Shown here piece after piece: positions 1 through 64,000 of a stretch of 64,000 bases of DNA. The first letter of the stretch is position 1. The number at the start of each line of letters is the position of its first letter. The DNA is from Aeriscardovia aeriphila (lineage in GTDB: Bacteria; Actinomycetota; Actinomycetes; Actinomycetales; Bifidobacteriaceae). The DNA lies in assembly GCF_002259595.1 (NCBI RefSeq), contig NZ_MWWU01000002.1, forward strand, positions 124,001 through 188,000, read 5' to 3'. The notes beneath the pieces were generated by a model, which was given only the letters and a program-made list of their open reading frames with translations, did no database searches and had not been told where the DNA came from. The position numbers were made by a program, and so were the translations under genes.

Positions 1-939
1 CGCGTGGTGCGTTTGGCGGTGGAGGGGACGCAGCCAGCCGAGCCTTCCCAGCCCGCGCAACAAGCCCAGCCCGCGCAGCCAGTCGAGCCAGCCCAGCGCG
101 CGACTATCGCTAAGCCGGTCGCCGAAATCTCTGTGACTGCCGTCGAAGAGCGAGTCGAAAAGCGCAAGCCAACGAGCCCCAGCCCGGTGCTTGCCGCACG
201 CAACCCGGCTTTCCGCTTCATTGCCGCCATGCTCGCGAGCATCCCGCTTGTGCTCTCCCTCGACCCGGTGTCCGCTGGTATCGCCACCCTCGCTGAGCTC
301 ATCGCATTCCTGGTGATCGGCTACCGCCCGTGGGAGATTATCAAGCGCATTTGGCCTCTCTTCCTCGCCTCGCCGAGCGCTTTGGTTTCCGTGATTCTCT
401 ACGGCAAAGTCGGTGGCCAGGTGCTGTGGCAGTGGGGGCCGGCCATCGTATCGCAGCAGTCGCTGTGGCTCGCGTTTGCCACTTTTTTGAGGATTTTCGC
501 CATCGGTATGCCCGCTATTGTGCTGATCGCCGGCATCGATGCGACTGATTTAGCCGATAGTTTGAGTCAACAGCTGCACTTCTCCGACCGTTTCGTTTAC
601 TCCGGATTAGCAGGAATGCGCCTCTTCTCCGTGATCTCCGACGACTGGGCTGCGCTCAGCCTCTCTCGCCGCTCGCGAGGTTTGGCCGACCAGTCTGCCG
701 TCAAACGCTTCTTGCCGCAATGCTTCGCCCTGCTCGTCCTCTCCATTCGTCGCTCGACCACCCTCGCTGTTGCCATGCAAGCGCGCGGTTTCGGTGGTAC
801 GACAAAGCGCACGCATGCGCGTATTTCTCGTGTCACAGGCCTTGATGGGGTGATGCTTGCCATAAGCCTCTTCATTCCTCTCGCCTCTTTGCTCGCCGCC
901 GTGTTTGCTGGCACTTTCGCCTTCTTCGGAAACGCTTAG
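1..939 (+). CDS. ECF transporter transmembrane (T) subunit, EcfT-like; 5' end uncertain
   Basis: EcfT is the membrane scaffold of energy-coupling-factor vitamin/metal importers and couples two ATPases to a substrate-binding S subunit. About five hydrophobic segments span roughly residues 70-300. Two coupling-helix xRG motifs are visible: SRRSRGL near residue 220 and AMQARGFGG near residue 260, the family hallmark. The first 65 residues are a Pro/Gln/Ala-rich low-complexity stretch that is not part of the usual domain. The frame is open to the first base of the window, so the GTG at base 4 may not be the true start, and the low-complexity part may be a linker from an upstream fused ATPase. The ATPase and S-component genes would lie upstream. 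The family call is good; the substrate cannot be told. Confidence 0.8.
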   Translation, partial: RVVRLAVEGTQPAEPSQPAQQAQPAQPVEPAQRATIAKPVAEISVTAVEERVEKRKPTSPSPVLAARNPAFRFIAAMLASIPLVLSLDPVSAGIATLAELIAFLVIGYRPWEIIKRIWPLFLASPSALVSVILYGKVGGQVLWQWGPAIVSQQSLWLAFATFLRIFAIGMPAIVLIAGIDATDLADSLSQQLHFSDRFVYSGLAGMRLFSVISDDWAALSLSRRSRGLADQSAVKRFLPQCFALLVLSIRRSTTLAVAMQARGFGGTTKRTHARISRVTGLDGVMLAISLFIPLASLLAAVFAGTFAFFGNA

Positions 940-1008
940 CGGGAAGCTTTCTGGCAAGGCCCTGGGAAGGCGCGCTGGCAATCCACTTCACCAGATACCC
1001 TTGAAGTT

Positions 1009-1932
1009 ATGCCTTTTAGCCAGCAGTTTATGGACAATCCGAAAGCCGACCGCGTCAAGCGAGTGGCCAGTTTACGCCAAGCTTCTGTTCGCCGCCGCTT
1101 GGGTCTCTTCCTCGTCGAAGGCCCGCAAGCAGTGCGCGAGGCGGTGGCGTATATGCCTGAACGTGTGCACGACGTCTACATTGATACCTCGCACAACCCG
1201 CATGATGACATTATTTCCTCGGCTCTCGAAGCGGCCAACCCGATCTACCTGCACCACGTGTCGACCAAGGTGATGGAAGCGATCAGCCCGGACGCGCAGT
1301 CTATTGCAGCCGTAGTGAGCTCTGAAGGTTTGATCCGCACTCTGGACGATATTGACCTCAACCCGCTGAACACTGAATTTTCCGAGATTGGCAGTACGAG
1401 TAGTGACAATCCCGAGAAAAACTACCAGCCGCAGACGGACCTGATTGTCGCCTGCTGGCAGGCCAGAGACCCAGGAAATGAGGGCACGCTGATTCGTACC
1501 GCCGACGCGAGCGGATGCAGGGCCATCATTCTCGTCGACGACTCCGCCCACCCGCTCAACCCGAAAGTGGTGCGCAGTTCCGCTGGCTCGCTCTTCCACA
1601 TTCCGGTTATTCAAGCCAGCACGGAAGAGTTCTTCGCTTGGGCTGAGAAACATAGCCTGCCAATATGGGCGGCGGATATTCATGGTACGCAAGAGCACGC
1701 GCCTTACGACTTGGTGACTGTGCTGGCCGATCGCAATTCTGGGCTCGTCAAGCCGGCTGCAACACCGATCATGCTGTTTGGCAACGAGGCTCGCGGCCTG
1801 CCAACCGAGATTGTGGAGCGTGCCGGAAGAGCGGTGATGATTCCGTTGTATGGTTCCGCTGAGTCGCTGAATTTGGCGATGAGCGGAGCGGTGATGATGT
1901 ATTCCATCGCCATGGCTCAACACCAAGGCTGA
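1009..1932 (+). CDS. TrmH/SpoU-family RNA 2'-O-ribose methyltransferase
   Basis: This is an SPOUT-class methyltransferase that uses S-adenosylmethionine to methylate a ribose 2'-OH in rRNA or tRNA. The N-terminal part resembles the SpoU substrate-binding domain (FLVEGPQAVREAV near residue 37). The C-terminal knotted domain shows motif 1 (NEGTLIRTADASG), motif 2 (LFGNEARGLP) and motif 3 (IPLYGSAESLNLAMSGAV), all intact. It lies about 140 bp upstream of pheS on the same strand, an arrangement common in actinobacteria. No clear ribosome-binding site precedes the first ATG, and a second ATG at 1030 is equally plausible. The exact target nucleotide is unknown. Confidence 0.88.
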   Translation: MPFSQQFMDNPKADRVKRVASLRQASVRRRLGLFLVEGPQAVREAVAYMPERVHDVYIDTSHNPHDDIISSALEAANPIYLHHVSTKVMEAISPDAQSIAAVVSSEGLIRTLDDIDLNPLNTEFSEIGSTSSDNPEKNYQPQTDLIVACWQARDPGNEGTLIRTADASGCRAIILVDDSAHPLNPKVVRSSAGSLFHIPVIQASTEEFFAWAEKHSLPIWAADIHGTQEHAPYDLVTVLADRNSGLVKPAATPIMLFGNEARGLPTEIVERAGRAVMIPLYGSAESLNLAMSGAVMMYSIAMAQHQG

Positions 1933-2072
1933 TCCCGCCTCGCCTGTCTGCGTCGGTGTCGGGCTACGTTGAAAGAATAAACAAGGAATAGCTCTCAGCC
2001 CGCATGTTCAGCGTGCGAGGAAGAGCAATGAAAATCTGAAACTTGAAACTGCGATGAGGAAAAGGGGCCTTC

Positions 2073-3140
2073 GTGACTAACGAAGCTGAATTCGACAAGG
2101 AGCGGGTTACCGCCCAGATCGCCGAAGCTGTCCAGGCAATTGAAGACGCCCAGTCGTCGAGCGCCTTACGCCAACTGCGTGACGAGTATGTGGGTAAGAA
2201 TTCCGTTCTCGCTCGCGCTTCCCAGGCAATCGGCAAACTGCCTAATGACCAGAAGAAGGAAGCCGGACAGCTGCTTGGCCAGTTGCGTGCAGAATTTGGT
2301 CGCGCTTTCGGTGCTCGTGAGGCTGCCGTTAAGAAAGCAGAGGAAGAAGCCAAGCTCGCTGCAGAGAAGGTTGACGTTACCCTTCCTGTTGAGCGTCATC
2401 CTCTCGGTGCGCGTCATCCTTTGGCAGCGCTGACTGAAGATATTCAAGACTTCTTCGTTTCCATGGGGTGGCAGATTTCTGAAGGCCCAGAAATTGATTC
2501 GGAGTGGTACGATTTCGACGCTTTGAACTTTGGCCCTGACCATCCTGCTCGTCAAATGCAGGACACTTTCTACGTCAAGGGTGATAAGGCTCGCGACGCT
2601 GCTGGCTTTGTCGGTTCGAACATGGTTCTTCGCACCCAAACCTCTTCCGACCAGGTTCGTGGCCTCATCCAGCGTGGTGTGCCGTTGTACATGGCCTGCA
2701 CGGGCCGCGTTTTCCGTACCGACGAGCTCGACGCTACCCACACTCCTGTGTTCCACCAGTGCGAGGCTCTCGCCGTGGATAAGGGCCTGACCATGTCCGA
2801 CTTGAAGGGCACTTTGGACGCTTTGGCAGTTGCCATGTTCGGCCCGGAGGCCAAGACTCGCTTGCGTCCGTCCTACTTCCCGTTCACTGAGCCATCTGCT
2901 GAGATGGATTTGTGGTTCCCCGATAAGAAGGGCGGCCCAGGCTGGATCGAATGGGGTGGTTGCGGTATGGTCCACCCGAATGTTCTGCGTTCGGCCGGTT
3001 TGGACCCTGACGTGTACACCGGTTTCGCTTTCGGCGTGGGCATCGAGCGCGCTTTGCTGCTGCGCCACGACATTAACGATATGCACGACTTGGTTGAAGG
3101 CGATATTCGCTTCAGCAAGCAGTTCGCGATGGGAGAGTGA
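2073..3140 (+). CDS. pheS: Phenylalanyl-tRNA synthetase alpha subunit
   Basis: Catalytic alpha subunit of the (alpha-beta)2 PheRS that charges tRNA-Phe in the cytoplasm. The 355-residue product has an N-terminal coiled coil (about 1-90) followed by the class II core, with GPEIDSEWYDFDALNF (motif 1 region), TCGRVFR-like TGRVFRTDELD (motif 2) and the C-terminal GFAFGVGIERALLLRHDI (motif 3). The GTG start is preceded by AGGAAAAGGGG. The upstream 140 bp holds no recognisable T-box or Phe-rich leader peptide. It is followed after 3 bp by pheT, a standard pheST operon. Confidence 0.97.
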   Translation: MTNEAEFDKERVTAQIAEAVQAIEDAQSSSALRQLRDEYVGKNSVLARASQAIGKLPNDQKKEAGQLLGQLRAEFGRAFGAREAAVKKAEEEAKLAAEKVDVTLPVERHPLGARHPLAALTEDIQDFFVSMGWQISEGPEIDSEWYDFDALNFGPDHPARQMQDTFYVKGDKARDAAGFVGSNMVLRTQTSSDQVRGLIQRGVPLYMACTGRVFRTDELDATHTPVFHQCEALAVDKGLTMSDLKGTLDALAVAMFGPEAKTRLRPSYFPFTEPSAEMDLWFPDKKGGPGWIEWGGCGMVHPNVLRSAGLDPDVYTGFAFGVGIERALLLRHDINDMHDLVEGDIRFSKQFAMGE

Positions 3141-3143
3141 GTA

Positions 3144-5762
3144 ATGCCAATCGTTGATATTGACTGGCTCAAAGAGCATGTTGACGTTCCTGCAGACCTC
3201 ACCGTCGAGCAGCTGAGCCAAGACCTCGTTCGTATCGGTCTGGAAACCGAAACCATTCACCGCTCTTCCGTGACCGGGCCTGTGGTGGTTGGCCGCATCG
3301 TTGACTTCGTCAAGGAGCCGCAGAAGAACGGCAAGACGGTGTCCTGGTGCCAGGTCGATTGCGGTGAAGAGCACAACGTGAAGGAAGAGGACGGTACCAC
3401 TCGTCTGCGCGGCATCATTTGCGGCGCTCCGAATGTGGAGAAGGACGCCCTGGTGGTGGTCGCTCTTCCTGGTGCCGTTCTTCCTGGTGACTTCGCCATT
3501 TCTGTGCGCAAAACCTACGGCCACAAGTCGGAGGGTATGTGCTGCTCCGCCCGCGAGCTGGGCATGGGCGATGACCATCACGGCATTATCTTGCTGCGCG
3601 AAGAGGGCTTCTCTCAGGAGGAGTTGAAGAATATCAAGCCTGGCGATGATGCGCTGAGCTTGCTTCACCTCAACATTCCAACGCTTGAGATTAACATCAC
3701 GCCAGATCGCGGCTACGCCTTCAGCTACCGCGGTGTTGCGCGCGAATATCACCACTCCACCGGCGAGCCTTTCACCGACCCTATTCCTGAGCTTGCCGCT
3801 CAGGCTCCTCAGGTTGAGGCAGGACACCAGGGTGATGTTGAAGCTGCCATCGAGGATGACAACCCTATCCACGGTGTGGTGGGTTGCGACCGCTACTACC
3901 TGCGCGCAGTGCGCGGTTTCGACCCGAATGCAAAGACGCCAAACTGGATGCGTCGCCGCCTGATTCGCGCCGGTGTTCGCCCTCACACTTTGGCTGTGGA
4001 CGTCACCAACTACGTCATGCTCGACTTGGGTCAGCCTTTGCACGCTTACGACTTGGATAAGCTCGTCCCACCGATCGTGGTTCGCCGTGCTCATGAGGGC
4101 GAGAAGCTCGTCACTTTGGATGGTGAGGAGCATGTGTTGAGCGTGGAAGACCTCGTCATCACTGATTCTCCGAATGGTGAGCGTTCCTCGCGTATTCTTG
4201 GCCTTGCCGGTGTGATGGGCGGCCAGTATGGCGAAATCACTGCTGACACCAAGAATATTTTGGTGGAGTCGGCTCATTTCGATACGGTTTCCATAGCTCG
4301 TACTGCTCGTCGCCACAAGCTTCCTACCGACGCTTCGCATCGTTTCGAGCGCGGTGTGGATTATGCGATGCAGCCAGCTGCAGCTCAGGATGCTATTCAC
4401 CTTTTGACTCGCTATGGCCAGGGCGTTGCTTCTGATAATCCAACGGACCTCAACACTACGAAGGAACCGCAGCCGATCGCCTTCAAGGTGAGCGAGGTGA
4501 AGCGCCTTGCTAATCTCGATACCTCTACTGAGGATATTGCCGCCATTTTGGAGGATATCGGTTGCACGGTTGCCGGCGGTGGCAATGGCACCTTCATCGT
4601 CACTCCTCCTACATGGCGTCCAGACCTCACCATCGCTCCTGACCTGGTGGAGGAAGTAGCTCGCCTGGTTGGTTATGACAAGATTCCGACTCGTATTCCG
4701 TCGGTTCCTGTGGTGAACCCTGGTTTGACGCCATTCCAGGCTCGTCAGCGTAAGGTCGCTGCAACGCTTGCTGAAGCTGGTTTGGTGGAGACGCTCAGCT
4801 ACCCGTTCGTCGGTGAGAAGGACTTTGAGGAGTTCGCTCTCAACGCCGAGCAGGTGAAGGGTGAGTCGGTTGAGGTGCGTAACCCTCTGGCTGGAGATCG
4901 TCCGTTCATGCGTACGAACCTTCTCTATACTTTGGCTCGCACTGCTCAGCGCAATCTTCGTCGTGGCATGCGTAACGTCCAGATTTATGAGATTGGTCAC
5001 GTGTACCGTCAGGATCCTAACGCTCCTGCCATTCCTGCTCTGCCTGGTTCGGTCAAGCCAAGCGAGGACCAGCTCAAGGCTTTGGAAGCTGGCCTTCCTG
5101 CTCAGCCGTTGCAGGTTGCTGCTGTGCTGACTGGTGAGGCTGTTGCCCCCGGCTGGTGGAAGGATTCTCGCGCTATCGACTGGTCGGATGCTGTTGCTCT
5201 GGCTCGTCGTGTGGGCGAGCGTATCGGTGCTGAACTGAGCATGGCAAGCCTTGATGAGGCGACGAACTTGCCATCTGATTTCAATGCGGGCACCTGGCAT
5301 CCAGGCCGTACTGCAGTGGTGAGCTTCAACGGTGTTTACCTGGGTGTTGCCGGTGAGCTCCACCCTGAAGTGAACAAGACTTTGGGCTTGCCGGAGCACT
5401 CCGCTGCCTTCAACCTCGACTTGACGGCGCTGTTCGACACCTTGTCGCTGCAGCCACTGCAGGCCAAGCCGATTTCCACCTTCCCGCCAGTTCGTGAGGA
5501 TCTGGCCTTCATGGTGGAGGAGAAGGTGAGCGCTCAGCAGCTGATTGACGCCATTCGTCGTGGTGGTGGTGAGTCTCTGGAGTCTGTCGAGCTCTTCGAC
5601 GTGTACCGTGGCTCTGACTTGGGTGAAGGCAAGAAGTCCTTAGCCTTCTCGGTGGTGTACCGTTCTGATTCTCAGACTCTCACCGCAGCCCAGGCGAAGG
5701 AGATTCGCGCTGCTATCGTCGCTGAATGCGAGAAGGACCTCAACGCCGTTCTGCGCGTCTGA
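3144..5762 (+). CDS. pheT: Phenylalanyl-tRNA synthetase beta subunit
   Basis: The beta subunit contributes tRNA binding and editing of mischarged Tyr-tRNA-Phe. At 872 residues it is slightly longer than usual. Domains in order: N-terminal EMAP/tRNA-binding-like domain (about 40-150), B3/B4 editing domain (about 215-400), B5 domain, a class II-like core, and the C-terminal ferredoxin-fold anticodon-binding domain (about 780-872, beginning near KPISTFPPVREDLAFMV). The ATG lies 3 bp after the pheS stop, so translation is probably coupled. A strong hairpin terminator follows within 40 bp. Confidence 0.97.
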   Translation: MPIVDIDWLKEHVDVPADLTVEQLSQDLVRIGLETETIHRSSVTGPVVVGRIVDFVKEPQKNGKTVSWCQVDCGEEHNVKEEDGTTRLRGIICGAPNVEKDALVVVALPGAVLPGDFAISVRKTYGHKSEGMCCSARELGMGDDHHGIILLREEGFSQEELKNIKPGDDALSLLHLNIPTLEINITPDRGYAFSYRGVAREYHHSTGEPFTDPIPELAAQAPQVEAGHQGDVEAAIEDDNPIHGVVGCDRYYLRAVRGFDPNAKTPNWMRRRLIRAGVRPHTLAVDVTNYVMLDLGQPLHAYDLDKLVPPIVVRRAHEGEKLVTLDGEEHVLSVEDLVITDSPNGERSSRILGLAGVMGGQYGEITADTKNILVESAHFDTVSIARTARRHKLPTDASHRFERGVDYAMQPAAAQDAIHLLTRYGQGVASDNPTDLNTTKEPQPIAFKVSEVKRLANLDTSTEDIAAILEDIGCTVAGGGNGTFIVTPPTWRPDLTIAPDLVEEVARLVGYDKIPTRIPSVPVVNPGLTPFQARQRKVAATLAEAGLVETLSYPFVGEKDFEEFALNAEQVKGESVEVRNPLAGDRPFMRTNLLYTLARTAQRNLRRGMRNVQIYEIGHVYRQDPNAPAIPALPGSVKPSEDQLKALEAGLPAQPLQVAAVLTGEAVAPGWWKDSRAIDWSDAVALARRVGERIGAELSMASLDEATNLPSDFNAGTWHPGRTAVVSFNGVYLGVAGELHPEVNKTLGLPEHSAAFNLDLTALFDTLSLQPLQAKPISTFPPVREDLAFMVEEKVSAQQLIDAIRRGGGESLESVELFDVYRGSDLGEGKKSLAFSVVYRSDSQTLTAAQAKEIRAAIVAECEKDLNAVLRV

Positions 5763-5796
5763 TGCGCGATTGAGCAGCTTCGCTGGTAGGTTTATA

Positions 5797-5863
5797 CGCC
5801 CGTTTGCTCAGCACTGGTAATCTGGGGAGATTATCAGCATGCTCAGTAAACGGGCGGTTTTTT
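5797..5863 (+). terminator. Rho-independent terminator of pheST, with the TGATAATC-type motif in its stem
   Basis: Outer arms CGCCCGTTT (5797-5805) and AAACGGGCG (5848-5856) are followed by a T-run. An inner stem is formed by CTGGTAATCT (5813-5822) and AGATTATCAG (5828-5837), a variant and an exact copy of the motif repeated throughout the window. Confidence 0.85.
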
Positions 5864-5963
5864 ATCAGCAAGCATCCAGCGAAGTTTCATAGGATACTGG
5901 TATTTTGTAAGGGTTGGCTCTTAGTGTCAGAAGTGAATTCTGAGCGAAGCGGAAAGGGGAGCT

Positions 5964-7265
5964 ATGTCGGATAATGAGAATCTCAACCCAGTGAAGGGTG
6001 ATTCGGGAGAAACTCCTCGTAATACTGAGCTCAACAATGCTGAGCAGACGGGTGCTGAGCAGACGGGTGCTGAGCAGACGGGTGCTGAGCAGACGGGTGC
6101 TGAGCAGAGTGGCGTTCAACAGGCGGAAAATTCTGCGCCGGCTGCTACCCACGATGACGCCCCTCAGGCGGCCGTGCCTCAGAATTCTGCTGCCAGCGAG
6201 CCTCATCAGGCCGAGCACAATGCTGAGCACAATGCCGAGCAGCAGGACGAGCGCGTGGACTTGGGCCGCTTGGAAACGCAAGAGCCGTCCTATGGTCAGA
6301 TGAGCGCGCAGTATGGCCCGAATTACAATCCGTATATTTTCGGCGCTCCTGAGCCTCAACCACAGCCTCAGAACAATAATCGCCCCCAGCAGCAGAATTT
6401 CTTCGGTTTTAATGGCAACCGTCCGGATATGAACCAGAACGGCAATGGTTACGGTCCTCAAGGTTTCGGCTCGAACAATTATGGCCCAAACGCTCAGTTT
6501 GGTTACGGCCCGAACAACTATGGTCCCAACCCTTATGGTCCACAATTTGGCCCGAACCCTTACGGCCCTCAAGCTGGCCCGCAGGGCCCTCAGGGTCTAC
6601 AAGGTCCTCGTGGCCCGCAAGCGCAAGGTCCGCAAGGCCCTCAGGGTCCACAGGGCCAGCCGAACCAGCCAGGCAACCAGGATCAGCCACAGAACAGTGG
6701 TGCTCGTAACCAGCATGTTCCACAAAACGGCCCGTTCGGTTTCAACCCTTATGAGCCGCAGGATGGCTTTGGCCCACAGCCAGGCACTTTTGGCCCCGGC
6801 CAGTTCCCACCTCGCGCATACGGTCAGCCTGGCCCACAGGGTCAGCCGGGCCCACAGGGTCCTCAAGGTCCGCAAGCTGGTCCTCAAGGTCCTCAAGGTC
6901 AGCCTGGCCCCAACGGCAGGCCGCAGCCCGTCGCCTACGACCAGTTCCTGCGCCCGTTCAACCCTGATGACCCGAACCAGAACCCGGTGTATGGCCGCTG
7001 GGATATGTGGAGCATCATCGCTTTCATCCTGAGCTTCTACACCTACTTCGCATTCCTGAGCTTGCCGCTGGCCATCATGGCTGCTCGCCGTGACAAGGTT
7101 CTTCACATGAAGGGCCGCGGCTTGGCTATCGCTGCCATCGTCTTGTCGGTGATCGGCTTGATCGTCATGCTGCTCGTCACTTTCGGCGTTCCGATCCCCG
7201 GGCTGAGTTCGCTGCTCGGTGCTGTCGCTAATGGCGCACAAACAGCCAGTTTCCTAACCGTCTGA
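5964..7265 (+). CDS. DUF4190-like membrane protein with collagen-like Gly-Pro-Gln-rich cytoplasmic region
   Basis: Function unknown. The first about 335 residues are low complexity: four perfect AEQTG pentapeptides (about 26-45), an N/P/G-rich stretch with YGPNxYGP units, then many GPQ/GQP triplets that resemble collagen. The C-terminal about 85 residues hold two membrane helices around an RDKVLHMKGRGLA loop, the arrangement of small DUF4190 membrane proteins. Start chosen from AAGGGGAGCT 5 bp upstream of ATG. There is no signal peptide, so the repetitive part is probably cytoplasmic. It stands alone between two terminators. The 15-bp DNA repeat inside it could change length by slippage. Confidence 0.8.
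   Translation: MSDNENLNPVKGDSGETPRNTELNNAEQTGAEQTGAEQTGAEQTGAEQSGVQQAENSAPAATHDDAPQAAVPQNSAASEPHQAEHNAEHNAEQQDERVDLGRLETQEPSYGQMSAQYGPNYNPYIFGAPEPQPQPQNNNRPQQQNFFGFNGNRPDMNQNGNGYGPQGFGSNNYGPNAQFGYGPNNYGPNPYGPQFGPNPYGPQAGPQGPQGLQGPRGPQAQGPQGPQGPQGQPNQPGNQDQPQNSGARNQHVPQNGPFGFNPYEPQDGFGPQPGTFGPGQFPPRAYGQPGPQGQPGPQGPQGPQAGPQGPQGQPGPNGRPQPVAYDQFLRPFNPDDPNQNPVYGRWDMWSIIAFILSFYTYFAFLSLPLAIMAARRDKVLHMKGRGLAIAAIVLSVIGLIVMLLVTFGVPIPGLSSLLGAVANGAQTASFLTV
6039..6113 (+). repeat. 15-bp tandem repeat, four perfect units plus one degenerate
   Basis: Unit GCTGAGCAGACGGGT starts at 6039, 6054, 6069 and 6084; the fifth copy (6099-6113) is degraded. It encodes AEQTG in frame, so gain or loss of units would alter protein length without frameshift. 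Confidence 0.95.
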
Positions 7266-7272
7266 CAAGTTG

Positions 7273-7296
7273 GAGGCCCCTCGTGGGCCTCTTTTT
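7273..7296 (+). terminator. Rho-independent terminator
   Basis: GAGGCCC (7273-7279) pairs with GGGCCTC (7285-7291) across a 5-nt loop, then TTTTTG. It ends the DUF4190-like gene; the ribosome-binding site of the next gene starts just after. Confidence 0.9.
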
Positions 7297-7311
7297 GTAT
7301 GAGGAGCTCGC

Positions 7312-8652
7312 ATGAACACAGCAGTTTCCTACGACCTTTCACTCTCTGATGCGTGGGCAGCGGGCCTCGCATCCCTTGAGATTATCAGCGCGAACGAAGC
7401 CCTCCGCCTTCACCATGCTCTCCAGCGCATTGGCCGAGACTGGCCAGCTGATTCCTCCCCGCGCTACGACGAGCTGGCTAATCTGTTTAATCACCTCGAC
7501 GCCCAGCTGGTTTCTCTCATGCGTGAGGATGAGGACGAGCAGCTCGCGCTCGATTTTCTCGCCACTCGTTCGGCAACTGCGCGTTATCTGAGTGTGGGTC
7601 GAGCCCTGTTGCGCGCGCATGCTCAGCACATTGTTCGAGCGCTGAACGATGTGAAGCACAGTTTGTTAACGCAAGCAGGTAAGGCGTTGTCGCTCAGGAT
7701 TATCATTCCTGTTAATCTCAGCCCAACTCTTGCAGCCCAAGCGCTCGTCGGCTGGGCGTACCAGTTTGCCGACATGGCCGAGCAGCTGGTAGCTTGGCGA
7801 GCTCACGCCGACCGTTGCCCGGTGACCGTGGGGGAGGGTGCGGGCATGCTTTTCGAGCAAGACCCGAGGCCCTTGGCTCGCGCGCTTGATTTTTCAGCGG
7901 TTTCCTCGTGTGCTGCCCGAGAGTTGAGCTCGACTGCGGCAAGCCCAGAGGAGGAGCGATTTTTCGTGTTGACCGGCCAGGTTAAAGCTTTGTGCCGCGA
8001 GTTTGAGCAGCAGGTGCAGCTGTGGGAAAACGTGGGGTTCGTCAAGCGTGCGGGCAATTCGGAACAAGTCAGATCAGCACAGACCAGCCCGGCACAAGGT
8101 GAGCCTGCACAAGGTGAACCGGCACAAGGTGAACCGGCACAAGGTGAACCTACTCTTCCTCATGATGACTCTCACGCTCTCATAGTCAAACTTACCGCAC
8201 TGGCTCATATGGTTGAGCGGCTGGAGTGGGATGAGCCTGGCTGCGAGAAGGCCTGCTCGTGGAAGCTCGCTGCGCCGGATGTGGTGGCGTGGCTTGTGGT
8301 TCACCAGTATGTGCATCCCACGCTTGCCGAGCAGGTGGTGCTCAAGTTTTTGGAAGATCGCGATACCAGCTCAGCTCAAGCTGAAAGCGCTGAGGTCGCA
8401 GCCTCGCGCGCCTCAGAAGCTCCGCGCACCTCAGAGTCTCCCAGCACCTCAGACGCGCCAAGCTCAAAAGAATGCGAGCAGATGCTCCTTGCGGCTGGTG
8501 TTGCCCCAGCTGCGATGACAGGCAAGCTACCGGTGAGCGCGCTGAAAAACCTGTGGAGTGCTGCAGGAAGCGTTGAAGCACATAAGAGCTTGGGAGGAAG
8601 TGCTGCCAAGCGCGTGGACGAGCAGATCAAAGAGCTTGCGACACGCCCATGA
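7312..8652 (+). CDS. Degenerate argininosuccinate lyase/fumarase-superfamily protein, probable pseudoenzyme
   Basis: Residues run parallel to ArgH along the whole length. LATRSATARYLSVGRALLR (about 85-103) sits where ArgH has its TGRSRNDQVA region. LRIIIPVNLSPTLAAQALVG sits where ArgH has the PGYTHLQ..QP stretch, followed by counterparts of the PLGAGALAG and D-R-D-F-x-E segments. The C-terminal EAHKSLGGSAAKRVDEQI matches the ArgH tail (..SLGG/T-AP-RVxEQI). The histidine of the THLQ region and the flexible catalytic loop GSSxMPxKxNP are absent; at the loop site there is a linker with four AQGEP pentapeptides. A second low-complexity insert (about 350-385) also breaks the helical domain. It is therefore unlikely to cleave argininosuccinate. 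The frame is intact, suggesting a retained non-catalytic role. The similarity was read by eye and is an inference. Confidence 0.6.
   Translation: MNTAVSYDLSLSDAWAAGLASLEIISANEALRLHHALQRIGRDWPADSSPRYDELANLFNHLDAQLVSLMREDEDEQLALDFLATRSATARYLSVGRALLRAHAQHIVRALNDVKHSLLTQAGKALSLRIIIPVNLSPTLAAQALVGWAYQFADMAEQLVAWRAHADRCPVTVGEGAGMLFEQDPRPLARALDFSAVSSCAARELSSTAASPEEERFFVLTGQVKALCREFEQQVQLWENVGFVKRAGNSEQVRSAQTSPAQGEPAQGEPAQGEPAQGEPTLPHDDSHALIVKLTALAHMVERLEWDEPGCEKACSWKLAAPDVVAWLVVHQYVHPTLAEQVVLKFLEDRDTSSAQAESAEVAASRASEAPRTSESPSTSDAPSSKECEQMLLAAGVAPAAMTGKLPVSALKNLWSAAGSVEAHKSLGGSAAKRVDEQIKELATRP
8092..8151 (+). repeat. 15-bp tandem repeat, four units
   Basis: Near-identical units GCACAAGGTGAACCG start at 8092, 8107, 8122 and 8137 and encode AQGEP. 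Like the repeat at 6039 it has a 15-bp period and sits in a low-complexity protein region. Confidence 0.93.
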
Positions 8653-8790
8653 GCTTCGTCTGTCATATCGCGGGCGTATCGTCTTGCAACGATGAGAAAC
8701 GCAAGTGTGACGGTGAGCGCATGCGCCACCCAGGAGAGCAGCCGAGCAGCCTCGGTTGTTTTTGCATTTGCTTTTCGTGATTGCGTAGTG

Positions 8791-8821
8791 AAGCAGAGAC
8801 CGTAAGGTTTCTGCTTTTTTT
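8791..8821 (+). terminator. Rho-independent terminator
   Basis: AGCAGAGACC (8792-8801) pairs with GGTTTCTGCT (8806-8815, one G-T pair) across GTAA and is followed by a T-run, about 140 bp after the ArgH-like gene. No gene is seen between 8653 and 8925. Confidence 0.85.
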
Positions 8822-8925
8822 ATGCCGAAAAAGCTCGCTACAGCAATCACTCAGTAGTTGCACCCAACTACTGCAAACCCATACGTCGGGCAGGCCGGTG
8901 GTCACCCGATAAGGAGATGAGGTTG

Positions 8926-10251
8926 ATGAACGAAGAAAAGAAGAATACCCAGGCGAAGCTGAGCTTCGCAGATATGACCAAGCAGCAGCGTTGGGTTGTT
9001 GCTTCGACATCCTCCGGCTTCTTGCTGGAAAACATGGATATCATGTTCCTGAGCTTCTCGCTGACCATGATTATCGCGAGCTTGGGAATTTCTAAGGCAG
9101 AGGCTGGCCTGATTTCCACTATCACGAACCTCGGTATGCTTGCCGGTGGTTTGATCTTCGGCATTTTGGGTGACAAGCTCGGCCGCGTTCGCACTTTCTC
9201 CCACACCATTTGGATTTTCGCCATTGCGACCGCTCTGACCTTCTTCGCCCATAACATTTGGCTGCTCTACATTCTGCGCTTCCTCGCAGGTGTGGGTGCA
9301 GGCGGCGAGTACGGCGTCGGCATGGCAATGATCGCTGAGAACTTCACTCACCGTTACATGGGCCGTCTCACTTCTCTGGCAGCCATCGGCGGTCAGGTTG
9401 GTTCCATTCTCGCAGCTCTTCTCGCAGCATGGATTCTTCCTACTTTCGGCTGGAACGCGCTGTACCTGGTCGGTATCGTCCCCGTCATTTTGATCTGGTT
9501 CGTCCGCCGTCACGTCAAGGAATCTGATACCTTCCTTGAGGCTCAAAAGCAGGCTCAGGAAGCCACCGCCCACCACGACGCTTCTCACAAGATCTCCTTC
9601 TCTCGCCTCTTCGCCACTCCAGCTCTGGCCGCTCAGACCATCGGCCTGACCATCATGGCCATCATCCAGATCGCCGGCTACTTCGGCTTGATGAACTGGT
9701 TGCCAAGCATCGCACAGGCTCGTCTGAATCTCTCCGTCACCAAGTCCAGCTTGTGGATGATCGCCACAATCATCGGTATGTCTCTGGGCATGGTCGTCTT
9801 CGGTTGGGTTATGGACAAGTTCGGCCCTCGCTGGTCCTTCGGAATCTTCCTGCTGGGTTCTGCTTGCGTCATGTTCTCCCTGCTCTCCGTCAATAACATG
9901 GTTCAGCTGCTGCTCGCTGGCGCGCTGATCGGCTTCTTCTCCAACGGCATGTTCGGCGGCTACGGCACGGTGATCTCCCTGCTCTACCCAACAGAGATCC
10001 GCTCTACTGCTAACAACATGATCATGAATATTGGTCGCGCTGTGGGTGGTTTCTCCTCTCTGGCAATCGGCGCGATGATGGACGCTTTCAACAACCTCTG
10101 GATTGTGATGGGCTCTTTGGCTGGCATGTACGTCCTCTCCTTCCTGGTGATGGTCAGCCTTCCTGGCATCAAGCGCCTGACTGCTCTCAAGGCTCAGGCT
10201 CGCAAGGGCCAAGAGGATGCCCAGGTTGGTCTCGCAGTAGAAACTGCTTGA
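8926..10251 (+). CDS. MFS transporter co-transcribed with pyrDFE; candidate pyrimidine-precursor importer
   Basis: Twelve-helix major facilitator protein of the aromatic acid/sugar-acid type. The loop 2-3 signature GDKLGRVRTF and the helix 4-5 motif RFLAGVGAGGEYGVG are clear, followed by an FGWNALYLVG stretch and a central cytoplasmic loop. The second ATG (8926) is taken as start because AAGGAG (8911-8916) is directly adjacent to the first ATG but 9 bp from the second. Only 12 bp separate it from pyrD, so they form one operon. The position suggests the substrate is orotate, dihydroorotate or another pyrimidine precursor. That is inference from context; the fold is certain, the substrate is not. 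Confidence 0.85.
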   Translation: MNEEKKNTQAKLSFADMTKQQRWVVASTSSGFLLENMDIMFLSFSLTMIIASLGISKAEAGLISTITNLGMLAGGLIFGILGDKLGRVRTFSHTIWIFAIATALTFFAHNIWLLYILRFLAGVGAGGEYGVGMAMIAENFTHRYMGRLTSLAAIGGQVGSILAALLAAWILPTFGWNALYLVGIVPVILIWFVRRHVKESDTFLEAQKQAQEATAHHDASHKISFSRLFATPALAAQTIGLTIMAIIQIAGYFGLMNWLPSIAQARLNLSVTKSSLWMIATIIGMSLGMVVFGWVMDKFGPRWSFGIFLLGSACVMFSLLSVNNMVQLLLAGALIGFFSNGMFGGYGTVISLLYPTEIRSTANNMIMNIGRAVGGFSSLAIGAMMDAFNNLWIVMGSLAGMYVLSFLVMVSLPGIKRLTALKAQARKGQEDAQVGLAVETA

Positions 10252-10263
10252 GAGGAGGGAACG

Positions 10264-11304
10264 ATGGCTGAAACAACAGAAAATATGCTCGCGATCTCTG
10301 CTCACGCTCAGCTTTTGGCAGGGGAGGAAACGCCCCAGATTACCAGGCCAAGCTCAACCCGTCCTGACAATCTCAAGAAAGGCGGTGTTGTTTCTGACCC
10401 GCGCCTTGGCGTCGAGCTGCCGGGCTTAAAGCTCAAAAACCCTGTTATGCCAGCTTCGGGAACGTGCTGGTATGGCCAGGAAATTGCCCGCGACTACGAC
10501 CTCAACAGGCTGGGAGCCATCGTTCTCAAAACCACAACCTTGCGCCCGCGCGAGGGAAACGGCCAGCCTCGCCTGCTCAAAAGCGGCGAGGAATGGATGA
10601 ACTGCAACGGTTTACACAATGTTGGCGTCGAGCAACTCCTCGCCGACAAGCTGGTGTGGCTTGAGGAAAACTATCCCGACCTGCCGGTAATTGCGAGCGT
10701 TGCCGGCAATAGCGTCGAAGAATACGAGCAGGTGGCAACAAAACTCAACAAGTCGAGCCATCTTGCAGCCCTCGAACTCAATATTTCTTGCCCGAACGTC
10801 AAAGCTGGCGGCCAGGCCATGGGCGTTGACCCTGAGGTCGTCGAAGAGCTGACTCGCCGTTGCGTGCAGGCAAGTTCCAAGCCGGTGTACGTCAAACTCA
10901 CGCCAAACGTTACCGATATCACGACGATCGCACTGGCCGCCGAGCGTGGTGGGGCAGCGGGCTTGACCATGATTAACACGCTGACGGGTTTGCGCTTCGA
11001 CCTTGCCAGCCGCAAGCCGATTTTGTCGAATGTGACCGGCGGTGTGTCTGGCCCTGCGCTGAAGCCGATTTGCTTGAGGCTTATTCACCAGGTTCGACAG
11101 GTTTCCGATATCCCGATCATTGGCGTCGGGGGTATTACGAGCGCCGAGGATGTTCTGGAATACCTCATCGCTGGTGCTCAAGCTGTTCAGGTGGGTTCAG
11201 CATCCTTCACTGACCCGCTGGCATTGCCCAAGATTATCAGTGCGCTTCCGCTTGTCATGGATCAGTATGGCATTGATAATCTCAGCACACTAAGGGGAGA
11301 ATGA
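10264..11304 (+). CDS. pyrD: Dihydroorotate dehydrogenase, class 1B-like catalytic subunit
   Basis: FMN enzyme that oxidises dihydroorotate to orotate in pyrimidine synthesis. A TIM barrel follows an atypical about 40-residue N-terminal extension. Visible motifs: KTTTLRPREGNGQPRL, the catalytic-base segment LNISCPNVKAGG (class 1B form, where class 1A has CPNVPGKPQ), KLTPNVTDI, NTLTG and the phosphate-binding GVGGITSAEDVLEYLIAGA. Class 1B enzymes normally work with PyrK, an FAD/iron-sulphur electron-transfer subunit usually encoded next door. No pyrK is present here, so the electron acceptor is open. AGAGGAGGG precedes the ATG. The stop overlaps the pyrF start (ATGA). Confidence 0.93.
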   Translation: MAETTENMLAISAHAQLLAGEETPQITRPSSTRPDNLKKGGVVSDPRLGVELPGLKLKNPVMPASGTCWYGQEIARDYDLNRLGAIVLKTTTLRPREGNGQPRLLKSGEEWMNCNGLHNVGVEQLLADKLVWLEENYPDLPVIASVAGNSVEEYEQVATKLNKSSHLAALELNISCPNVKAGGQAMGVDPEVVEELTRRCVQASSKPVYVKLTPNVTDITTIALAAERGGAAGLTMINTLTGLRFDLASRKPILSNVTGGVSGPALKPICLRLIHQVRQVSDIPIIGVGGITSAEDVLEYLIAGAQAVQVGSASFTDPLALPKIISALPLVMDQYGIDNLSTLRGE

Positions 11305-12035
11305 TGAGAAGATACGAGCCGATTGTTGCCATCGACGTTGCCAGCGAAAAAGAAGCTCTCGCTCTCATGGACACGCTCAAGGATTCGGGCGAGGCCAACC
11401 ATGACATGCCCATCCTCAAGATCGGCATGGAGCTGTATTACGGCGTCGGCCAAGAGATGGTGAAGCAGGCTAAAGCTCGCGGCTTCCGCATTTTCCTGGA
11501 TTTGAAGCTGTACGACATTCCGAACACCGTGCGCCGAGCCATGGCTGCTATCGGACGCTTGGGTGTTGATTTCACCACGATTCATGCGGCTGGCGGCTCT
11601 GAAATGCTCAAGGCTGGTTTGGAAGGTTTGCGGCAGGGTGCGCAGGAGGCTCATGTTGAGCCTGCCCAGCTCCTCGCCATCACTCAGCTGACCAGCATTG
11701 ACGAGCAGATTTTGCACGAGCAGCAGCATGTGGATTTGTCGCTGATTGAGTCGGTGCAGAACTATGCGCGCTTGGCTGACGAGTGTGGTCTGGCTGGTGT
11801 AGTCTGCTCTGCTCAGGAGATTGCGGCCATTCGCGAGGTCACTCGTGATGACTTCTTGTGCGTGACTCCCGGTATTCGCCCTGCTCACTACCAGAAGGAT
11901 GACCAGAAGCGCATTGTTACGCCGTTCCAGGCGCATCAGCTGGGTTCGAACGCCATCGTGGTGGGCCGTCCGATCACGCAGTCTGCCGACCCGGTTGCCG
12001 CTTACCAGACCATTCGCCGCGAGTTCATCGGCTGA
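11301..12035 (+). CDS. pyrF: Orotidine-5'-phosphate decarboxylase, bacterial type 1
   Basis: Decarboxylates OMP to UMP. The 244-residue product is the short type with the catalytic FLDLKLYDIPNTV (Lys-Asp-x-Lys-x-x-Asp array), an N-terminal VAIDVAS strand and the C-terminal phosphate-binding region GSNAIVVGRPITQS. It overlaps pyrD by 4 bp. The gene order pyrD-pyrF-pyrE and this short PyrF resemble Firmicutes clusters, which may mean transfer; a tree would decide. Confidence 0.95.
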   Translation: MMRRYEPIVAIDVASEKEALALMDTLKDSGEANHDMPILKIGMELYYGVGQEMVKQAKARGFRIFLDLKLYDIPNTVRRAMAAIGRLGVDFTTIHAAGGSEMLKAGLEGLRQGAQEAHVEPAQLLAITQLTSIDEQILHEQQHVDLSLIESVQNYARLADECGLAGVVCSAQEIAAIREVTRDDFLCVTPGIRPAHYQKDDQKRIVTPFQAHQLGSNAIVVGRPITQSADPVAAYQTIRREFIG

Positions 12036-12137
12036 ACGCTGGCTCGCCGATCCCAGGTCGCCCGCTGGCCACTGGCCCGCCCATCCGCGTGGTGGCCTGC
12101 CGGCCCGCCCGCACATATTCGTACTCAAGAAGGAAAA

Positions 12138-12908
12138 ATGACGAACACAAACTCCGTTAACGCTGAGAACTCTGCAAGTGCTCAGAACGCCGCAAGCGTT
12201 GAAAACACTGCTAACGCACAAGCTGCCGAGGCTAACGCACAGGCCGCCGAGGCAAACGCTCAGGCCCACCAGATCGCCGCTGATCTGCTGTCCATCCAGG
12301 CTGTGACCTTGCGCCCGAACGATCCCTTCGTCTGGGCTTCGGGCCTGCATGCGCCTATTTACACTGATAATCGTTTGACTATCTCTTACCCGCAGGTGCG
12401 CACTCACATTGCTCAGGCTTTAGCGGCTCTCATCACTCGCCAGTTTGGTGAGGTGGATGTCATTGCTGGCACGGCAACGGCAGGCATTCCTCACGCTGCT
12501 TGGCTGGCAGCAGAGCTCAACAAGCCGATGATCTACGTGCGTTCTAAGCCGAAGGATCACGGCCAGGGCCGCCAGATTGAGGGCACGATCACTCCTGGCG
12601 CTCGTACGGTGGTTATTGATGACCTGATCTCAACGGGCGGCTCAGTTCTCAAGGCTGTCAAGGCTGCCGAAGGCGAGGGTGCGAAGGTGCTTGGTGTCGC
12701 CTCGATTTTCAACTATGAGCTGCCGGAAGCTCGCGAAAACTTTGCTGCTGCTGGCATGCCCTACTTCTCTGCAACAAGCTATTCGACGCTGATTTCTGAG
12801 GCCATTGCTCAAGGTTTCGTTGACGAAGCTGATCGTGAGGTTCTCACTGCCTGGTCCAACGACCCTGAGGGCTGGTCTTTGGCTCATGGTGGCGAGCCTT
12901 TGGCCTGA
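12138..12908 (+). CDS. pyrE: Orotate phosphoribosyltransferase with Ala/Asn-rich N-terminal extension
   Basis: Joins orotate and PRPP to make OMP. The conserved domain starts near residue 48 (IAADLLSIQAVTLRPNDPF). Substrate motifs: IAGTATAGIPHAAWLA, the flexible-loop YVRSKPKDHGQGRQIEG and the PRPP-binding VVIDDLISTGGS. The first about 45 residues are low complexity with an almost perfect AEANAQA repeat, absent from most PyrE. AAGGAAAA lies before the ATG. A 102-bp GC-rich gap separates it from pyrF, but both are likely in the same operon, which ends at the hairpin after this gene. PRPP is made by the prs product at 27.1 kb. Confidence 0.94.
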   Translation: MTNTNSVNAENSASAQNAASVENTANAQAAEANAQAAEANAQAHQIAADLLSIQAVTLRPNDPFVWASGLHAPIYTDNRLTISYPQVRTHIAQALAALITRQFGEVDVIAGTATAGIPHAAWLAAELNKPMIYVRSKPKDHGQGRQIEGTITPGARTVVIDDLISTGGSVLKAVKAAEGEGAKVLGVASIFNYELPEARENFAAAGMPYFSATSYSTLISEAIAQGFVDEADREVLTAWSNDPEGWSLAHGGEPLA

Positions 12909-12937
12909 ATTTCTCCAGATTATCAGTCCGCTTCATC

Positions 12938-12973
12938 AGCCGCAGCCGAGCATCCGCTTCGCTGCGGCTTTTT
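12938..12973 (+). terminator. Rho-independent terminator of the pyr operon
   Basis: AGCCGCAGC (12938-12946) pairs with GCTGCGGCT (12961-12969), followed by a T-run. A GATTATCA motif copy lies just upstream at 12918. Confidence 0.85.
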
Positions 12974-13036
12974 CATCTGCCCTGGCAATTTGGCAGAAGC
13001 AGTATTCAGAGCTAGCGTTGCTCTCAGGAGGTAGCG

Positions 13037-13849
13037 ATGGAGTATGTGATTCTGCTCGTCATATTGGGCTTGTTGGTGTGGTTTATTGTGCTCCTCGTTC
13101 AAGAAATCAAGCGTGAGCAAGCAAAGATGCCAGAAGAAAAAGCCTATGATGCCGCCGTGCGAGAGTATGAACGCCGCGTACACGAAGCAGAGAAGCTGTA
13201 TAACAAAGCGCTCAAAGCTCACGATAGGCGAGTGGCAGCAGCCCGATGGCAGCATGAAAAAGCGCAGAAAATGGGCGATGGCTACGTGGACTCCATCATC
13301 GGCAAAGAAGGAAAAATCGAAGTCCACAAACTCTACATCACCACTCCACAAGGCCGATACCCGCTTGACCCTTCCGTGCGCGCAGAAGTAGACACGGCAG
13401 GTGCCATCGCTGTGAAATCACGCACAACACTGACCCGTGTCGCCACCGGAGCTGTACTCTTCGGTCCCATAGGCGCACTCATCGGTGCCAGCGCCAAGAA
13501 AAACACGGTGATCGATACCCGCCAGCTCTTCCTCGTGATTGAAAGCGACGCCTTCGCTGCAGCACTCACTTTGAACCCCGACCAAGCCAGCCAAGCACAC
13601 GCCTTCGCAACCAAACTTCTGCAAACAGCCAAACAAGTGCCCGTTCTCAAGGCCGATCAGAAGAGAATGCTCGAGGAAACTCAAAAGAACATAGAAGAGG
13701 AACAAGCAGACCGACGCGAGATTAACACCGCCAGCCACAACCTCACTCTCATTCAAAACGACACGCAAACTGTGGATGCTGCCAAACGAGCAGCGGACGC
13801 TGCCATAGCTCGCAAAACTGGTGTGGTTCCACAGAAGCACAACCGTTAG
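13037..13849 (+). CDS. Membrane-anchored coiled-coil protein with glycine-zipper segment, function unknown
   Basis: One N-terminal transmembrane helix (about 3-22) is followed by a charged coiled coil (about 25-85, rich in E/K/R/A). A compact domain then contains YITTPQGRYPLDPSV and a Gly-rich hydrophobic patch GAVLFGPIGALIGAS before KKNTVIDTRQLFLVIES, and the C-terminal 70 residues are again helical. The middle recalls bacterial PH-like domains with a glycine-zipper insert, but this is only an impression. AGGAGGTAGCG precedes the ATG. It converges on metI with a 4-bp overlap of the coding ends and no terminator between them. Confidence 0.75.
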   Translation: MEYVILLVILGLLVWFIVLLVQEIKREQAKMPEEKAYDAAVREYERRVHEAEKLYNKALKAHDRRVAAARWQHEKAQKMGDGYVDSIIGKEGKIEVHKLYITTPQGRYPLDPSVRAEVDTAGAIAVKSRTTLTRVATGAVLFGPIGALIGASAKKNTVIDTRQLFLVIESDAFAAALTLNPDQASQAHAFATKLLQTAKQVPVLKADQKRMLEETQKNIEEEQADRREINTASHNLTLIQNDTQTVDAAKRAADAAIARKTGVVPQKHNR

Positions 13850-14550
13850 CGAACGCGCGTCTTATCCAAACGGCGAGTGAGCACATCGCCCACCAACTGA
13901 ACGATAAGAACCAACAGAAGAGTGAGCACGGTAGCCATCACCGTCACATCCGTGTTGAAACGGTCATAGCCATACGAAATAGCCATCGTACCCAAACCGC
14001 CAGCGCCAACAGCACCAGCCATAGCTGTTAATCCTATGAGGTTAATGACGGTGACTGTCGACACACGAAGCAACTCGGCTCGCGCTTCCTTCAAGTACAC
14101 CGTGGTGACAATATCCATCGTGGACGCGCCCACCGACTGCGCCGCCTCCACAATGCCCGGATTCACCGTCTCCAAAGCAACCTGAACCTGGCGGGCGAAG
14201 AAGGGGAAAACACCCAAAGAAAGCGGTACCAAAGCAGCCTTCGCACCAATCTGAGTGCCAATCAAAGCCTTCGTAAACGGCGCCACAAAAGCGAGCAAAA
14301 TAATGAACGGCACCGCGCGGAACACATCCACCGTCTTGCTAATCACAATGTTCCACTTGCGCGACTCATGAATGCCGCCCTTACCGGTCAACACCATGCC
14401 AATACCAGCCAACAGACCAGCAATACCGCCAAAGAAAGCCGACCAGAAGGTCATGAACAACGTCTGAACAATAGCGGTACCCCAACCGGTTTCGCCATAC
14501 CAGCCCAAAGCGAGAACATTAGGAATCCACTGTTCCAGGAAATCTTTCAT
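13846..14550 (-). CDS. metI: D/L-methionine ABC transporter permease, MetI-like
   Basis: Five-helix permease of the MetI family (234 residues) that forms the channel of the methionine importer. Visible: TVDVFRAVPFIILLAF and the EAA loop EAAQSVGASTMDIVTTVYLKEA that docks on the ATPase. The ATG overlaps the metN stop by 4 bp. Last gene of the metQ-metN-metI operon. Confidence 0.92.
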   Translation of the reverse strand: MKDFLEQWIPNVLALGWYGETGWGTAIVQTLFMTFWSAFFGGIAGLLAGIGMVLTGKGGIHESRKWNIVISKTVDVFRAVPFIILLAFVAPFTKALIGTQIGAKAALVPLSLGVFPFFARQVQVALETVNPGIVEAAQSVGASTMDIVTTVYLKEARAELLRVSTVTVINLIGLTAMAGAVGAGGLGTMAISYGYDRFNTDVTVMATVLTLLLVLIVQLVGDVLTRRLDKTRVR

Positions 14551-15644
14551 GCCACACGCTCCTCAGAAGAATCGTCAGCTCCCTCATCATCAGAACTGAC
14601 CAGCGACGAGTCCAACTGCTGCGCATCAATATCCATCGACGCCAAATAATCCGTCGCCTGCTTGAGCTGCTGCGCATCACCCGTCACCAAAATGATCAGA
14701 GTGCCAATCAACTCACCATTCAACACATCAACAGAGCCGTACAGAATACTCGACTCAACGCCAAAACGACGGTACAACTCGAGGGTTGCCGACTGGTCGA
14801 CATTATCCACACCATACGTCAGCTGGAAAAGCCTCTGGTTCGGCTTCAAACCACCCAAATGGTAAGCGGCCAGAGAGCGCTCCGTCTCACTCGAACCACC
14901 CACGAACTCGCGTGTCATCGCCTGGCGAGGGTGCAACACCACATCGCGCAAAGCGCCACGCTCCACCAGCTCACCGTGCTCCATAACAATAATGCGATCG
15001 CAAATGCGCTTCACCGCATCCATCTCGTGAGTGATGAGAACAACCGTCACGCCCAAACGACGGTTCAAATCCTTGAGCAAATCAAGAATCTGAATAGTCG
15101 TTTGCGGGTCCAGCGCCGAAGTGGACTCATCCGAGAGCAACACCTCAGGGTTATTTGCCAAAGCGCGCGCAATAGCAACCCTCTGCTTTTGGCCACCAGA
15201 CAGCTGAGCAGGGTAGGCATTCGCATACTCTTCCAAGTGAACGAGCTCCAAAAGGTGGCGAACGCGCTGCTCGATGTCACTTTCACTAAGCTCACTGTGG
15301 CGCAAAGCAAAAGCGATATTGTCGGCAATGCTCGACTGGTTGAGCAGGTTAAACCCCTGGAAAATCATGCCCACGCGGCGGCGCAAAGCACGCAGTTCGC
15401 GAGGCTTAATCACCGTGCCATCGTCAAAAATCGTCTTTTCCAAAACGCGCACACGCCCAGCACTCGGGGTCTGCAGCAAATTGAGCGTACGAACCAGCGT
15501 TGACTTTCCGGCTCCGGAAAAGCCAATCACGCCCAGAATTTCACCCTTATGCAGCTTCAAACTGGCGTCATGGACGGCGGTCGTATCACCAAAGCTGACG
15601 CGCACGTGGTCGAGTTCAATGACCACATCACTTTCGTTGTTCAT
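14547..15644 (-). CDS. metN: Methionine ABC transporter ATP-binding protein with C-terminal NIL domain
   Basis: ATPase of the MetNIQ importer. Walker A GFSGAGKSTL, Q-loop FQGFNLLNQ, signature [16 protein letters not shown], Walker B VLLSDESTSALD and the H-loop VTVVLITHEMDAV are all present. The last about 100 residues form the NIL/C2 regulatory domain that in E. coli binds methionine and shuts transport (trans-inhibition). The start is set at 15644 (MNNESDVVIELDHV): the longer frame would add a non-homologous segment running into metQ. Walker B has Ser-Asp-Glu as in other MetN proteins. Confidence 0.94.
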   Translation of the reverse strand: MNNESDVVIELDHVRVSFGDTTAVHDASLKLHKGEILGVIGFSGAGKSTLVRTLNLLQTPSAGRVRVLEKTIFDDGTVIKPRELRALRRRVGMIFQGFNLLNQSSIADNIAFALRHSELSESDIEQRVRHLLELVHLEEYANAYPAQLSGGQKQRVAIARALANNPEVLLSDESTSALDPQTTIQILDLLKDLNRRLGVTVVLITHEMDAVKRICDRIIVMEHGELVERGALRDVVLHPRQAMTREFVGGSSETERSLAAYHLGGLKPNQRLFQLTYGVDNVDQSATLELYRRFGVESSILYGSVDVLNGELIGTLIILVTGDAQQLKQATDYLASMDIDAQQLDSSLVSSDDEGADDSSEERVA

Positions 15645-15667
15645 TCGCTCCCGCTTTCCTAGCTCAA

Positions 15668-16594
15668 CTATTCGGCGTGCTGATCTTCCAAACGCTTCAA
15701 ATACTCGCCGAATGCTGGCAATGTTCTCCCGCCGTATGCGCGGCGAATCACAGTGGCAATCTCGTCGCTTTGGTAGCATTCCACCACTTTGGCGAACAGA
15801 TCGTTGTGGGCGTCCTTCTTACGCGCGGCAATAATGTTGAGCCACTGGTGAGAGCTCGCATCCACAGGCTCCGTCGCGATGGCCAAGCTTAACGGAGTGT
15901 TCGACGAAGCGGCAAAGTCGTCGTTAATAACCGAGCCTGCCACTGACTCGAGTACGCGGGGAGTTTGGTCTGGCGGCACCTCTTTAATAGTCAATTTCTT
16001 AGGATTATCAGTAATCGACGCCACCGTAGCCAAACCATTTTTTGGCAGCTTCACGGAAATCAGGCCAGCGTGCTGCAAGGTGAGCAAAGCTCGAGATTCA
16101 TTCGTTGCGTCGTTGGGAACGGCGATAGTCGAACCGCGAGGAATATCCTGCACCGAAGAATACTGGCGAGAGTAGAGGCGGATCGGGGCAATAACCGTCG
16201 TGCCAATCCCCACGAGGTCAGCATGGTTCGCCTTATTCCAAGCGTTCAAGAAGGCGTAATGCTGGTAGGCGTTGAGGTCAATATCGCCATTTTGCAAGGC
16301 TTGGTTGGGTTGGTTGTAGTCGGTGAAGTTCTTAATGCTCACCGTAATGCCATAACGGTTTCTGGCAATCTTGGAAACGGCGGCCCACACCTGCTGAGTA
16401 GCCGAGCTCAAGCCTGCCACGCCAACAGTGACGTGCTTGCCAGAAGCGGAGGAAGAAGCAGAAGAGTCCTGGTTGGGATCCATCAAAACGATGTCACCGG
16501 AGTGCGGGCTAAAACTCAGCCAGGCGAGTGCTGCGATCAGAAGGGCAGCAATACCAGAAATAATGAGCTTTTTCTGGCGACGAAAGTGTCTCAT
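15668..16594 (-). CDS. metQ: MetQ/NlpA-family methionine-binding protein, N-terminally anchored without a lipobox
   Basis: Extracytoplasmic substrate-binding component of the methionine importer. Family features: VTVGVAGLSSATQQVW, NFTDYNQPNQALQNGDIDLNAYQHYAFLN, IPRGSTIAVPNDATNESRALLTLQ and VINDDFA. Unlike usual MetQ lipoproteins there is no cysteine after the hydrophobic segment (about residues 8-30, ..GIAALLIAALAWLSF). The protein is therefore probably held by an uncleaved signal anchor or secreted. ATG at 16594 is preferred because GGGGAAG lies 5 bp before it. First gene of the operon; no S-box riboswitch is seen upstream. Confidence 0.88.
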   Translation of the reverse strand: MRHFRRQKKLIISGIAALLIAALAWLSFSPHSGDIVLMDPNQDSSASSSASGKHVTVGVAGLSSATQQVWAAVSKIARNRYGITVSIKNFTDYNQPNQALQNGDIDLNAYQHYAFLNAWNKANHADLVGIGTTVIAPIRLYSRQYSSVQDIPRGSTIAVPNDATNESRALLTLQHAGLISVKLPKNGLATVASITDNPKKLTIKEVPPDQTPRVLESVAGSVINDDFAASSNTPLSLAIATEPVDASSHQWLNIIAARKKDAHNDLFAKVVECYQSDEIATVIRRAYGGRTLPAFGEYLKRLEDQHAE

Positions 16595-16597
16595 CAT

Positions 16598-16979
16598 ACT
16601 TCCCCAACTAGTGAAACGACTATGGTGTTCAATTCTGCTCGAATACAAACGAAGAACTAGTGTACGGGGTTCTGACCCTTTTGCCTAAAACGAAATACAC
16701 GAGTTATCAGAAAAGCTGATAACGGGCGCGGGGAGAGGTTGGGCTGGGTGAAGGCGCGGGCTTCGAGGTCGCGTTCGGTGAGGTTGGGCTCTCTTGGCAG
16801 GGGCGCGCGCAAGATTATCACGCAGTGATAATCTCAAAAAAATGGGGAGCGCTGTGGCAAAGAATTGGCTATTTTCTGCGGATTTGCTGAGCTGAAAAAG
16901 TGGCGTGTGCTGTCGGGCTGTACTGAGAGAATGAGAACTCGTAAACTCATACGCCGAGAGGCCGAAGGGCAAAAGGAAA
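16598..16979. repeat. Divergent metQ-tyrS intergenic region with two inverted-repeat motif pairs
   Basis: 382 bp without a gene. Two hairpin-capable pairs: GTTATCAG (16703-16710) with CTGATAAC (16716-16723), and GATTATCAC (16813-16821) with GTGATAATC (16825-16833). The second pair consists of two opposed exact copies of the window-wide motif followed by an A-run. Promoters for both divergent genes must lie here but none is convincing by eye. Confidence 0.75.
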
Positions 16980-18305
16980 ATGGCAAAGGTTACCAATTAC
17001 AAGGAAGCAGGGTTCTCTTCCGTACTAGAAGAACTGGAATGGCGCGGTTTGATCGCGCAGTCTACTGATCGCGAGCGTTTGAGCAAGGCTCTGTCCGAAG
17101 GCCCGATCACCTTCTATTGCGGTTTCGACCCTACCGCTCCTTCCATTCACATTGGTAATCTTGTGTCCCTGCTCGTGATGCGTCACTTGCAGGAAGCTGG
17201 TCACCATCCTATTGTTCTGGTCGGCGGCGCAACAGGTTTGATCGGAGACCCACGCCAATCCGGCGAGCGCACCTTGAACCCTGCTGAGACGGTTGCTCAG
17301 TGGACGGAAAAGTTGCGCAATCAGATCTCCCGTTTCTTGCGTTCTGATGGCGAGAATGCTGCCCAGTACGTGTCCAATTACGACTGGACGAGCAAGTACT
17401 CCGCCATTGACTTCCTGCGCGATGTGGGTAAGAACTTCCGCGTGGGAACCATGCTCAACAAGGATATTATTGCCAGGCGTTTGAACTCGGAGGACGGCAT
17501 TTCCTTCGCCGAGTTCAGCTACCAGGTTCTTCAGGGAAACGACTTCCTCCACCTCTACGAGACGAAGAATGCCACCCTGCAAACTGGCGGTAACGACCAG
17601 TGGGGTAACCTCGTTTCTGGCCTGGACCTCATCCACCACGTTCACGGCGTCGACGTCAACGTCATGACCAGCCCGATTATCACTGATTCTCAGGGTAAGA
17701 AGTTTGGCAAGTCAGAAGGCAACGCCATGTGGCTGGACGGCTCCATGTTGAGCCCATACAAGTTCTACCAGTTCTGGTACAACCAGCCAGATTCTGAGGC
17801 AATCAAGCTTCTCAAGGTGTTCACCTTCCTGCCTAAGGAGCGTATCGAGCAGCTCGCTCAAGCTCAGCAGCAGGACCCTGGTGCACGTGAAGCACAGAAA
17901 GTTCTCGCCTATGAAGTCACGAGCTTCATTCACGGTGAAGAGGCAGCACAGCAGGCTATTGAAGCCAGCCAGGCGCTTTTTGGCCGCGGTGAGCTTGCCA
18001 AGCTGGATGAGCAGACTCTCGAAGCTGCTCTCGAAGGCTTGAAGAATGTTGACAATGCTGATGGTACGAAGGCATGGGCCTCGGCTGAAGAGGGCGAAGA
18101 AGTGGTGCGTGCTGCAGTTGATGGAGGTTTGTTCCCATCGATCTCGCAGGCGATGAAGGCCATTCGTCAGGGTGGCTTGTATGTAAATAACAACCGTGTT
18201 GAGGACCCGAACCAGGTTCTCACTCAGTCTGATTTTTTGGCCGGACGTTTTGTTTTGCTGCGTCGCGGTAAGAAGTCCCTTGCAGCTCTGGAGGCTAACA
18301 AGTGA
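16980..18305 (+). CDS. tyrS: Tyrosyl-tRNA synthetase
   Basis: Class I synthetase charging tRNA-Tyr. The 441-residue bacterial form has the HIGH box variant SIHIGN near residue 53, the tyrosine/ATP pocket [20 protein letters not shown], a KMSKS variant KFGKSEGN near residue 242, and a C-terminal S4 RNA-binding domain (about 375-441). AAAAGG precedes the ATG by 5 bp. The stop overlaps the GTG start of the next gene by 4 bp, so the two are translationally coupled. Confidence 0.97.
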
Positions 18306-20311
18306 GCGATAACTATTCGCATAATTCTGATTCTCGTTCCTCTCGCTCGAACGAGCATCGCAGTGGCGGCCGCGGCTTTGGCGGTCGCTCGGATCGCGGC
18401 GGTGAGCGTTCCGGCCGCGGTTTTGGTGGCCGTAAGTTTGGTGAGCGTAACGAGCATCGCGGTGGCGGCCGCGGCTTTGGCGGCCGTTCTGACCGTTTCG
18501 AGCATTCTGACCGTTCGGAGCGCTCTGGTCGTTCCTTCGACCGTCGTGATGATCGCTCGGATCGTGGCGGCTTCCGTCGTGATGATCGTGGTGATCGTGG
18601 TGGTCGTCGTTTTGGCGATCGCGATGATCGTCGTTTCAACCATTCCGGCGAGCGCAACGGCCGTTCTGGCCGCGGTTTTGGCGGTGGCTTCTCTGGTCAC
18701 GGCCGTGCAGAAAAGTCTGATAACCCCTTCGCATACGGTGGCGAGCGCAACACCTCTCGTCATTTCGCCCGTGAGAACGATGAGCGTCGCTCTCGTTTCG
18801 CTGGTGAAGGCCGCGTAAACCGTGATGACCGCGGCTTCCGTCGTGATGACCGCGACGAGCGTGGCGGTCGTCGTTTTGGCGATCGCGATGATCGTCGATT
18901 TAACCGTGATGGCGAGCGCTCTGGTCGCAATTTCGGTGGTCGTCGTGATGACCGTGGTGGCTTCCGTCGTGATGATCGCGGCTTCCGTCGTGATGAGCGT
19001 GGTGAGCGTGGTGGTCGTCGCTTTGGTGACCGTGATGATCGTCGTTTCAACCGTGATGGTGAGCGCTCTGGTCGCAACTTCGACCGTCGTGACGACCGTG
19101 GTGATCGCAATTCGCAGCACCGCTCCGGCTTCAGCACCGACCAGCTCAACGAGCGCTTCCACGGTGACCGCAACCGTCAAGGAACCGGCCGTCCTCTCGT
19201 TCGCCGCGATGACGATAACCGTTCCTTCTCCAACGGTCCTCGCCGCAACGCCGATGGTACTATTTCCTACCCATCGCAGAACCCATACACTGCTCGCCGC
19301 CCAGGTGAGCCAAAGATGCCACGCGGTATGGAATGGTCCATGCTCTCCCCAGACGACAAGCAGCGCTTGCGCGGTTTGAGCAAGGAGCATGCAGAGAACA
19401 TTGGCCTGCACATTCTCGCCGCTTACACTTTGGAGCAAACCGACCCTGCAGCAGCACTCGAGCATGCTCGCTGGGTTGCCAAGCAGGCATCTCGCGTTGA
19501 TATCGCTCGTGAAACCCTCGGTTTCATCGCCTACCGTCAGGGTGAGTACGCTCTGGCAGAGCGCGAACTGCGCACCGCAATGCGCATGAACGGTGAGCTC
19601 GACTACCTGCCATTCATTGCCGACTCTGAGCGTGGTTTGGGTAACCCTGACAAGGCTATTGAAGTGGCACTCTCCGAAGAGGCTTCTCATTTGAAGGGCG
19701 AGCCGAAGTTTGAGCTCATGCTCGTCTTCGCTGGTGCTTACGCCGACAAGGACAACTTCGACCAGGCTTTGAAGATCGTTCGCACTTTGAAGCGTGTGAA
19801 GAACCTTCCAGGCGAGTACCGCATGCGCGCACTGCAAGCAGAGCAGAACTTCCTCGACCTCGCCGGCCAAGTAGAAGAATCGGAAGCTCTCGACGACCAG
19901 GTCGCAGCTTTGGAGGATCAGTTCGCCGAGCCAGACCAGGAAGACCTCGAAGCACAGGAAAACCTCATCGACACTGATATTCAAAACCTCAGTGAAGATG
20001 ACGACACCAACCTCGTGAACTTGGGCTTCACCTTCGACCAGCTTGCCGCAGAAGAAGATGAGGCCGCTCGCCAGGAGCGCGAAGAAGCATGGCAGCATCG
20101 CTTCGACGATGATGATGCCGACGATGATGATGTCGATGACGATGACACCGAAGAAGCTGATGACGACTCCGACGCTGTTGCAGACGACGAGTCTGCCAAC
20201 TCTGATGAAGCCGACAACTCTGATGAGGACGACGCTGAGTCTGACGAGGACGGATCTGAAGATGAGGCTTCTGACTCTGATGATTCCGACGATACTGAAT
20301 CCACTGAGTAA
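18302..20311 (+). CDS. TPR protein with long R/D/G-rich repeat N-terminus and acidic tail
   Basis: Function unknown; it occupies the position of the conserved TPR protein between tyrS and the NagD-like gene in actinobacteria. Residues about 1-320 are a disordered, charge-alternating tract of [26 protein letters not shown] and ERSGRNF units resembling eukaryotic RGG/RD proteins. Residues about 350-540 form a TPR-like helical domain ([44 protein letters not shown]). The last about 70 residues are almost only D, E and S. Strong charge asymmetry (mixed/basic head, acidic tail) suggests self-association or RNA/ribosome binding, which is inference. The GTG start overlaps tyrS. Confidence 0.82.
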
Positions 20312-20333
20312 TACGTCAGTGTAACCCTGTGGT

Positions 20334-20361
20334 GAGCCAGAGAGCGGAAACTCTCTGGCTC
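20334..20361 (+). terminator. Hairpin without T-run between the TPR gene and the NagD-like gene
   Basis: Perfect 11-bp arms GAGCCAGAGAG (20334-20344) and CTCTCTGGCTC (20351-20361), 6-nt loop, no following T-tract. Could be a weak terminator or mRNA-processing hairpin. A TGATAATC copy follows at 20408. Confidence 0.55.
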
Positions 20362-20440
20362 ATCGCATATACAGCACCCGTGAAGAATCAGGCCTGATGA
20401 AGCGGACTGATAATCTTGAGCGACGAGGAGAGGCAAGGAA

Positions 20441-21508
20441 ATGACGAGCATACAACTCAAGTCGAGCAGCACAACCCTGCAAAAACAGTACAAACTAGGC
20501 CTTTTCGACCTGGATGGCGTTGTGTACCGCGGGCCTGAGCCAGTGGAAAATGCCGCCCAGGCGCTCACCGCCGCCGCTCAGGAGGGCATGCTCGTCACCT
20601 ACACGACCAACAACCCCTCGCGCTTCCCACAAACTGTCGCCGACCAAGTCGCCAGTTTCGGCGTGGAATGCAAACCCGAGCAGATTATCACCTCGGCGAT
20701 CGTCGCCTCCCGCATGCTCGCCCACCGCGTGAGCCCCGGCGCAAAAGTACTGGTGGTCGGAGGCGAACACCTCAAAACAGAAATCGCCAGCCAGGGCTTC
20801 CAGGTCGTCGACAATGCTGACGAGAAGCCAGAAGCGGCAATCATGGGCTGGTTCCCACATATTTCCTGGCAAGAACTCGCGCAAATGTGCTTCGCCGTCG
20901 AACAAGGCGCGCAATTCTACGCAACCAACCTCGACCTGACCTTGCCACGCGAAAAGGGCGTGACCCCAGGAATCGGCTCCTTCGTCCAAGCAGTCGGCAA
21001 CGCGACCGGGCAGAAGCCCCTCGCCATCGCCGGTAAGCCAGAATCAGCCATGTACGACGTCGAACGCGAAATCTACGCCGGCAACGCGCCACTCGTTCCT
21101 ATCGAGCAGTGCCTGCCAGTGGGAGACCGCCTCGACACTGACATTGAAGCAGCAAACCGCGGCGGCTACGACTCCCTGTGCGTGCTGACCGGGGTGACGC
21201 ACGCCGAGCAGCTCATTTTCGCCGAGCCTCTTCTTCGCCCCACCTTCATTTCCCAGGACTTGCGCGGTTTGGGTGAGATTCATCAAGCGCCTGTTGTTGT
21301 ACACGGGGAAGGGGAGCAGGAGCATCTGCTTTACTCGCGAACTTCGCAGTCGTGCGCCGTGTATGACGCCGAGCAGCAGGAGATCAGGGTTGAGAACTTT
21401 GATGCCCGCTCGGTTGATCAGCTGCGATGCGTGTGCCAGTTGGCTTGGTATTTGGCTGATGAGCAGGAAGACCTCTCGCAGCTGAGTCTGCCTGAGTTTG
21501 AGCTGTGA
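20441..21508 (+). CDS. HAD-superfamily phosphatase, NagD/class IIA type
   Basis: Haloacid-dehalogenase-like hydrolase that removes phosphate from a small metabolite (sugar or nucleotide phosphate). Motif I FDLDGVVYRG (nucleophile Asp near residue 26), motif II TYTTNNPSR, motif III lysine in AGKPESAMYDV and motif IV GDRLDTDIEAANRGG are intact. The class IIA cap lies between motifs II and III. Its C-terminal about 80 residues extend beyond the usual domain. GAGGAGAGGCAAGG precedes the ATG. The mycobacterial counterpart lies in the same place (before tlyA). Confidence 0.88.
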   Translation: MTSIQLKSSSTTLQKQYKLGLFDLDGVVYRGPEPVENAAQALTAAAQEGMLVTYTTNNPSRFPQTVADQVASFGVECKPEQIITSAIVASRMLAHRVSPGAKVLVVGGEHLKTEIASQGFQVVDNADEKPEAAIMGWFPHISWQELAQMCFAVEQGAQFYATNLDLTLPREKGVTPGIGSFVQAVGNATGQKPLAIAGKPESAMYDVEREIYAGNAPLVPIEQCLPVGDRLDTDIEAANRGGYDSLCVLTGVTHAEQLIFAEPLLRPTFISQDLRGLGEIHQAPVVVHGEGEQEHLLYSRTSQSCAVYDAEQQEIRVENFDARSVDQLRCVCQLAWYLADEQEDLSQLSLPEFEL

Positions 21509-21541
21509 TGCTATGACGCTGTGATGCGCGGGGTAATGACT

Positions 21542-21775
21542 ATGGAAAATGTGAATGGTGCGAACGGTGCGAATGGTTCGGCTGGCTCGGCGAGTTCAGA
21601 CGGTTCGAAAACTGAGCCCATGCTTCCTCACGAGCACACGCAGTTGCCCGCGCCTCTGAGTGAGCAGATGAGTGATGCTGAGGCAATTCATGCGCTCACT
21701 GGCTTGCTTTCTGAGCTTCGCCAGGATGTTGACCGCGCGATGAGCGCCGAGCCGCCAGCTCAAGCCCAATTGTGA
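21542..21775 (+). CDS. Small conserved-position protein of unknown function
   Basis: About 77 residues: a Gly/Ala/Ser/Asn-rich head, then SEQMSDAEAIHALTGLLSELRQDVDRAM, a probable amphipathic helix. A small ORF also sits between the phosphatase and tlyA in mycobacteria, which supports this being real. Start 21542 is 8 bp from CGGGG; ATG 21536 is possible. Confidence 0.6.
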   Translation: MENVNGANGANGSAGSASSDGSKTEPMLPHEHTQLPAPLSEQMSDAEAIHALTGLLSELRQDVDRAMSAEPPAQAQL

Positions 21776-21821
21776 AAACATCTCACGTCCTCACAGCACA
21801 GTGCTGAAAGAAGGGATTCCT

Positions 21822-22634
21822 ATGCTTCGCCTTGATGTTGAGCTCGTCAACCGCGAGCTCGCCGCCTCTCGCACCCGCGCGCAAAGGCTTATCGAGCAAG
21901 GTTTTGTGCGCGTCGATGGCGAGATCATCACCAAGGCGAGCACCAAAGTCAACGGCAGTGAGGACATCACGGTTTCGGGTGACGCTCCTCATTACGTTTC
22001 TCGCGGCGCGTACAAGCTTCTCGGCGCTCTCGAGGCCTTCCAGCCTCAGGGTTTGGCAAGCCCTCAGGGTCGCGAATGCCTCGATATCGGCGCTTCCACA
22101 GGCGGATTCACCCAAGTTTTGTTGGAAAATGGCGCTTCTCGAGTGGCGGCTTTGGATGTTGGTCACGGTCAGCTCGCTCCTTCAATCGCCTCTGACCCGC
22201 GCGTGGTGAATATTGAAGGCCTGAACATTCGTGAAGCTGAGCTTTCCGACCTTCCTGCTCGGCCTACTTACATCGTTTCTGACGTTGCGTTTATTTCGCT
22301 GACCTACGTTATCCCGGTGATCGCAAAACTTTTAGGATTATCACTGCGCAAGGCCCACGCCGAAGCTTCACAGCCCTCCCGCCTGACACCTCGTGAGGAT
22401 GTGCCCGTGGAGATTGTTTTGCTCGTCAAGCCGCAGTTCGAAGTGGGCAAGAATCATCTGGGGAAGAACGGCATTGTGAGTGATCCTGCTTTGAGCGAAA
22501 AAGCTCGCGATGAGGTGTGCGACTGCGCTCGCGCTAACGGTTTCACGGTCTGTGGCTGCATAACTTCGCCGATTAAGGGAGAGCATGGCAACACCGAGTA
22601 CTTGTTGTGGTTGCGCGCACCTCAGTTGAGCTGA
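21822..22634 (+). CDS. tlyA: TlyA-family rRNA 2'-O-methyltransferase
   Basis: Methylates ribose in 16S and/or 23S rRNA; in mycobacteria it is needed for capreomycin sensitivity. An N-terminal S4 domain (RLDVELVNRELAASRTRAQRLIEQGFVRVDG) is followed by an FtsJ-type methyltransferase with the SAM motif CLDIGASTGGFTQVLLENGA, VGHGQLAPS, VSDVAFISL and the VLLVKPQFEVG strand. ATG 21822 is chosen (AAGAAGGG 6 bp upstream). It sits upstream of nadK-recN as in Mycobacterium. Confidence 0.92.
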   Translation: MLRLDVELVNRELAASRTRAQRLIEQGFVRVDGEIITKASTKVNGSEDITVSGDAPHYVSRGAYKLLGALEAFQPQGLASPQGRECLDIGASTGGFTQVLLENGASRVAALDVGHGQLAPSIASDPRVVNIEGLNIREAELSDLPARPTYIVSDVAFISLTYVIPVIAKLLGLSLRKAHAEASQPSRLTPREDVPVEIVLLVKPQFEVGKNHLGKNGIVSDPALSEKARDEVCDCARANGFTVCGCITSPIKGEHGNTEYLLWLRAPQLS

Positions 22635-22663
22635 AAAACGCGCAAGCTTGCTCAGCATTTCTT

Positions 22664-22687
22664 GAGATTATCAGCGCTGATAATCTC
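22664..22687. repeat. Perfect 24-bp palindrome made of two opposed motif copies
   Basis: GAGATTATCAGC (22664-22675) is followed directly by its exact reverse complement (22676-22687). Flanked by CATTTCTT on the left and ATTAAACCC...TTTTTT on the right, so it may terminate tlyA transcription as well as carry two copies of the window-wide motif. Confidence 0.85.
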
Positions 22688-22753
22688 ATTAAACCCTTGT
22701 TTTTTCAGTCGTGTCGAAAGAGGGGAGGAGTTTTCCACAGTCTGAAACATTGG

Positions 22754-22811
22754 TTGTTAACTCGGCAGACCTTTCTCTAAGATGGAAACTACATTCGAAC
22801 GAATTTTCGAA
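22754..22811 (+). promoter_or_regulatory. Probable promoter and LexA-like SOS operator for nadK-recN
   Basis: TTGTTA (22754-22759) and TAAGAT (22778-22783) at 18-bp spacing form a plausible promoter. Just downstream, ATTCGAAC-GAAT-TTTCGAAT (22793-22812) is a near-perfect inverted repeat that matches the actinobacterial LexA box CGAAC-N4-GTTCG with one mismatch. RecN is a classic SOS gene, which fits. Confidence 0.6.
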
Positions 22812-22831
22812 TAGAGTGCAAGGAGGGTGCG

Positions 22832-23794
22832 ATGAGCAAGCGCAAAGTGCTTCTGGTGACGCGACCAGATATTGGGAAGAGCGCGGTCGTTTCCGTGGTC
22901 ATGCGCATGCTGGAATCCGCAGGCATTACCGTCGAACTGATCGACACTCTCCAATCCAAGCGTTTCGGTCAATGGAAGAAGCCCTTGCTGGACTCTACCG
23001 TCGAACTCGTCCTCGTGCTGGGCGGCGACGGAACTATTTTGGGCACCGCAGAGCTTGCCAAAGGAACTCCCGTGCCAATCCTTGGCGTGAATATGGGCCA
23101 TGTCGGCTTCCTCGCCGAGTTCGAAGAGTTCCAAATTCGCGAAGCAATCCAGCGCGTCATCGATCGCAACTACCAGGTAGAAAAGCGAATTCTCGCGGAC
23201 GTCAAAGCCTACCTTCCTGGTGTTGACGAGCCTTTGCATGATTGGGCGCTCAACGAAGTCACCATCGAAAAATCTGATAGGGGAAAGATGGTGGAATTAG
23301 GCATTGAAGTTGATGAAACCGAAGTGTCCTCCTTCGCATCGGACGGTGTGGTGATTTCCACACCAACCGGCTCTACTGCCTATGCTTTCTCCGCAGGTGG
23401 CCCTCTCATTTGGCCAACCTTGCGTTGTTTGGAAATGGCACCTTTAGCAGCGCATGCGCTGTTCAACAGGCCATTCGTTATTGGCGACACTTCCTCCTTC
23501 CGCGTTGGAGTTCTTCCCAACTCCATTTCCGAAGGCTGGATTACCTGCGATGGTAGGCGTTCCGCGCTTCTGCCTCGCGGCTCATATGTTGATGTGAGCG
23601 TGTGCAAGGATGTTCTCAACCTCGCTCACCTCTCCGAAGTTCCTTTCGCACAAAGGTTGGTCACGAAGTTCGACCTTCCTGTTTCGGGATGGCGACAGAA
23701 AAACCATCCGTCCGAGTTCTCTCGCCCCTGGGCATTAGCGGCCGACGCTGGCCAGAATGCCACATCACATTCTGAGGTGAACGATGCTCACTGA
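22832..23794 (+). CDS. nadK: NAD kinase
   Basis: Phosphorylates NAD to NADP. The family motif LVLGGDGTILGTAELA is at about residue 65-80, followed by GVNMGHVGFLAEF, the NE/D region LNEVTIEK, and SDGVVISTPTGSTAYAFSAGGP near residue 170-190. A short C-terminal tail is poorly conserved. AAGGAGGGTGC precedes the ATG. The 3' end overlaps recN by 11 bp, so the two are coupled and share the LexA-like site upstream. Another NAD gene (nadD) lies two genes on. Confidence 0.95.
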   Translation: MSKRKVLLVTRPDIGKSAVVSVVMRMLESAGITVELIDTLQSKRFGQWKKPLLDSTVELVLVLGGDGTILGTAELAKGTPVPILGVNMGHVGFLAEFEEFQIREAIQRVIDRNYQVEKRILADVKAYLPGVDEPLHDWALNEVTIEKSDRGKMVELGIEVDETEVSSFASDGVVISTPTGSTAYAFSAGGPLIWPTLRCLEMAPLAAHALFNRPFVIGDTSSFRVGVLPNSISEGWITCDGRRSALLPRGSYVDVSVCKDVLNLAHLSEVPFAQRLVTKFDLPVSGWRQKNHPSEFSRPWALAADAGQNATSHSEVNDAH

Positions 23795-25652
23795 ACTTGA
23801 AGTTAGAGACCTTGGCCCTATCCACCACGCTCTCATCAACCCTGCGGTGGGAATGACCGCTATCACCGGTGAAACCGGTGCAGGAAAATCCATGCTTCTC
23901 TCCGCTCTGGGTTTGATCCGCGGAATGAAAGCCGATGCTGAGCGCGTCAGTGCCGGTGCAACCCATGCGTGGGCACAAGGTATTTTCACCGTTGACGATT
24001 CTCACCCTGCCCTTGAGGATGCTGCCCAAGCAGGTGCGGAAAGTGAAGATAACCAGATTTTCCTCACCCGCCAAGTAGCAGGTAAAGAGCAAGGTGGACG
24101 TTCTCGTGCTATCGTCAACGGCCACAGCGTGCCCCGCTCGCTGATGACCAGCCTTGCTAACTCGCTGATCACCATTCACGGCCAGGCAGACCAACAGCGT
24201 TTGGTCAGCAGCGCTCATCAACGCGAATTCCTTGACCAATATGCCCAAGCAGGTGAGGAGCTCGCCGCTTACCGTGAAGTGTGGAAGAGCTATCAGGACG
24301 CTCAAGCAACACTGAAGCAGTTGACCAGTGACCAAGCTCAGCTTCGCCAACGAGAAGACTACCTTCGCGATTCTCTCGAACAGATCAACAAGATTGATCC
24401 GCAACCGCATGAAGATGAAGAGCTGAAAGCTCAGCGCACGCGCATTGAAAATTCAGCGCGTATTCGCTCAGCTTTCGTCACCGCACTATCCTGCATTGAT
24501 CCTTCCTGCGTGGATGCGAATGATGAGGGTTCCTGCTCAGCAGTCGACCAAGTGGCACGAGCACAGTCTGCAATTGAGCAAATCAGCGAGATCCCTGGAA
24601 TGAACGAGGTGGTGGACCAGCTCAGCGCTGTGTCTGACCAGCTTAGTGACATCGTCTCCACTTTGGCTAACGGTTTGGAAACCAGCGAGGGGAGTGACGC
24701 TGACCTTGATTTTATCAACTCGCGTATTCACGAGCTGGCAGGTCTCACCCGCAGGTGGGGACCAAAAATCGATGACGTGCTTACCTGGAAGAAGAACGCT
24801 CAGGAAGAGCTCGACAGCATTGATTCTTCTCCGGAACGTATCGCACAGGTGAGCGCCGAATGCGAGAAGTTGGCACAACAAGCCTCAAAGCTCGCTCACG
24901 GTTTGCATGAAACACGAAGCGGCGCAGCCAAGCGCTTGAGTGACCAAGTCAACCAGGAGCTGGAAAGCCTCGCGATGAGCGGAGCACACTTGAATATTCA
25001 GGTGAGCGAAACTGCTGAACGCGGCAAGCTCAATTCCACCGGTTGGGATGACATCACCTTCCTCTTCTCTGCATTCCCCTCGGCTCCTCAGCGACCACTG
25101 GCGAAATCCGCCTCGGGCGGTGAGCTGTCCCGTTTGATGCTCGCCCTTGAGCTTTCCTTCGCCACTTCCCAGCGCACTGACCTCGGCCAATACGCAGGAG
25201 AAGATGACGAACTGCTACCAGCTGACCCGAACCGTCAACCGCAGCTCACCTTCGTCTTCGATGAGGTGGACGCAGGTGTCGGCGGTAGCGCAGCTGTGGA
25301 ACTGGGCAAGAGGCTTGCCAGCTTGGCGAAAACCGCTCAGGTCATCGTCGTCACTCACTTGGCACAAGTAGCCAGCTGGGCAGACGCTCAATTCGTGGTG
25401 AGCAAGAACATGCAATGGGCTGATCAGCAGGCTCAAGGCACTCGCGACACTGCAAGCAAACCGGGTCAGTCGGATCAGCAGAACCAGACGGATAAGGCAG
25501 CCGAAGCTCTCACTCAAACCACAGTCACCCGCGTGGAAGGCCAGCAACGATTGGAAGAAATCGCGCGCATGCTTTCCGGAAGCGCCGATGAGATTTCCCT
25601 GCAGCATGCCGATCAGCTTCTCAGAGCGAGCAAACTGGAAAGAAGAGCGTAG
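23784..25652 (+). CDS. recN: DNA repair protein RecN
   Basis: SMC-like ATPase that acts early in double-strand-break repair. Walker A GETGAGKS at residues 29-36, an antiparallel coiled coil about residues 160-370, signature KSASGGELSRLMLALE near 435-450, Walker B LTFVFDEVDAGVGG near 488-500, and the H-loop region VIVVTHLAQVASWAD. The 622-residue length is slightly above average because of a Q/T/D-rich insert near the C-terminus (TASKPGQSDQQNQTDKAAEA). Confidence 0.96.
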   Translation: MLTELEVRDLGPIHHALINPAVGMTAITGETGAGKSMLLSALGLIRGMKADAERVSAGATHAWAQGIFTVDDSHPALEDAAQAGAESEDNQIFLTRQVAGKEQGGRSRAIVNGHSVPRSLMTSLANSLITIHGQADQQRLVSSAHQREFLDQYAQAGEELAAYREVWKSYQDAQATLKQLTSDQAQLRQREDYLRDSLEQINKIDPQPHEDEELKAQRTRIENSARIRSAFVTALSCIDPSCVDANDEGSCSAVDQVARAQSAIEQISEIPGMNEVVDQLSAVSDQLSDIVSTLANGLETSEGSDADLDFINSRIHELAGLTRRWGPKIDDVLTWKKNAQEELDSIDSSPERIAQVSAECEKLAQQASKLAHGLHETRSGAAKRLSDQVNQELESLAMSGAHLNIQVSETAERGKLNSTGWDDITFLFSAFPSAPQRPLAKSASGGELSRLMLALELSFATSQRTDLGQYAGEDDELLPADPNRQPQLTFVFDEVDAGVGGSAAVELGKRLASLAKTAQVIVVTHLAQVASWADAQFVVSKNMQWADQQAQGTRDTASKPGQSDQQNQTDKAAEALTQTTVTRVEGQQRLEEIARMLSGSADEISLQHADQLLRASKLERRA

Positions 25653-25699
25653 CTCGCACGCCTGAGCACGCTGTAGAATGACGGCAGAAGGAGGCAGAT

Positions 25700-26272
25700 A
25701 TGAACGAGAAGAACCGCCCAAACAAAGCTAATGAAAAGGTGTCGCTCGAGCCAGCACCAGAAGCGACAGTGGACGCCAACGATGCGATGATGATCGCCTC
25801 ACAGCGCTTGTCTCAAGTTCGTTATGTCTTCATCGTTCAAATCGAAGACGGCATTCCTACCGCCCACTCCCGCGCAGCCTTGGAATACTCCGACGCGGTG
25901 CTCATGGGATGGCCTGACCACCACGGAGCAACCAAGTTCGCTACACCACAGCCATTCCAGCTGGAAGAAGTCGAATCCAACATGAACTCCGTGGAACGCC
26001 ACCTGCGCGACTTCAGGGACGCGGAAGTAGCCAGCGACACCGACCAAATGGCCGACCAGTTGATCGCCATCACCGGTCACGTCGCCCGCGTGCGCAAGGT
26101 ATACCAGCCCGACTTTGAACTGCCTACCTTCGCAGAGATTAACCGAGTGATCAAGGAAGAATGGAACGAGGATATGAGCAAGATCGGTGCTGTAACCTCC
26201 CGTTCTTCCGAGCAGCTTCGCGAAGACATTAAGAAGAAACAAGCAGAAGAGAAAGCTCAAGATAACAACTGA
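25700..26272 (+). CDS. Conserved-looking protein of unknown function between recN and nadD
   Basis: 190 residues, acidic and soluble, no signal or membrane helix. A compact centre ([44 protein letters not shown]) is followed by helices rich in D/E/Q/R and a lysine-rich end. No family recognised. AGAAGGAGG precedes the ATG. It is 48 bp after recN and 32 bp before nadD, so all are probably one transcription unit. Confidence 0.75.
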
Positions 26273-26303
26273 GCTTCATTCACCAGGAGAGACAAACAAG
26301 AGT

Positions 26304-27029
26304 ATGAGCACACCACTGGCAGGGACTCGAGACCATCCCAATGCACTCTGGCTTCAAAGCTCAGCGCAAGGAAATCATCACGAGCATTTGAGAATCGGCA
26401 TCATGGGTGGCACCTTCGACCCGATTCACAACGGCCACTTGGTTGCCGCATCCGAAGTGGCATGGGTATACGACCTCGACGAAGTGATCTTCGTGCCCAC
26501 CGGCCGTCCAGTGTTCAAACTGGATAAGAACGTCACCGACCCGGAAGATCGCTACCTGATGACAGTGATTGCCACCTCTTCCAACCCGCGATTCACCGTC
26601 TCTCGAGTCGATATCGACCGCCCAGGCATCACCTACACCATTGACACTTTGCGCGATATTCGCCGCGAATACCCAGACGCAGAGCTCTTCTTCATTACCG
26701 GTGCTGACGCTATTGCAGAAATCATGCGCTGGAAAGATGCTGACAAAATGTGGAATCTCGCTCACTTCGTCGCTGTGACGAGGCCAGGCTATTCCACTGA
26801 CTTCACACAACTGTCCGTTCCGCAAGGAACAGTAGATGCACTCGAAATTCCTGCACTGGCAATCTCCTCGACTGATGTGAGAAGAAGAGCAGGGGAGGGA
26901 GAGCCGGTACGCTACCTCGTTCCCGATGGTGTGGTGGAGTACATCTACAAGCATGGCTTGTACCGCAGGCCTACGGACGCAGAGCAAACAGGAGAGGCGC
27001 CGATCAGCGAAGCCAGCATTTTAAGCTAG
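26304..27029 (+). CDS. nadD: Nicotinate-nucleotide adenylyltransferase
   Basis: Adenylates nicotinate mononucleotide to deamido-NAD. The nucleotidyltransferase motif [12 protein letters not shown] begins near residue 35 and the ISSTDVRRR signature is near residue 195. The first about 30 residues are an extra, probably disordered segment; CAGGAGAGAC sits before this ATG, so the extension is likely translated. With nadK upstream it makes a small NAD-related cluster. Confidence 0.93.
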
Positions 27030-27125
27030 AAACACGGTTACGCTATGCAGTATCGAGCTGTCTGCTTCAACGGATAAACTCGATACGAAACGGTTGATCT
27101 CGCGAAAAAGTTGGGAGAACTCAGA

Positions 27126-28136
27126 GTGAGTGTACTTCTTGAAGGCACGCCTGATAAGAACCTGGTGCTGGTAACTGGACGCGCATACCCGAAGCTCGCC
27201 GAGGATGTTGCCAAGCAGCTTGGCATTGACGTCCTTGAGACTACGGCTTACGACTTTGCAGACGGTGAGATCTATTGCCGTTACACGCAGTCGGTACGTG
27301 GTGCAGACGCTTTCGTCCTGCAGTCTCATACTCAGCCCATCAACAAGTGGATCATGGAACAGCTCATCATGATCGACGCCATGAAGCGTGCATCCGCACG
27401 TTCCGTCACCGCTGTTGTTCCATTCCTCGGCTACTCTCGCCAGGACAAGAAGCACTTGGGCCGCGAGCCAATTACTTCTCGTCTGATCTTCGATCTTTTC
27501 ACTGCAGCAGGTGCCGACCGCATCATGTCCGTGGACCTGCACGCAGCACAGTCCCAGGGCTTCTTCAACGGCCCAGTCGACCACTTGCAAGCAATGCCAC
27601 TGCTCGTCAGCTACATTCGCTCGAAGATGGCCACCGACAACCTCACTGTTGTCTCCCCAGACGCCGGTCGAATCCGCGTTGCAGAACAGTGGGCAGCACA
27701 GTTGGGTGGCAACCCGCTCGCCTTCGTCCACAAGACGCGCGACATTCACCACGCCAACCAGGCTGTTTCCCACCGCGTGATCGGTGATGTGGCAGGCCGC
27801 GACTGCGTCCTCGTCGACGATATGATCGACACCGCAGGCACCATCGTCGGTGCGACCCGCTGCCTGAACGAAGCTGGCGCAAAGTCCGTCACCATCGTGG
27901 CAACCCACGCCATCTTCTCCGATCCAGCCATCGAGCGCTTGCGCGAATGCGGTGCTAAGGAAATCGTCGTCACCGACACCGTTCCTGTTCCACAAGAGAA
28001 GCGCCTGCCAAACATGACCGTTCTCTCCATTGCTCCACTGCTCGCAGCAGCAATGAAGTCCGTGTTCATGGACGGCTCGATGGCCAAGCTCTTCGAAGAT
28101 TATCCACAGGAGCATCCAGACTTCCTCTACGCCTGA
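27126..28136 (+). CDS. prs: Ribose-phosphate pyrophosphokinase (PRPP synthetase)
   Basis: Makes PRPP from ribose 5-phosphate and ATP, feeding PyrE and purine/NAD synthesis. Motifs: RYTQSVRGADAFVLQSH, the ATP-binding PFLGYSRQDKKH, the divalent-cation site VDLHAAQSQGFF and the PRPP loop VLVDDMIDTAGTI. GTG 27126 is chosen (GGGAGAAC 6-12 bp upstream) over an earlier TTG. Length 336 residues, slightly longer than E. coli Prs. A motif copy follows the stop at 28176. Confidence 0.95.
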   Translation: MSVLLEGTPDKNLVLVTGRAYPKLAEDVAKQLGIDVLETTAYDFADGEIYCRYTQSVRGADAFVLQSHTQPINKWIMEQLIMIDAMKRASARSVTAVVPFLGYSRQDKKHLGREPITSRLIFDLFTAAGADRIMSVDLHAAQSQGFFNGPVDHLQAMPLLVSYIRSKMATDNLTVVSPDAGRIRVAEQWAAQLGGNPLAFVHKTRDIHHANQAVSHRVIGDVAGRDCVLVDDMIDTAGTIVGATRCLNEAGAKSVTIVATHAIFSDPAIERLRECGAKEIVVTDTVPVPQEKRLPNMTVLSIAPLLAAAMKSVFMDGSMAKLFEDYPQEHPDFLYA

Positions 28137-28256
28137 GCTAGGGCAGTAGAGAGCCGACAAGTGAACAGAGCACGCTGATAATCTCAAGAAATACGAGACT
28201 ACCGGCGTGTGTTATTTGAAAAAATGGCTAATTCTGGGTAATCTTGTTTCGGCTAT

Positions 28257-28330
28257 TCCTCCATGGTGTAATGGCAGCACACGGGTCTTTGGAACCCTTA
28301 GTCTTGGTTCGAGTCCAGGTGGAGGAACCA
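28257..28330 (+). tRNA. tRNA-Gln (anticodon TTG)
   Basis: Acceptor arms TCCTCCA (28257-28263) and TGGAGGA (28320-28326) match exactly; anticodon loop CTTTGGA gives TTG; T-arm CTTGGTTCGAGTCCAGG; CCA is encoded. The closing pair of the anticodon stem appears as a C-T mismatch. Confidence 0.93.
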
Positions 28331-28333
28331 CTT

Positions 28334-28360
28334 ACCGCGGTCAATCGATCGCGGTTTTTT
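28334..28360 (+). terminator. Rho-independent terminator after tRNA-Gln
   Basis: ACCGCG (28334-28339) pairs with CGCGGT (28350-28355), followed by a T-run. Confidence 0.85.
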
Positions 28361-28392
28361 GTTTTGTACGCGCAACACGTGGACGGCTGTCG

Positions 28393-28474
28393 GCTAGTTC
28401 GTTAGTTAGCCAGTTAGTTTCCAGTTAGTCAGTAGTTAGCCAGCCTGTCAGTGTCAATCAGTGAGTTAGCGAGC
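28393..28474. repeat. Degenerate GTTAG/CCAG repeat tract
   Basis: The interval carries at least seven GTTAG or CTAGT words separated by CCAG/TCAG. No reading frame is supported. It lies in the 326-bp gene-free gap between tRNA-Gln and the lacZ 3' end. Confidence 0.6.
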
Positions 28475-28608
28475 GAATGGAGATGAATGCTGAGGTTGAG
28501 ATGATGGAGACTCGGAGCCTGTAGGCAGTGAGCGTGGAGACGGCGAACGAGGAGATCGCAGCTTCAGTAGGGCCGCCGAGACAGCTTCGGCAGAACCGCT
28601 TAGACAGA

Positions 28609-28634
28609 AGAAGCCCACCAGGCGGTAGGCTTCT
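28609..28634 (-). terminator. Hairpin terminator candidate of lacZ
   Basis: On the minus strand AGAAGCCTACC pairs with GGTGGGCTTCT (11-bp arms, one mismatch, 4-nt loop), followed by a pyrimidine-rich TCTGTCT, just beyond the lacZ stop. Confidence 0.65.
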
Positions 28635-28656
28635 GTGTATTCGATGAACGCAACTG

Positions 28657-32205
<3,549 letters not shown>

Positions 32206-32450
32206 CTGCCGAGTTTTAAGTACACGACAGTGAGCAGAGAGTAAAAATGCAATGAATGGCAACAAACGAGAGCGAGGTAGCCTGCGTGTGGGAAAGTACA
32301 AAAGGACGGTTTCTCACAAAGAAATTGAAGAAACGACCGCTCACACTGTTGTAACAGCTACTGAGTGGGCGGGAAATCGTCTGGTCAAAGAAGGAAGTTG
32401 GGATCTGGGCAGCTTTACACCAGGGGATTATTGTTTCTTCTGACATCTGG

Positions 32451-32741
32451 TTAAGCAGCTGTATGGAAGTAAAAACTAATGAGGAAGCAGAGGAGCAGAA
32501 AAGCTAAAGGTATAGCAATCGTTAAGGTCACAGTGATCCAACGTGGGGCACTTTTATACTTGAGAACTCCCAGGGTGATGAAGAAGATATCAAGAGCCAT
32601 CTGAAATCCAGTTCCCCAGAACCTATCACTTGAGAATCCCCTCGTAATGATGAAGAGGGGTTCAAAGAATAAATTCTCAACAAAGAGCGCTGTTCCTACC
32701 CAGATTGCACCTTTCCAGTTTTCCTTTGTCGGCTTTGGCAT
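32451..32741 (-). CDS. Small three-helix membrane protein, unknown function
   Basis: 96 residues with hydrophobic segments at about 12-32, 42-60 and 68-92, and a basic N-terminus (MPKPTKENWKG). AGGAGTAGAG precedes the ATG at good spacing, supporting it as real. The DNA is AT-richer than its neighbours (32.2-32.9 kb), suggesting a separate origin. No family recognised. Confidence 0.6.
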   Translation of the reverse strand: MPKPTKENWKGAIWVGTALFVENLFFEPLFIITRGFSSDRFWGTGFQMALDIFFITLGVLKYKSAPRWITVTLTIAIPLAFLLLCFLISFYFHTAA

Positions 32742-32826
32742 ATCTCTACTCCTAAAAGATTCCTTCCGCGGTGAAGCAATCTTATTTATACAGTATATAC
32801 CGTCTCGCCGGGGAAAAGTTCCTATA

Positions 32827-32882
32827 GTAAACAGTTCTTAAGGTAAACAGTTTCCTCAGTGAACAGTTCTCACAGTGAAAGC
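32827..32882. repeat. 16-bp imperfect tandem repeats
   Basis: Units begin GTAAACAGTT, GTAAACAGTT, GTGAACAGTT and GTGAAAGC at 32827, 32843, 32859 and 32875, an exact 16-bp period. They lie in the gap upstream of the interrupted HAD gene and could be a binding-site array. Confidence 0.75.
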
Positions 32883-32945
32883 ACCACATCAAGCTAGTGC
32901 CTCGGCTACAATCAAGCTAACGAGAGTGCTGAAGAAAGGATAATC

Positions 32946-33764
32946 ATGACGAAGCGTCCTGTGAAAACATAGCTTACCGATATGGATGGTGTTCTCGTTC
33001 ATGAAGACACTGCCTTGCCTGGTGCTGCCGAGTTTATTGAAGCTCTGAAGCGTAACAATCGCGAATTCTTGGTGCTCACCAATAACCCGATCTACACTCC
33101 TCGCGATCTTTCTGCCCGCCTGAAGCGCTCAGGTATCGATGTTCCTGAGAAGAATATTTGGACTTCAGCTCTGGCCACTGCAGAATTTGTATCGCGTCAA
33201 ATCCCTCAAGGCTCAGCCTTTGTTATTGGCGAGCCTGGCTTAACGACCGCATTGCACGAGGCTGGTTACGTTCTTTCTGACGCTGACCCCGATTACGTCA
33301 TTTTGGGTGAAACTCGCAATTTCTCATTCCAAGCGATTACCACAGCTATCCGTTTGATTAACAAAGGTGCTCGTTTCATTTGCACTAATCCAGATGCAAC
33401 AGGGCCTTCCGATGAGGGTGTTCTTCCTGCAGCAGGTTCGGTGGCTGCTATGGTCGCGACTGCTACTGGTAAGGAACCATATTTCATTGGAAAGCCTAAC
33501 CCTGTGATGTTTCGCACGGCTCTCGACCGCGTTCATGGTCACTCGGAGTCGACGGCGATGATTGGCGACAGAATGGATACTGACATCATCGCTGGTGTTG
33601 AAGCTGGCCTTGCTACTTTCCTCGTTCTCTCTGGCATCACTGATCGCAAGGAAGTAGAGAAGTACCCGTACCGGCCCAACAAGATTGTCAATGGCATTGA
33701 AGACCTCATCGGCTTTGTCAACGATGGCTTCTTTGAAAACAAGCCTGCACAAGCCAATAACTAA
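32946..33764 (+). pseudogene. NagD-like HAD phosphatase interrupted by an amber codon at position 9
   Basis: ATG 32946, with AAAGGA upstream, opens MTKRPVKT, then TAG (32970-32972), then LTDMDGVLVHE. Homologues commonly read WLTDMDGVLVHE here, so a TGG codon has probably become TAG. After the stop everything is intact: VLTNNPIYTP, AGKPNPVMF-like IGKPNPVMFRTA and MIGDRMDTDIIAG. Restarting at the Met of DMDG (32982) would remove the first Asp, the catalytic nucleophile, so re-initiation would not rescue activity. Options: recent inactivation, amber readthrough, or a base-call error. A paralogue exists at 20441. Confidence 0.8.
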
Positions 33765-33787
33765 ACTTTTTCGCTGGTCAGTCACGG

Positions 33788-33832
33788 CGCTGGTAATCTG
33801 GAATTCCTCCAGATTGTCAGCGCTGTTTTTTT
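33788..33832 (+). terminator. Strong Rho-independent terminator built from motif variants
   Basis: GCGCTGGTAATCTGGA (33788-33803) pairs with TCCAGATTGTCAGCGC (33808-33823), then CTG and seven or more Ts. The stem holds TGGTAATC and GATTGTCA, variants of the repeated motif. Confidence 0.92.
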
Positions 33833-33908
33833 GTTTCACAAAACCTTCGTCGGGTCAGTGGATAATAGGACGGTAGTCATGCGCCGAAGGGTGCGTTGAG
33901 GAGGAATT

Positions 33909-35333
33909 ATGGCAATCAGTGCAGCAATTGTTCTGGCAGCAGGTGAAGGCGTACGAATGAAGTCGTCCACGCCGAAAGTGTTGCATACCCTGGCAGGAAA
34001 GAGCTTCATTGCTCGCGTTCTCGCAGCTGTTCAAGGCTTGGACGCGCAGCGAATTGTCGTCGTTGTGCGTCATGGCAAAGAGCAGGTGAGCCAGGCAGTA
34101 AAGGCTGTCGCTCCTCAAGCTCTTCTCGTTGAGCAGGATGACATTCCTGGTACAGGTCGTGCTGTGCAATGTGCCATGAAAGCCCTCGAGCAGCAAGAAG
34201 GTGCTGATTGGGCCCGCAAGCAAACAGATCCTCTGATTATCACTGCTGGTGATCTACCGCTCTTGGATACTCCTACGCTCAGCGCTATGGTTCAGGCTCA
34301 GAAGGATCAGTCTGCTGTTGCCATGGTGTTGGCAACAAAGCTGGATAATCCCTTCGGTTATGGTCGCATTGTGCGCGATGATAACGGCCATTTCGATCGC
34401 ATTGTTGAGCAGAAAGACGCTGATGAGGAAACTCAGCGCATTAAGGAAGTCAACACGTCTGTGTACTCCTTCACTCCTTCTGTGCTCGCTTCTGCTGTTG
34501 CACACCTGGATGCGAATAACAACCAGCAGGAGTTCTACTTGACTGATGCTTTGGAAAATGCCAAACAATGTGGCCATGTGGGTGTTGCTGTTGCTGCTGA
34601 TCCACTGGCAGTTGAGGGTGTGAATGACCGTGTTCAGCTCTCTCGCTTGGCTCGCTTGCACAATCAGCGCGTCTGCGAACAGTGGATGCGAGAAGGCGTG
34701 AACATTTGGGATCCAGCAACCACGTGGATTGACGATGATGTTGAGCTTGCTCAAGATGTCACTGTTTTGCCAGGCTGCTTCCTGCAAGGCCATACGGTAG
34801 TAGGCCAGGGTAGCGAGGTTGGGCCGTACACCACATTGATTGATGCCACTGTGGGTCAGAACGCTCACGTGGAGCGCGCTCGTATTCAAGAAACGCAGAT
34901 TGGTGACCGCGCCAACATCGGCCCATGGACCTACTTGCGCCCTGGTAACGTGCTTGCTGAGGATACGAAGGCGGGTGCGTTTGTCGAGATGAAGAAGGCT
35001 CACATCGACCACGGCACCAAGGTTCCTCACCTGATCTATGTTGGCGATTCGCATATCGGCCATAATTCCAACCTTGGCGGTGGCACTATTACTGCTAATT
35101 ACGACGGTAAGTTTAAGCACCACACTGAGATTGGCAGTAACGTTCACATCGGAGCAGGAAACATGATTGTCGCTCCAGTCACCATCGGTGACGATGTCAC
35201 CACAGGTGCAGGTGCTGTTGTTCGCCACAATGTTGACAATGGTTCCATGGTGTATTCGGAGAACACCCAGCACGAGGTAAAAGGCTGGAAACCGCGCTAT
35301 GAACGCGAAGGCGGGCAAGATTCTCAGAACTGA
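33909..35333 (+). CDS. glmU: Bifunctional UDP-GlcNAc pyrophosphorylase / glucosamine-1-P acetyltransferase
   Basis: Last two steps to UDP-GlcNAc, the precursor of peptidoglycan. N-terminal uridyltransferase: LAAGEGVRMKSSTPKVLHTL, ITAGDLPLLD, NPFGYGRIVR. C-terminal left-handed beta-helix acetyltransferase from about residue 260, with hexapeptide repeats, GGGTITANYDGKFKHHT and GAGNMIVAPVTIGDD. 474 residues, normal. GAGGAGGAATT precedes ATG. rsfS and a histidine phosphatase follow, an order seen in other actinobacteria only in part. Confidence 0.96.
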   Translation: MAISAAIVLAAGEGVRMKSSTPKVLHTLAGKSFIARVLAAVQGLDAQRIVVVVRHGKEQVSQAVKAVAPQALLVEQDDIPGTGRAVQCAMKALEQQEGADWARKQTDPLIITAGDLPLLDTPTLSAMVQAQKDQSAVAMVLATKLDNPFGYGRIVRDDNGHFDRIVEQKDADEETQRIKEVNTSVYSFTPSVLASAVAHLDANNNQQEFYLTDALENAKQCGHVGVAVAADPLAVEGVNDRVQLSRLARLHNQRVCEQWMREGVNIWDPATTWIDDDVELAQDVTVLPGCFLQGHTVVGQGSEVGPYTTLIDATVGQNAHVERARIQETQIGDRANIGPWTYLRPGNVLAEDTKAGAFVEMKKAHIDHGTKVPHLIYVGDSHIGHNSNLGGGTITANYDGKFKHHTEIGSNVHIGAGNMIVAPVTIGDDVTTGAGAVVRHNVDNGSMVYSENTQHEVKGWKPRYEREGGQDSQN

Positions 35334-35417
35334 TAATCTCAAGGCATTGTGAGCTTTGAGCGCAAGAGATAGGCTCTCTGCGACAATAGGGCAGAAAGCT
35401 TTTGAAGAAAGGAAAAC

Positions 35418-35816
35418 ATGAGCGTACGCGAGGATACTGTCGTCGCATTGCAAAAGGCTGCTGAAGCTGCGAATGAAGCGAAGGCTGCAGACATTGTGGC
35501 CATTGATGTTTCTGAACCAGTGGCTATTACCGATGCCTTTTTGCTCGCAACGGCGTCGAGCCCCCGTCAAGTGCTGGCTGTTGCAGAAGAAGTCGAGAAG
35601 AAACTGAGGCAGGAGTGCGATTTGCACCCTCGTTCGCGCGAAGGTCTGCTCGAAGCGCAGTGGACCCTGCTCGACTATGACGATTTCGTGGTGCACATCT
35701 TCAATGAGGAGGCACGCGAATTCTATGGTCTGGAGAAGCTGTGGGGTGATTGCCCACATATCGAGCTGCATTTAGAGCATCCAGAGACCACCAAGAAGGC
35801 TGATGCTGATGAATGA
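35418..35816 (+). CDS. rsfS: Ribosomal silencing factor RsfS
   Basis: Binds ribosomal protein L14 and blocks subunit joining in starvation. The family core AADIVAIDVSEPVAITDAFLLATASSPRQVLA, SREGLLEAQWTLLDYDDFVVHIF and REFYGLEKLWGD is complete in 132 residues. AGAAAGGAAAAC precedes the ATG. Its 3' end overlaps the next gene by a few bases. Confidence 0.95.
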   Translation: MSVREDTVVALQKAAEAANEAKAADIVAIDVSEPVAITDAFLLATASSPRQVLAVAEEVEKKLRQECDLHPRSREGLLEAQWTLLDYDDFVVHIFNEEAREFYGLEKLWGDCPHIELHLEHPETTKKADADE

Positions 35817-36672
35817 TCCAGACATCATTCACGACTACGTCGAGCCTGCTGCAGGTCAGTATCTCATTGCCCCTCTTCAGGGCTACAGCGTGCAGGACGA
35901 CCGTAACCTCACTCCGCGTACAGATGCTGACCTCGTCTGGCACACCAACTCTCGCGAGCAGCTCGCCCGCCGTGTGATTTTTGTCCGTCATGGGCGTACG
36001 CATTACAATGCCGTTCACCGCATTCAAGGCATGGTTGACATTCCTTTGGATGCCAAGGGCATGTGGCAGGTGACCGAGACTGGTAAGGAACTGCGCAGAC
36101 TCTACGTTGACACTGACGAAGCACGGGAGCACGGAATCAAGCAGTTTGTTCTTGCTTCTGACCTCACCCGCGCTGCTCAAACGGCTCACGCTTTTGCTGA
36201 CCCGCTGGGTCTCGACGTTCACTTCGATACTCGTGTTCGTGAACGCTACTTTGGTGAGTGGGAAGCCAAAAGCCAGAAAGAGTTGATGGAAAACCATCCT
36301 CAGGATTTCCGCGGCTGGCTGGAAGGCAAGGGTTCTGAGCTCAAGCATGGCGCAGAATCTAAGCAGCATACCGGTGCTCGGGGAGCGGAGGCTGTCAACG
36401 ACTGGGCTCACAAGCTTGATTCTTCCACCGACCTGTATGTGTTCTCCCACGGCTCTCTCATTGCTCAAACCATCCAGTATTTGCTGGGCAAGGGAACTGA
36501 CGGCGTGTATGAGGCATTAGGTTCCATGCGTAACGCCTACTGGGCAATCCTCGAGCCAGTGGTTCGCTCGGACGGTTCCTATCGTTGGCGTTTGCTGGAG
36601 TTCAACCATGCTCCTCGCATTGCTGAGCAGGGTAACTGGAATGGGGAAATGACGCCATCTGGTTTGAGTTAA
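35803..36672 (+). CDS. Histidine phosphatase (phosphoglycerate-mutase-like)
   Basis: Phosphatase/mutase of the RHG clan, coupled to rsfS by overlap as in many actinobacteria. RHGRTHYNAVHRIQG carries the phospho-accepting His, LASDLTRAAQTA holds the second Arg, ERYFGEWEAKS the acid Glu region and VFSHGSLIAQTI the second His. An about 55-residue N-terminal extension precedes the domain. ATG 35809 is an alternative start. The substrate is unknown. Confidence 0.85.
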   Translation: MLMNDPDIIHDYVEPAAGQYLIAPLQGYSVQDDRNLTPRTDADLVWHTNSREQLARRVIFVRHGRTHYNAVHRIQGMVDIPLDAKGMWQVTETGKELRRLYVDTDEAREHGIKQFVLASDLTRAAQTAHAFADPLGLDVHFDTRVRERYFGEWEAKSQKELMENHPQDFRGWLEGKGSELKHGAESKQHTGARGAEAVNDWAHKLDSSTDLYVFSHGSLIAQTIQYLLGKGTDGVYEALGSMRNAYWAILEPVVRSDGSYRWRLLEFNHAPRIAEQGNWNGEMTPSGLS

Positions 36673-36692
36673 ACGCTGTGATGGTGTGAGTG

Positions 36693-36758
36693 ATAGCTGC
36701 ACAGCTGACTTGCTCAGCATGACCGCAGGCGATGGGCTCAGTTTGTGCAGCTATTTTT
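36693..36758 (+). terminator. Rho-independent terminator after the glmU-rsfS-phosphatase unit
   Basis: ATAGCTGCACA (36693-36703) pairs with TGTGCAGCTAT (36744-36754), followed by Ts; the long loop contains a further GCTCAGC/GGGCTCAG pairing. Confidence 0.8.
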
Positions 36759-36848
36759 CACTGAAAAAGCACAGAAAACCCGCGATTTTTCAGCCATTCT
36801 TCATCGCCATGCACTACAACTAGAGGCAGAAAGGTGAGGTGAATAAGA

Positions 36849-38012
36849 GTGGTCGAACCAGGTGGAAGCAGGCAAGGCTGGAACGGTGAGCAGGGTGCGC
36901 CTGCATCCTGCAAACCTCCTGTACCTTCTTTGCCAGCGCAAACGCCTTCTCATAATGACGCTGAAAAGGGCGGTAAGAAGAGCGTTTTCCGTCATTTCTT
37001 TGCTGGTATTTCCTGGATTCAAATTCTCGCTGGTGGCCTTGCTGCAGTGACAGTCTTTCTTCTGTCGAGCAAATTAGGCCTTGCAGGAACGATTATCGGC
37101 GCCGCACTGGCTTCGATGATCTCAACTTTCGCCTCCCAGCTGTACCAGAACATCCTCAAAGTGGCGAATTCGAAGCTTCTCAGCACTTCTGCCGACGACT
37201 CGCAGCAATCTCGCTCTCCTCACGAGTCGTCCACTGCTGTTCAGCCTTCTTCAACGCAGCCTTCGTCAGCTTGTGCGTCCGATGTGCCGGAAAGTTCGCA
37301 GGCACATCGGCGGATTGTGGGAACCTCTGACCAGTCTCAGTTGAGCTCTACAACTGTCATGCCCTTGTCACAGGCTTTGCAAGGTACTTCTTCGCCAGAT
37401 TATCAGCCTGATATAGCCGTTCAGAGCGCTGATAATCTCAAGAAAAACAAGCAGAAAAAACTCGCCATCATCATATCCGTTGTGGTGGCGCTTCTCTCTG
37501 TCGCGCTTGTGACGGGCGGAATTATGTTGATCACTGGCGGTAAACCAACTGATACCGTTCTGCCATCGACGCGTGTTGAGCATTCGCAAACTCCAACCCA
37601 CAACTCTCCTGACTCTTCCCAGCAAGGTGAGGAGACCAGTAAGCAGAAAGAACGGAGCCAGTCGGGTAGCGACGAGGAGAAGAAGGCTGAAAATCAGTCT
37701 TCTTCTGGTTCTTCTCAGGACGATGGTTCGACAAACTCAACTACCAATGGCTCAGACTCTTCTCAGTCGAGTAATACCAACGAATCTCAGAGTTCAACGA
37801 ATTCAGGAAGTTCGTCTGATTCCTCCAGCTCGAGTAACTCAGGCAGTTCGAATTCTGACTCGAATAGTTCGAATAGCTCTACTAATTCAGGCAATTCCAG
37901 TAATTCTGATTCGTCAACGGGCTCTTCTTCTGACGCCAATTCACAGGGATCAAACGATTCTTCTTCGCAGTCAGGTTCGGCGGGAGATTCTTCCTCACGC
38001 ACGCAGAAATAG
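36849..38012 (+). CDS. Membrane protein with long Ser/Asn-rich C-terminal tail
   Basis: 387 residues, unknown function. Two hydrophobic stretches (about 55-75 and 78-100, SWIQILAGGLAAVTVFLLSS and LAGTIIGAALASMI), a Ser/Gln-rich linker, a third helix (about 200-225, KLAIIISVVVALLSVALVTG) and then about 150 residues mostly S, N, D, Q, G and T. The tail is predicted outside the cell, like a stalk; no LPXTG anchor. The GTG start has AGGTGAGG upstream. Two copies of the window motif lie in the linker (37398, 37430), the second encoding DNLK. Confidence 0.75.
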   Translation: MVEPGGSRQGWNGEQGAPASCKPPVPSLPAQTPSHNDAEKGGKKSVFRHFFAGISWIQILAGGLAAVTVFLLSSKLGLAGTIIGAALASMISTFASQLYQNILKVANSKLLSTSADDSQQSRSPHESSTAVQPSSTQPSSACASDVPESSQAHRRIVGTSDQSQLSSTTVMPLSQALQGTSSPDYQPDIAVQSADNLKKNKQKKLAIIISVVVALLSVALVTGGIMLITGGKPTDTVLPSTRVEHSQTPTHNSPDSSQQGEETSKQKERSQSGSDEEKKAENQSSSGSSQDDGSTNSTTNGSDSSQSSNTNESQSSTNSGSSSDSSSSSNSGSSNSDSNSSNSSTNSGNSSNSDSSTGSSSDANSQGSNDSSSQSGSAGDSSSRTQK

Positions 38013-38196
38013 GAAGGGATTTTCTTCCTCCTGTACACGTTCAGGTGGCTTAGTGAAGACGCTCACGCATGCTTGTGAGAGGGCAGTGGAGGAGAGGGAG
38101 AACTGACGAGCTTGCCCAACACGCCGAAAGGCTATGTGCTTGCGCTTTGCCTGGTGTCCGCGTATAGTTTCTTTCTGTTGTCATAGACAACTCACT

Positions 38197-38269
38197 GGGG
38201 CTATAGCGCAGTTGGTAGCGCACTTCCATGGCATGGAAGGGGTCGTGGGTTCGAATCCCACTAGCTCCA
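38197..38269 (+). tRNA. tRNA-Ala (anticodon GGC)
   Basis: Acceptor arms GGGGCTA and TAGCTCC (one G-T pair), D-arm GCGCAGTTGGTAGCGC, anticodon stem CTTCC/GGAAG with loop ATGGCAT, T-arm GTGGGTTCGAATCCCAC. CCA is not encoded. It borders the acquired resistance segment. Confidence 0.96.
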
Positions 38270-38274
38270 CTATG

Positions 38275-38319
38275 AGGACTACCTTTGTGATACAAATGCA
38301 CGAAGGTAGTCCTTTTTTA
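38275..38319 (+). terminator. Rho-independent terminator after tRNA-Ala
   Basis: AGGACTACCTT (38275-38285) pairs with AAGGTAGTCCT (38303-38313), followed by a T-run. Confidence 0.92.
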
Positions 38320-38354
38320 TTTCCAGCGTCTCATCCCACAACGAAGCTCGGAAA

Positions 38355-39128
38355 GTGCTGGTCAGAAAGATTTATGGAGGAGCGAGTGATAATCGCACGT
38401 GTATCTGCCCTGTAGGTGAGGTGACCTCACCTACAGCATCACTTGAGGCTCAGGTAGAGCACTTCAAAGCATTGGGTGATATCACCCGACTGCAGCTAGC
38501 CTTAATAGTCAAACAGTCCGCCCCGTCCCCGGTGTGCGCATGCAACTTCCCTGAGGCCTTCGGCATGAGCCAGTTGACGATTTCCCACCATCTAGGCAAG
38601 CTGGTCAAAGCCGGAGTTCTCGAAAGGCAAAAGCGAGGGAAATGTGCGTACTTCACGCTCAACCCAGATTTTGATCAAAATCTTCTCGCAAACGTGACCC
38701 TAGGAGTCGCCATGAACGTTAATGACACAGCCACAGGAACCACGATCTTGTTCGCCTGCCGGCAAAACGCCGGACGTTCCCAGATTGCTGCAGCGTTAGC
38801 CAAGCAACTTGCACCAAAAGGCGTAACGATCCTGTCGGCAGGATCCGAGCCTGCTGATGCGGTTCATCCCGTCGTCGTTGAGGCCCTCGCCGAGCTCGGC
38901 CTCCAACCCGATTCTCAACCCAAGCCACTCGACCCTGCACAGGTGAAAACGTCTGACTGGGTCGTCACCATGGGATGCGGCGAAGCCTGCCCCTTCTTCC
39001 CGGGCGTCCACTATCAAGACTGGAAGATCGACGACCCCAGCGACCGTTCACTGGAAGAAGTCCGGAGCATCATCGACCAAATCAGAATACGTGTCCAAGA
39101 ACTGCTTGACACAGTCTCCCAAGGGTAA
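38355..39128 (+). CDS. ArsR repressor fused to thioredoxin-type arsenate reductase ArsC
   Basis: Residues about 25-115 form an ArsR winged helix (FKALGDITRLQLALIV, recognition helix SQLTISHHLGKLVKAGVL) with the Cys pair SPVCACNF at the site where As(III) is sensed. Residues about 125-257 are a low-molecular-weight-phosphatase-fold ArsC: P-loop CRQNAGRSQ, then MGCGEACPFFPG with the resolving cysteines as in actinobacterial reductases, and WKIDDPSD. One protein would thus sense arsenite and reduce arsenate. The start is uncertain: GTG 38355 keeps a TCICP stretch like other ArsR N-termini, while GTG 38421 lies inside a palindrome. No arsenite exporter lies next to it; the CDF gene is nearby. Confidence 0.88.
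   Translation: MLVRKIYGGASDNRTCICPVGEVTSPTASLEAQVEHFKALGDITRLQLALIVKQSAPSPVCACNFPEAFGMSQLTISHHLGKLVKAGVLERQKRGKCAYFTLNPDFDQNLLANVTLGVAMNVNDTATGTTILFACRQNAGRSQIAAALAKQLAPKGVTILSAGSEPADAVHPVVVEALAELGLQPDSQPKPLDPAQVKTSDWVVTMGCGEACPFFPGVHYQDWKIDDPSDRSLEEVRSIIDQIRIRVQELLDTVSQG
38410..38436. promoter_or_regulatory. Perfect 27-bp palindrome at the start of arsR-arsC, candidate operator
   Basis: CTGTAGGTGAGGT (38410-38422), one central base, then its exact complement ACCTCACCTACAG (38424-38436). ArsR-family repressors bind dyads at their own promoters. It lies within the longest reading frame, so either translation starts at 38421 or the operator overlaps coding sequence. Confidence 0.55.
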
Positions 39129-39177
39129 TCCCCATGATCCTCTCTGGTTGCAAAGAGTCTTGGTACAACCGGGAGGT

Positions 39178-39283
39178 ATTCGGAGTGACATTTTTATTGT
39201 TCTCGCGCAGATTCCGTAGCTCTCATAAGAGTCGTGTGGAGCCGGTGAAAAGCTCTTGGTGAAGTCCGGATGTCACTTCGGAT
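39178..39283. repeat. Imperfect inverted repeat in the gap before the CmtR-like gene
   Basis: ATTCGGAGTGACAT (39178-39191) matches the complement of ATGTCACTTCGGAT (39270-39283) in 12 of 14 bases. Might be an insertion-sequence remnant or operator. No transposase is seen. Confidence 0.35.
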
Positions 39284-39340
39284 CACTCTCTCAGGCAGCT
39301 CCTCGCTCTGTGTTTGTCGGTCCAATCTAAGGGTGTGAGC

Positions 39341-39370
39341 TTGGACATTAGTCAGTGTCTACTGTATAAT
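39341..39370 (+). promoter_or_regulatory. Promoter of the CmtR-like gene giving a leaderless transcript
   Basis: TTGGAC (39341-39346) and a perfect TATAAT (39365-39370) at 18-bp spacing. The ATG at 39378 is only 7 bp after the -10 box, so transcription should begin at or next to the start codon. CAGTGTCT and CAGTGTAT direct repeats and AGTCAG/CTGACT arms bracket the -10 and may bind the repressor. Confidence 0.75.
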
Positions 39371-39377
39371 TCAGTGT

Positions 39378-39737
39378 ATGCTGACTATTGCTTCTCGCCT
39401 CGACGTCATGAACCGGCTCGGCCGGGCCATGGCCGACCCGACGCGCTCCAAGATACTCATGACACTGCTCGACGGCCCGAGCTATACGGACGTGCTCTCG
39501 CGCGAGCTGGACCTGACCCGCTCGAATGTCTCGAACCACCTGACCTGCCTGCGCAACTGCGGGATCGTCATCGGCAAGTCCGAGGGGCGGCGGACCCGCT
39601 ATGAGATCGCCGACCCGCGCCTCGCGGCGGCGCTCGTCGCGCTGGTGGACGTGACGCTGACTGTCGATGAGAATGCGCCGTGCGTGGACTCCGCGTGCAC
39701 GGTGCCGTGCTGCTGCAGGACGGGGGTGGAGGCGTGA
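39378..39737 (+). CDS. ArsR/SmtB-family metal-responsive repressor, CmtR-like
   Basis: 119-residue winged-helix repressor. The core RAMADPTRSKILMTLLDGPSYTDVLSREL and recognition helix TRSNVSNHLTCLRNCGIV, with the Cys of TCLRNC in the CmtR position, plus a Cys-rich tail CVDSACTVPCCCR, point to Cd/Pb sensing as in mycobacterial CmtR. GC content is far higher than in the flanks and codon choice is different, indicating transfer from a high-GC actinomycete. No ribosome-binding site, consistent with the leaderless promoter. It overlaps the exporter gene by 4 bp (GTGA). Confidence 0.88.
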   Translation: MLTIASRLDVMNRLGRAMADPTRSKILMTLLDGPSYTDVLSRELDLTRSNVSNHLTCLRNCGIVIGKSEGRRTRYEIADPRLAAALVALVDVTLTVDENAPCVDSACTVPCCCRTGVEA

Positions 39738-40381
39738 GCGAGACCCTGACCACCGCGCGCCGCGCGACTCTGCACCGCCGCGTTCGTTTCATCGTCGGCT
39801 TCACGATCACCTATAACGTGATCGAGGCCATCGTCTCCGTCTGGGCGGGCGTCCTCGCCTCTTCGGCCGCACTCATCGGCTTCGGGCTCGACTCAGTCGT
39901 CGAGGTGCTCTCGGCGGCCGCCATCGCCTGGCAGTTCACGCGCAAGGACCCCGAGCGGTGGGAGAAGGTCACCGTCAAGGCCATCGGCATCGCCTTCTTT
40001 GCGCTGGCCGCCTACGTCTCGATCGATGCGGTGCTCGCGCTTATCGGTCAGAAGGACCTCGACCACAGCCCGCTGGGCCTCGGCATCACCGCGCTGAGCC
40101 TGGTCGTCATGCCGCTGCTGGCATGGATCGAGGTCCACACCGGGCGAGAGCTGGGCTCCAAGAGCGTGATGGCCGACGCTAAGCAGCTCATCCTGTGCAT
40201 CTGCCTCTCCGGTACAGTGTTCATCGGCCTCGTCCTCAACAGCCTGTTCGGCTGGTGGTGGGCCGACTCGGTCGCGGCGTTGGTCGTGGCGGTGCTCGCG
40301 GTGCACGAGGGCCTGGAGGCCTGGCGCGGCGACGTCGAGTCGCCGTTCGAAGGTCTGGAGGCTTGTCGCGACGACGACTGA
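39734..40381 (+). CDS. Cation diffusion facilitator-type metal exporter
   Basis: 215 residues with about five or six helices. The helix-2 motif GFGLDSVVEVLSA corresponds to the CDF metal-site helix and SVMADAKQ to the region before helix 5; there is no long cytoplasmic C-terminal domain. It is translationally coupled to the CmtR-like repressor and shares its high GC, so they form a two-gene resistance cassette for Cd, Pb or Zn. The metal is inferred from the partner. A strong terminator ends the unit. Confidence 0.82.
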   Translation: MSETLTTARRATLHRRVRFIVGFTITYNVIEAIVSVWAGVLASSAALIGFGLDSVVEVLSAAAIAWQFTRKDPERWEKVTVKAIGIAFFALAAYVSIDAVLALIGQKDLDHSPLGLGITALSLVVMPLLAWIEVHTGRELGSKSVMADAKQLILCICLSGTVFIGLVLNSLFGWWWADSVAALVVAVLAVHEGLEAWRGDVESPFEGLEACRDDD

Positions 40382-40401
40382 TTCCCACCCACGAGAGGAT
40401 G

Positions 40402-40439
40402 ACGGAGACCCCCGGAGCGCTGTTTCTGGGGGTCTCCGT
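40402..40439 (+). terminator. Terminator of the CmtR-CDF cassette
   Basis: ACGGAGACCCCC (40402-40413) pairs perfectly with GGGGGTCTCCGT (40428-40439); only a weak T-run follows. Confidence 0.8.
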
Positions 40440-40589
40440 GTTTCCATCACACTTCACGAGTGTCATGACTCGGACATGTGCTAACGCATATCAATCACAC
40501 CGGTGCCCACCTCGATATTTTTGGTGCGCGTACCCGCTGCTGCGAGCACGGGCACTGGAGAGGCGACCTGGCGAGCCCAGTGGTGCATA

Positions 40590-40718
40590 CGCCGCGCGGT
40601 CCGACTCTCACCTGGAGATTGCCTGACGCGGCACCCCGAGCAGGACAGCCAAACGCTCCTGGGTGAGGCCACGACTGGACCTCTTATGAATCTCGGTGAA
40701 CTCTCGGCGTTCTGCTGC
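40590..40718 (-). pseudogene. Remnant of an XRE-type helix-turn-helix regulator
   Basis: The minus strand reads EFTEIHKRSSRGLTQERLAV then LLGVPRQAISR, a textbook HTH_XRE core, then a TGA (40608-40610) exactly where SRWE-type proteins have Trp, followed by ESDR. A stop also lies shortly upstream and no start codon is seen. It is a decayed antitoxin or phage-type regulator. No gene is evident elsewhere in 40440-41058. Confidence 0.65.
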
Positions 40719-40886
40719 AGGTTAATCGCTCAGTCGATACTGATATTGATGCGATGACTTTCTGAAATGATTACCTCCTGCCATCCTTGATCGTGCAACG
40801 CTTCATCGTCGAGGGTGTTACTTCGGGCGCTGTGAAAGGCTGATCCTTCATCCGGGACGGCTAGCCTTACCCTTTCGGCTAGTCCC

Positions 40887-40924
40887 GGCCCGGTTGCAGT
40901 GGCTGAGTGCAATAGGGCCTTTTT
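40887..40924 (+). terminator. Probable Rho-independent terminator
   Basis: GGCCCGGTTGCA (40887-40898) pairs with TGCAATAGGGCC (with a bulge), followed by TTTTT. An independent hairpin CCGGGAC..CTAGCC/GGCTAG..TCCCGG lies just upstream. Confidence 0.65.
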
Positions 40925-40964
40925 GTTAAAATCCTCTGCTACAGTGAGCTGACAAGCTCATAAG

Positions 40965-41032
40965 GTGAGATTGCCACTGTCTCACGTTACTTGTTGTCAC
41001 GACATTGCTGCCGTCGTGAGATTGCCACTGTC
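40965..41032. repeat. 17-bp direct repeat upstream of the MFS gene
   Basis: GTGAGATTGCCACTGTC occurs at 40965-40981 and 41016-41032, 51 bp apart. It could be a regulator site pair or a duplication at the right end of the acquired segment. Confidence 0.8.
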
Positions 41033-41058
41033 AATCGCCAGGTGAGTAAGGAGAGTTG

Positions 41059-42303
41059 ATGGCACGTGCATCGCTTCAGCCGTGGGTGCGTACCGTTTCT
41101 ACTGTATGGGGCGGCGAACTCTTCTCTGTTCTCACCAGTTCTGTGCTGCAGATGGGCTTTATCTGGCATATTACGATGACGACTCAGTCACCTCTTGCCG
41201 TCACCTTAGCTTCGCTGGTAGGTTTCCTTCCTGCTGCTTTGTTGGGCCCGATTGCAGGAGTTTTGGTTGACCGCTTTGCCATCCCTGTAGTGATGATCAG
41301 CGCGGATATGAGCATTGCTCTGGTCAGTTTATGTGTCACATTATGGGCATGGGGTGTGGGGAGCATTCCGCTGTGGCTCGTCCTCGTGGTTTTGTTCCTC
41401 CGCTCCTGCGGTCAAAGCGTGCACACTCCCGCTTTCAATGCACTCACGCCTCTTATTGCGCCGAAGAAGATGCTCGATCGGCTGGCTGGCATCAGCCAGA
41501 TTGTTCAGCAAAGTGGCTACCTCATTGGAATGGCTGTGGCTGCTTGGATGTACCCGCACTGGGGTTTGAACAGCATGATTGTTCTGGACGTTCTCGGCGC
41601 TGTGGTAGCTTCTGGCTGCGTTTTGCTTTCCCAGGTGCGCGATACGCGCAAGAGGACTATCGCTCGTCAAGAAACAGCCTCTGCTGAGGTGAAAGAGGCT
41701 GCTCGTCAGGCCTGGGAAGGCTTTGAGATTATCAGAGCTGATAAAAGCTTGCTTACCTTGCTCATTGGAGCTTTTCTGTTTAATCTTGCCTTCTCTCCGC
41801 TTGCTGCACTCTTCCCTCTGATTAGCATTGACTACTTCAAAGCGGGAACTGGGGGAGCGGCTCTTATTGAAGCTGTCTGGTCAGCTGGTGTGATTGTGGG
41901 TGGCGCTATTGTCGGTGCAACGGGTGGTTTGAAGAAGAAGTCGCATTCTATCCTGTTATCCTGTTTGATTTTTGGTGTGACAACAGTGTGGTCTGGGTTG
42001 CTTCCTCGCTCTGGCTTTGTTCTGTTTGTCATTTTGAATGCCATCATGGGTTTGAGTCAGCCGCTCTATGATGCTCCAGTGACTGCTCTGATCCAGCAGC
42101 GTATTGCTCCGAAGTATTTGGGTAGAGCTTTTGCGCTGTTCCAATCTTTGCAAGCCTGGGCTATGCCAGTGGGTTTGGCTGCATCTGCCTTCTTCGTTGA
42201 TGGTGTGAGTGTTCCTTCCTTCTTTGTTTTTTGTGGTAGTGCCTTTCTGGTGTTGACAGTGGTGTTGTGGCTGTTGCCTCAAGTGCGCCTGCTGGATGAG
42301 TGA
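41059..42303 (+). CDS. MFS efflux transporter, DHA3 (MefA-like) type
   Basis: Twelve-helix drug/H+ antiporter. Family features: FLPAALLGPIAGVLVDRFA (loop 2-3 motif GxLaDRxx variant), LRSCGQSVHTPAFNALTPLI in helix 4-5, and a symmetrical second half. Substrate unknown. ATG 41059 has TAAGGAGAG at ideal distance. A motif copy lies inside the gene at 41727. It is followed by the nrd promoter region and has no obvious link to it. Confidence 0.87.
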   Translation: MARASLQPWVRTVSTVWGGELFSVLTSSVLQMGFIWHITMTTQSPLAVTLASLVGFLPAALLGPIAGVLVDRFAIPVVMISADMSIALVSLCVTLWAWGVGSIPLWLVLVVLFLRSCGQSVHTPAFNALTPLIAPKKMLDRLAGISQIVQQSGYLIGMAVAAWMYPHWGLNSMIVLDVLGAVVASGCVLLSQVRDTRKRTIARQETASAEVKEAARQAWEGFEIIRADKSLLTLLIGAFLFNLAFSPLAALFPLISIDYFKAGTGGAALIEAVWSAGVIVGGAIVGATGGLKKKSHSILLSCLIFGVTTVWSGLLPRSGFVLFVILNAIMGLSQPLYDAPVTALIQQRIAPKYLGRAFALFQSLQAWAMPVGLAASAFFVDGVSVPSFFVFCGSAFLVLTVVLWLLPQVRLLDE

Positions 42304-42446
42304 GGGCTTGGCGGGTGTTTACTGAGGGGAGCAGGACCTTGGTTTATGCCCGAAATTGCTCAAGGCGAACAACACGCCAGACGCGCCGAAATGACAAAAT
42401 TCACAAATAAACTTTTCCACAGTCCAAGGCTTGATTTTTCAAGACG

Positions 42447-42494
42447 ACACTAGATGTAGTGTTTAAAACTTTGTAACGACACTACCTGTTGTGG
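42447..42494 (+). promoter_or_regulatory. Two NrdR boxes upstream of nrdHIEF
   Basis: ACACTAGATGTAGTGT (42447-42462) is a perfect dyad matching the NrdR consensus acaCwAtATaTwGtgt. A second, weaker box ACACTACCTGTTGTGG (42479-42494) starts exactly 32 bp later, three helical turns, as NrdR needs. NrdR represses nrd operons when dATP is high. Confidence 0.82.
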
Positions 42495-42559
42495 TCATTT
42501 CGCTCTTCATTTTCATATACGATACTGTGAGCAACCAATTGATGAGAAGAGAGGTCCTT

Positions 42560-42829
42560 ATGAACGTCACCGTCTATGCCAAGCCTCATTGCCCTCAGTG
42601 CGCTGCAACTCAGCGTCAGTTGAAGCGCTTGGGTGTTGACTACCGAGAGATTGACATCACCCAAGATGAAGAAGCTTTGAAGAAAGTTTTGGCTGCTGGT
42701 TTTAAGCAGGCTCCCGTCGTCATGACAGACCATGATGCATGGAGCGGCTATCGCCCAGACAAGATCAAGGCTCTCGTGCCAAGCACCCCGGAGGCACTGC
42801 GAGCAGTCGCTTATTCAAGCGTGCGCTGA
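42560..42829 (+). CDS. nrdH: NrdH glutaredoxin-like redoxin
   Basis: Electron donor of class Ib ribonucleotide reductase, reduced by thioredoxin reductase. YAKPHCPQCAATQRQLK holds the CxxC pair; QAPVVMTDHDAWSGYRPDKI is the NrdH signature. 89 residues from ATG 42560 (GAGAGG 5 bp upstream); a longer frame upstream would run through the promoter. Confidence 0.95.
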   Translation: MNVTVYAKPHCPQCAATQRQLKRLGVDYREIDITQDEEALKKVLAAGFKQAPVVMTDHDAWSGYRPDKIKALVPSTPEALRAVAYSSVR

Positions 42830-43031
42830 ACGCAGCCTGACAATCTCAAGAAATTGGCAATGTAAACAGTCGCCAGCTACAATTACATACTTCTCTTTGC
42901 GCTAAAACCCAACATGCTCCTTACACAGGCAGTGCATTTCGGGTTTTTCTTGTGTTCGAGCTTCAACAGGAAAGAATTCCTCGGCGAGTACAGCAGCGAG
43001 TACAGCAAAGAGGCAACAAGGAGGCAACAAC

Positions 43032-43589
43032 GTGAGCAACGCAGAAAGCGAGCTTGGCCAGGAAAGCAGCGAGCCAGAATACAAGGCTCAAGGAAACGCC
43101 ATTGGTTCTGTCGTCTATTTCTCTTCCGTATCACAGAACACTGCGCGTTTCATCGCCAACTGTGAGCTCGACAAGCTGGGTATGAATGTGTATCGTCTGC
43201 CGTTGCGCAGAAGCGATCCTGAACTTCATATTCACGAGCCCTACGTTCTCGTTGTGCCTACTTATGGCGGAGGAAATCCGAAAAAAGCCGTTCCTATGCA
43301 GGTCAAGCAGTTCCTCAATAACCCAGCAAACCGCATGTGGATTCGCGCAGTGATCGCCTCCGGCAACACCAATTTTGGTGAAGCATACTGCGCGGCAGGG
43401 GATATGATCTCCGCAAAATGCCACATTCCCTACCTCTACCGCTTTGAGTTGATGGGAACCCCAGAAGACGTTCAAGCTGTTCAGCGCGGCCTGGTAAAGT
43501 TCTTCGCTGACCTCTCCGCAGGCAAGGTAGATGTTCCAGGTATGCAAGAGGCAATGAAAGAAAATGAGCAGCGCGCACTTGTGCACTGA
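43032..43589 (+). CDS. nrdI: NrdI flavodoxin-like activator
   Basis: Supplies oxidant for assembling the Mn(III)2-tyrosyl cofactor of Nrd[17 protein letters not shown] is the FMN phosphate loop; VVPTYGGGN and [17 protein letters not shown] follow. A 25-residue extra N-terminus and a 30-residue C-terminus exceed the usual 130-150 residues. GTG start with AAGGAGGCAAC upstream. The about 200-bp leader after nrdH shows only short GAGTACAGCA and GAGGCAACAA repeats and a TGACAATCTCAAGAAAT motif variant. Confidence 0.93.
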
Positions 43590-43639
43590 TCCCCATAGCA
43601 TCCTCGTTCCCGTCGATAGCAAGCTTTACGGAGGCAATA

Positions 43640-45790
43640 ATGAGTGAGCCAACTGCTTACGATCCAGCGCATGATTACCATGCACTCAACGCCATGCTCA
43701 ACTTGTATGACAAGAATGGCAAAATCCAGTTCGACAAGGATAAGCAGGCAGAGCGTGAATATGTGACTGGCGAGATTGCCAAGCGCACCATCACATTCCC
43801 CTCCACCAAGGAGAGGCTCAACTACCTCATCGAAAACAAGTACTACGAGCCAGAAGTGTTTGCACAGTACTCTGATGAGTTCCTCGACCGCTTCTACCAA
43901 CACCTGGAGGACAAGCACTTCGAGTTTGACACCTTCCTGGGCGCATTCAAGTTCTACACCTCCTATGCTCTGAAAACTTTTGACGGCAAGAACTATTTGG
44001 AAGATTTCCCTCAGCGTGCTGGTGCAGTTGCTCTCGAACTTGCTTCTGGTGATGAAAAGATGGCTCTCACCGTTGCTGACGCCATCATCAATGGAAGCTT
44101 CCAGCCAGCAACTCCAACCTTCCTTAACCTTGCTCGTGCTCAGCGCGGTGAGCCAGTTTCCTGCTTCCTCGTTCGCATTGAGGACAACATGGAATCCATC
44201 GCACGCGCAATTAACGCAGCACTGCAGCTATCCAAGCGTGGCGGCGGCGTCGCTCTTCTGCTGAGCAACCTCAGGGAATTGGGTGCTCCTATCAAGCACA
44301 TTGAAAATCAATCCAGCGGTGTCGTACCTGTTATGAAGCTGCTGGAGGATTCCTTCTCCTACGCTAACCAACTGGGAGCTCGCCAGGGTGCAGGCGCTGT
44401 ATACCTCTCCGCTCATCACCCAGACATTATGCGATTCTTGGATACGAAGCGTGAGAACGCCGATGAGAAGATCCGCATCAAGTCGCTCTCCTTGGGTGTT
44501 GTCATTCCTGATATCACCTTCGAACTGGCCAAGAACCATGAAAAGATGGCTCTGTTCAGCCCTTATGATGTTGAGCGCGTCTACGGCAAGCCATTCGCTG
44601 ATATTTCCGTCAACGATCACTACCGCGAGATGGTCGCCGATGATCGCATTCGCAAAACGTATATTGACGCGCGCGAATTCTTTATGACTCTGGCTGAAAT
44701 TCAGTTCGAATCTGGCTACCCGTACATCGTGTTTGAAGACACCGTCAACCGCGCCAACCCGATCGAAGGGCGCATTGCCATGTCGAACCTGTGCTCGGAG
44801 ATCTTGCAGGTGCAAGAGCCGAGCAGCTTCAACACTGACTTGACGTATAGCCATGTTGGCCGTGATATTTCTTGCAATCTGGGTTCCCTCAACATCGCTA
44901 AAGCAATGGATGCAGGCTTGGCTGATACCGTGCGTACTGCTATTCGCTCGCTCACCGCGGTTTCTGAGCATACGAGCATCGATTCAGTCCCCTCCATTCG
45001 TCGTGCCAATGAAGAAGGCCATGCCATTGGCCTGGGTCAGATGAATTTGCACGGCTTCCTGGCTCGTGAAGGAATGATGTACGGTTCTCCAGAAGCACTC
45101 GACTTCACCAACTTGTACTTCATGACTGTGGCGTACAACGCTTACAAGGCTTCCCATGAGCTGGCAGTTGAACGCGGCAAGGCTTTCGCTTTGTTTAAGA
45201 CTTCCGCCTATGCGAAGCCTGCTGGCCAAGGAAACTACTTCGACAAGTACACCGATGGTACGTTGACCCTTGAGCCACAAACGCAGAAAGTGCGCGAAGT
45301 ATTCGAGAAGTTCCATGTCAGCTTGCCAACAAAGCAAGACTGGGCCGAACTGCGTGATGAGATCCTCAAGGATGGCATTTACAACCAGAATTTGCAAGCA
45401 GTGCCACCAACGGGTTCCATCTCCTACATCAACCACTCCACTTCCTCGATTCACCCGATCGTTTCCAAGATCGAGATTCGCAAGGAAGGTAAGGTTGGTC
45501 GCGTTTACTATCCGGCAGCATATATGACCAATGACAATCTCGAGTACTATGCCGACGCATACGAGATTGGATGGAAGGCCATCATTGATACCTATGCTGC
45601 CGCCACACCTCATGTTGACCAGGGCTTGAGTTTGACACTGTTCTTCCCGTCCACTGCCACCACTCGGGACCTGAACAAGGCTCAGATTTATGCATGGCGT
45701 AAGGGAATTAAGACCCTCTACTACATTCGTCTGCGCCAGCAGGCTCTCTCCGGAACGGAAGTTCAGGGGTGCGTCAGCTGCACACTGTGA
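43640..45790 (+). CDS. nrdE: Class Ib ribonucleoside-diphosphate reductase, large subunit
   Basis: Catalytic subunit reducing NDPs to dNDPs. Active-site Cys in [14 protein letters not shown], radical site [10 protein letters not shown] (Asn-Cys-Glu), the substrate cysteine partner and the tyrosine relay near the C-terminus, and the redox tail GCVSCTL (CxxC) re-reduced by NrdH. The short N-terminus lacks the dATP cone, typical of class Ib. CGGAGGCAATA precedes ATG. 716 residues, normal. Confidence 0.97.
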
Positions 45791-45920
45791 TTGAATCTGG
45801 CCAGTAAGGCGTTTTCCTGTATTGTCTTTTACCTGTGTTGTCTGATCCGTTAGTCACAACGACACAGCAATGACGACAAGGCGATGACGACACAAGCACA
45901 AGTTTCATAACTTCAGATAG

Positions 45921-47066
<1,146 letters not shown>

Positions 47067-47174
47067 TCGAAGCTGCTGAGCTTGCCGATAGGAGATTATC
47101 ACATTGCTGACAGTACGAACGAGTACGGCACGGTGATGTGAGGCAATCTGGAAGAGGGAAGCGGCAGTATATTG

Positions 47175-47209
47175 AGCTCACCTTGGCTTGCGCTGAGGTG
47201 AGCTTTTTT
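47175..47209 (+). terminator. Rho-independent terminator of the nrd operon
   Basis: AGCTCACCT (47175-47183) pairs with AGGTGAGCT (47196-47204), followed by a T-run. Motif copies flank it at 47094 and 47254. Confidence 0.9.
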
Positions 47210-47288
47210 GTGGCTGAAAGAGCCTCCTGTTCCCTCGCTATAGTAGAGCTTGAGATTATCACTGCGCCAAATCACTTCCGAGGTACTC

Positions 47289-47765
47289 ATGGCAGTTCTG
47301 CGTTTAGAACGGATTTACGATAAACCAGCGAATACGAACGGCTATCGCATTCTCGTTGACCACGGCTGGGTGCGTGGGCTCTCCCAAGCTGACGCTCAGC
47401 TCGACTTATGGGCGAAGTATGCAGCACCTTCGACCGAGCTGCGCAAGTGGTTTAACCATATCCCTGAGCGCTTCCCTGAATTCGTGGAACGTTATACGCA
47501 CGAGCTCACGGGCGGGGGAGAAGGTGTGAAGGGCAGGCAGCAGGCTGATAATCTCAAGCCACAGAAAGCTAAAAAGCCCAGCCAAGCTGAAGCTTACCAA
47601 GAGTTGAAGCGCGTCACCGCCGAGCAGCTGAAGGCTGGCAATGACGTGATTGTGCTGTATTCTGCGCGCGACCGCGAGCATAACCAAGCCGTAGTTCTTT
47701 TCCACTTGCTCGAGCGCGATTTGTGTGTCCAGGGCGTGGTGAGGCAAGCAAACCTTGCACAGTGA
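47289..47765 (+). CDS. DUF488-family protein
   Basis: 158 residues. The family opening LERIYDKPANTNGYRILVDHGWVRGLS and LDLWAKYAAPSTELRKWFNH are clear, and VIVLYSARDREHNQAVVLFHLL closes the fold. Function unknown (often near stress genes). A lysine/glutamine-rich insert (about 75-105) includes a motif copy encoding DNLK. Start ATG 47289 fits the family N-terminus. Confidence 0.87.
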   Translation: MAVLRLERIYDKPANTNGYRILVDHGWVRGLSQADAQLDLWAKYAAPSTELRKWFNHIPERFPEFVERYTHELTGGGEGVKGRQQADNLKPQKAKKPSQAEAYQELKRVTAEQLKAGNDVIVLYSARDREHNQAVVLFHLLERDLCVQGVVRQANLAQ

Positions 47766-47783
47766 ATGGCGGCTTTCTTTGGG

Positions 47784-47893
47784 TAGGCTGAGGCCTAAAA
47801 TACCGCTTTGGCGCAGGAGAGCGGGGAGCTTCAAGCCGGCCTCACGCTGATCGCGGATCAGATGTCGGCCAGTTGCCGACAGGCCGCAAGCCT
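47784..47893 (+). ncRNA. Candidate structured leader RNA upstream of the CorA-type gene
   Basis: Five consecutive hairpins in 110 bp: TAGGC/GCCTA (47784-47797), CCGCT/AGCGG (47803-47824), CTGATC/GATCAG (47847-47861), TGTCGG/CCGACA (47863-47881) and GGC/GCC (47882-47892). It does not match the Mg-sensing M-box or ykkC consensus that I can recall. A cation-responsive leader is conceivable but unproven. Confidence 0.35.
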
Positions 47894-47950
47894 ACCGCTG
47901 CGTTTCACTATAGGCTAGCTTTCGAGCTCATATGAAGGGCAGGTGATGCC

Positions 47951-48895
47951 ATGCTGAAGACCTTTATTTCGCAAGAAGACGATATTCGTCAGATCAAACA
48001 GTTTGAGAAGGGAAGCTGGATCGCCTTGTCTAATCCAGCTGATTCTGAACTTGCAGAAGTTGCTGAACGCTACGACATTGATCTCGCTGATATGCGCGCT
48101 CCTCTGGATGAGGAGGAGAGGTCTCGTGTAGACGTGGAAAAAGGCTACACGATGATCATTGTTGACATTCCAACAGTAGAAAACCGTGGCGGACGAGATT
48201 GGTATGACACCATCCCTCTCTCGATCATTGTGACCAACGACGTGATTATCACCGTCTGCTCGGAGGATACGCCTCTGCTGCATCCTTTCATGGAAGGCCG
48301 CATTCGCAACTTCTACACTTACATGCGTTCGCGCTTCATCCTGCAGATTCTCTACCGCAACTCGCAGATGTATTTGCGCTACCTGAGAATCGTGGATGCT
48401 GAGTCTGATAAACTGGAATTGCATTTGCAAAATTCCTTGCAAAACCGTGAGATTCTCATTCTCATGGAACTGAGCAAGACTTTGGTCTACTTCGCTACTT
48501 CTTTGCGTTCAAATGAAGTGGTGTTGGAAAAGCTGACCAAGTTGCCGCGTATCAAGCAATATCCGGACGATGAAGATTTGCTCTCGGACGTGATTATCGA
48601 GAACAAGCAGGCAATCGAGATGGCAAGCATCTACTCTGGAGTTCTTCAGGGCATGATGGATGCCTTCGGTTCGATCGTGTCGAATAACTTGAACAATGTG
48701 ATGAAGATCTTCTCCATTCTCTCCATTGTTCTCAACATTCCCACGATTATTTTCTCGGCGTACGGCATGAATTTGAACCTCAAGGGCATGCCGCTGTCGC
48801 ATACAGTATGGGGCTTTGCCATCGTCTGGCTCATCGCTTTGGTTCTCTCGGTGGTGGCCTGGATTTACTTCAGGAAGGCTCGCCTGTTTAGGTAA
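47951..48895 (+). CDS. CorA-family divalent cation transporter
   Basis: Pentameric Mg2+/Co2+ channel-type transporter. Long cytoplasmic N-terminal domain (about 1-250, alpha/beta then a long helix), then two C-terminal membrane helices separated by the signature YGMN (FSAYGMNLNLKGMP). The last segment VWGFAIVWLIALVLSVVAWIYF and basic tail FRKARLFR are typical. 314 residues, normal. GGGCAGGTG precedes ATG. The hairpin-rich leader upstream may control it. Confidence 0.92.
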   Translation: MLKTFISQEDDIRQIKQFEKGSWIALSNPADSELAEVAERYDIDLADMRAPLDEEERSRVDVEKGYTMIIVDIPTVENRGGRDWYDTIPLSIIVTNDVIITVCSEDTPLLHPFMEGRIRNFYTYMRSRFILQILYRNSQMYLRYLRIVDAESDKLELHLQNSLQNREILILMELSKTLVYFATSLRSNEVVLEKLTKLPRIKQYPDDEDLLSDVIIENKQAIEMASIYSGVLQGMMDAFGSIVSNNLNNVMKIFSILSIVLNIPTIIFSAYGMNLNLKGMPLSHTVWGFAIVWLIALVLSVVAWIYFRKARLFR

Positions 48896-48926
48896 GCCTC
48901 AATCGCTTCAGATTGTCACCACGTTG

Positions 48927-48955
48927 TGCGGCAGAACCTTGTTCTGCCGCATTTT
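48927..48955 (+). terminator. Rho-independent terminator of the CorA-type gene
   Basis: TGCGGCAGAAC (48927-48937) pairs with GTTCTGCCGCA (48941-48951), then TTTT. The rest of the gap to 49128 shows only a TGGTAATC motif variant near 49054. Confidence 0.9.
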
Positions 48956-49128
48956 GCGTTTGCCTGCATTCGCGCGCGGTTTGGGCGCGCGGCCTGTCGC
49001 GCAGCCGCCGTAATGTCGCCGTCACAGTGCGGAAACGCAAATGAGCCGGCGCACTGGTAATCTTGTGATATTTACTGCAAATGCGCGGAAACCGACTACC
49101 AAACTCACACCGTACAGAAAGGGGAGAG

Positions 49129-49917
49129 ATGAGCTCAACGATTACTGGAACCCAGGTGGATCATAACGGTAAGCAACTCGGGCGTGTGCTCGTCGAACTG
49201 AACCACGTCAACAAATGGTACGGCGACCTCCACGTCCTCAAAGATGTGTCACTGAAAGTGCGCCAAGGTGAGGTAGTCGTCATGCTCGGGCCTTCCGGCT
49301 CTGGAAAATCCACCACCTGCCGCACCATCAACCGCCTCGAACGCATCGACGAAGGAACGATTCTCATCGACGGCCAACCGCTGCCACAAGAAGGACGCGA
49401 ACTGCAAAAGCTGCGCCAACAAGTGGGTATGGTGTTCCAAAGTTACAATCTTTTCGCGCATTTGAGCATCCTCGACAATGTGACTCTCGCCCCACGCAAA
49501 GTGCTGAAAATGAGCAAGGCCGACGCTGAGAAGGAAGCCCTCGAGCTGCTCGACCGCGTCGGTGTTGCCGCACAAGCACACAAGTACCCAGCTCAGCTGT
49601 CCGGCGGCCAGCAGCAACGCGTCGCCATCGCTCGAGCGCTTGCCATGCACCCGAAGGTCATGCTTTTCGATGAGCCAACCTCCGCACTCGACCCGGAGAT
49701 GGTGGGGGAGGTGCTCACCACCATGACGCAGCTTGCCCAAGAGGGTATGACGATGATCGTGGTGACGCATGAGATGGGCTTCGCTCGTCACGTTGCCGAC
49801 CGCATCGTGTTCATGGCTGACGGGCGCGTGCTCGAATCCGAGTCCCCAGAAGAGTTCTTCACCCATCCGCGCACTGAGCGTGCCCGTGAGTTCCAGTCCA
49901 AAATTTTGGGTCATTAG
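49129..49917 (+). CDS. gluA: Glutamate-type amino-acid ABC transporter ATPase
   Basis: ATPase of a polar amino-acid importer. Walker [14 protein letters not shown]-loop FQSYNLFAH, signature [15 protein letters not shown], Walker [13 protein letters not shown] and [13 protein letters not shown] 49129 follows AAAGGGGAGAG. The order ATPase / binding protein / two permeases equals gluABCD of corynebacteria; substrate could be glutamate, glutamine or cysteine-like. Confidence 0.92.
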
Positions 49918-49950
49918 TCAGTAGCAAACAGCAAGCGAAGGAGGAAAGCG

Positions 49951-50898
49951 ATGAAAAGCACATTTCTGAAGCGCGTCACAAAGCGCAGCGCGATGCGTAC
50001 TGCCAAGGGCGCTGGTAGCCTTATCGGCAATCGCGTCGTCAATCGCGTCGCAAAGCGCGTTGGCGCAGCTGGCCTTGCTCTGATGACGACCTTGAGCCTG
50101 GTAGCCTGCGGTTCGGCAAGCCAAGCAGACGTTGTCGGCCCGAAAATTCGCATCGGCATCAAGTTCGACCAGCCCGGCATCTCCGTCGAGCAAAGCGGTA
50201 CCTACTCTGGCTTCGCCGTGGACACTGCCCGTTACGTTGCAGAAAAGCTTGGTTACGCGCCGAAGCAGATCGTGTTCAAGCAGGTGACCTCCGCACAGCG
50301 TGAGTCGCTGCTGCAAAACGGCACGGTCGATATGATCGTCGATACTTACACCATCACGAAGGACCGCCAGAAGGTTGTCGATTTTGCTGGTCCGTACTTC
50401 GTCGCCGGGCAGGACCTCCTCATTAGAAAGACCGAAAAGTCCCAGATTACCAGCCCGCGCGACCTCGCCAACAAGAAGGTCTGCTCCGCCACGGGCTCCA
50501 CATCAGCCAAAATCGTGCAAGATTACTTCCCGAAAACCACTCAGCTCATGCTGCTCAACGGTTATTCGGAATGCCTGACCGCACTGCTCTCCGGCACTGT
50601 TGACGCCGTCACCACTGACGACCTGATCCTCGCAACCTTGGCTGCTGCGAAGGCAGACAGCTCGCTCATGGTGGTCGGCCACCCCTTCACCGAAGAAAGT
50701 TACGGCATTGGCGTGAAGAAGGGCAGTGCCGTTCTGGTGGAAAAGATCAACGAAGCGCTGAAAAGCTATGTGAGTTCGGGTGCCTGGCAGCGTGCCATCG
50801 ACAAGGCGACGAAGGGTACAGGTTACAAGCCCAACCCCGAATTCAACCCACCGACGAAGTTTGATGCTCGTCCATCTGAGCAGATTGCGAGGTTCTGA
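49951..50898 (+). CDS. gluB: Amino-acid-binding lipoprotein of the ABC importer
   Basis: Extracellular solute-binding protein family 3. An unusually long, Arg/Lys-rich signal (about 50 residues) ends in LSLVACGS, a lipobox with Cys ~51. The family fold follows: RIGIKFDQPG, GFAVDTARYVAEKLG, DMIVDTYTITKDRQKVVDFAGPYF, and a C-terminal YGIGVKKGS. CGAAGGAGGAAAG precedes ATG. Confidence 0.93.
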   Translation: MKSTFLKRVTKRSAMRTAKGAGSLIGNRVVNRVAKRVGAAGLALMTTLSLVACGSASQADVVGPKIRIGIKFDQPGISVEQSGTYSGFAVDTARYVAEKLGYAPKQIVFKQVTSAQRESLLQNGTVDMIVDTYTITKDRQKVVDFAGPYFVAGQDLLIRKTEKSQITSPRDLANKKVCSATGSTSAKIVQDYFPKTTQLMLLNGYSECLTALLSGTVDAVTTDDLILATLAAAKADSSLMVVGHPFTEESYGIGVKKGSAVLVEKINEALKSYVSSGAWQRAIDKATKGTGYKPNPEFNPPTKFDARPSEQIARF

Positions 50899-50899
50899 T

Positions 50900-51622
50900 A
50901 TGCCCGGTATGTTCCACGGCTTCTTGGCCTCGCTTTCCAGCTATTTCTCCACGTTTGCCGACCTGTTGACCCGCTACAACGTTCTCGGCGCATTTTGGAT
51001 GAACATCCAGCTCACCTTGTGGGCAGCGCTCGGTTCGCTCGTGCTGGGAATTGTTCTCACGTTGATGCGTATTTCTCCGGTCAGCTCGCTTGTTCGCGTG
51101 GGCGATGGCATCGTGATGTTCTTTAAGAACATGCCACTGGCCATTGTGATGGTTTTCCTGCTGCTCGGCTGCTTCATCCAGCTGCAAGTCCAGCTTCCGG
51201 CGAGTTTTAACACGAATTTCTACTGGCTGGCCATCACCGGCCTGTCGCTCTACACTGCGCCTTTCGTGTCGGAGTCGCTGATGAGTGGCATCAACACGGT
51301 GCCGATGGGCCAGGCTGAGGCCGCCCGTTCACTAGGTTTTGGCTTCTTCCAGTCGGCTTTCCTCATCATCCTTCCTCAGGCTATTCGCGGCGCCATCGCT
51401 CCTTTGGGTAACACTCTGATCGCTTTGCTCAAGAATTCGACGGTGGCTGCAGCTGCTGGTGTGGCTGCGGAAACCTCGAGTTTGATGAACACGATGATCC
51501 AGTACAATGCGTCGGCTATTACGCAGATTTTCTTGCTTTTCGCTGTGGGTTACGTCATTCTCATTATTCCTATTGGTTTGGCAACAACTTACTTGTCCAA
51601 CAAGCTTGCGGTGAGGAGGTGA
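50900..51622 (+). CDS. gluC: Amino-acid ABC transporter permease (first)
   Basis: HisMQ-type permease with about five helices. NIQLTLWAALGSLVLGIVLTL, FFKNMPLAIVMVF and the EAA loop MGQAEAARSLGFGFFQSAFLIILPQAIR are clear. It starts 1 bp after gluB; a longer frame would overlap gluB without homology. 240 residues. Confidence 0.92.
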   Translation: MPGMFHGFLASLSSYFSTFADLLTRYNVLGAFWMNIQLTLWAALGSLVLGIVLTLMRISPVSSLVRVGDGIVMFFKNMPLAIVMVFLLLGCFIQLQVQLPASFNTNFYWLAITGLSLYTAPFVSESLMSGINTVPMGQAEAARSLGFGFFQSAFLIILPQAIRGAIAPLGNTLIALLKNSTVAAAAGVAAETSSLMNTMIQYNASAITQIFLLFAVGYVILIIPIGLATTYLSNKLAVRR

Positions 51623-51626
51623 GCGC

Positions 51627-52934
51627 ATGAAGATTACCAGTTCGCGTGATTCTTTTGATTACTCTGCCATCGACCCTGACACTCTCGAGCCCGCCGACAC
51701 TTCGCTTTTCGTTCAGGCTGTGCCGGGTGGTTTTGAACGCAGGGTTGCTAATGGCCCGGTGAAGCTTCCTCGTGCTTTGCGTGAAGGGGATACCAGCGAC
51801 AAGCCGGTGACTCGTCAGCAAAGGCGTGAGCGTTCGCAGAAGCATTCGGTTCTCTTCGACGCTCCGGGCCCGAAGGCGATGGCGCGCATTCGTGTGGCTA
51901 ACGCTATAACCGTGGTGCTTGCTGTGGCTGTTCTGGCGCTGATTGTGTGGCGTTTTGCTCACCCGCCGATGGGGGAGAACCAGCTGAGTTGGAAGCTGTG
52001 GGAGCCTGCTCTCAACGCTCGCGCTTGGTTGAGCTTCTACATTCCGGGAGCTTTGTCTACGCTTGCTGCTGCTGCAGTCTCCATTGTGGGAGCAGTGGTT
52101 TTCGGCTTCGTCTTCGCTCTCGGCCGCTTGTCGCAGGTGGCGATCATTCGCTGGGTGAGCTCGGTGATTATTGAGTTTTGTCGTGCTGTGCCTGTGCTGC
52201 TATTCATGATCTTCTTCTGGAGAGTGTATGCAGCGCTCGGTTTAAGCGATATGGCAGCCTTTTGGGCAGTAGTCACCGGCTTGGTACTGTACAACGGCTC
52301 GGTGGTGACCGAGCTCATCCGCTCAGGTGTGGGTAACCTTCCTCTGGGCCAAGCTGAGGCTGCCACTGCTTTGGGTATGTCGCATATGCGCTCTCTGATG
52401 TCCATTGAAATTCCGCAAGCTGTGATCGCTTCCATGCCTGCTTTGGTGGCTCAGCTTGTGGTGGTGTTGAAGGATACTGCTTTGGGTTCGATTATTTCCT
52501 ATGCGGACCTTTTGCAGCGTTCTCGCCAGTTGGGCGCCTTGTATTTCAACTCATTGCAGACCTTGTTCGTGGCGGCAGTCTTCTACTTTGTGCTGTGCTA
52601 CTGGCTGACTCGTTGGGCTCAGCGAATCCCAGAAAAGATGCAGAGCAAGACTTCCGGTGTGGCTCGTTCTCGCGCCATCCAGCCTGAAGCTATTTTGGAC
52701 CCGGATAACATCACCGCTCAGGAGACAGCCTCTCGTGAACGTCCATTTGGTGGCGTCCCCTCCGATATTCCTGACCATTACCACGGTTCTAACGCTGTTC
52801 GTACGCGTAAGTGGGAGGGCAAGCATCGCCACGAGCAGCTCAAGGAGCAGGAGCATGAGATCGCGCGCGAGAGGCACGAGGACCGTCGTGCCGAGCGCGA
52901 CTACAATGCGCAGCACAATGCGCATCGCTCCTGA
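51627..52934 (+). CDS. gluD: Amino-acid ABC transporter permease (second), with long hydrophilic termini
   Basis: Second permease of the importer. The membrane core spans about residues 90-335 with EFCRAVPVLLFMIFFW, LPLGQAEAATALGMSHMRSL (EAA loop) and VVLKDTALGSIISYADLL. About 85 extra residues precede it and about 95 follow, the latter rich in R, H, E and Q. GGAGGTGAGC precedes ATG, 4 bp after gluC. Confidence 0.92.
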   Translation: MKITSSRDSFDYSAIDPDTLEPADTSLFVQAVPGGFERRVANGPVKLPRALREGDTSDKPVTRQQRRERSQKHSVLFDAPGPKAMARIRVANAITVVLAVAVLALIVWRFAHPPMGENQLSWKLWEPALNARAWLSFYIPGALSTLAAAAVSIVGAVVFGFVFALGRLSQVAIIRWVSSVIIEFCRAVPVLLFMIFFWRVYAALGLSDMAAFWAVVTGLVLYNGSVVTELIRSGVGNLPLGQAEAATALGMSHMRSLMSIEIPQAVIASMPALVAQLVVVLKDTALGSIISYADLLQRSRQLGALYFNSLQTLFVAAVFYFVLCYWLTRWAQRIPEKMQSKTSGVARSRAIQPEAILDPDNITAQETASRERPFGGVPSDIPDHYHGSNAVRTRKWEGKHRHEQLKEQEHEIARERHEDRRAERDYNAQHNAHRS

Positions 52935-52953
52935 TTATCACGCGCTGATAATC
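52933..52953. repeat. Opposed pair of motif copies after the glu operon
   Basis: GATTATCA (52933-52940) and TGATAATC (52946-52953) around CGCGC, starting at the gluD stop. It can form a hairpin but no T-run follows. Confidence 0.85.
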
Positions 52954-53052
52954 TTGAGCGCCAAGTGTGCCGCCTGTCGGTGTGAATGAGGATAATCAAA
53001 GCAGAAGTAGAAGCTGAAATTCAGCATGTTTCAGCATGTTAAAGGAGGTCAC

Positions 53053-56000
53053 GTGGCAGACGCAGAGCCAAAGTATCGTTATGACGCCTCTCTTGCCCAG
53101 GATATCGAACTGAAATGGCAGAAGTTCTGGGATGACAACGGTACTTTTGATGCCGCTAACGCCGAGGGTGAGCTGACAGACAACCAGGGCAAGCACGCCG
53201 ATGGTCGTACCCCATACTCGGTCATCTCCATGTTCCCCTTCCCCTCGGGTAAGGGCTTGCATGTGGGCCACCCTCTGGGTTACATCGCCACGGATATGAT
53301 GGCTCGCTACCATCGCATGAAGGGCGAAAACGTGATGCACGCCATTGGTTACGATGCCTTTGGCCTGCCAGCTGAGCAGTACGCCGTGCAAACTGGCCAG
53401 CATCCTCGCGTCACCACGCAGCAGAACATCGCCAACATGTCCCGCCAGCTGCATCGCATGGGCTTGAGCTTTGACCAGCGTCGAACCTTCGCCACCACCG
53501 ACTACGACTATGTGCGTTGGACGCAGTTCATCTTCTCCAAAATCTTCGACTCGTGGTACGACCCAGATTATCAGCGCGCTGACGGGGGCCTGGGCTCCGC
53601 CCGCCCGATCGCAGAACTGGAAAACAAGTTCCGCTCGGGCGAGAAAGCCATCCCTGGTTTCGAGGACAAGCGCTGGGATGAGCTGACCAAGAAGCAGAAG
53701 TCTGACGTGCTCAACGACTTCCGCTTGGCCTATGTGTCCAAGTCGCCAGTCAACTGGGCACCAGGCCTGGGAACCGTGCTGTCCAACGAAGAGGTGACCG
53801 CAGACGGCCGTTCCGAGCGCGGAAACTTCCCGGTGTTCCACAAGCAGCTTCGCCAGTGGTCTATGCGCATCACCGCTTACGGTGACCGCCTCGCCAAGGA
53901 CCTCGACATGCTCGATTGGCCGGATAAGGTCAAGCAGCTGCAGCGCAACTGGATTGGTGAGTCACACGGAGCTTCGGTGAACTTCGCCATTTATGACGGC
54001 GAGGGCGACCAGGTGCTTCTCAACTCCCAGTCGGGTTCCGAGCAGCAGGCTGGCTCTCACGGCAAGCTCACCGTGTACACGACTCGCCCGGACACTATTT
54101 TTGCTGTCACTTTCGTCGTCGTCTCCCCAGAACACGACCTGATCGACAAAGCTCCTGATGCATGGCCAGAGAACACTCCGGAAGAGTGGAAATCTGGGTT
54201 TGCTTCCCCTCGTGAGGCTGTGCAGGAGTATCGCAAGAATGCCGAGCGCGTGACGGCTGCTGACCGCCAGAATGCTACCGACAAGAAGACGGGTGTTTTC
54301 ACCGGCCTGTATGCGCAAAACCCCGTCACCGGCGTGAAGGTGCCTGTTTTCACTGCCGACTACGTGCTTATGGATTACGGAACGGGCGCAATTATGGCTG
54401 TCCCCGGCGGTGACCAGCGCGATTATGACTTCGCTCAGGCTCACGGCCTGCCAGTGGTTTCTCCTGTCAAGCCAGCCAAGCCTGTGGTCAACGAGCAGGG
54501 TGAGGAGCAGGAGGTTCCTCAGCCATATGTTTCCCATGATGGCGTGATGATCAACTCCCGTGTGGAGGAAACCCCTGAGAGCGATAGTCTCGACATCAAC
54601 GGCTTGAGCGTCGAAGAGGGCTCGAAGCGTGTGATCTCGTGGCTGGAGAGCCACGGTGTCGGCAAGGGTACTGTTTCTTACCGCCTGCGCGACTGGCTCT
54701 TCTCTCGCCAGCGCTATTGGGGTGAACCATTCCCGGTGGTGTATGACGATGAGGAGATTCCTTACCTGCTGCCTGATTCTGCCCTGCCGGTCAAGCTTCC
54801 AGAAGTGCCCGATTACAAGCCACGCACTTTCGACCCCGATGATGCTGATTCTTCGCCAGAGGCACCTCTTTCTCGTAACCCTCAGTGGGTGAACGTCAAG
54901 CTGGACTTGGGCGATGGTGAGAAAGTGTACCATCGCGACACCAACACCATGCCAAACTGGGCTGGCTCCTGCTGGTACTACCTGCGCTACCTTGACCCGA
55001 AGGATACGAAGGCTCTGATCGACCCTGCCGAGGATGCGTACTGGGTTGGTCCTGACCATAACAAGACTGCTGGCAAGTCGGGTGGTATCGACCTGTACGT
55101 GGGAGGTGTGGAGCATGCTGTTCTGCACTTGCTCTACGCGCGCTTCTGGCATAAGGTGCTCTTCGATTTGGGCATTGTTTCCAGCCCCGAGCCGTTCCAC
55201 AAGCTGTTCAACCAGGGTTATATTCAGGCTTATGCTTACACCGATGAGCGCGGACAATACGTTCCTGCTGCTGAGGTAGAGCAAGTTCCTGGTTCTGGTC
55301 AGCATGGTGAAGAACCAGAATTCACCTGGAATGGTGAGAAGGTCAACCGTGAGTTTGGCAAGATGGGCAAGTCGCTCAAGAACATTGTCACGCCAGACTA
55401 TATGTATGAAACCTATGGCGCTGATACCTTCCGTGTTTACGAGATGAGCATGGGCCCGTTGGCTGATTCTCGCCCGTGGAATACGAAGGATGTGACGGGT
55501 TCTCAGCGCTTCCTTCAGCGTCTGTGGCGTAACGTCGTCGACGAGCAGACTGGTGAGGTCACTGTTTCGGACGCCAAGCCAGATGCAAAGCTCGCTCGCC
55601 TGCTCAACTCCACCATTGCTTCAGTGACCGAAGAGATGGAAGGCATGCGCCCGAACACTGCTATTGCCAAGCTCATCGTGCTCAACAATGCGGTGACGGG
55701 TATGGATTCTGTTCCGCGCGCCGTCATCGAACCTCTCGTTTTGATGCTCAGCCCTATCGCTCCTCATATTGCCGAAGAGCTGTGGCATAAGCTCGGCCAT
55801 GATGGCTCGATTGCATACGTTCCCTGGCCAGTCGCTGATGAAAAGCTTGTGGGTGAGGAAACAGTCACGGCCATCGTTCAGGTTGCTGGCAAGGTTCGCG
55901 GCAAGATGGAAGTGCCGAAGACTATCAGCGCTGAAGAGCTGGAAAAGCGGGCTTTGGCTTTGGAGAACGTGCAGAAGTTCATGGGCGATGTGCCTCCTCG

Positions 56001-56061
56001 TAAGGTGATCGTTCGTGCTCCGAAGGTCGTTTCCATCGTCCCTGGAAATCTGGGAAAGTAA
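53053..56061 (+). CDS. leuS: Leucyl-tRNA synthetase
   Basis: Class I synthetase with an editing domain. FPFPSGKGLHVGHPLGY carries the HIGH-type box (near residue 68), the CP1 editing domain (about 270-480) contains the TTRPDTIF and GTGAIMAVPGGDQRD motifs, and KMGKSLKN near residue 780 is the KMSKS-type loop with Gly for Ser. About 1000 residues, in the long actinobacterial range with inserts. GTG 53053 is chosen because AAAGGAGG lies 4 bp upstream. No T-box leader. Confidence 0.96.
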   Translation: MADAEPKYRYDASLAQDIELKWQKFWDDNGTFDAANAEGELTDNQGKHADGRTPYSVISMFPFPSGKGLHVGHPLGYIATDMMARYHRMKGENVMHAIGYDAFGLPAEQYAVQTGQHPRVTTQQNIANMSRQLHRMGLSFDQRRTFATTDYDYVRWTQFIFSKIFDSWYDPDYQRADGGLGSARPIAELENKFRSGEKAIPGFEDKRWDELTKKQKSDVLNDFRLAYVSKSPVNWAPGLGTVLSNEEVTADGRSERGNFPVFHKQLRQWSMRITAYGDRLAKDLDMLDWPDKVKQLQRNWIGESHGASVNFAIYDGEGDQVLLNSQSGSEQQAGSHGKLTVYTTRPDTIFAVTFVVVSPEHDLIDKAPDAWPENTPEEWKSGFASPREAVQEYRKNAERVTAADRQNATDKKTGVFTGLYAQNPVTGVKVPVFTADYVLMDYGTGAIMAVPGGDQRDYDFAQAHGLPVVSPVKPAKPVVNEQGEEQEVPQPYVSHDGVMINSRVEETPESDSLDINGLSVEEGSKRVISWLESHGVGKGTVSYRLRDWLFSRQRYWGEPFPVVYDDEEIPYLLPDSALPVKLPEVPDYKPRTFDPDDADSSPEAPLSRNPQWVNVKLDLGDGEKVYHRDTNTMPNWAGSCWYYLRYLDPKDTKALIDPAEDAYWVGPDHNKTAGKSGGIDLYVGGVEHAVLHLLYARFWHKVLFDLGIVSSPEPFHKLFNQGYIQAYAYTDERGQYVPAAEVEQVPGSGQHGEEPEFTWNGEKVNREFGKMGKSLKNIVTPDYMYETYGADTFRVYEMSMGPLADSRPWNTKDVTGSQRFLQRLWRNVVDEQTGEVTVSDAKPDAKLARLLNSTIASVTEEMEGMRPNTAIAKLIVLNNAVTGMDSVPRAVIEPLVLMLSPIAPHIAEELWHKLGHDGSIAYVPWPVADEKLVGEETVTAIVQVAGKVRGKMEVPKTISAEELEKRALALENVQKFMGDVPPRKVIVRAPKVVSIVPGNLGK

Positions 56062-56098
56062 GCTGCGCCGGAGAAGTGTGACAAACTCGGGTGTGACA

Positions 56099-56132
56099 GA
56101 CAGTTGCGCCACCACGTTGTGTCGCAACTGTC
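56099..56132 (+). terminator. Hairpin after leuS
   Basis: GACAGTTGCG (56099-56108) pairs with CGCAACTGTC (56123-56132); GTGTGAC/CATCACAC outside may extend it. No T-run, so a weak terminator or operator. Confidence 0.5.
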
Positions 56133-56171
56133 AGACCCATCACACTTGTTCGGGGAAAGTAAGGTTGTGTA

Positions 56172-57152
56172 ATGGTTGCTATTCAGTTGGCTCGCGGCGT
56201 TGCGGCTGAGCTCTTCCCGGGGTATGGCTTCCCGGTGAGCGAAGAGGAGAAGGCGGCTGTTCACCATTTGGTGATGGTTGACCCTGATTCTTACCAGTCT
56301 CGCGTTTTTGACCGCGCTGTGATGCGTGGTGATGGCTTCTTTGAGGCTATTTCCGTGATTGACGGTAAGATTCCGGTTTCCCTCGACTTGCATTTGGCTC
56401 GTTTGGAGCATAACGCCAAGGCGCTGGATATGCCGATTCCTGATGAGAAGGCTTTCCACGAGGCGTGCGAAGAGCTGATTGCTCACTACTCGGGTGGCCA
56501 TGATGACCCGATGTTGCGCATCCTCATTTCGCGTGGCGCTGACCCGGGTACGGGTGTGGGTCGCCGGCATCATCCGGGTATGCCGTCGATTTGGATGTAC
56601 CTGGATGGCGAGGGGGAGAAGCATGAGACCACGCCTTTGCGCATGGTTTCGCTTTCTGCTGGTCGTGACTCTCGCGTGGCTGAGAATTCGCCGTGGCTCA
56701 TGTTGGGTTTGAAGACCTTGAGTTATGTGGTGAATATGGCTACTGCTCGTGCGGCAGAGCGCATGGGCTATGATGACGCGCTTTTCGTCACGACGGACGG
56801 TTACTGCCTCGAGTCTCCTCACGCCAATATTGTGGCGAGGTTTGGCGATATATGGGTCACTCCTGACCCGGTGATTGGTGTTCTTCATGGCACTTCTCAG
56901 CGTGAGCTTTTCGCTTACGTCAGAAGGCTGGGCAAGATTACCAGGTATCAGGATCTTCCTGTGGAAGAGTTGAAGAAAGCGGATGAGGTGTACCAGACGC
57001 GCGGCGGTTGGGTGATCCCCGTCAAGAGTTTGGATGACACTGAGTTTGCGGTGAATACGGAGTTTGTGAAGCAAGCAAACCATGCTATTCACTATGAGCA
57101 GGAAGCTCAGCAGGCTGAGTGGGCTCACGATAACTATCAGCCCACTCGCTGA
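56172..57152 (+). CDS. Class IV aminotransferase family protein, PabC-like
   Basis: Fold type IV PLP enzyme, probably 4-amino-4-deoxychorismate lyase for folate synthesis. FDRAVMRGDGFFEAISVIDG is the N-terminal motif; the PLP Lys is in LGLKTLSYVVNMATARAAE; DDALFVTTDGYCLESPHANI and GVLHGTSQREL follow. Branched-chain or D-amino-acid aminotransferase activity is not excluded. 326 residues with short extra ends. Start ATG 56172 has GGGGAAAGTAAGG upstream. Confidence 0.82.
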   Translation: MVAIQLARGVAAELFPGYGFPVSEEEKAAVHHLVMVDPDSYQSRVFDRAVMRGDGFFEAISVIDGKIPVSLDLHLARLEHNAKALDMPIPDEKAFHEACEELIAHYSGGHDDPMLRILISRGADPGTGVGRRHHPGMPSIWMYLDGEGEKHETTPLRMVSLSAGRDSRVAENSPWLMLGLKTLSYVVNMATARAAERMGYDDALFVTTDGYCLESPHANIVARFGDIWVTPDPVIGVLHGTSQRELFAYVRRLGKITRYQDLPVEELKKADEVYQTRGGWVIPVKSLDDTEFAVNTEFVKQANHAIHYEQEAQQAEWAHDNYQPTR

Positions 57153-57216
57153 GCGAAGTTTTCCACATCGGAGAAAAATTCCTGTTCTTTGAACTGAAGC
57201 CGTGCATGCTGAGGTC

Positions 57217-58209
57217 ATGACTACTGACATGACTTTTCCGCGTGTGCGGCTTTCTCAGTTAGTGGGGGTGTGCAGCGAGGATTCCCGCGCTGAAGTTGGC
57301 GCCTGGCAGGACGCGCATCCCCACACTGACCTTTCTGCAGCTCTCGATGCTGTTGTTGCAGATTCACACGTTGCTTCGGCTTCGCATGTTGCTTCGGCTT
57401 CGCAGGCTGTTCCGGTCTCGCAGGCTGCTTCTTCTGCGCGCGATGCTGAGCCGCAGGCTTCTGCGCATCGCAGTTCTCCGCCTTCGCGCAGTCTCTACCT
57501 CTCGCCACACAGTTCACACTCGCTACGCCGATCGTCTTCTTTGCGCGGTTCGCATAGTTCATGGGGCTCTCATTCTTCGAGTGAACGTACGCATCTTCTT
57601 CCGCGCTTAAGTTGGCGAGCGCCCAGTGCACTCGCGCTCATCTGCTTATTGACGCTCGCTCTCACCTGCTCACTCACGTTGCTGCTCATTCAAGCGCGCA
57701 ACAACACGGATTTTCTCATCTCAACGGCTGAAGTTTCAGCTGGAGAAACGAAAACTCGGCGAGGCACGATCGGCTACGGTCAAGATAATTCTCCCGGCGC
57801 CGTCACTGATTCTTCTGCGAACTCAGGCTCTGGAAATAGCTCCTCAGCCGCTTCTTCCGCGCAATCCGATTCGCGGCAGTCTTCTTCGCTCTCATCCAGC
57901 TCGCCGTCATCCAGCTCGCCGTCATCCTCTTCGCAGGCGCCTTCGTCGGCACCTTCTTCACAAGCGCCCTCTTCGCAACCCGCAGACTCATGCGCAACAG
58001 GCATCTGCGTGGACGGCAAAGTCAACCTCAACACCGCGAACGAGCAGCAATTGCAAACGGTCAAAGGCATCGGCCCGCAGCTGGCCAGCAAGATCATCAC
58101 ATTGCGCAACCAAACCGGCAAACTCACCAGCCTCGACCAGCTCGACAGCATCCCCGGTATTGGCCCGAAAATGCTGGAGAAATGGAGGGATTCCCTTGTC
58201 GTGCGTTAA
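57217..58209 (+). CDS. comEA: ComEA-type competence DNA-binding protein
   Basis: The last about 65 residues form the helix-hairpin-helix domain VNLNTANEQQLQTVKGIGPQLASKII..LDSIPGIGPKM that binds incoming DNA outside the membrane. Before it: about 150 cytoplasmic residues rich in Ser/His/Ala, a membrane helix (ALICLLTLALTCSLTLLLIQ) and a Ser/Pro/Gln-rich stalk. No SLBB domain. ATG 57217 has GAGG upstream. Directly followed by overlapping comEC, so a DNA-uptake operon. Confidence 0.88.
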   Translation: MTTDMTFPRVRLSQLVGVCSEDSRAEVGAWQDAHPHTDLSAALDAVVADSHVASASHVASASQAVPVSQAASSARDAEPQASAHRSSPPSRSLYLSPHSSHSLRRSSSLRGSHSSWGSHSSSERTHLLPRLSWRAPSALALICLLTLALTCSLTLLLIQARNNTDFLISTAEVSAGETKTRRGTIGYGQDNSPGAVTDSSANSGSGNSSSAASSAQSDSRQSSSLSSSSPSSSSPSSSSQAPSSAPSSQAPSSQPADSCATGICVDGKVNLNTANEQQLQTVKGIGPQLASKIITLRNQTGKLTSLDQLDSIPGIGPKMLEKWRDSLVVR

Positions 58210-59884
58210 CGAAAACGGCTCCCGCGATTACCGCCTCCTGCCACCCGCACTCGCCCTGTGGCTGGTCGCCGCCCTGCGCCTCAGCCACATCCTCTCGCTC
58301 AAATTCGGCCTTCTCATTGCGCTCAGCTTCCTGCTCATTCCCGTAGCCCTCGAGATTATCAGGACGCGTTATTCTCACAGCACACCTTTCACCGCCTGGT
58401 TTACTCACATGCTGAGCTCCCAGCTGGCTGTCACGGCGCTCGCACTGGTGATCATGCTCATCAGCTGTGAAGTATTGCTGATGAACCAACGTTCCGACCC
58501 GCTCATTCAGCTCGTCGCCAGTTCTTCACAACAAGCCTCTCACCACACGGTGCAACAAACTGCGCACAATTCGTGGCGATATTCAGCCCAATTCGCCACA
58601 CAGCGCAAGAAAGCATCAACTGCGCGCGAGCCGGTGCGGATCACCTTTGAACTCACTACTCCAGCTCTGGCAACGGCGAAGAAAGGCTTCGACTGCTATG
58701 CCGATGCCCGAGCTCTCAGCCTTCAACGCGCCCAGATTGTCACTGCGTCCTCAGCTCGAATCCGCATCTTTGCAACAGGCGCGCTGTGCCAGGCAGGAGT
58801 TGCGCAAGTGTGGAGTATGCCAGTGAAGCTCAGCCTTCCCCAATATGGAAATCAAGACGCCTGGGCCATGAAAAAAGAAGCGAAAACATCTGCTTCAACA
58901 GCACAGGGGAGTAGCTCAGAGAATAGTTCAGCGAGCAGTTCAACGGGCAGTTTTGCTGGTAGTGCAACTCAACCGCTTTCCTACCGAGTGCGAGCAGCAC
59001 CAGCCTTTCGTACTCGCATCGCCTCACTGCGCACTGCCTTCCTTCGCCAAACGCGGAAGCTCCCACCCACACAAGCGATTCTCGTACCTGGTGTCACGAT
59101 GGGAATCAGTGGGGCAGATGTGCTGAGCTCTCACCATGCTGACCTGCACGAACGAGAAGAAGAGCTCTCGCAATGGTTTCGCGAAGCAGGAATCATCCAC
59201 CTTCTCGCCGTCTCAGGCGGGCACTTGGCATTGATCAGAGAGTGGGCAAAAAGACGCTTAGCGTGTTCCCGCCTGTGGGCGAGCATGAAAGTGATGATCA
59301 GCCTCGCGCTGGTACTAGCATGCGCAAGCCTGCTCTTTCCCTCTGATTCTTTGCTCAGAGCTGTGGTCATGGCCTGCTTCACCAGCGTGGCACTCCTCAG
59401 AGGTCGCCCCGCGCAAAGCCTTTCTGCTCTGTGCTGGAGCGTCATGGGGGTGTTAATCTGTGCGCCATATTTGGCTCTCAGTGTGGGCTTCGCCTTCTCT
59501 TGCGCTGCAGTCGGTGGAATCATCCTGCTCGCTCATCACTGGGCACAGCTGATGAGTAAAACGTGGCTCTTGCGTGCCCTGGGTTTCAGTGCGAAAAGCC
59601 GAGAGAAACTCGGTGAAAGCTTGGCTCTCACCATGAGCGCGCAGGTGGCGATACTTCCTGTGCAGATGCTCATGCTCGGCCAGATGGGAAGTTCGATGCT
59701 CGTTGCTGTGCTCGCGAACTTTCTCGTCACACCGGTGGTGAGCGTGGCCACTATTGCGGGATTGCTTTCCTTGCTCACCAGTTGGCTTCTTCCGTGGTTG
59801 GGTTTCGCGTTTGCGGCAGTTAGTGGTGTCTGTTGTGAGGTGATGGCGTGGGTGGCGCACTTCGCTGTGTCGCTGCCACACTGA
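58196..59884 (+). CDS. comEC: ComEC/Rec2-type competence membrane channel protein
   Basis: Candidate channel passing single-stranded DNA through the membrane. N-terminal helices, a soluble insert (about 100-300) and the Competence domain with GIIHLLAVSGGHLALI, SDSLLRAVVMACFTSVALLRGRPAQSLSALCW and a final helix bundle. The C-terminal metallo-beta-lactamase domain of B. subtilis ComEC is absent, as in several actinobacteria. TTG 58196 with GGAGGGA 5 bp upstream is the best start, overlapping comEA by 14 bp. Confidence 0.87.
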   Translation: MSCVNENGSRDYRLLPPALALWLVAALRLSHILSLKFGLLIALSFLLIPVALEIIRTRYSHSTPFTAWFTHMLSSQLAVTALALVIMLISCEVLLMNQRSDPLIQLVASSSQQASHHTVQQTAHNSWRYSAQFATQRKKASTAREPVRITFELTTPALATAKKGFDCYADARALSLQRAQIVTASSARIRIFATGALCQAGVAQVWSMPVKLSLPQYGNQDAWAMKKEAKTSASTAQGSSSENSSASSSTGSFAGSATQPLSYRVRAAPAFRTRIASLRTAFLRQTRKLPPTQAILVPGVTMGISGADVLSSHHADLHEREEELSQWFREAGIIHLLAVSGGHLALIREWAKRRLACSRLWASMKVMISLALVLACASLLFPSDSLLRAVVMACFTSVALLRGRPAQSLSALCWSVMGVLICAPYLALSVGFAFSCAAVGGIILLAHHWAQLMSKTWLLRALGFSAKSREKLGESLALTMSAQVAILPVQMLMLGQMGSSMLVAVLANFLVTPVVSVATIAGLLSLLTSWLLPWLGFAFAAVSGVCCEVMAWVAHFAVSLPH

Positions 59885-59982
59885 ACGCATATTGAAGGCA
59901 CATCGAACGCGCACTGAGAGAGGGAATCACGCCGTCAGCTGCTTGTAACCCCGGTCGAATTACCATAGAGGAAGAAGGGAGA

Positions 59983-60927
59983 ATGATGGCTCAAACAGTG
60001 CAAACACCAGCCTTGAGCGTGATCAACGGTGGGGATGAGTTCCTCAATTCACGTCAAGCACGGCAATTACGTGACCACTTACGCGGCGACATGCCCGAAG
60101 CAGAGATCATCTCCCTCGACGCACAAGATGCCAGCGCTGCAGACCTGTGGGAAGCAGCATCACCATCCCTGCTCTCCACGCAGTCGATTGTCATCATTGA
60201 TAATCTGGACAAAGCCAGCGACGAACTGGTTGACGCGCTCGTGAGTTTCGCCCAGGAAGCGAAGAAAACGCACAACCTCGATAACCGCGTGATTGCGCGC
60301 AAACCCCAAGGCCAAAAAGGACAGGGTATTCTCAACCAGCTTTCTCGCGCAGGCGCTCAGGTTATCGCCGTGGCCGACTTTGACGTCAACGCCGAGTTCA
60401 CCGCACATCAGCGCACAGTGACAGCTCAGGCAGCGCAGCGCATTCGCGATGTTCTGGGCTCCGATTCGGGCGCAATGGCCGCTCTCGTTGATCAATTGTG
60501 TGACGATACGGATGCCAACCCCGTCGATATCGCCCAGGTTGACCAAGTGTTGGAAGGCTCTCCTGAGGTCACCGGCTTCCAGATCAGCGACGCCGCATTC
60601 TCGGGTAATGCTGCTCAAGCGATCGTGGCTTTACGCGATGGGCTTTCTCACGGCATTGCTCCTGCTGCCATCATTGGAGCGCTTGCTGCACATTTGCGTC
60701 AGCTCACGTTGAGCGCCGTCGACCCGCGCAAGCTGCCGAACGGGGTGTTTCGCTCCGATTGGGTGAGAAACCACTATCGCAAGGAGTCGCAAGGCTGGAC
60801 GAGCCAGGGGATTATCGCCTGTTTCCGAGCTCTCGCGCAAGCGGATAGTGATGCGAAATCTTCGGGTGCAGACCCTCTTTATCGTTTAGAGAGTGCTGTG
60901 GAACTGATTGCTCGTAAGGGAAGGTAG
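59983..60927 (+). CDS. holA: DNA polymerase III delta subunit
   Basis: Clamp-loader wrench that opens the beta clamp. Weakly conserved family, but LSVINGGDEFLNSRQARQL, DLWEAASPSLLSTQSIVIIDNLDKAS and the C-terminal collar ALRDGLSHGIAPAAIIGALAAHLRQL fit HolA, and it follows comEC as in most Gram-positives. GAAGAAGGGAG precedes ATG. Confidence 0.88.
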   Translation: MMAQTVQTPALSVINGGDEFLNSRQARQLRDHLRGDMPEAEIISLDAQDASAADLWEAASPSLLSTQSIVIIDNLDKASDELVDALVSFAQEAKKTHNLDNRVIARKPQGQKGQGILNQLSRAGAQVIAVADFDVNAEFTAHQRTVTAQAAQRIRDVLGSDSGAMAALVDQLCDDTDANPVDIAQVDQVLEGSPEVTGFQISDAAFSGNAAQAIVALRDGLSHGIAPAAIIGALAAHLRQLTLSAVDPRKLPNGVFRSDWVRNHYRKESQGWTSQGIIACFRALAQADSDAKSSGADPLYRLESAVELIARKGR

Positions 60928-60930
60928 AAA

Positions 60931-61563
60931 ATGGCACAGTTTGATGCCAATGGTTTTGTGGTCAGTGAGGAATTGCCGGCAGGCACTCCCGTTCTTACGC
61001 TTTCCGCCCCTACCGCCGAAGCAATGCGCCAGATTGGCATTGCGCTTGCTCGCCAGCTCACAAGCCAAGATGTTGTGCTGCTCTCCGGGCCACTGGGCGC
61101 GGGGAAAACCACTTTCGCCCAAGGAATTGGCAAAGGCTTGGGAATTGACGAGCCAATCGTGTCGCCTACCTTCACCATTGCTCGCGAACTGGATGGGCAT
61201 TTCGCCTCCGGTGCTCCTGCACACTTGGTGCATGTGGATGCGTATCGCATCGGCGGTGTCATGCATGCGCCGGGTAACGACACGATGGGTGCGCTGATGG
61301 ATGAGCTCGAATCCTTAGGTTTGGATGAAGAGCTCGAAGACCCTTCCGAAGGCACGGTGGTGCTGATGGAATGGGGCGAGCATATGGCTGGAATTTTGGC
61401 TGATACACGCCTCGAAGTTCATATTCACCGCAGCGAAGGAAACGACGAAGAAGACAGCACGGAGCTCAGTGCTGATGGAGAGCGCGTGGTCTCCATTGTT
61501 GGCGTGGGCTGGGGTGAGCGCTTTGATAATCTCAAGCGAGCTTTACAAGAAGTGAGTGACTGA
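60931..61563 (+). CDS. tsaE: tRNA threonylcarbamoyladenosine biosynthesis ATPase TsaE
   Basis: Small P-loop ATPase that assists TsaB-TsaD in t6A37 formation. Walker A GPLGAGKTTFAQ, VSPTFTIARE, the HVDAYRI motif and LMEWGEHMAGIL. An acidic insert (about 95-125) lengthens it to 210 residues. It begins 3 bp after holA. A motif copy encodes FDNLK near the end (61524). Confidence 0.94.
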   Translation: MAQFDANGFVVSEELPAGTPVLTLSAPTAEAMRQIGIALARQLTSQDVVLLSGPLGAGKTTFAQGIGKGLGIDEPIVSPTFTIARELDGHFASGAPAHLVHVDAYRIGGVMHAPGNDTMGALMDELESLGLDEELEDPSEGTVVLMEWGEHMAGILADTRLEVHIHRSEGNDEEDSTELSADGERVVSIVGVGWGERFDNLKRALQEVSD

Positions 61564-61564
61564 T

Positions 61565-63289
61565 ATGAAGAATGTTCTCGTCATCGATACTTCCTACGGA
61601 TTGAGCGTGGGAGTGGCCGGACATGAGCCTCTCACCCTCACCGACTCGCGCAAACACGTCGAGCAAATCGAGCCCAGCATTGCCAGCTCCTTGCAGCAAG
61701 CTGGCCTTGAGCCAACCCAGTTGAGCGATATCGTTGTGTGCACTGGCCCCGGGCCTTTCACCGGCTTGCGCGCGGGCATTGTGGCGGCTCGTGCTCTCGC
61801 ATTTGCCACGGGTGCGCGTTTGATTGGTCAGTCGATTATTCCTGCTCAAGCAAGCTGGTATGCCTACCAAAACCGCGAGAACACGCCTTACTATGTGCTT
61901 TCGCTCAACGATGCTCGCCGAAAGCAGCTGTACTGGCAGCTCTTCCAAGTCGTGGATGGCGAAGCCCTCGCCTCTTCGGTGATGGATATTGCTTACCCGG
62001 CAGATATTGCGCAGCGGGTGAGCTCGATCATTGCCAAAGCGCAAGAGGATGCTGACCAGCAGATTGGCTTTGTTCTGCCGTCTTCGCCTGCGCGCTTGGT
62101 AGTCGTGGGCCATGGCAGTGCAAAGTATGCTGCCGAATTTGAAAAACTAAGCAGTGATAATCTCGCAGTGGTTATTGATACTGACCAGTCGCTGACGCAA
62201 GAAAGTGCCGATTCGCTGGAGTTTATGGCCCAGCTGGCTGTTGCTGAGGCGGATAACCGTGAGGCGAGGGGTGAGCAGCCGCCAAGCAGCGAGCCGTTGT
62301 ATCTGCGTCGTCCTGATGCTGAGCTTCCGGGAGTTCCCAAGCCTGTGTTGGAGGGTAAGAATCGTGAGGCTGGCCAGGCGACTGCTGACGAGCTGTTGCC
62401 TCTGAATTTGAGGGCTCAGGCGCCGCAGACGCAGAAGCAGGCGGCTCAAGAGGCGCGTGATTTGGCGTGGAGCGAGTGGGATAAGGATGATCTCAAGCGT
62501 TTCGCCACGAAGACCGACCCTGGTGTGGATGATCCGGATGATCCAGACGAGTTGGAAACCTTCTCGAAGAAGAGTTCGCAAGCCGGCGCGGATCAGTTCA
62601 GTGATGAGATGAGCAACAGCATTCAGCACGGCGGCAAGCGTGACGGTGCGCAGCGCGTGATCCGTCGCGCTACGTACGCTGATATTCCACACATCCAGCA
62701 GTTGGAGGCTGAGGCTTTCGGCCCAGTCGGCTGGGATTCTCAGTTCCTGGATAAGGAGCTCGCCAAGCCTGATCAGGACCGCATCGTGGTGACTATCAAC
62801 AAGGAGATTGCAGGGTTCGCTGCTTCGTGGACACGGCAGAAAGGGGAGAGCATGATTCTCGACGTGTGCGTGTTCACTGCTTTCCGTCGTCAGCATGTTG
62901 CGAATGATCTCATGCTCTGGCTGCTGGATGATGCTGTGGCAAAAGGTCAACAGTACATGCTGTTGCAAGTCAAAGTGGTCAACCATGCGGCTCAACAGCT
63001 GTATCGTCAATTCGGTTTCGAAATCACACGCCGCATTGAGCATTACTACCTTCCTTATGAGGATGTGGATGCGTTTGAAATGAGGAAGGACCTGTCAACG
63101 TGGGCAAGTGAGCGCAGTCAATTTACATGCGCTTCCCAGCTTGCCAACGACTGCACGCCGGGGCAAGGCAATCCGATTCGCGAAGCTCAAGCTGACACGC
63201 GCCACGCTGAGGTAAGCGGTGCAGATGCGGGAAACGATACCGCTGGAAACGCCGCTCAAAACGCTGATGAGAAGGGGGAGGAGAACTGA
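61565..63289 (+). CDS. TsaB-RimI fusion protein
   Basis: Residues about 1-225 are TsaB ([35 protein letters not shown]), a partner of TsaD in t6A synthesis. A Gln/Ala/Asp-rich linker (about 225-355) follows, then a GNAT domain about 360-510 of RimI type ([48 protein letters not shown], acetyl-CoA loop) that acetylates the N-terminal Ala of S18. A final Ala/Gln-rich tail ends it. In many actinobacteria these are separate neighbouring genes. ATG 61565 is preferred to GTG 61556. Confidence 0.92.
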
Positions 63290-64000
63290 TGGCTGAGCCA
63301 ATCATCCTGGGCATCGAATCAACCTGCGACGAAACAGCAGCGGGAATCGTACAAGGAAACACCCTTCTTGCCAACGTAGTTGCCAGCTCTATGGATATGC
63401 ACGCTCGCTACGGCGGTGTGATTCCGGAAATCGCCTCGCGCGCGCATGCAGAAGCCTTCGTTCCTGTGGTGCAGAAGGCACTCGAGTCAGCAAATCTCGA
63501 TTTGAGTGATATCGACGGCATTGCTGTGTCCGCAGGCCCGGGCTTGGCCGGCTGCTTGGCTGTGGGAGTTTCTGGTGCGAAAGCCCTCGCCTTGGCTGCG
63601 AATAAGCCGATTTACGGTATCAACCATGTGATCGGCCATATTTCCGTCACCCAGTTGCAGTTTGGAGCAATCCCAGAAAATGCGCTGGCACTCATTGTTT
63701 CGGGCGGGCATACTTCGCTGTTGCAGGTGAAAGATATTGCTCGCGATGTGCGTATTGTGGGCACGACGTTGGATGATGCAGCAGGCGAGTGCTTCGATAA
63801 AATTGCTCGCTTGCTGGGTTTCCCCTACCCTGGAGGCCCTCATATTGACCGTCACGCGAAGCTCGGTGATAAGAATGCTTTGCGCGTTCCTCAAGGTTTA
63901 ACGAAAGGAAACGCGGGCAAGCAGCACCCGTATGATTTCTCCTTCTCCGGTGTGAAAACCGCCGTGGCTCGCTGGATCGAACAGCGCCAGGAGCAAGGTG
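63289..64000 (+). CDS. tsaD: TsaD tRNA N6-adenosine threonylcarbamoyltransferase, 3' end beyond window
   Basis: Catalytic subunit of t6A synthesis. [15 protein letters not shown] opens the ASKHA fold; HVIGHI holds the metal histidines; [29 protein letters not shown] and YPGGPHID follow, and [12 protein letters not shown] near the cut. The ATG overlaps the tsaB-rimI stop by one base. The frame stays open to the last base. Confidence 0.95.

Follow-up and report, generated by a model that had tools for sequence, protein, structure and literature searches.

The window considered here is a stretch of 64,000 nucleotides from Aeriscardovia aeriphila (G000:C5:124001-188000), drawn from an assembly of 1.63 Mb that is 84% complete. 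It carries a forward-strand frame with an ATG start (7312-8652) that is open over 446 codons, as the original prediction had stated. This frame, annotated from the ORF itself, TIGR00838, hhalign and dN/dS as the CDS of an ArgH-derived protein predicted to lack catalysis, lies downstream of pheS-pheT (pheT, 3144-5762, +). It begins 46 bp past the stop of a gene for a protein rich in Pro, Gln and Gly whose C-terminus carries a DUF4190 domain (5964-7265, +), identified by synteny and by a Pfam match under the curated cut-off (E=2.6e-7). A Shine-Dalgarno-like GAGGAG (7301-7306, +) precedes the start codon and is the same in the congener G002. A consensus scan places terminator-like hairpins between the DUF4190 gene and the ORF (7272-7292, +) and 3' of the ORF (8790-8817, +), both conserved in G002. 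The upstream region folds at -20.7 kcal/mol, with a z-score of only -1.04. Transcription of the ORF may depend on read-through of this hairpin, and expression may be lowered. Further downstream, an MFS-pyrD-pyrF-pyrE-metNIQ block (8917-16648) separates the ORF from tyrS (16980-18305, +).

The NCBIfam argH model TIGR00838 matches residues 5-199 of the 446-residue protein (E=5.6e-10), with a score of 38.8 bits that stays below the curated cut-off of 279.5 bits. A Pfam scan of the protein gave no ASL match and nothing above threshold, and a PDB search with the single sequence gave no relevant match, since the protein is too diverged for single-sequence methods. Profiles resolved the homology. Comparison of the group formed by this protein and its relatives with true ArgH by hhalign gives a probability of 99.7% (E=1.5e-26, 400 columns), and a profile of three sequences, the window protein and relatives, finds ArgH among PDB structures with E-values down to 2e-19. 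Moreover, 49 of 147 columns that are near-invariant in true ArgH are kept by the window protein. Sequence comparison thus makes homology to ArgH statistically firm and identifies the protein as a highly diverged ArgH. The claim that it follows ArgH from start to end holds for the conserved C-terminal motif (residues 419-438, GSVEAHKSLGGSAAKRVDEQ, 8566-8625, +; GSVxxRxGxGGTAxxRVxEQ in ArgH), but not for the very start, where alignments with true ArgH show no counterpart of its first ~21 residues (LWGGRF...).

The same alignments bear out the absence of the catalytic His region and of the GSSxMPxKxNP loop, both noticed from the sequence at the outset. Residues 84-91 read ATRSATAR (7561-7584, +) where ArgH has GRSRNDQ, the first conserved catalytic region. 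The catalytic His region is lost at residues 129-140 (RIIIPVNLSPTL, 7696-7731, +; ArgH counterpart VMPGRTHMQHAQPVLL), with ...PVNLSPTLA standing for GRTHMQHAQPV. The GSSIMPQKKNP loop and the QEDKE segment after it are deleted or replaced by low-complexity sequence, and the loop was looked for in sister proteins without being found at another position. Judging from these alignments, the protein has lost all catalytic regions and should be unable to act as an argininosuccinate lyase. A further substitution gives GEGAGMLFE at residues 174-182 (7831-7857, +) where true ArgH has GALAGNTLG, a signature common to the sister-genus proteins.

A low-complexity linker occupies the place of the catalytic SS-loop (residues 242-286, 8035-8169, +). 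Alignments and omega mark it as fast evolving, omega being about 0.57 for residues 241-285 between the window genome G000 and G002. Within it, TRF detects a 15-bp tandem repeat of 4.1 copies encoding AQGEP (8089-8150, +). This array is absent from the G002 orthologue, where pairwise alignment of the 90% identical protein shows other low-complexity sequence at the same place. Because the linker evolves fast and G002 has no AQGEP, these repeats are a species-specific loop filling and not a defining feature; the array described earlier as filling the catalytic loop is real but restricted to one species. A second low-complexity linker, rich in Ser/Ala/Glu, covers about residues 351-385 (8362-8466, +; alignment and TRF, array at 8405-8453). 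The upstream DUF4190-type gene has a 15-bp array of its own (AEQTG, 4.7 copies at 6038-6108) and its protein several Gly-Pro-Gln repeats, so that two adjacent genes carry independent 15-bp arrays.

Two AlphaFold2 models were obtained. With an alignment of the window protein and its G002 orthologue only, the model is poor (pLDDT 38). With N-terminal ArgH halves added, taken from viral contigs as full-length sequences misaligned the C-terminal half, mean pLDDT rises to 60; residues 1-240 are all helical with pLDDT mostly 70-94, and the C-terminal half is of low confidence. The best Foldseek matches of this low-confidence model in the PDB are ASL/delta-crystallin structures (probability 1.00, E about 4e-6, TM about 0.45). 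As ArgH was in the alignment, this match is not independent proof; the model supports an N-terminal half of ASL type.

Gene order indicates where the ORF comes from. In G013 and G030, which keep the arginine pathway, the order is pheS-pheT-DUF4190-(arg genes)-argH-tyrS-TPR-HAD-tlyA-nadK-recN, and in intact genomes the DUF4190 gene likewise stands before the arg cluster. By synteny, pheT and tyrS are the left and right anchors of this ancestral order. In the window and in genomes of the sister genus (g10), the ArgH relic immediately follows DUF4190, at the place that argH held ancestrally. In G022 and in two Aeriscardovia congeners, G001 and G003, the site is clean and DUF4190 adjoins tyrS. G003 has pyrE-pyrF-pyrD on the opposite side of pheS.

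The arginine genes have a matching distribution. Searches found argG, argJ and argR in no genome of Aeriscardovia (g1) or g10, nor a true argH in any of them; on the latter point the window assembly, itself 84% complete, is backed by three congeners and three g10 genomes. In the next genus out (g16), intact ArgH is present in 3 of 3 genomes (E about 1e-165), and argR in the one genome searched for it. Among 189 family genomes searched, the full-length relic occurs only in G000, G002 and the g10 genome G025, whose open copy encodes 422 residues. The g10 genome G012 has a copy shortened in frame to 283 residues, and in its close relative G036 (L048:7200-8530) the start codon is lost and the frame is shifted. 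G001 and G003 lack the gene. With full-length copies in only 3 of the 7 genomes of the two genera, the relic is dispensable in some species.

Selection was estimated from one close pair, G000 and G002, and one partly broken pair, G012 and G036. In the close pair, dN/dS is 0.198 (Fisher p 6.6e-18), with 74.2 synonymous changes in 330 sites and 50.8 nonsynonymous changes in 996. By region, it is 0.07 for residues 1-200 and 0.05 for residues 351-446. Every indel between the two copies is a multiple of three. In a neutral simulation with an equal number of substitutions, the nonsynonymous fraction is 0.71+-0.04 (0.41 observed) and stop-free runs make up only 1.2%. In the partly broken pair, omega is 0.22, against 0.08 for pheT, and the break in G036 looks recent. 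Thus, in the Aeriscardovia lineage the relic is under strong purifying selection at the protein level. Free change at synonymous sites led us to reject a DNA- or RNA-level cause of the conservation. It should be noted that dS between G000 and G002 is uneven along the locus (spoU 0.02, pheT 0.06, pheS 0.29, MFS 0.36; region noted, 2073-5762), which suggests recombination between Aeriscardovia species.

Taken together, these observations lead us to propose the following history. The common ancestor of Aeriscardovia and g10 would have lost its arginine-making genes while the core of the last one, argH, stayed. A single deletion would have taken the rest of the arginine cluster together with the first ~21 argH codons, leaving the relic at its own site. 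Catalysis would have been lost, and purifying selection would then have kept what remained. The product would be helical and of ASL type, its two low-complexity linkers being flexible; the fold is supported for the N-terminal half only. Most likely, it would work by binding a ligand or some other protein, using the conserved helical domains of its N-terminal part, the GEGAGxxFE turn and the C-terminal segment GSVE...GGxxxKRVxEQ. To this whole account, an argH core left by one deletion, selected, non-catalytic and acting by binding, we give a probability of about 0.7, and a lower one to any particular partner. It is very likely that the relic has another job than arginine synthesis.

Of the two outcomes offered by the original prediction, retention for a non-catalytic role gains support from purifying selection and from a history common to the sister genus. 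The other, decay that had not yet produced stops, can be rejected for this lineage, given a dN/dS of 0.20 and in-frame indels, even though the gene is lost, shortened or broken in relatives. More generally, it could be argued that the relic is a pseudogene still stop-free by chance, as its pathway partners are gone, low-complexity linkers are present and the gene is degraded or missing in four genomes of the two genera. Nevertheless, dN/dS values of 0.07-0.20 with free synonymous change and only in-frame indels, together with novel residues common to both genera, make this highly improbable; simulated neutral drift to 25-50% identity gave at least 8 stops in every run. Of the marks of a pseudogene, a disrupted frame or a dN/dS near 1, only the former is seen, and in G036 alone; G000, G002 and G025 have open frames. 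Another question is whether inactivation occurred once. One deletion on the stem of the two genera, followed by retention and later losses, would be the simplest account. An outgroup-rooted pheT tree, made without the long-branch rows that had distorted a first version, joins the two genera in a clade (100/96) with g16 outside as the next branch. The N-terminal truncation point is identical in all four relics, and the same loop segment is lost. G000 and G025 share 18 residues that none of the true ArgH sequences examined has, where permutation would give 6.6 (p=5e-5). The replacement of GALAGxTLG by GEGAGxxFE is part of this picture (GEGAGTSFE in G025, GDGVGRSFVE in G036). Independent inactivation in Aeriscardovia and g10, with convergent residues, would fit the unequal distances between relic and DUF4190 gene (46 bp, 14 bp and about 132 bp), and identity between the two genera is only 25% overall, so that alignment-driven coincidences are possible. 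An ArgH tree including the relics is uninformative owing to extreme branch lengths and cannot decide. We nevertheless regard two inactivations as unlikely, in view of the identical truncation, the excess of common residues and the sister relationship of two genera in neither of which argG, argJ or argR was found.

What the retained protein does can be approached in several ways. A role as regulatory partner of a true ArgH, also suggested at first, is unlikely, no true argH having been found in any genome of either genus. The old fold could have gained a new catalytic activity through other residues: the N-terminal half is strongly constrained, and the novel, conserved GEGAGxxFE occupies a turn whose sequence true ArgH strongly conserves. 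However, superfamily members that have been characterised rely on the serine of the SS-loop (PMC13411527), whereas the relic has lost that loop along with the catalytic His region and the QEDKE segment, and there is no candidate substrate and no pathway neighbour; we hold such an activity to be distinctly improbable. The relic could also work together with the DUF4190 membrane-type protein encoded next to it, for instance as a soluble adaptor that the latter recruits. This is the sole adjacency kept in both genera, the downstream neighbours having changed, and in G025 the two genes are 14 bp apart with no terminator-like site found between them. On the other hand, the deletion by itself brings the two genes side by side, G001, G003 and G022 have DUF4190 without the relic, and in the window the terminator-like hairpin parts the two genes. 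The membrane-type protein is therefore a candidate partner only, and a dedicated partnership seems rather doubtful. Within the preferred reading, a retained binding protein, the relics may tentatively be viewed as a new family of helical binding proteins that arose a single time, when the truncated last gene of the deleted biosynthetic cluster was exapted for a cellular role unrelated to arginine. GEGAGxxFE and GSVE...GGxxxKRVxEQ might then, with similar reserve, be its signature.

Compared with ArgH (TIGR00838; PDB 6iem, 2e9f, 1tj7), the relic is homologous over most of its length, keeps the ancestral genomic position, has a predicted helical N-terminal half and retains the C-terminal GSV..GG...RV.EQ motif. 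It differs from ArgH by an identity of about 20-25%, by the absence of the first ~21 residues, of any catalytic motif and of the SS-loop with its following segment, and by two low-complexity linkers. Delta-crystallin (PDB 1i0a, 1hy1, 1u15) is an ASL recruited as an avian lens protein (PMC4701392, PMC10211241). Like it, the relic would be an ASL-family protein retained for a non-enzymatic purpose; delta-crystallins, however, are close full-length homologues of ASL, whereas the relic is far diverged with the loop deleted. As in pseudoenzymes generally (reviewed in PMC10211241), the catalytic motifs of the family are gone and the protein is yet conserved. Unlike in typical cases, no catalytic counterpart that the relic could regulate was found in the cell, and the relic would stem from truncation after pathway loss, not from duplication. 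With these differences, it is a real and retained ArgH derivative, by its sequence non-catalytic, and most probably a pseudoenzyme.

Our literature searches found nothing on the relic. It offers a traceable case of the fate of a metabolic enzyme once its pathway is deleted, and a putative example of enzyme exaptation. The sequence of events would be a 5' truncation that was survived, loss of catalysis, selection across two genera and then piecemeal loss. The genomes form a natural series, from intact argH in g16 through retained (G000, G002, G025), shortened (G012) and broken (G036) copies to clean absence (G001, G003). Automatic annotation would label the ORF argH or pseudogene, and either label would be misleading.

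Two other observations were made in passing. The relic was found in no viral contig. One viral contig, IMGVR_UViG_3300017708_002539 (L135:614-3158), has a gene for an ArgG-like protein and, overlapping it, one for a divergent ArgH-like protein in which GSSIMPQK is retained; these are possibly phage-borne arginine genes. Elsewhere in the window, an ORF at 38355-39128 reads by eye as a fusion of an ArsR regulator with a domain resembling low-molecular-weight arsenate reductase; a cation-efflux-like ORF comes after it, where GC is higher (39-41 kb).
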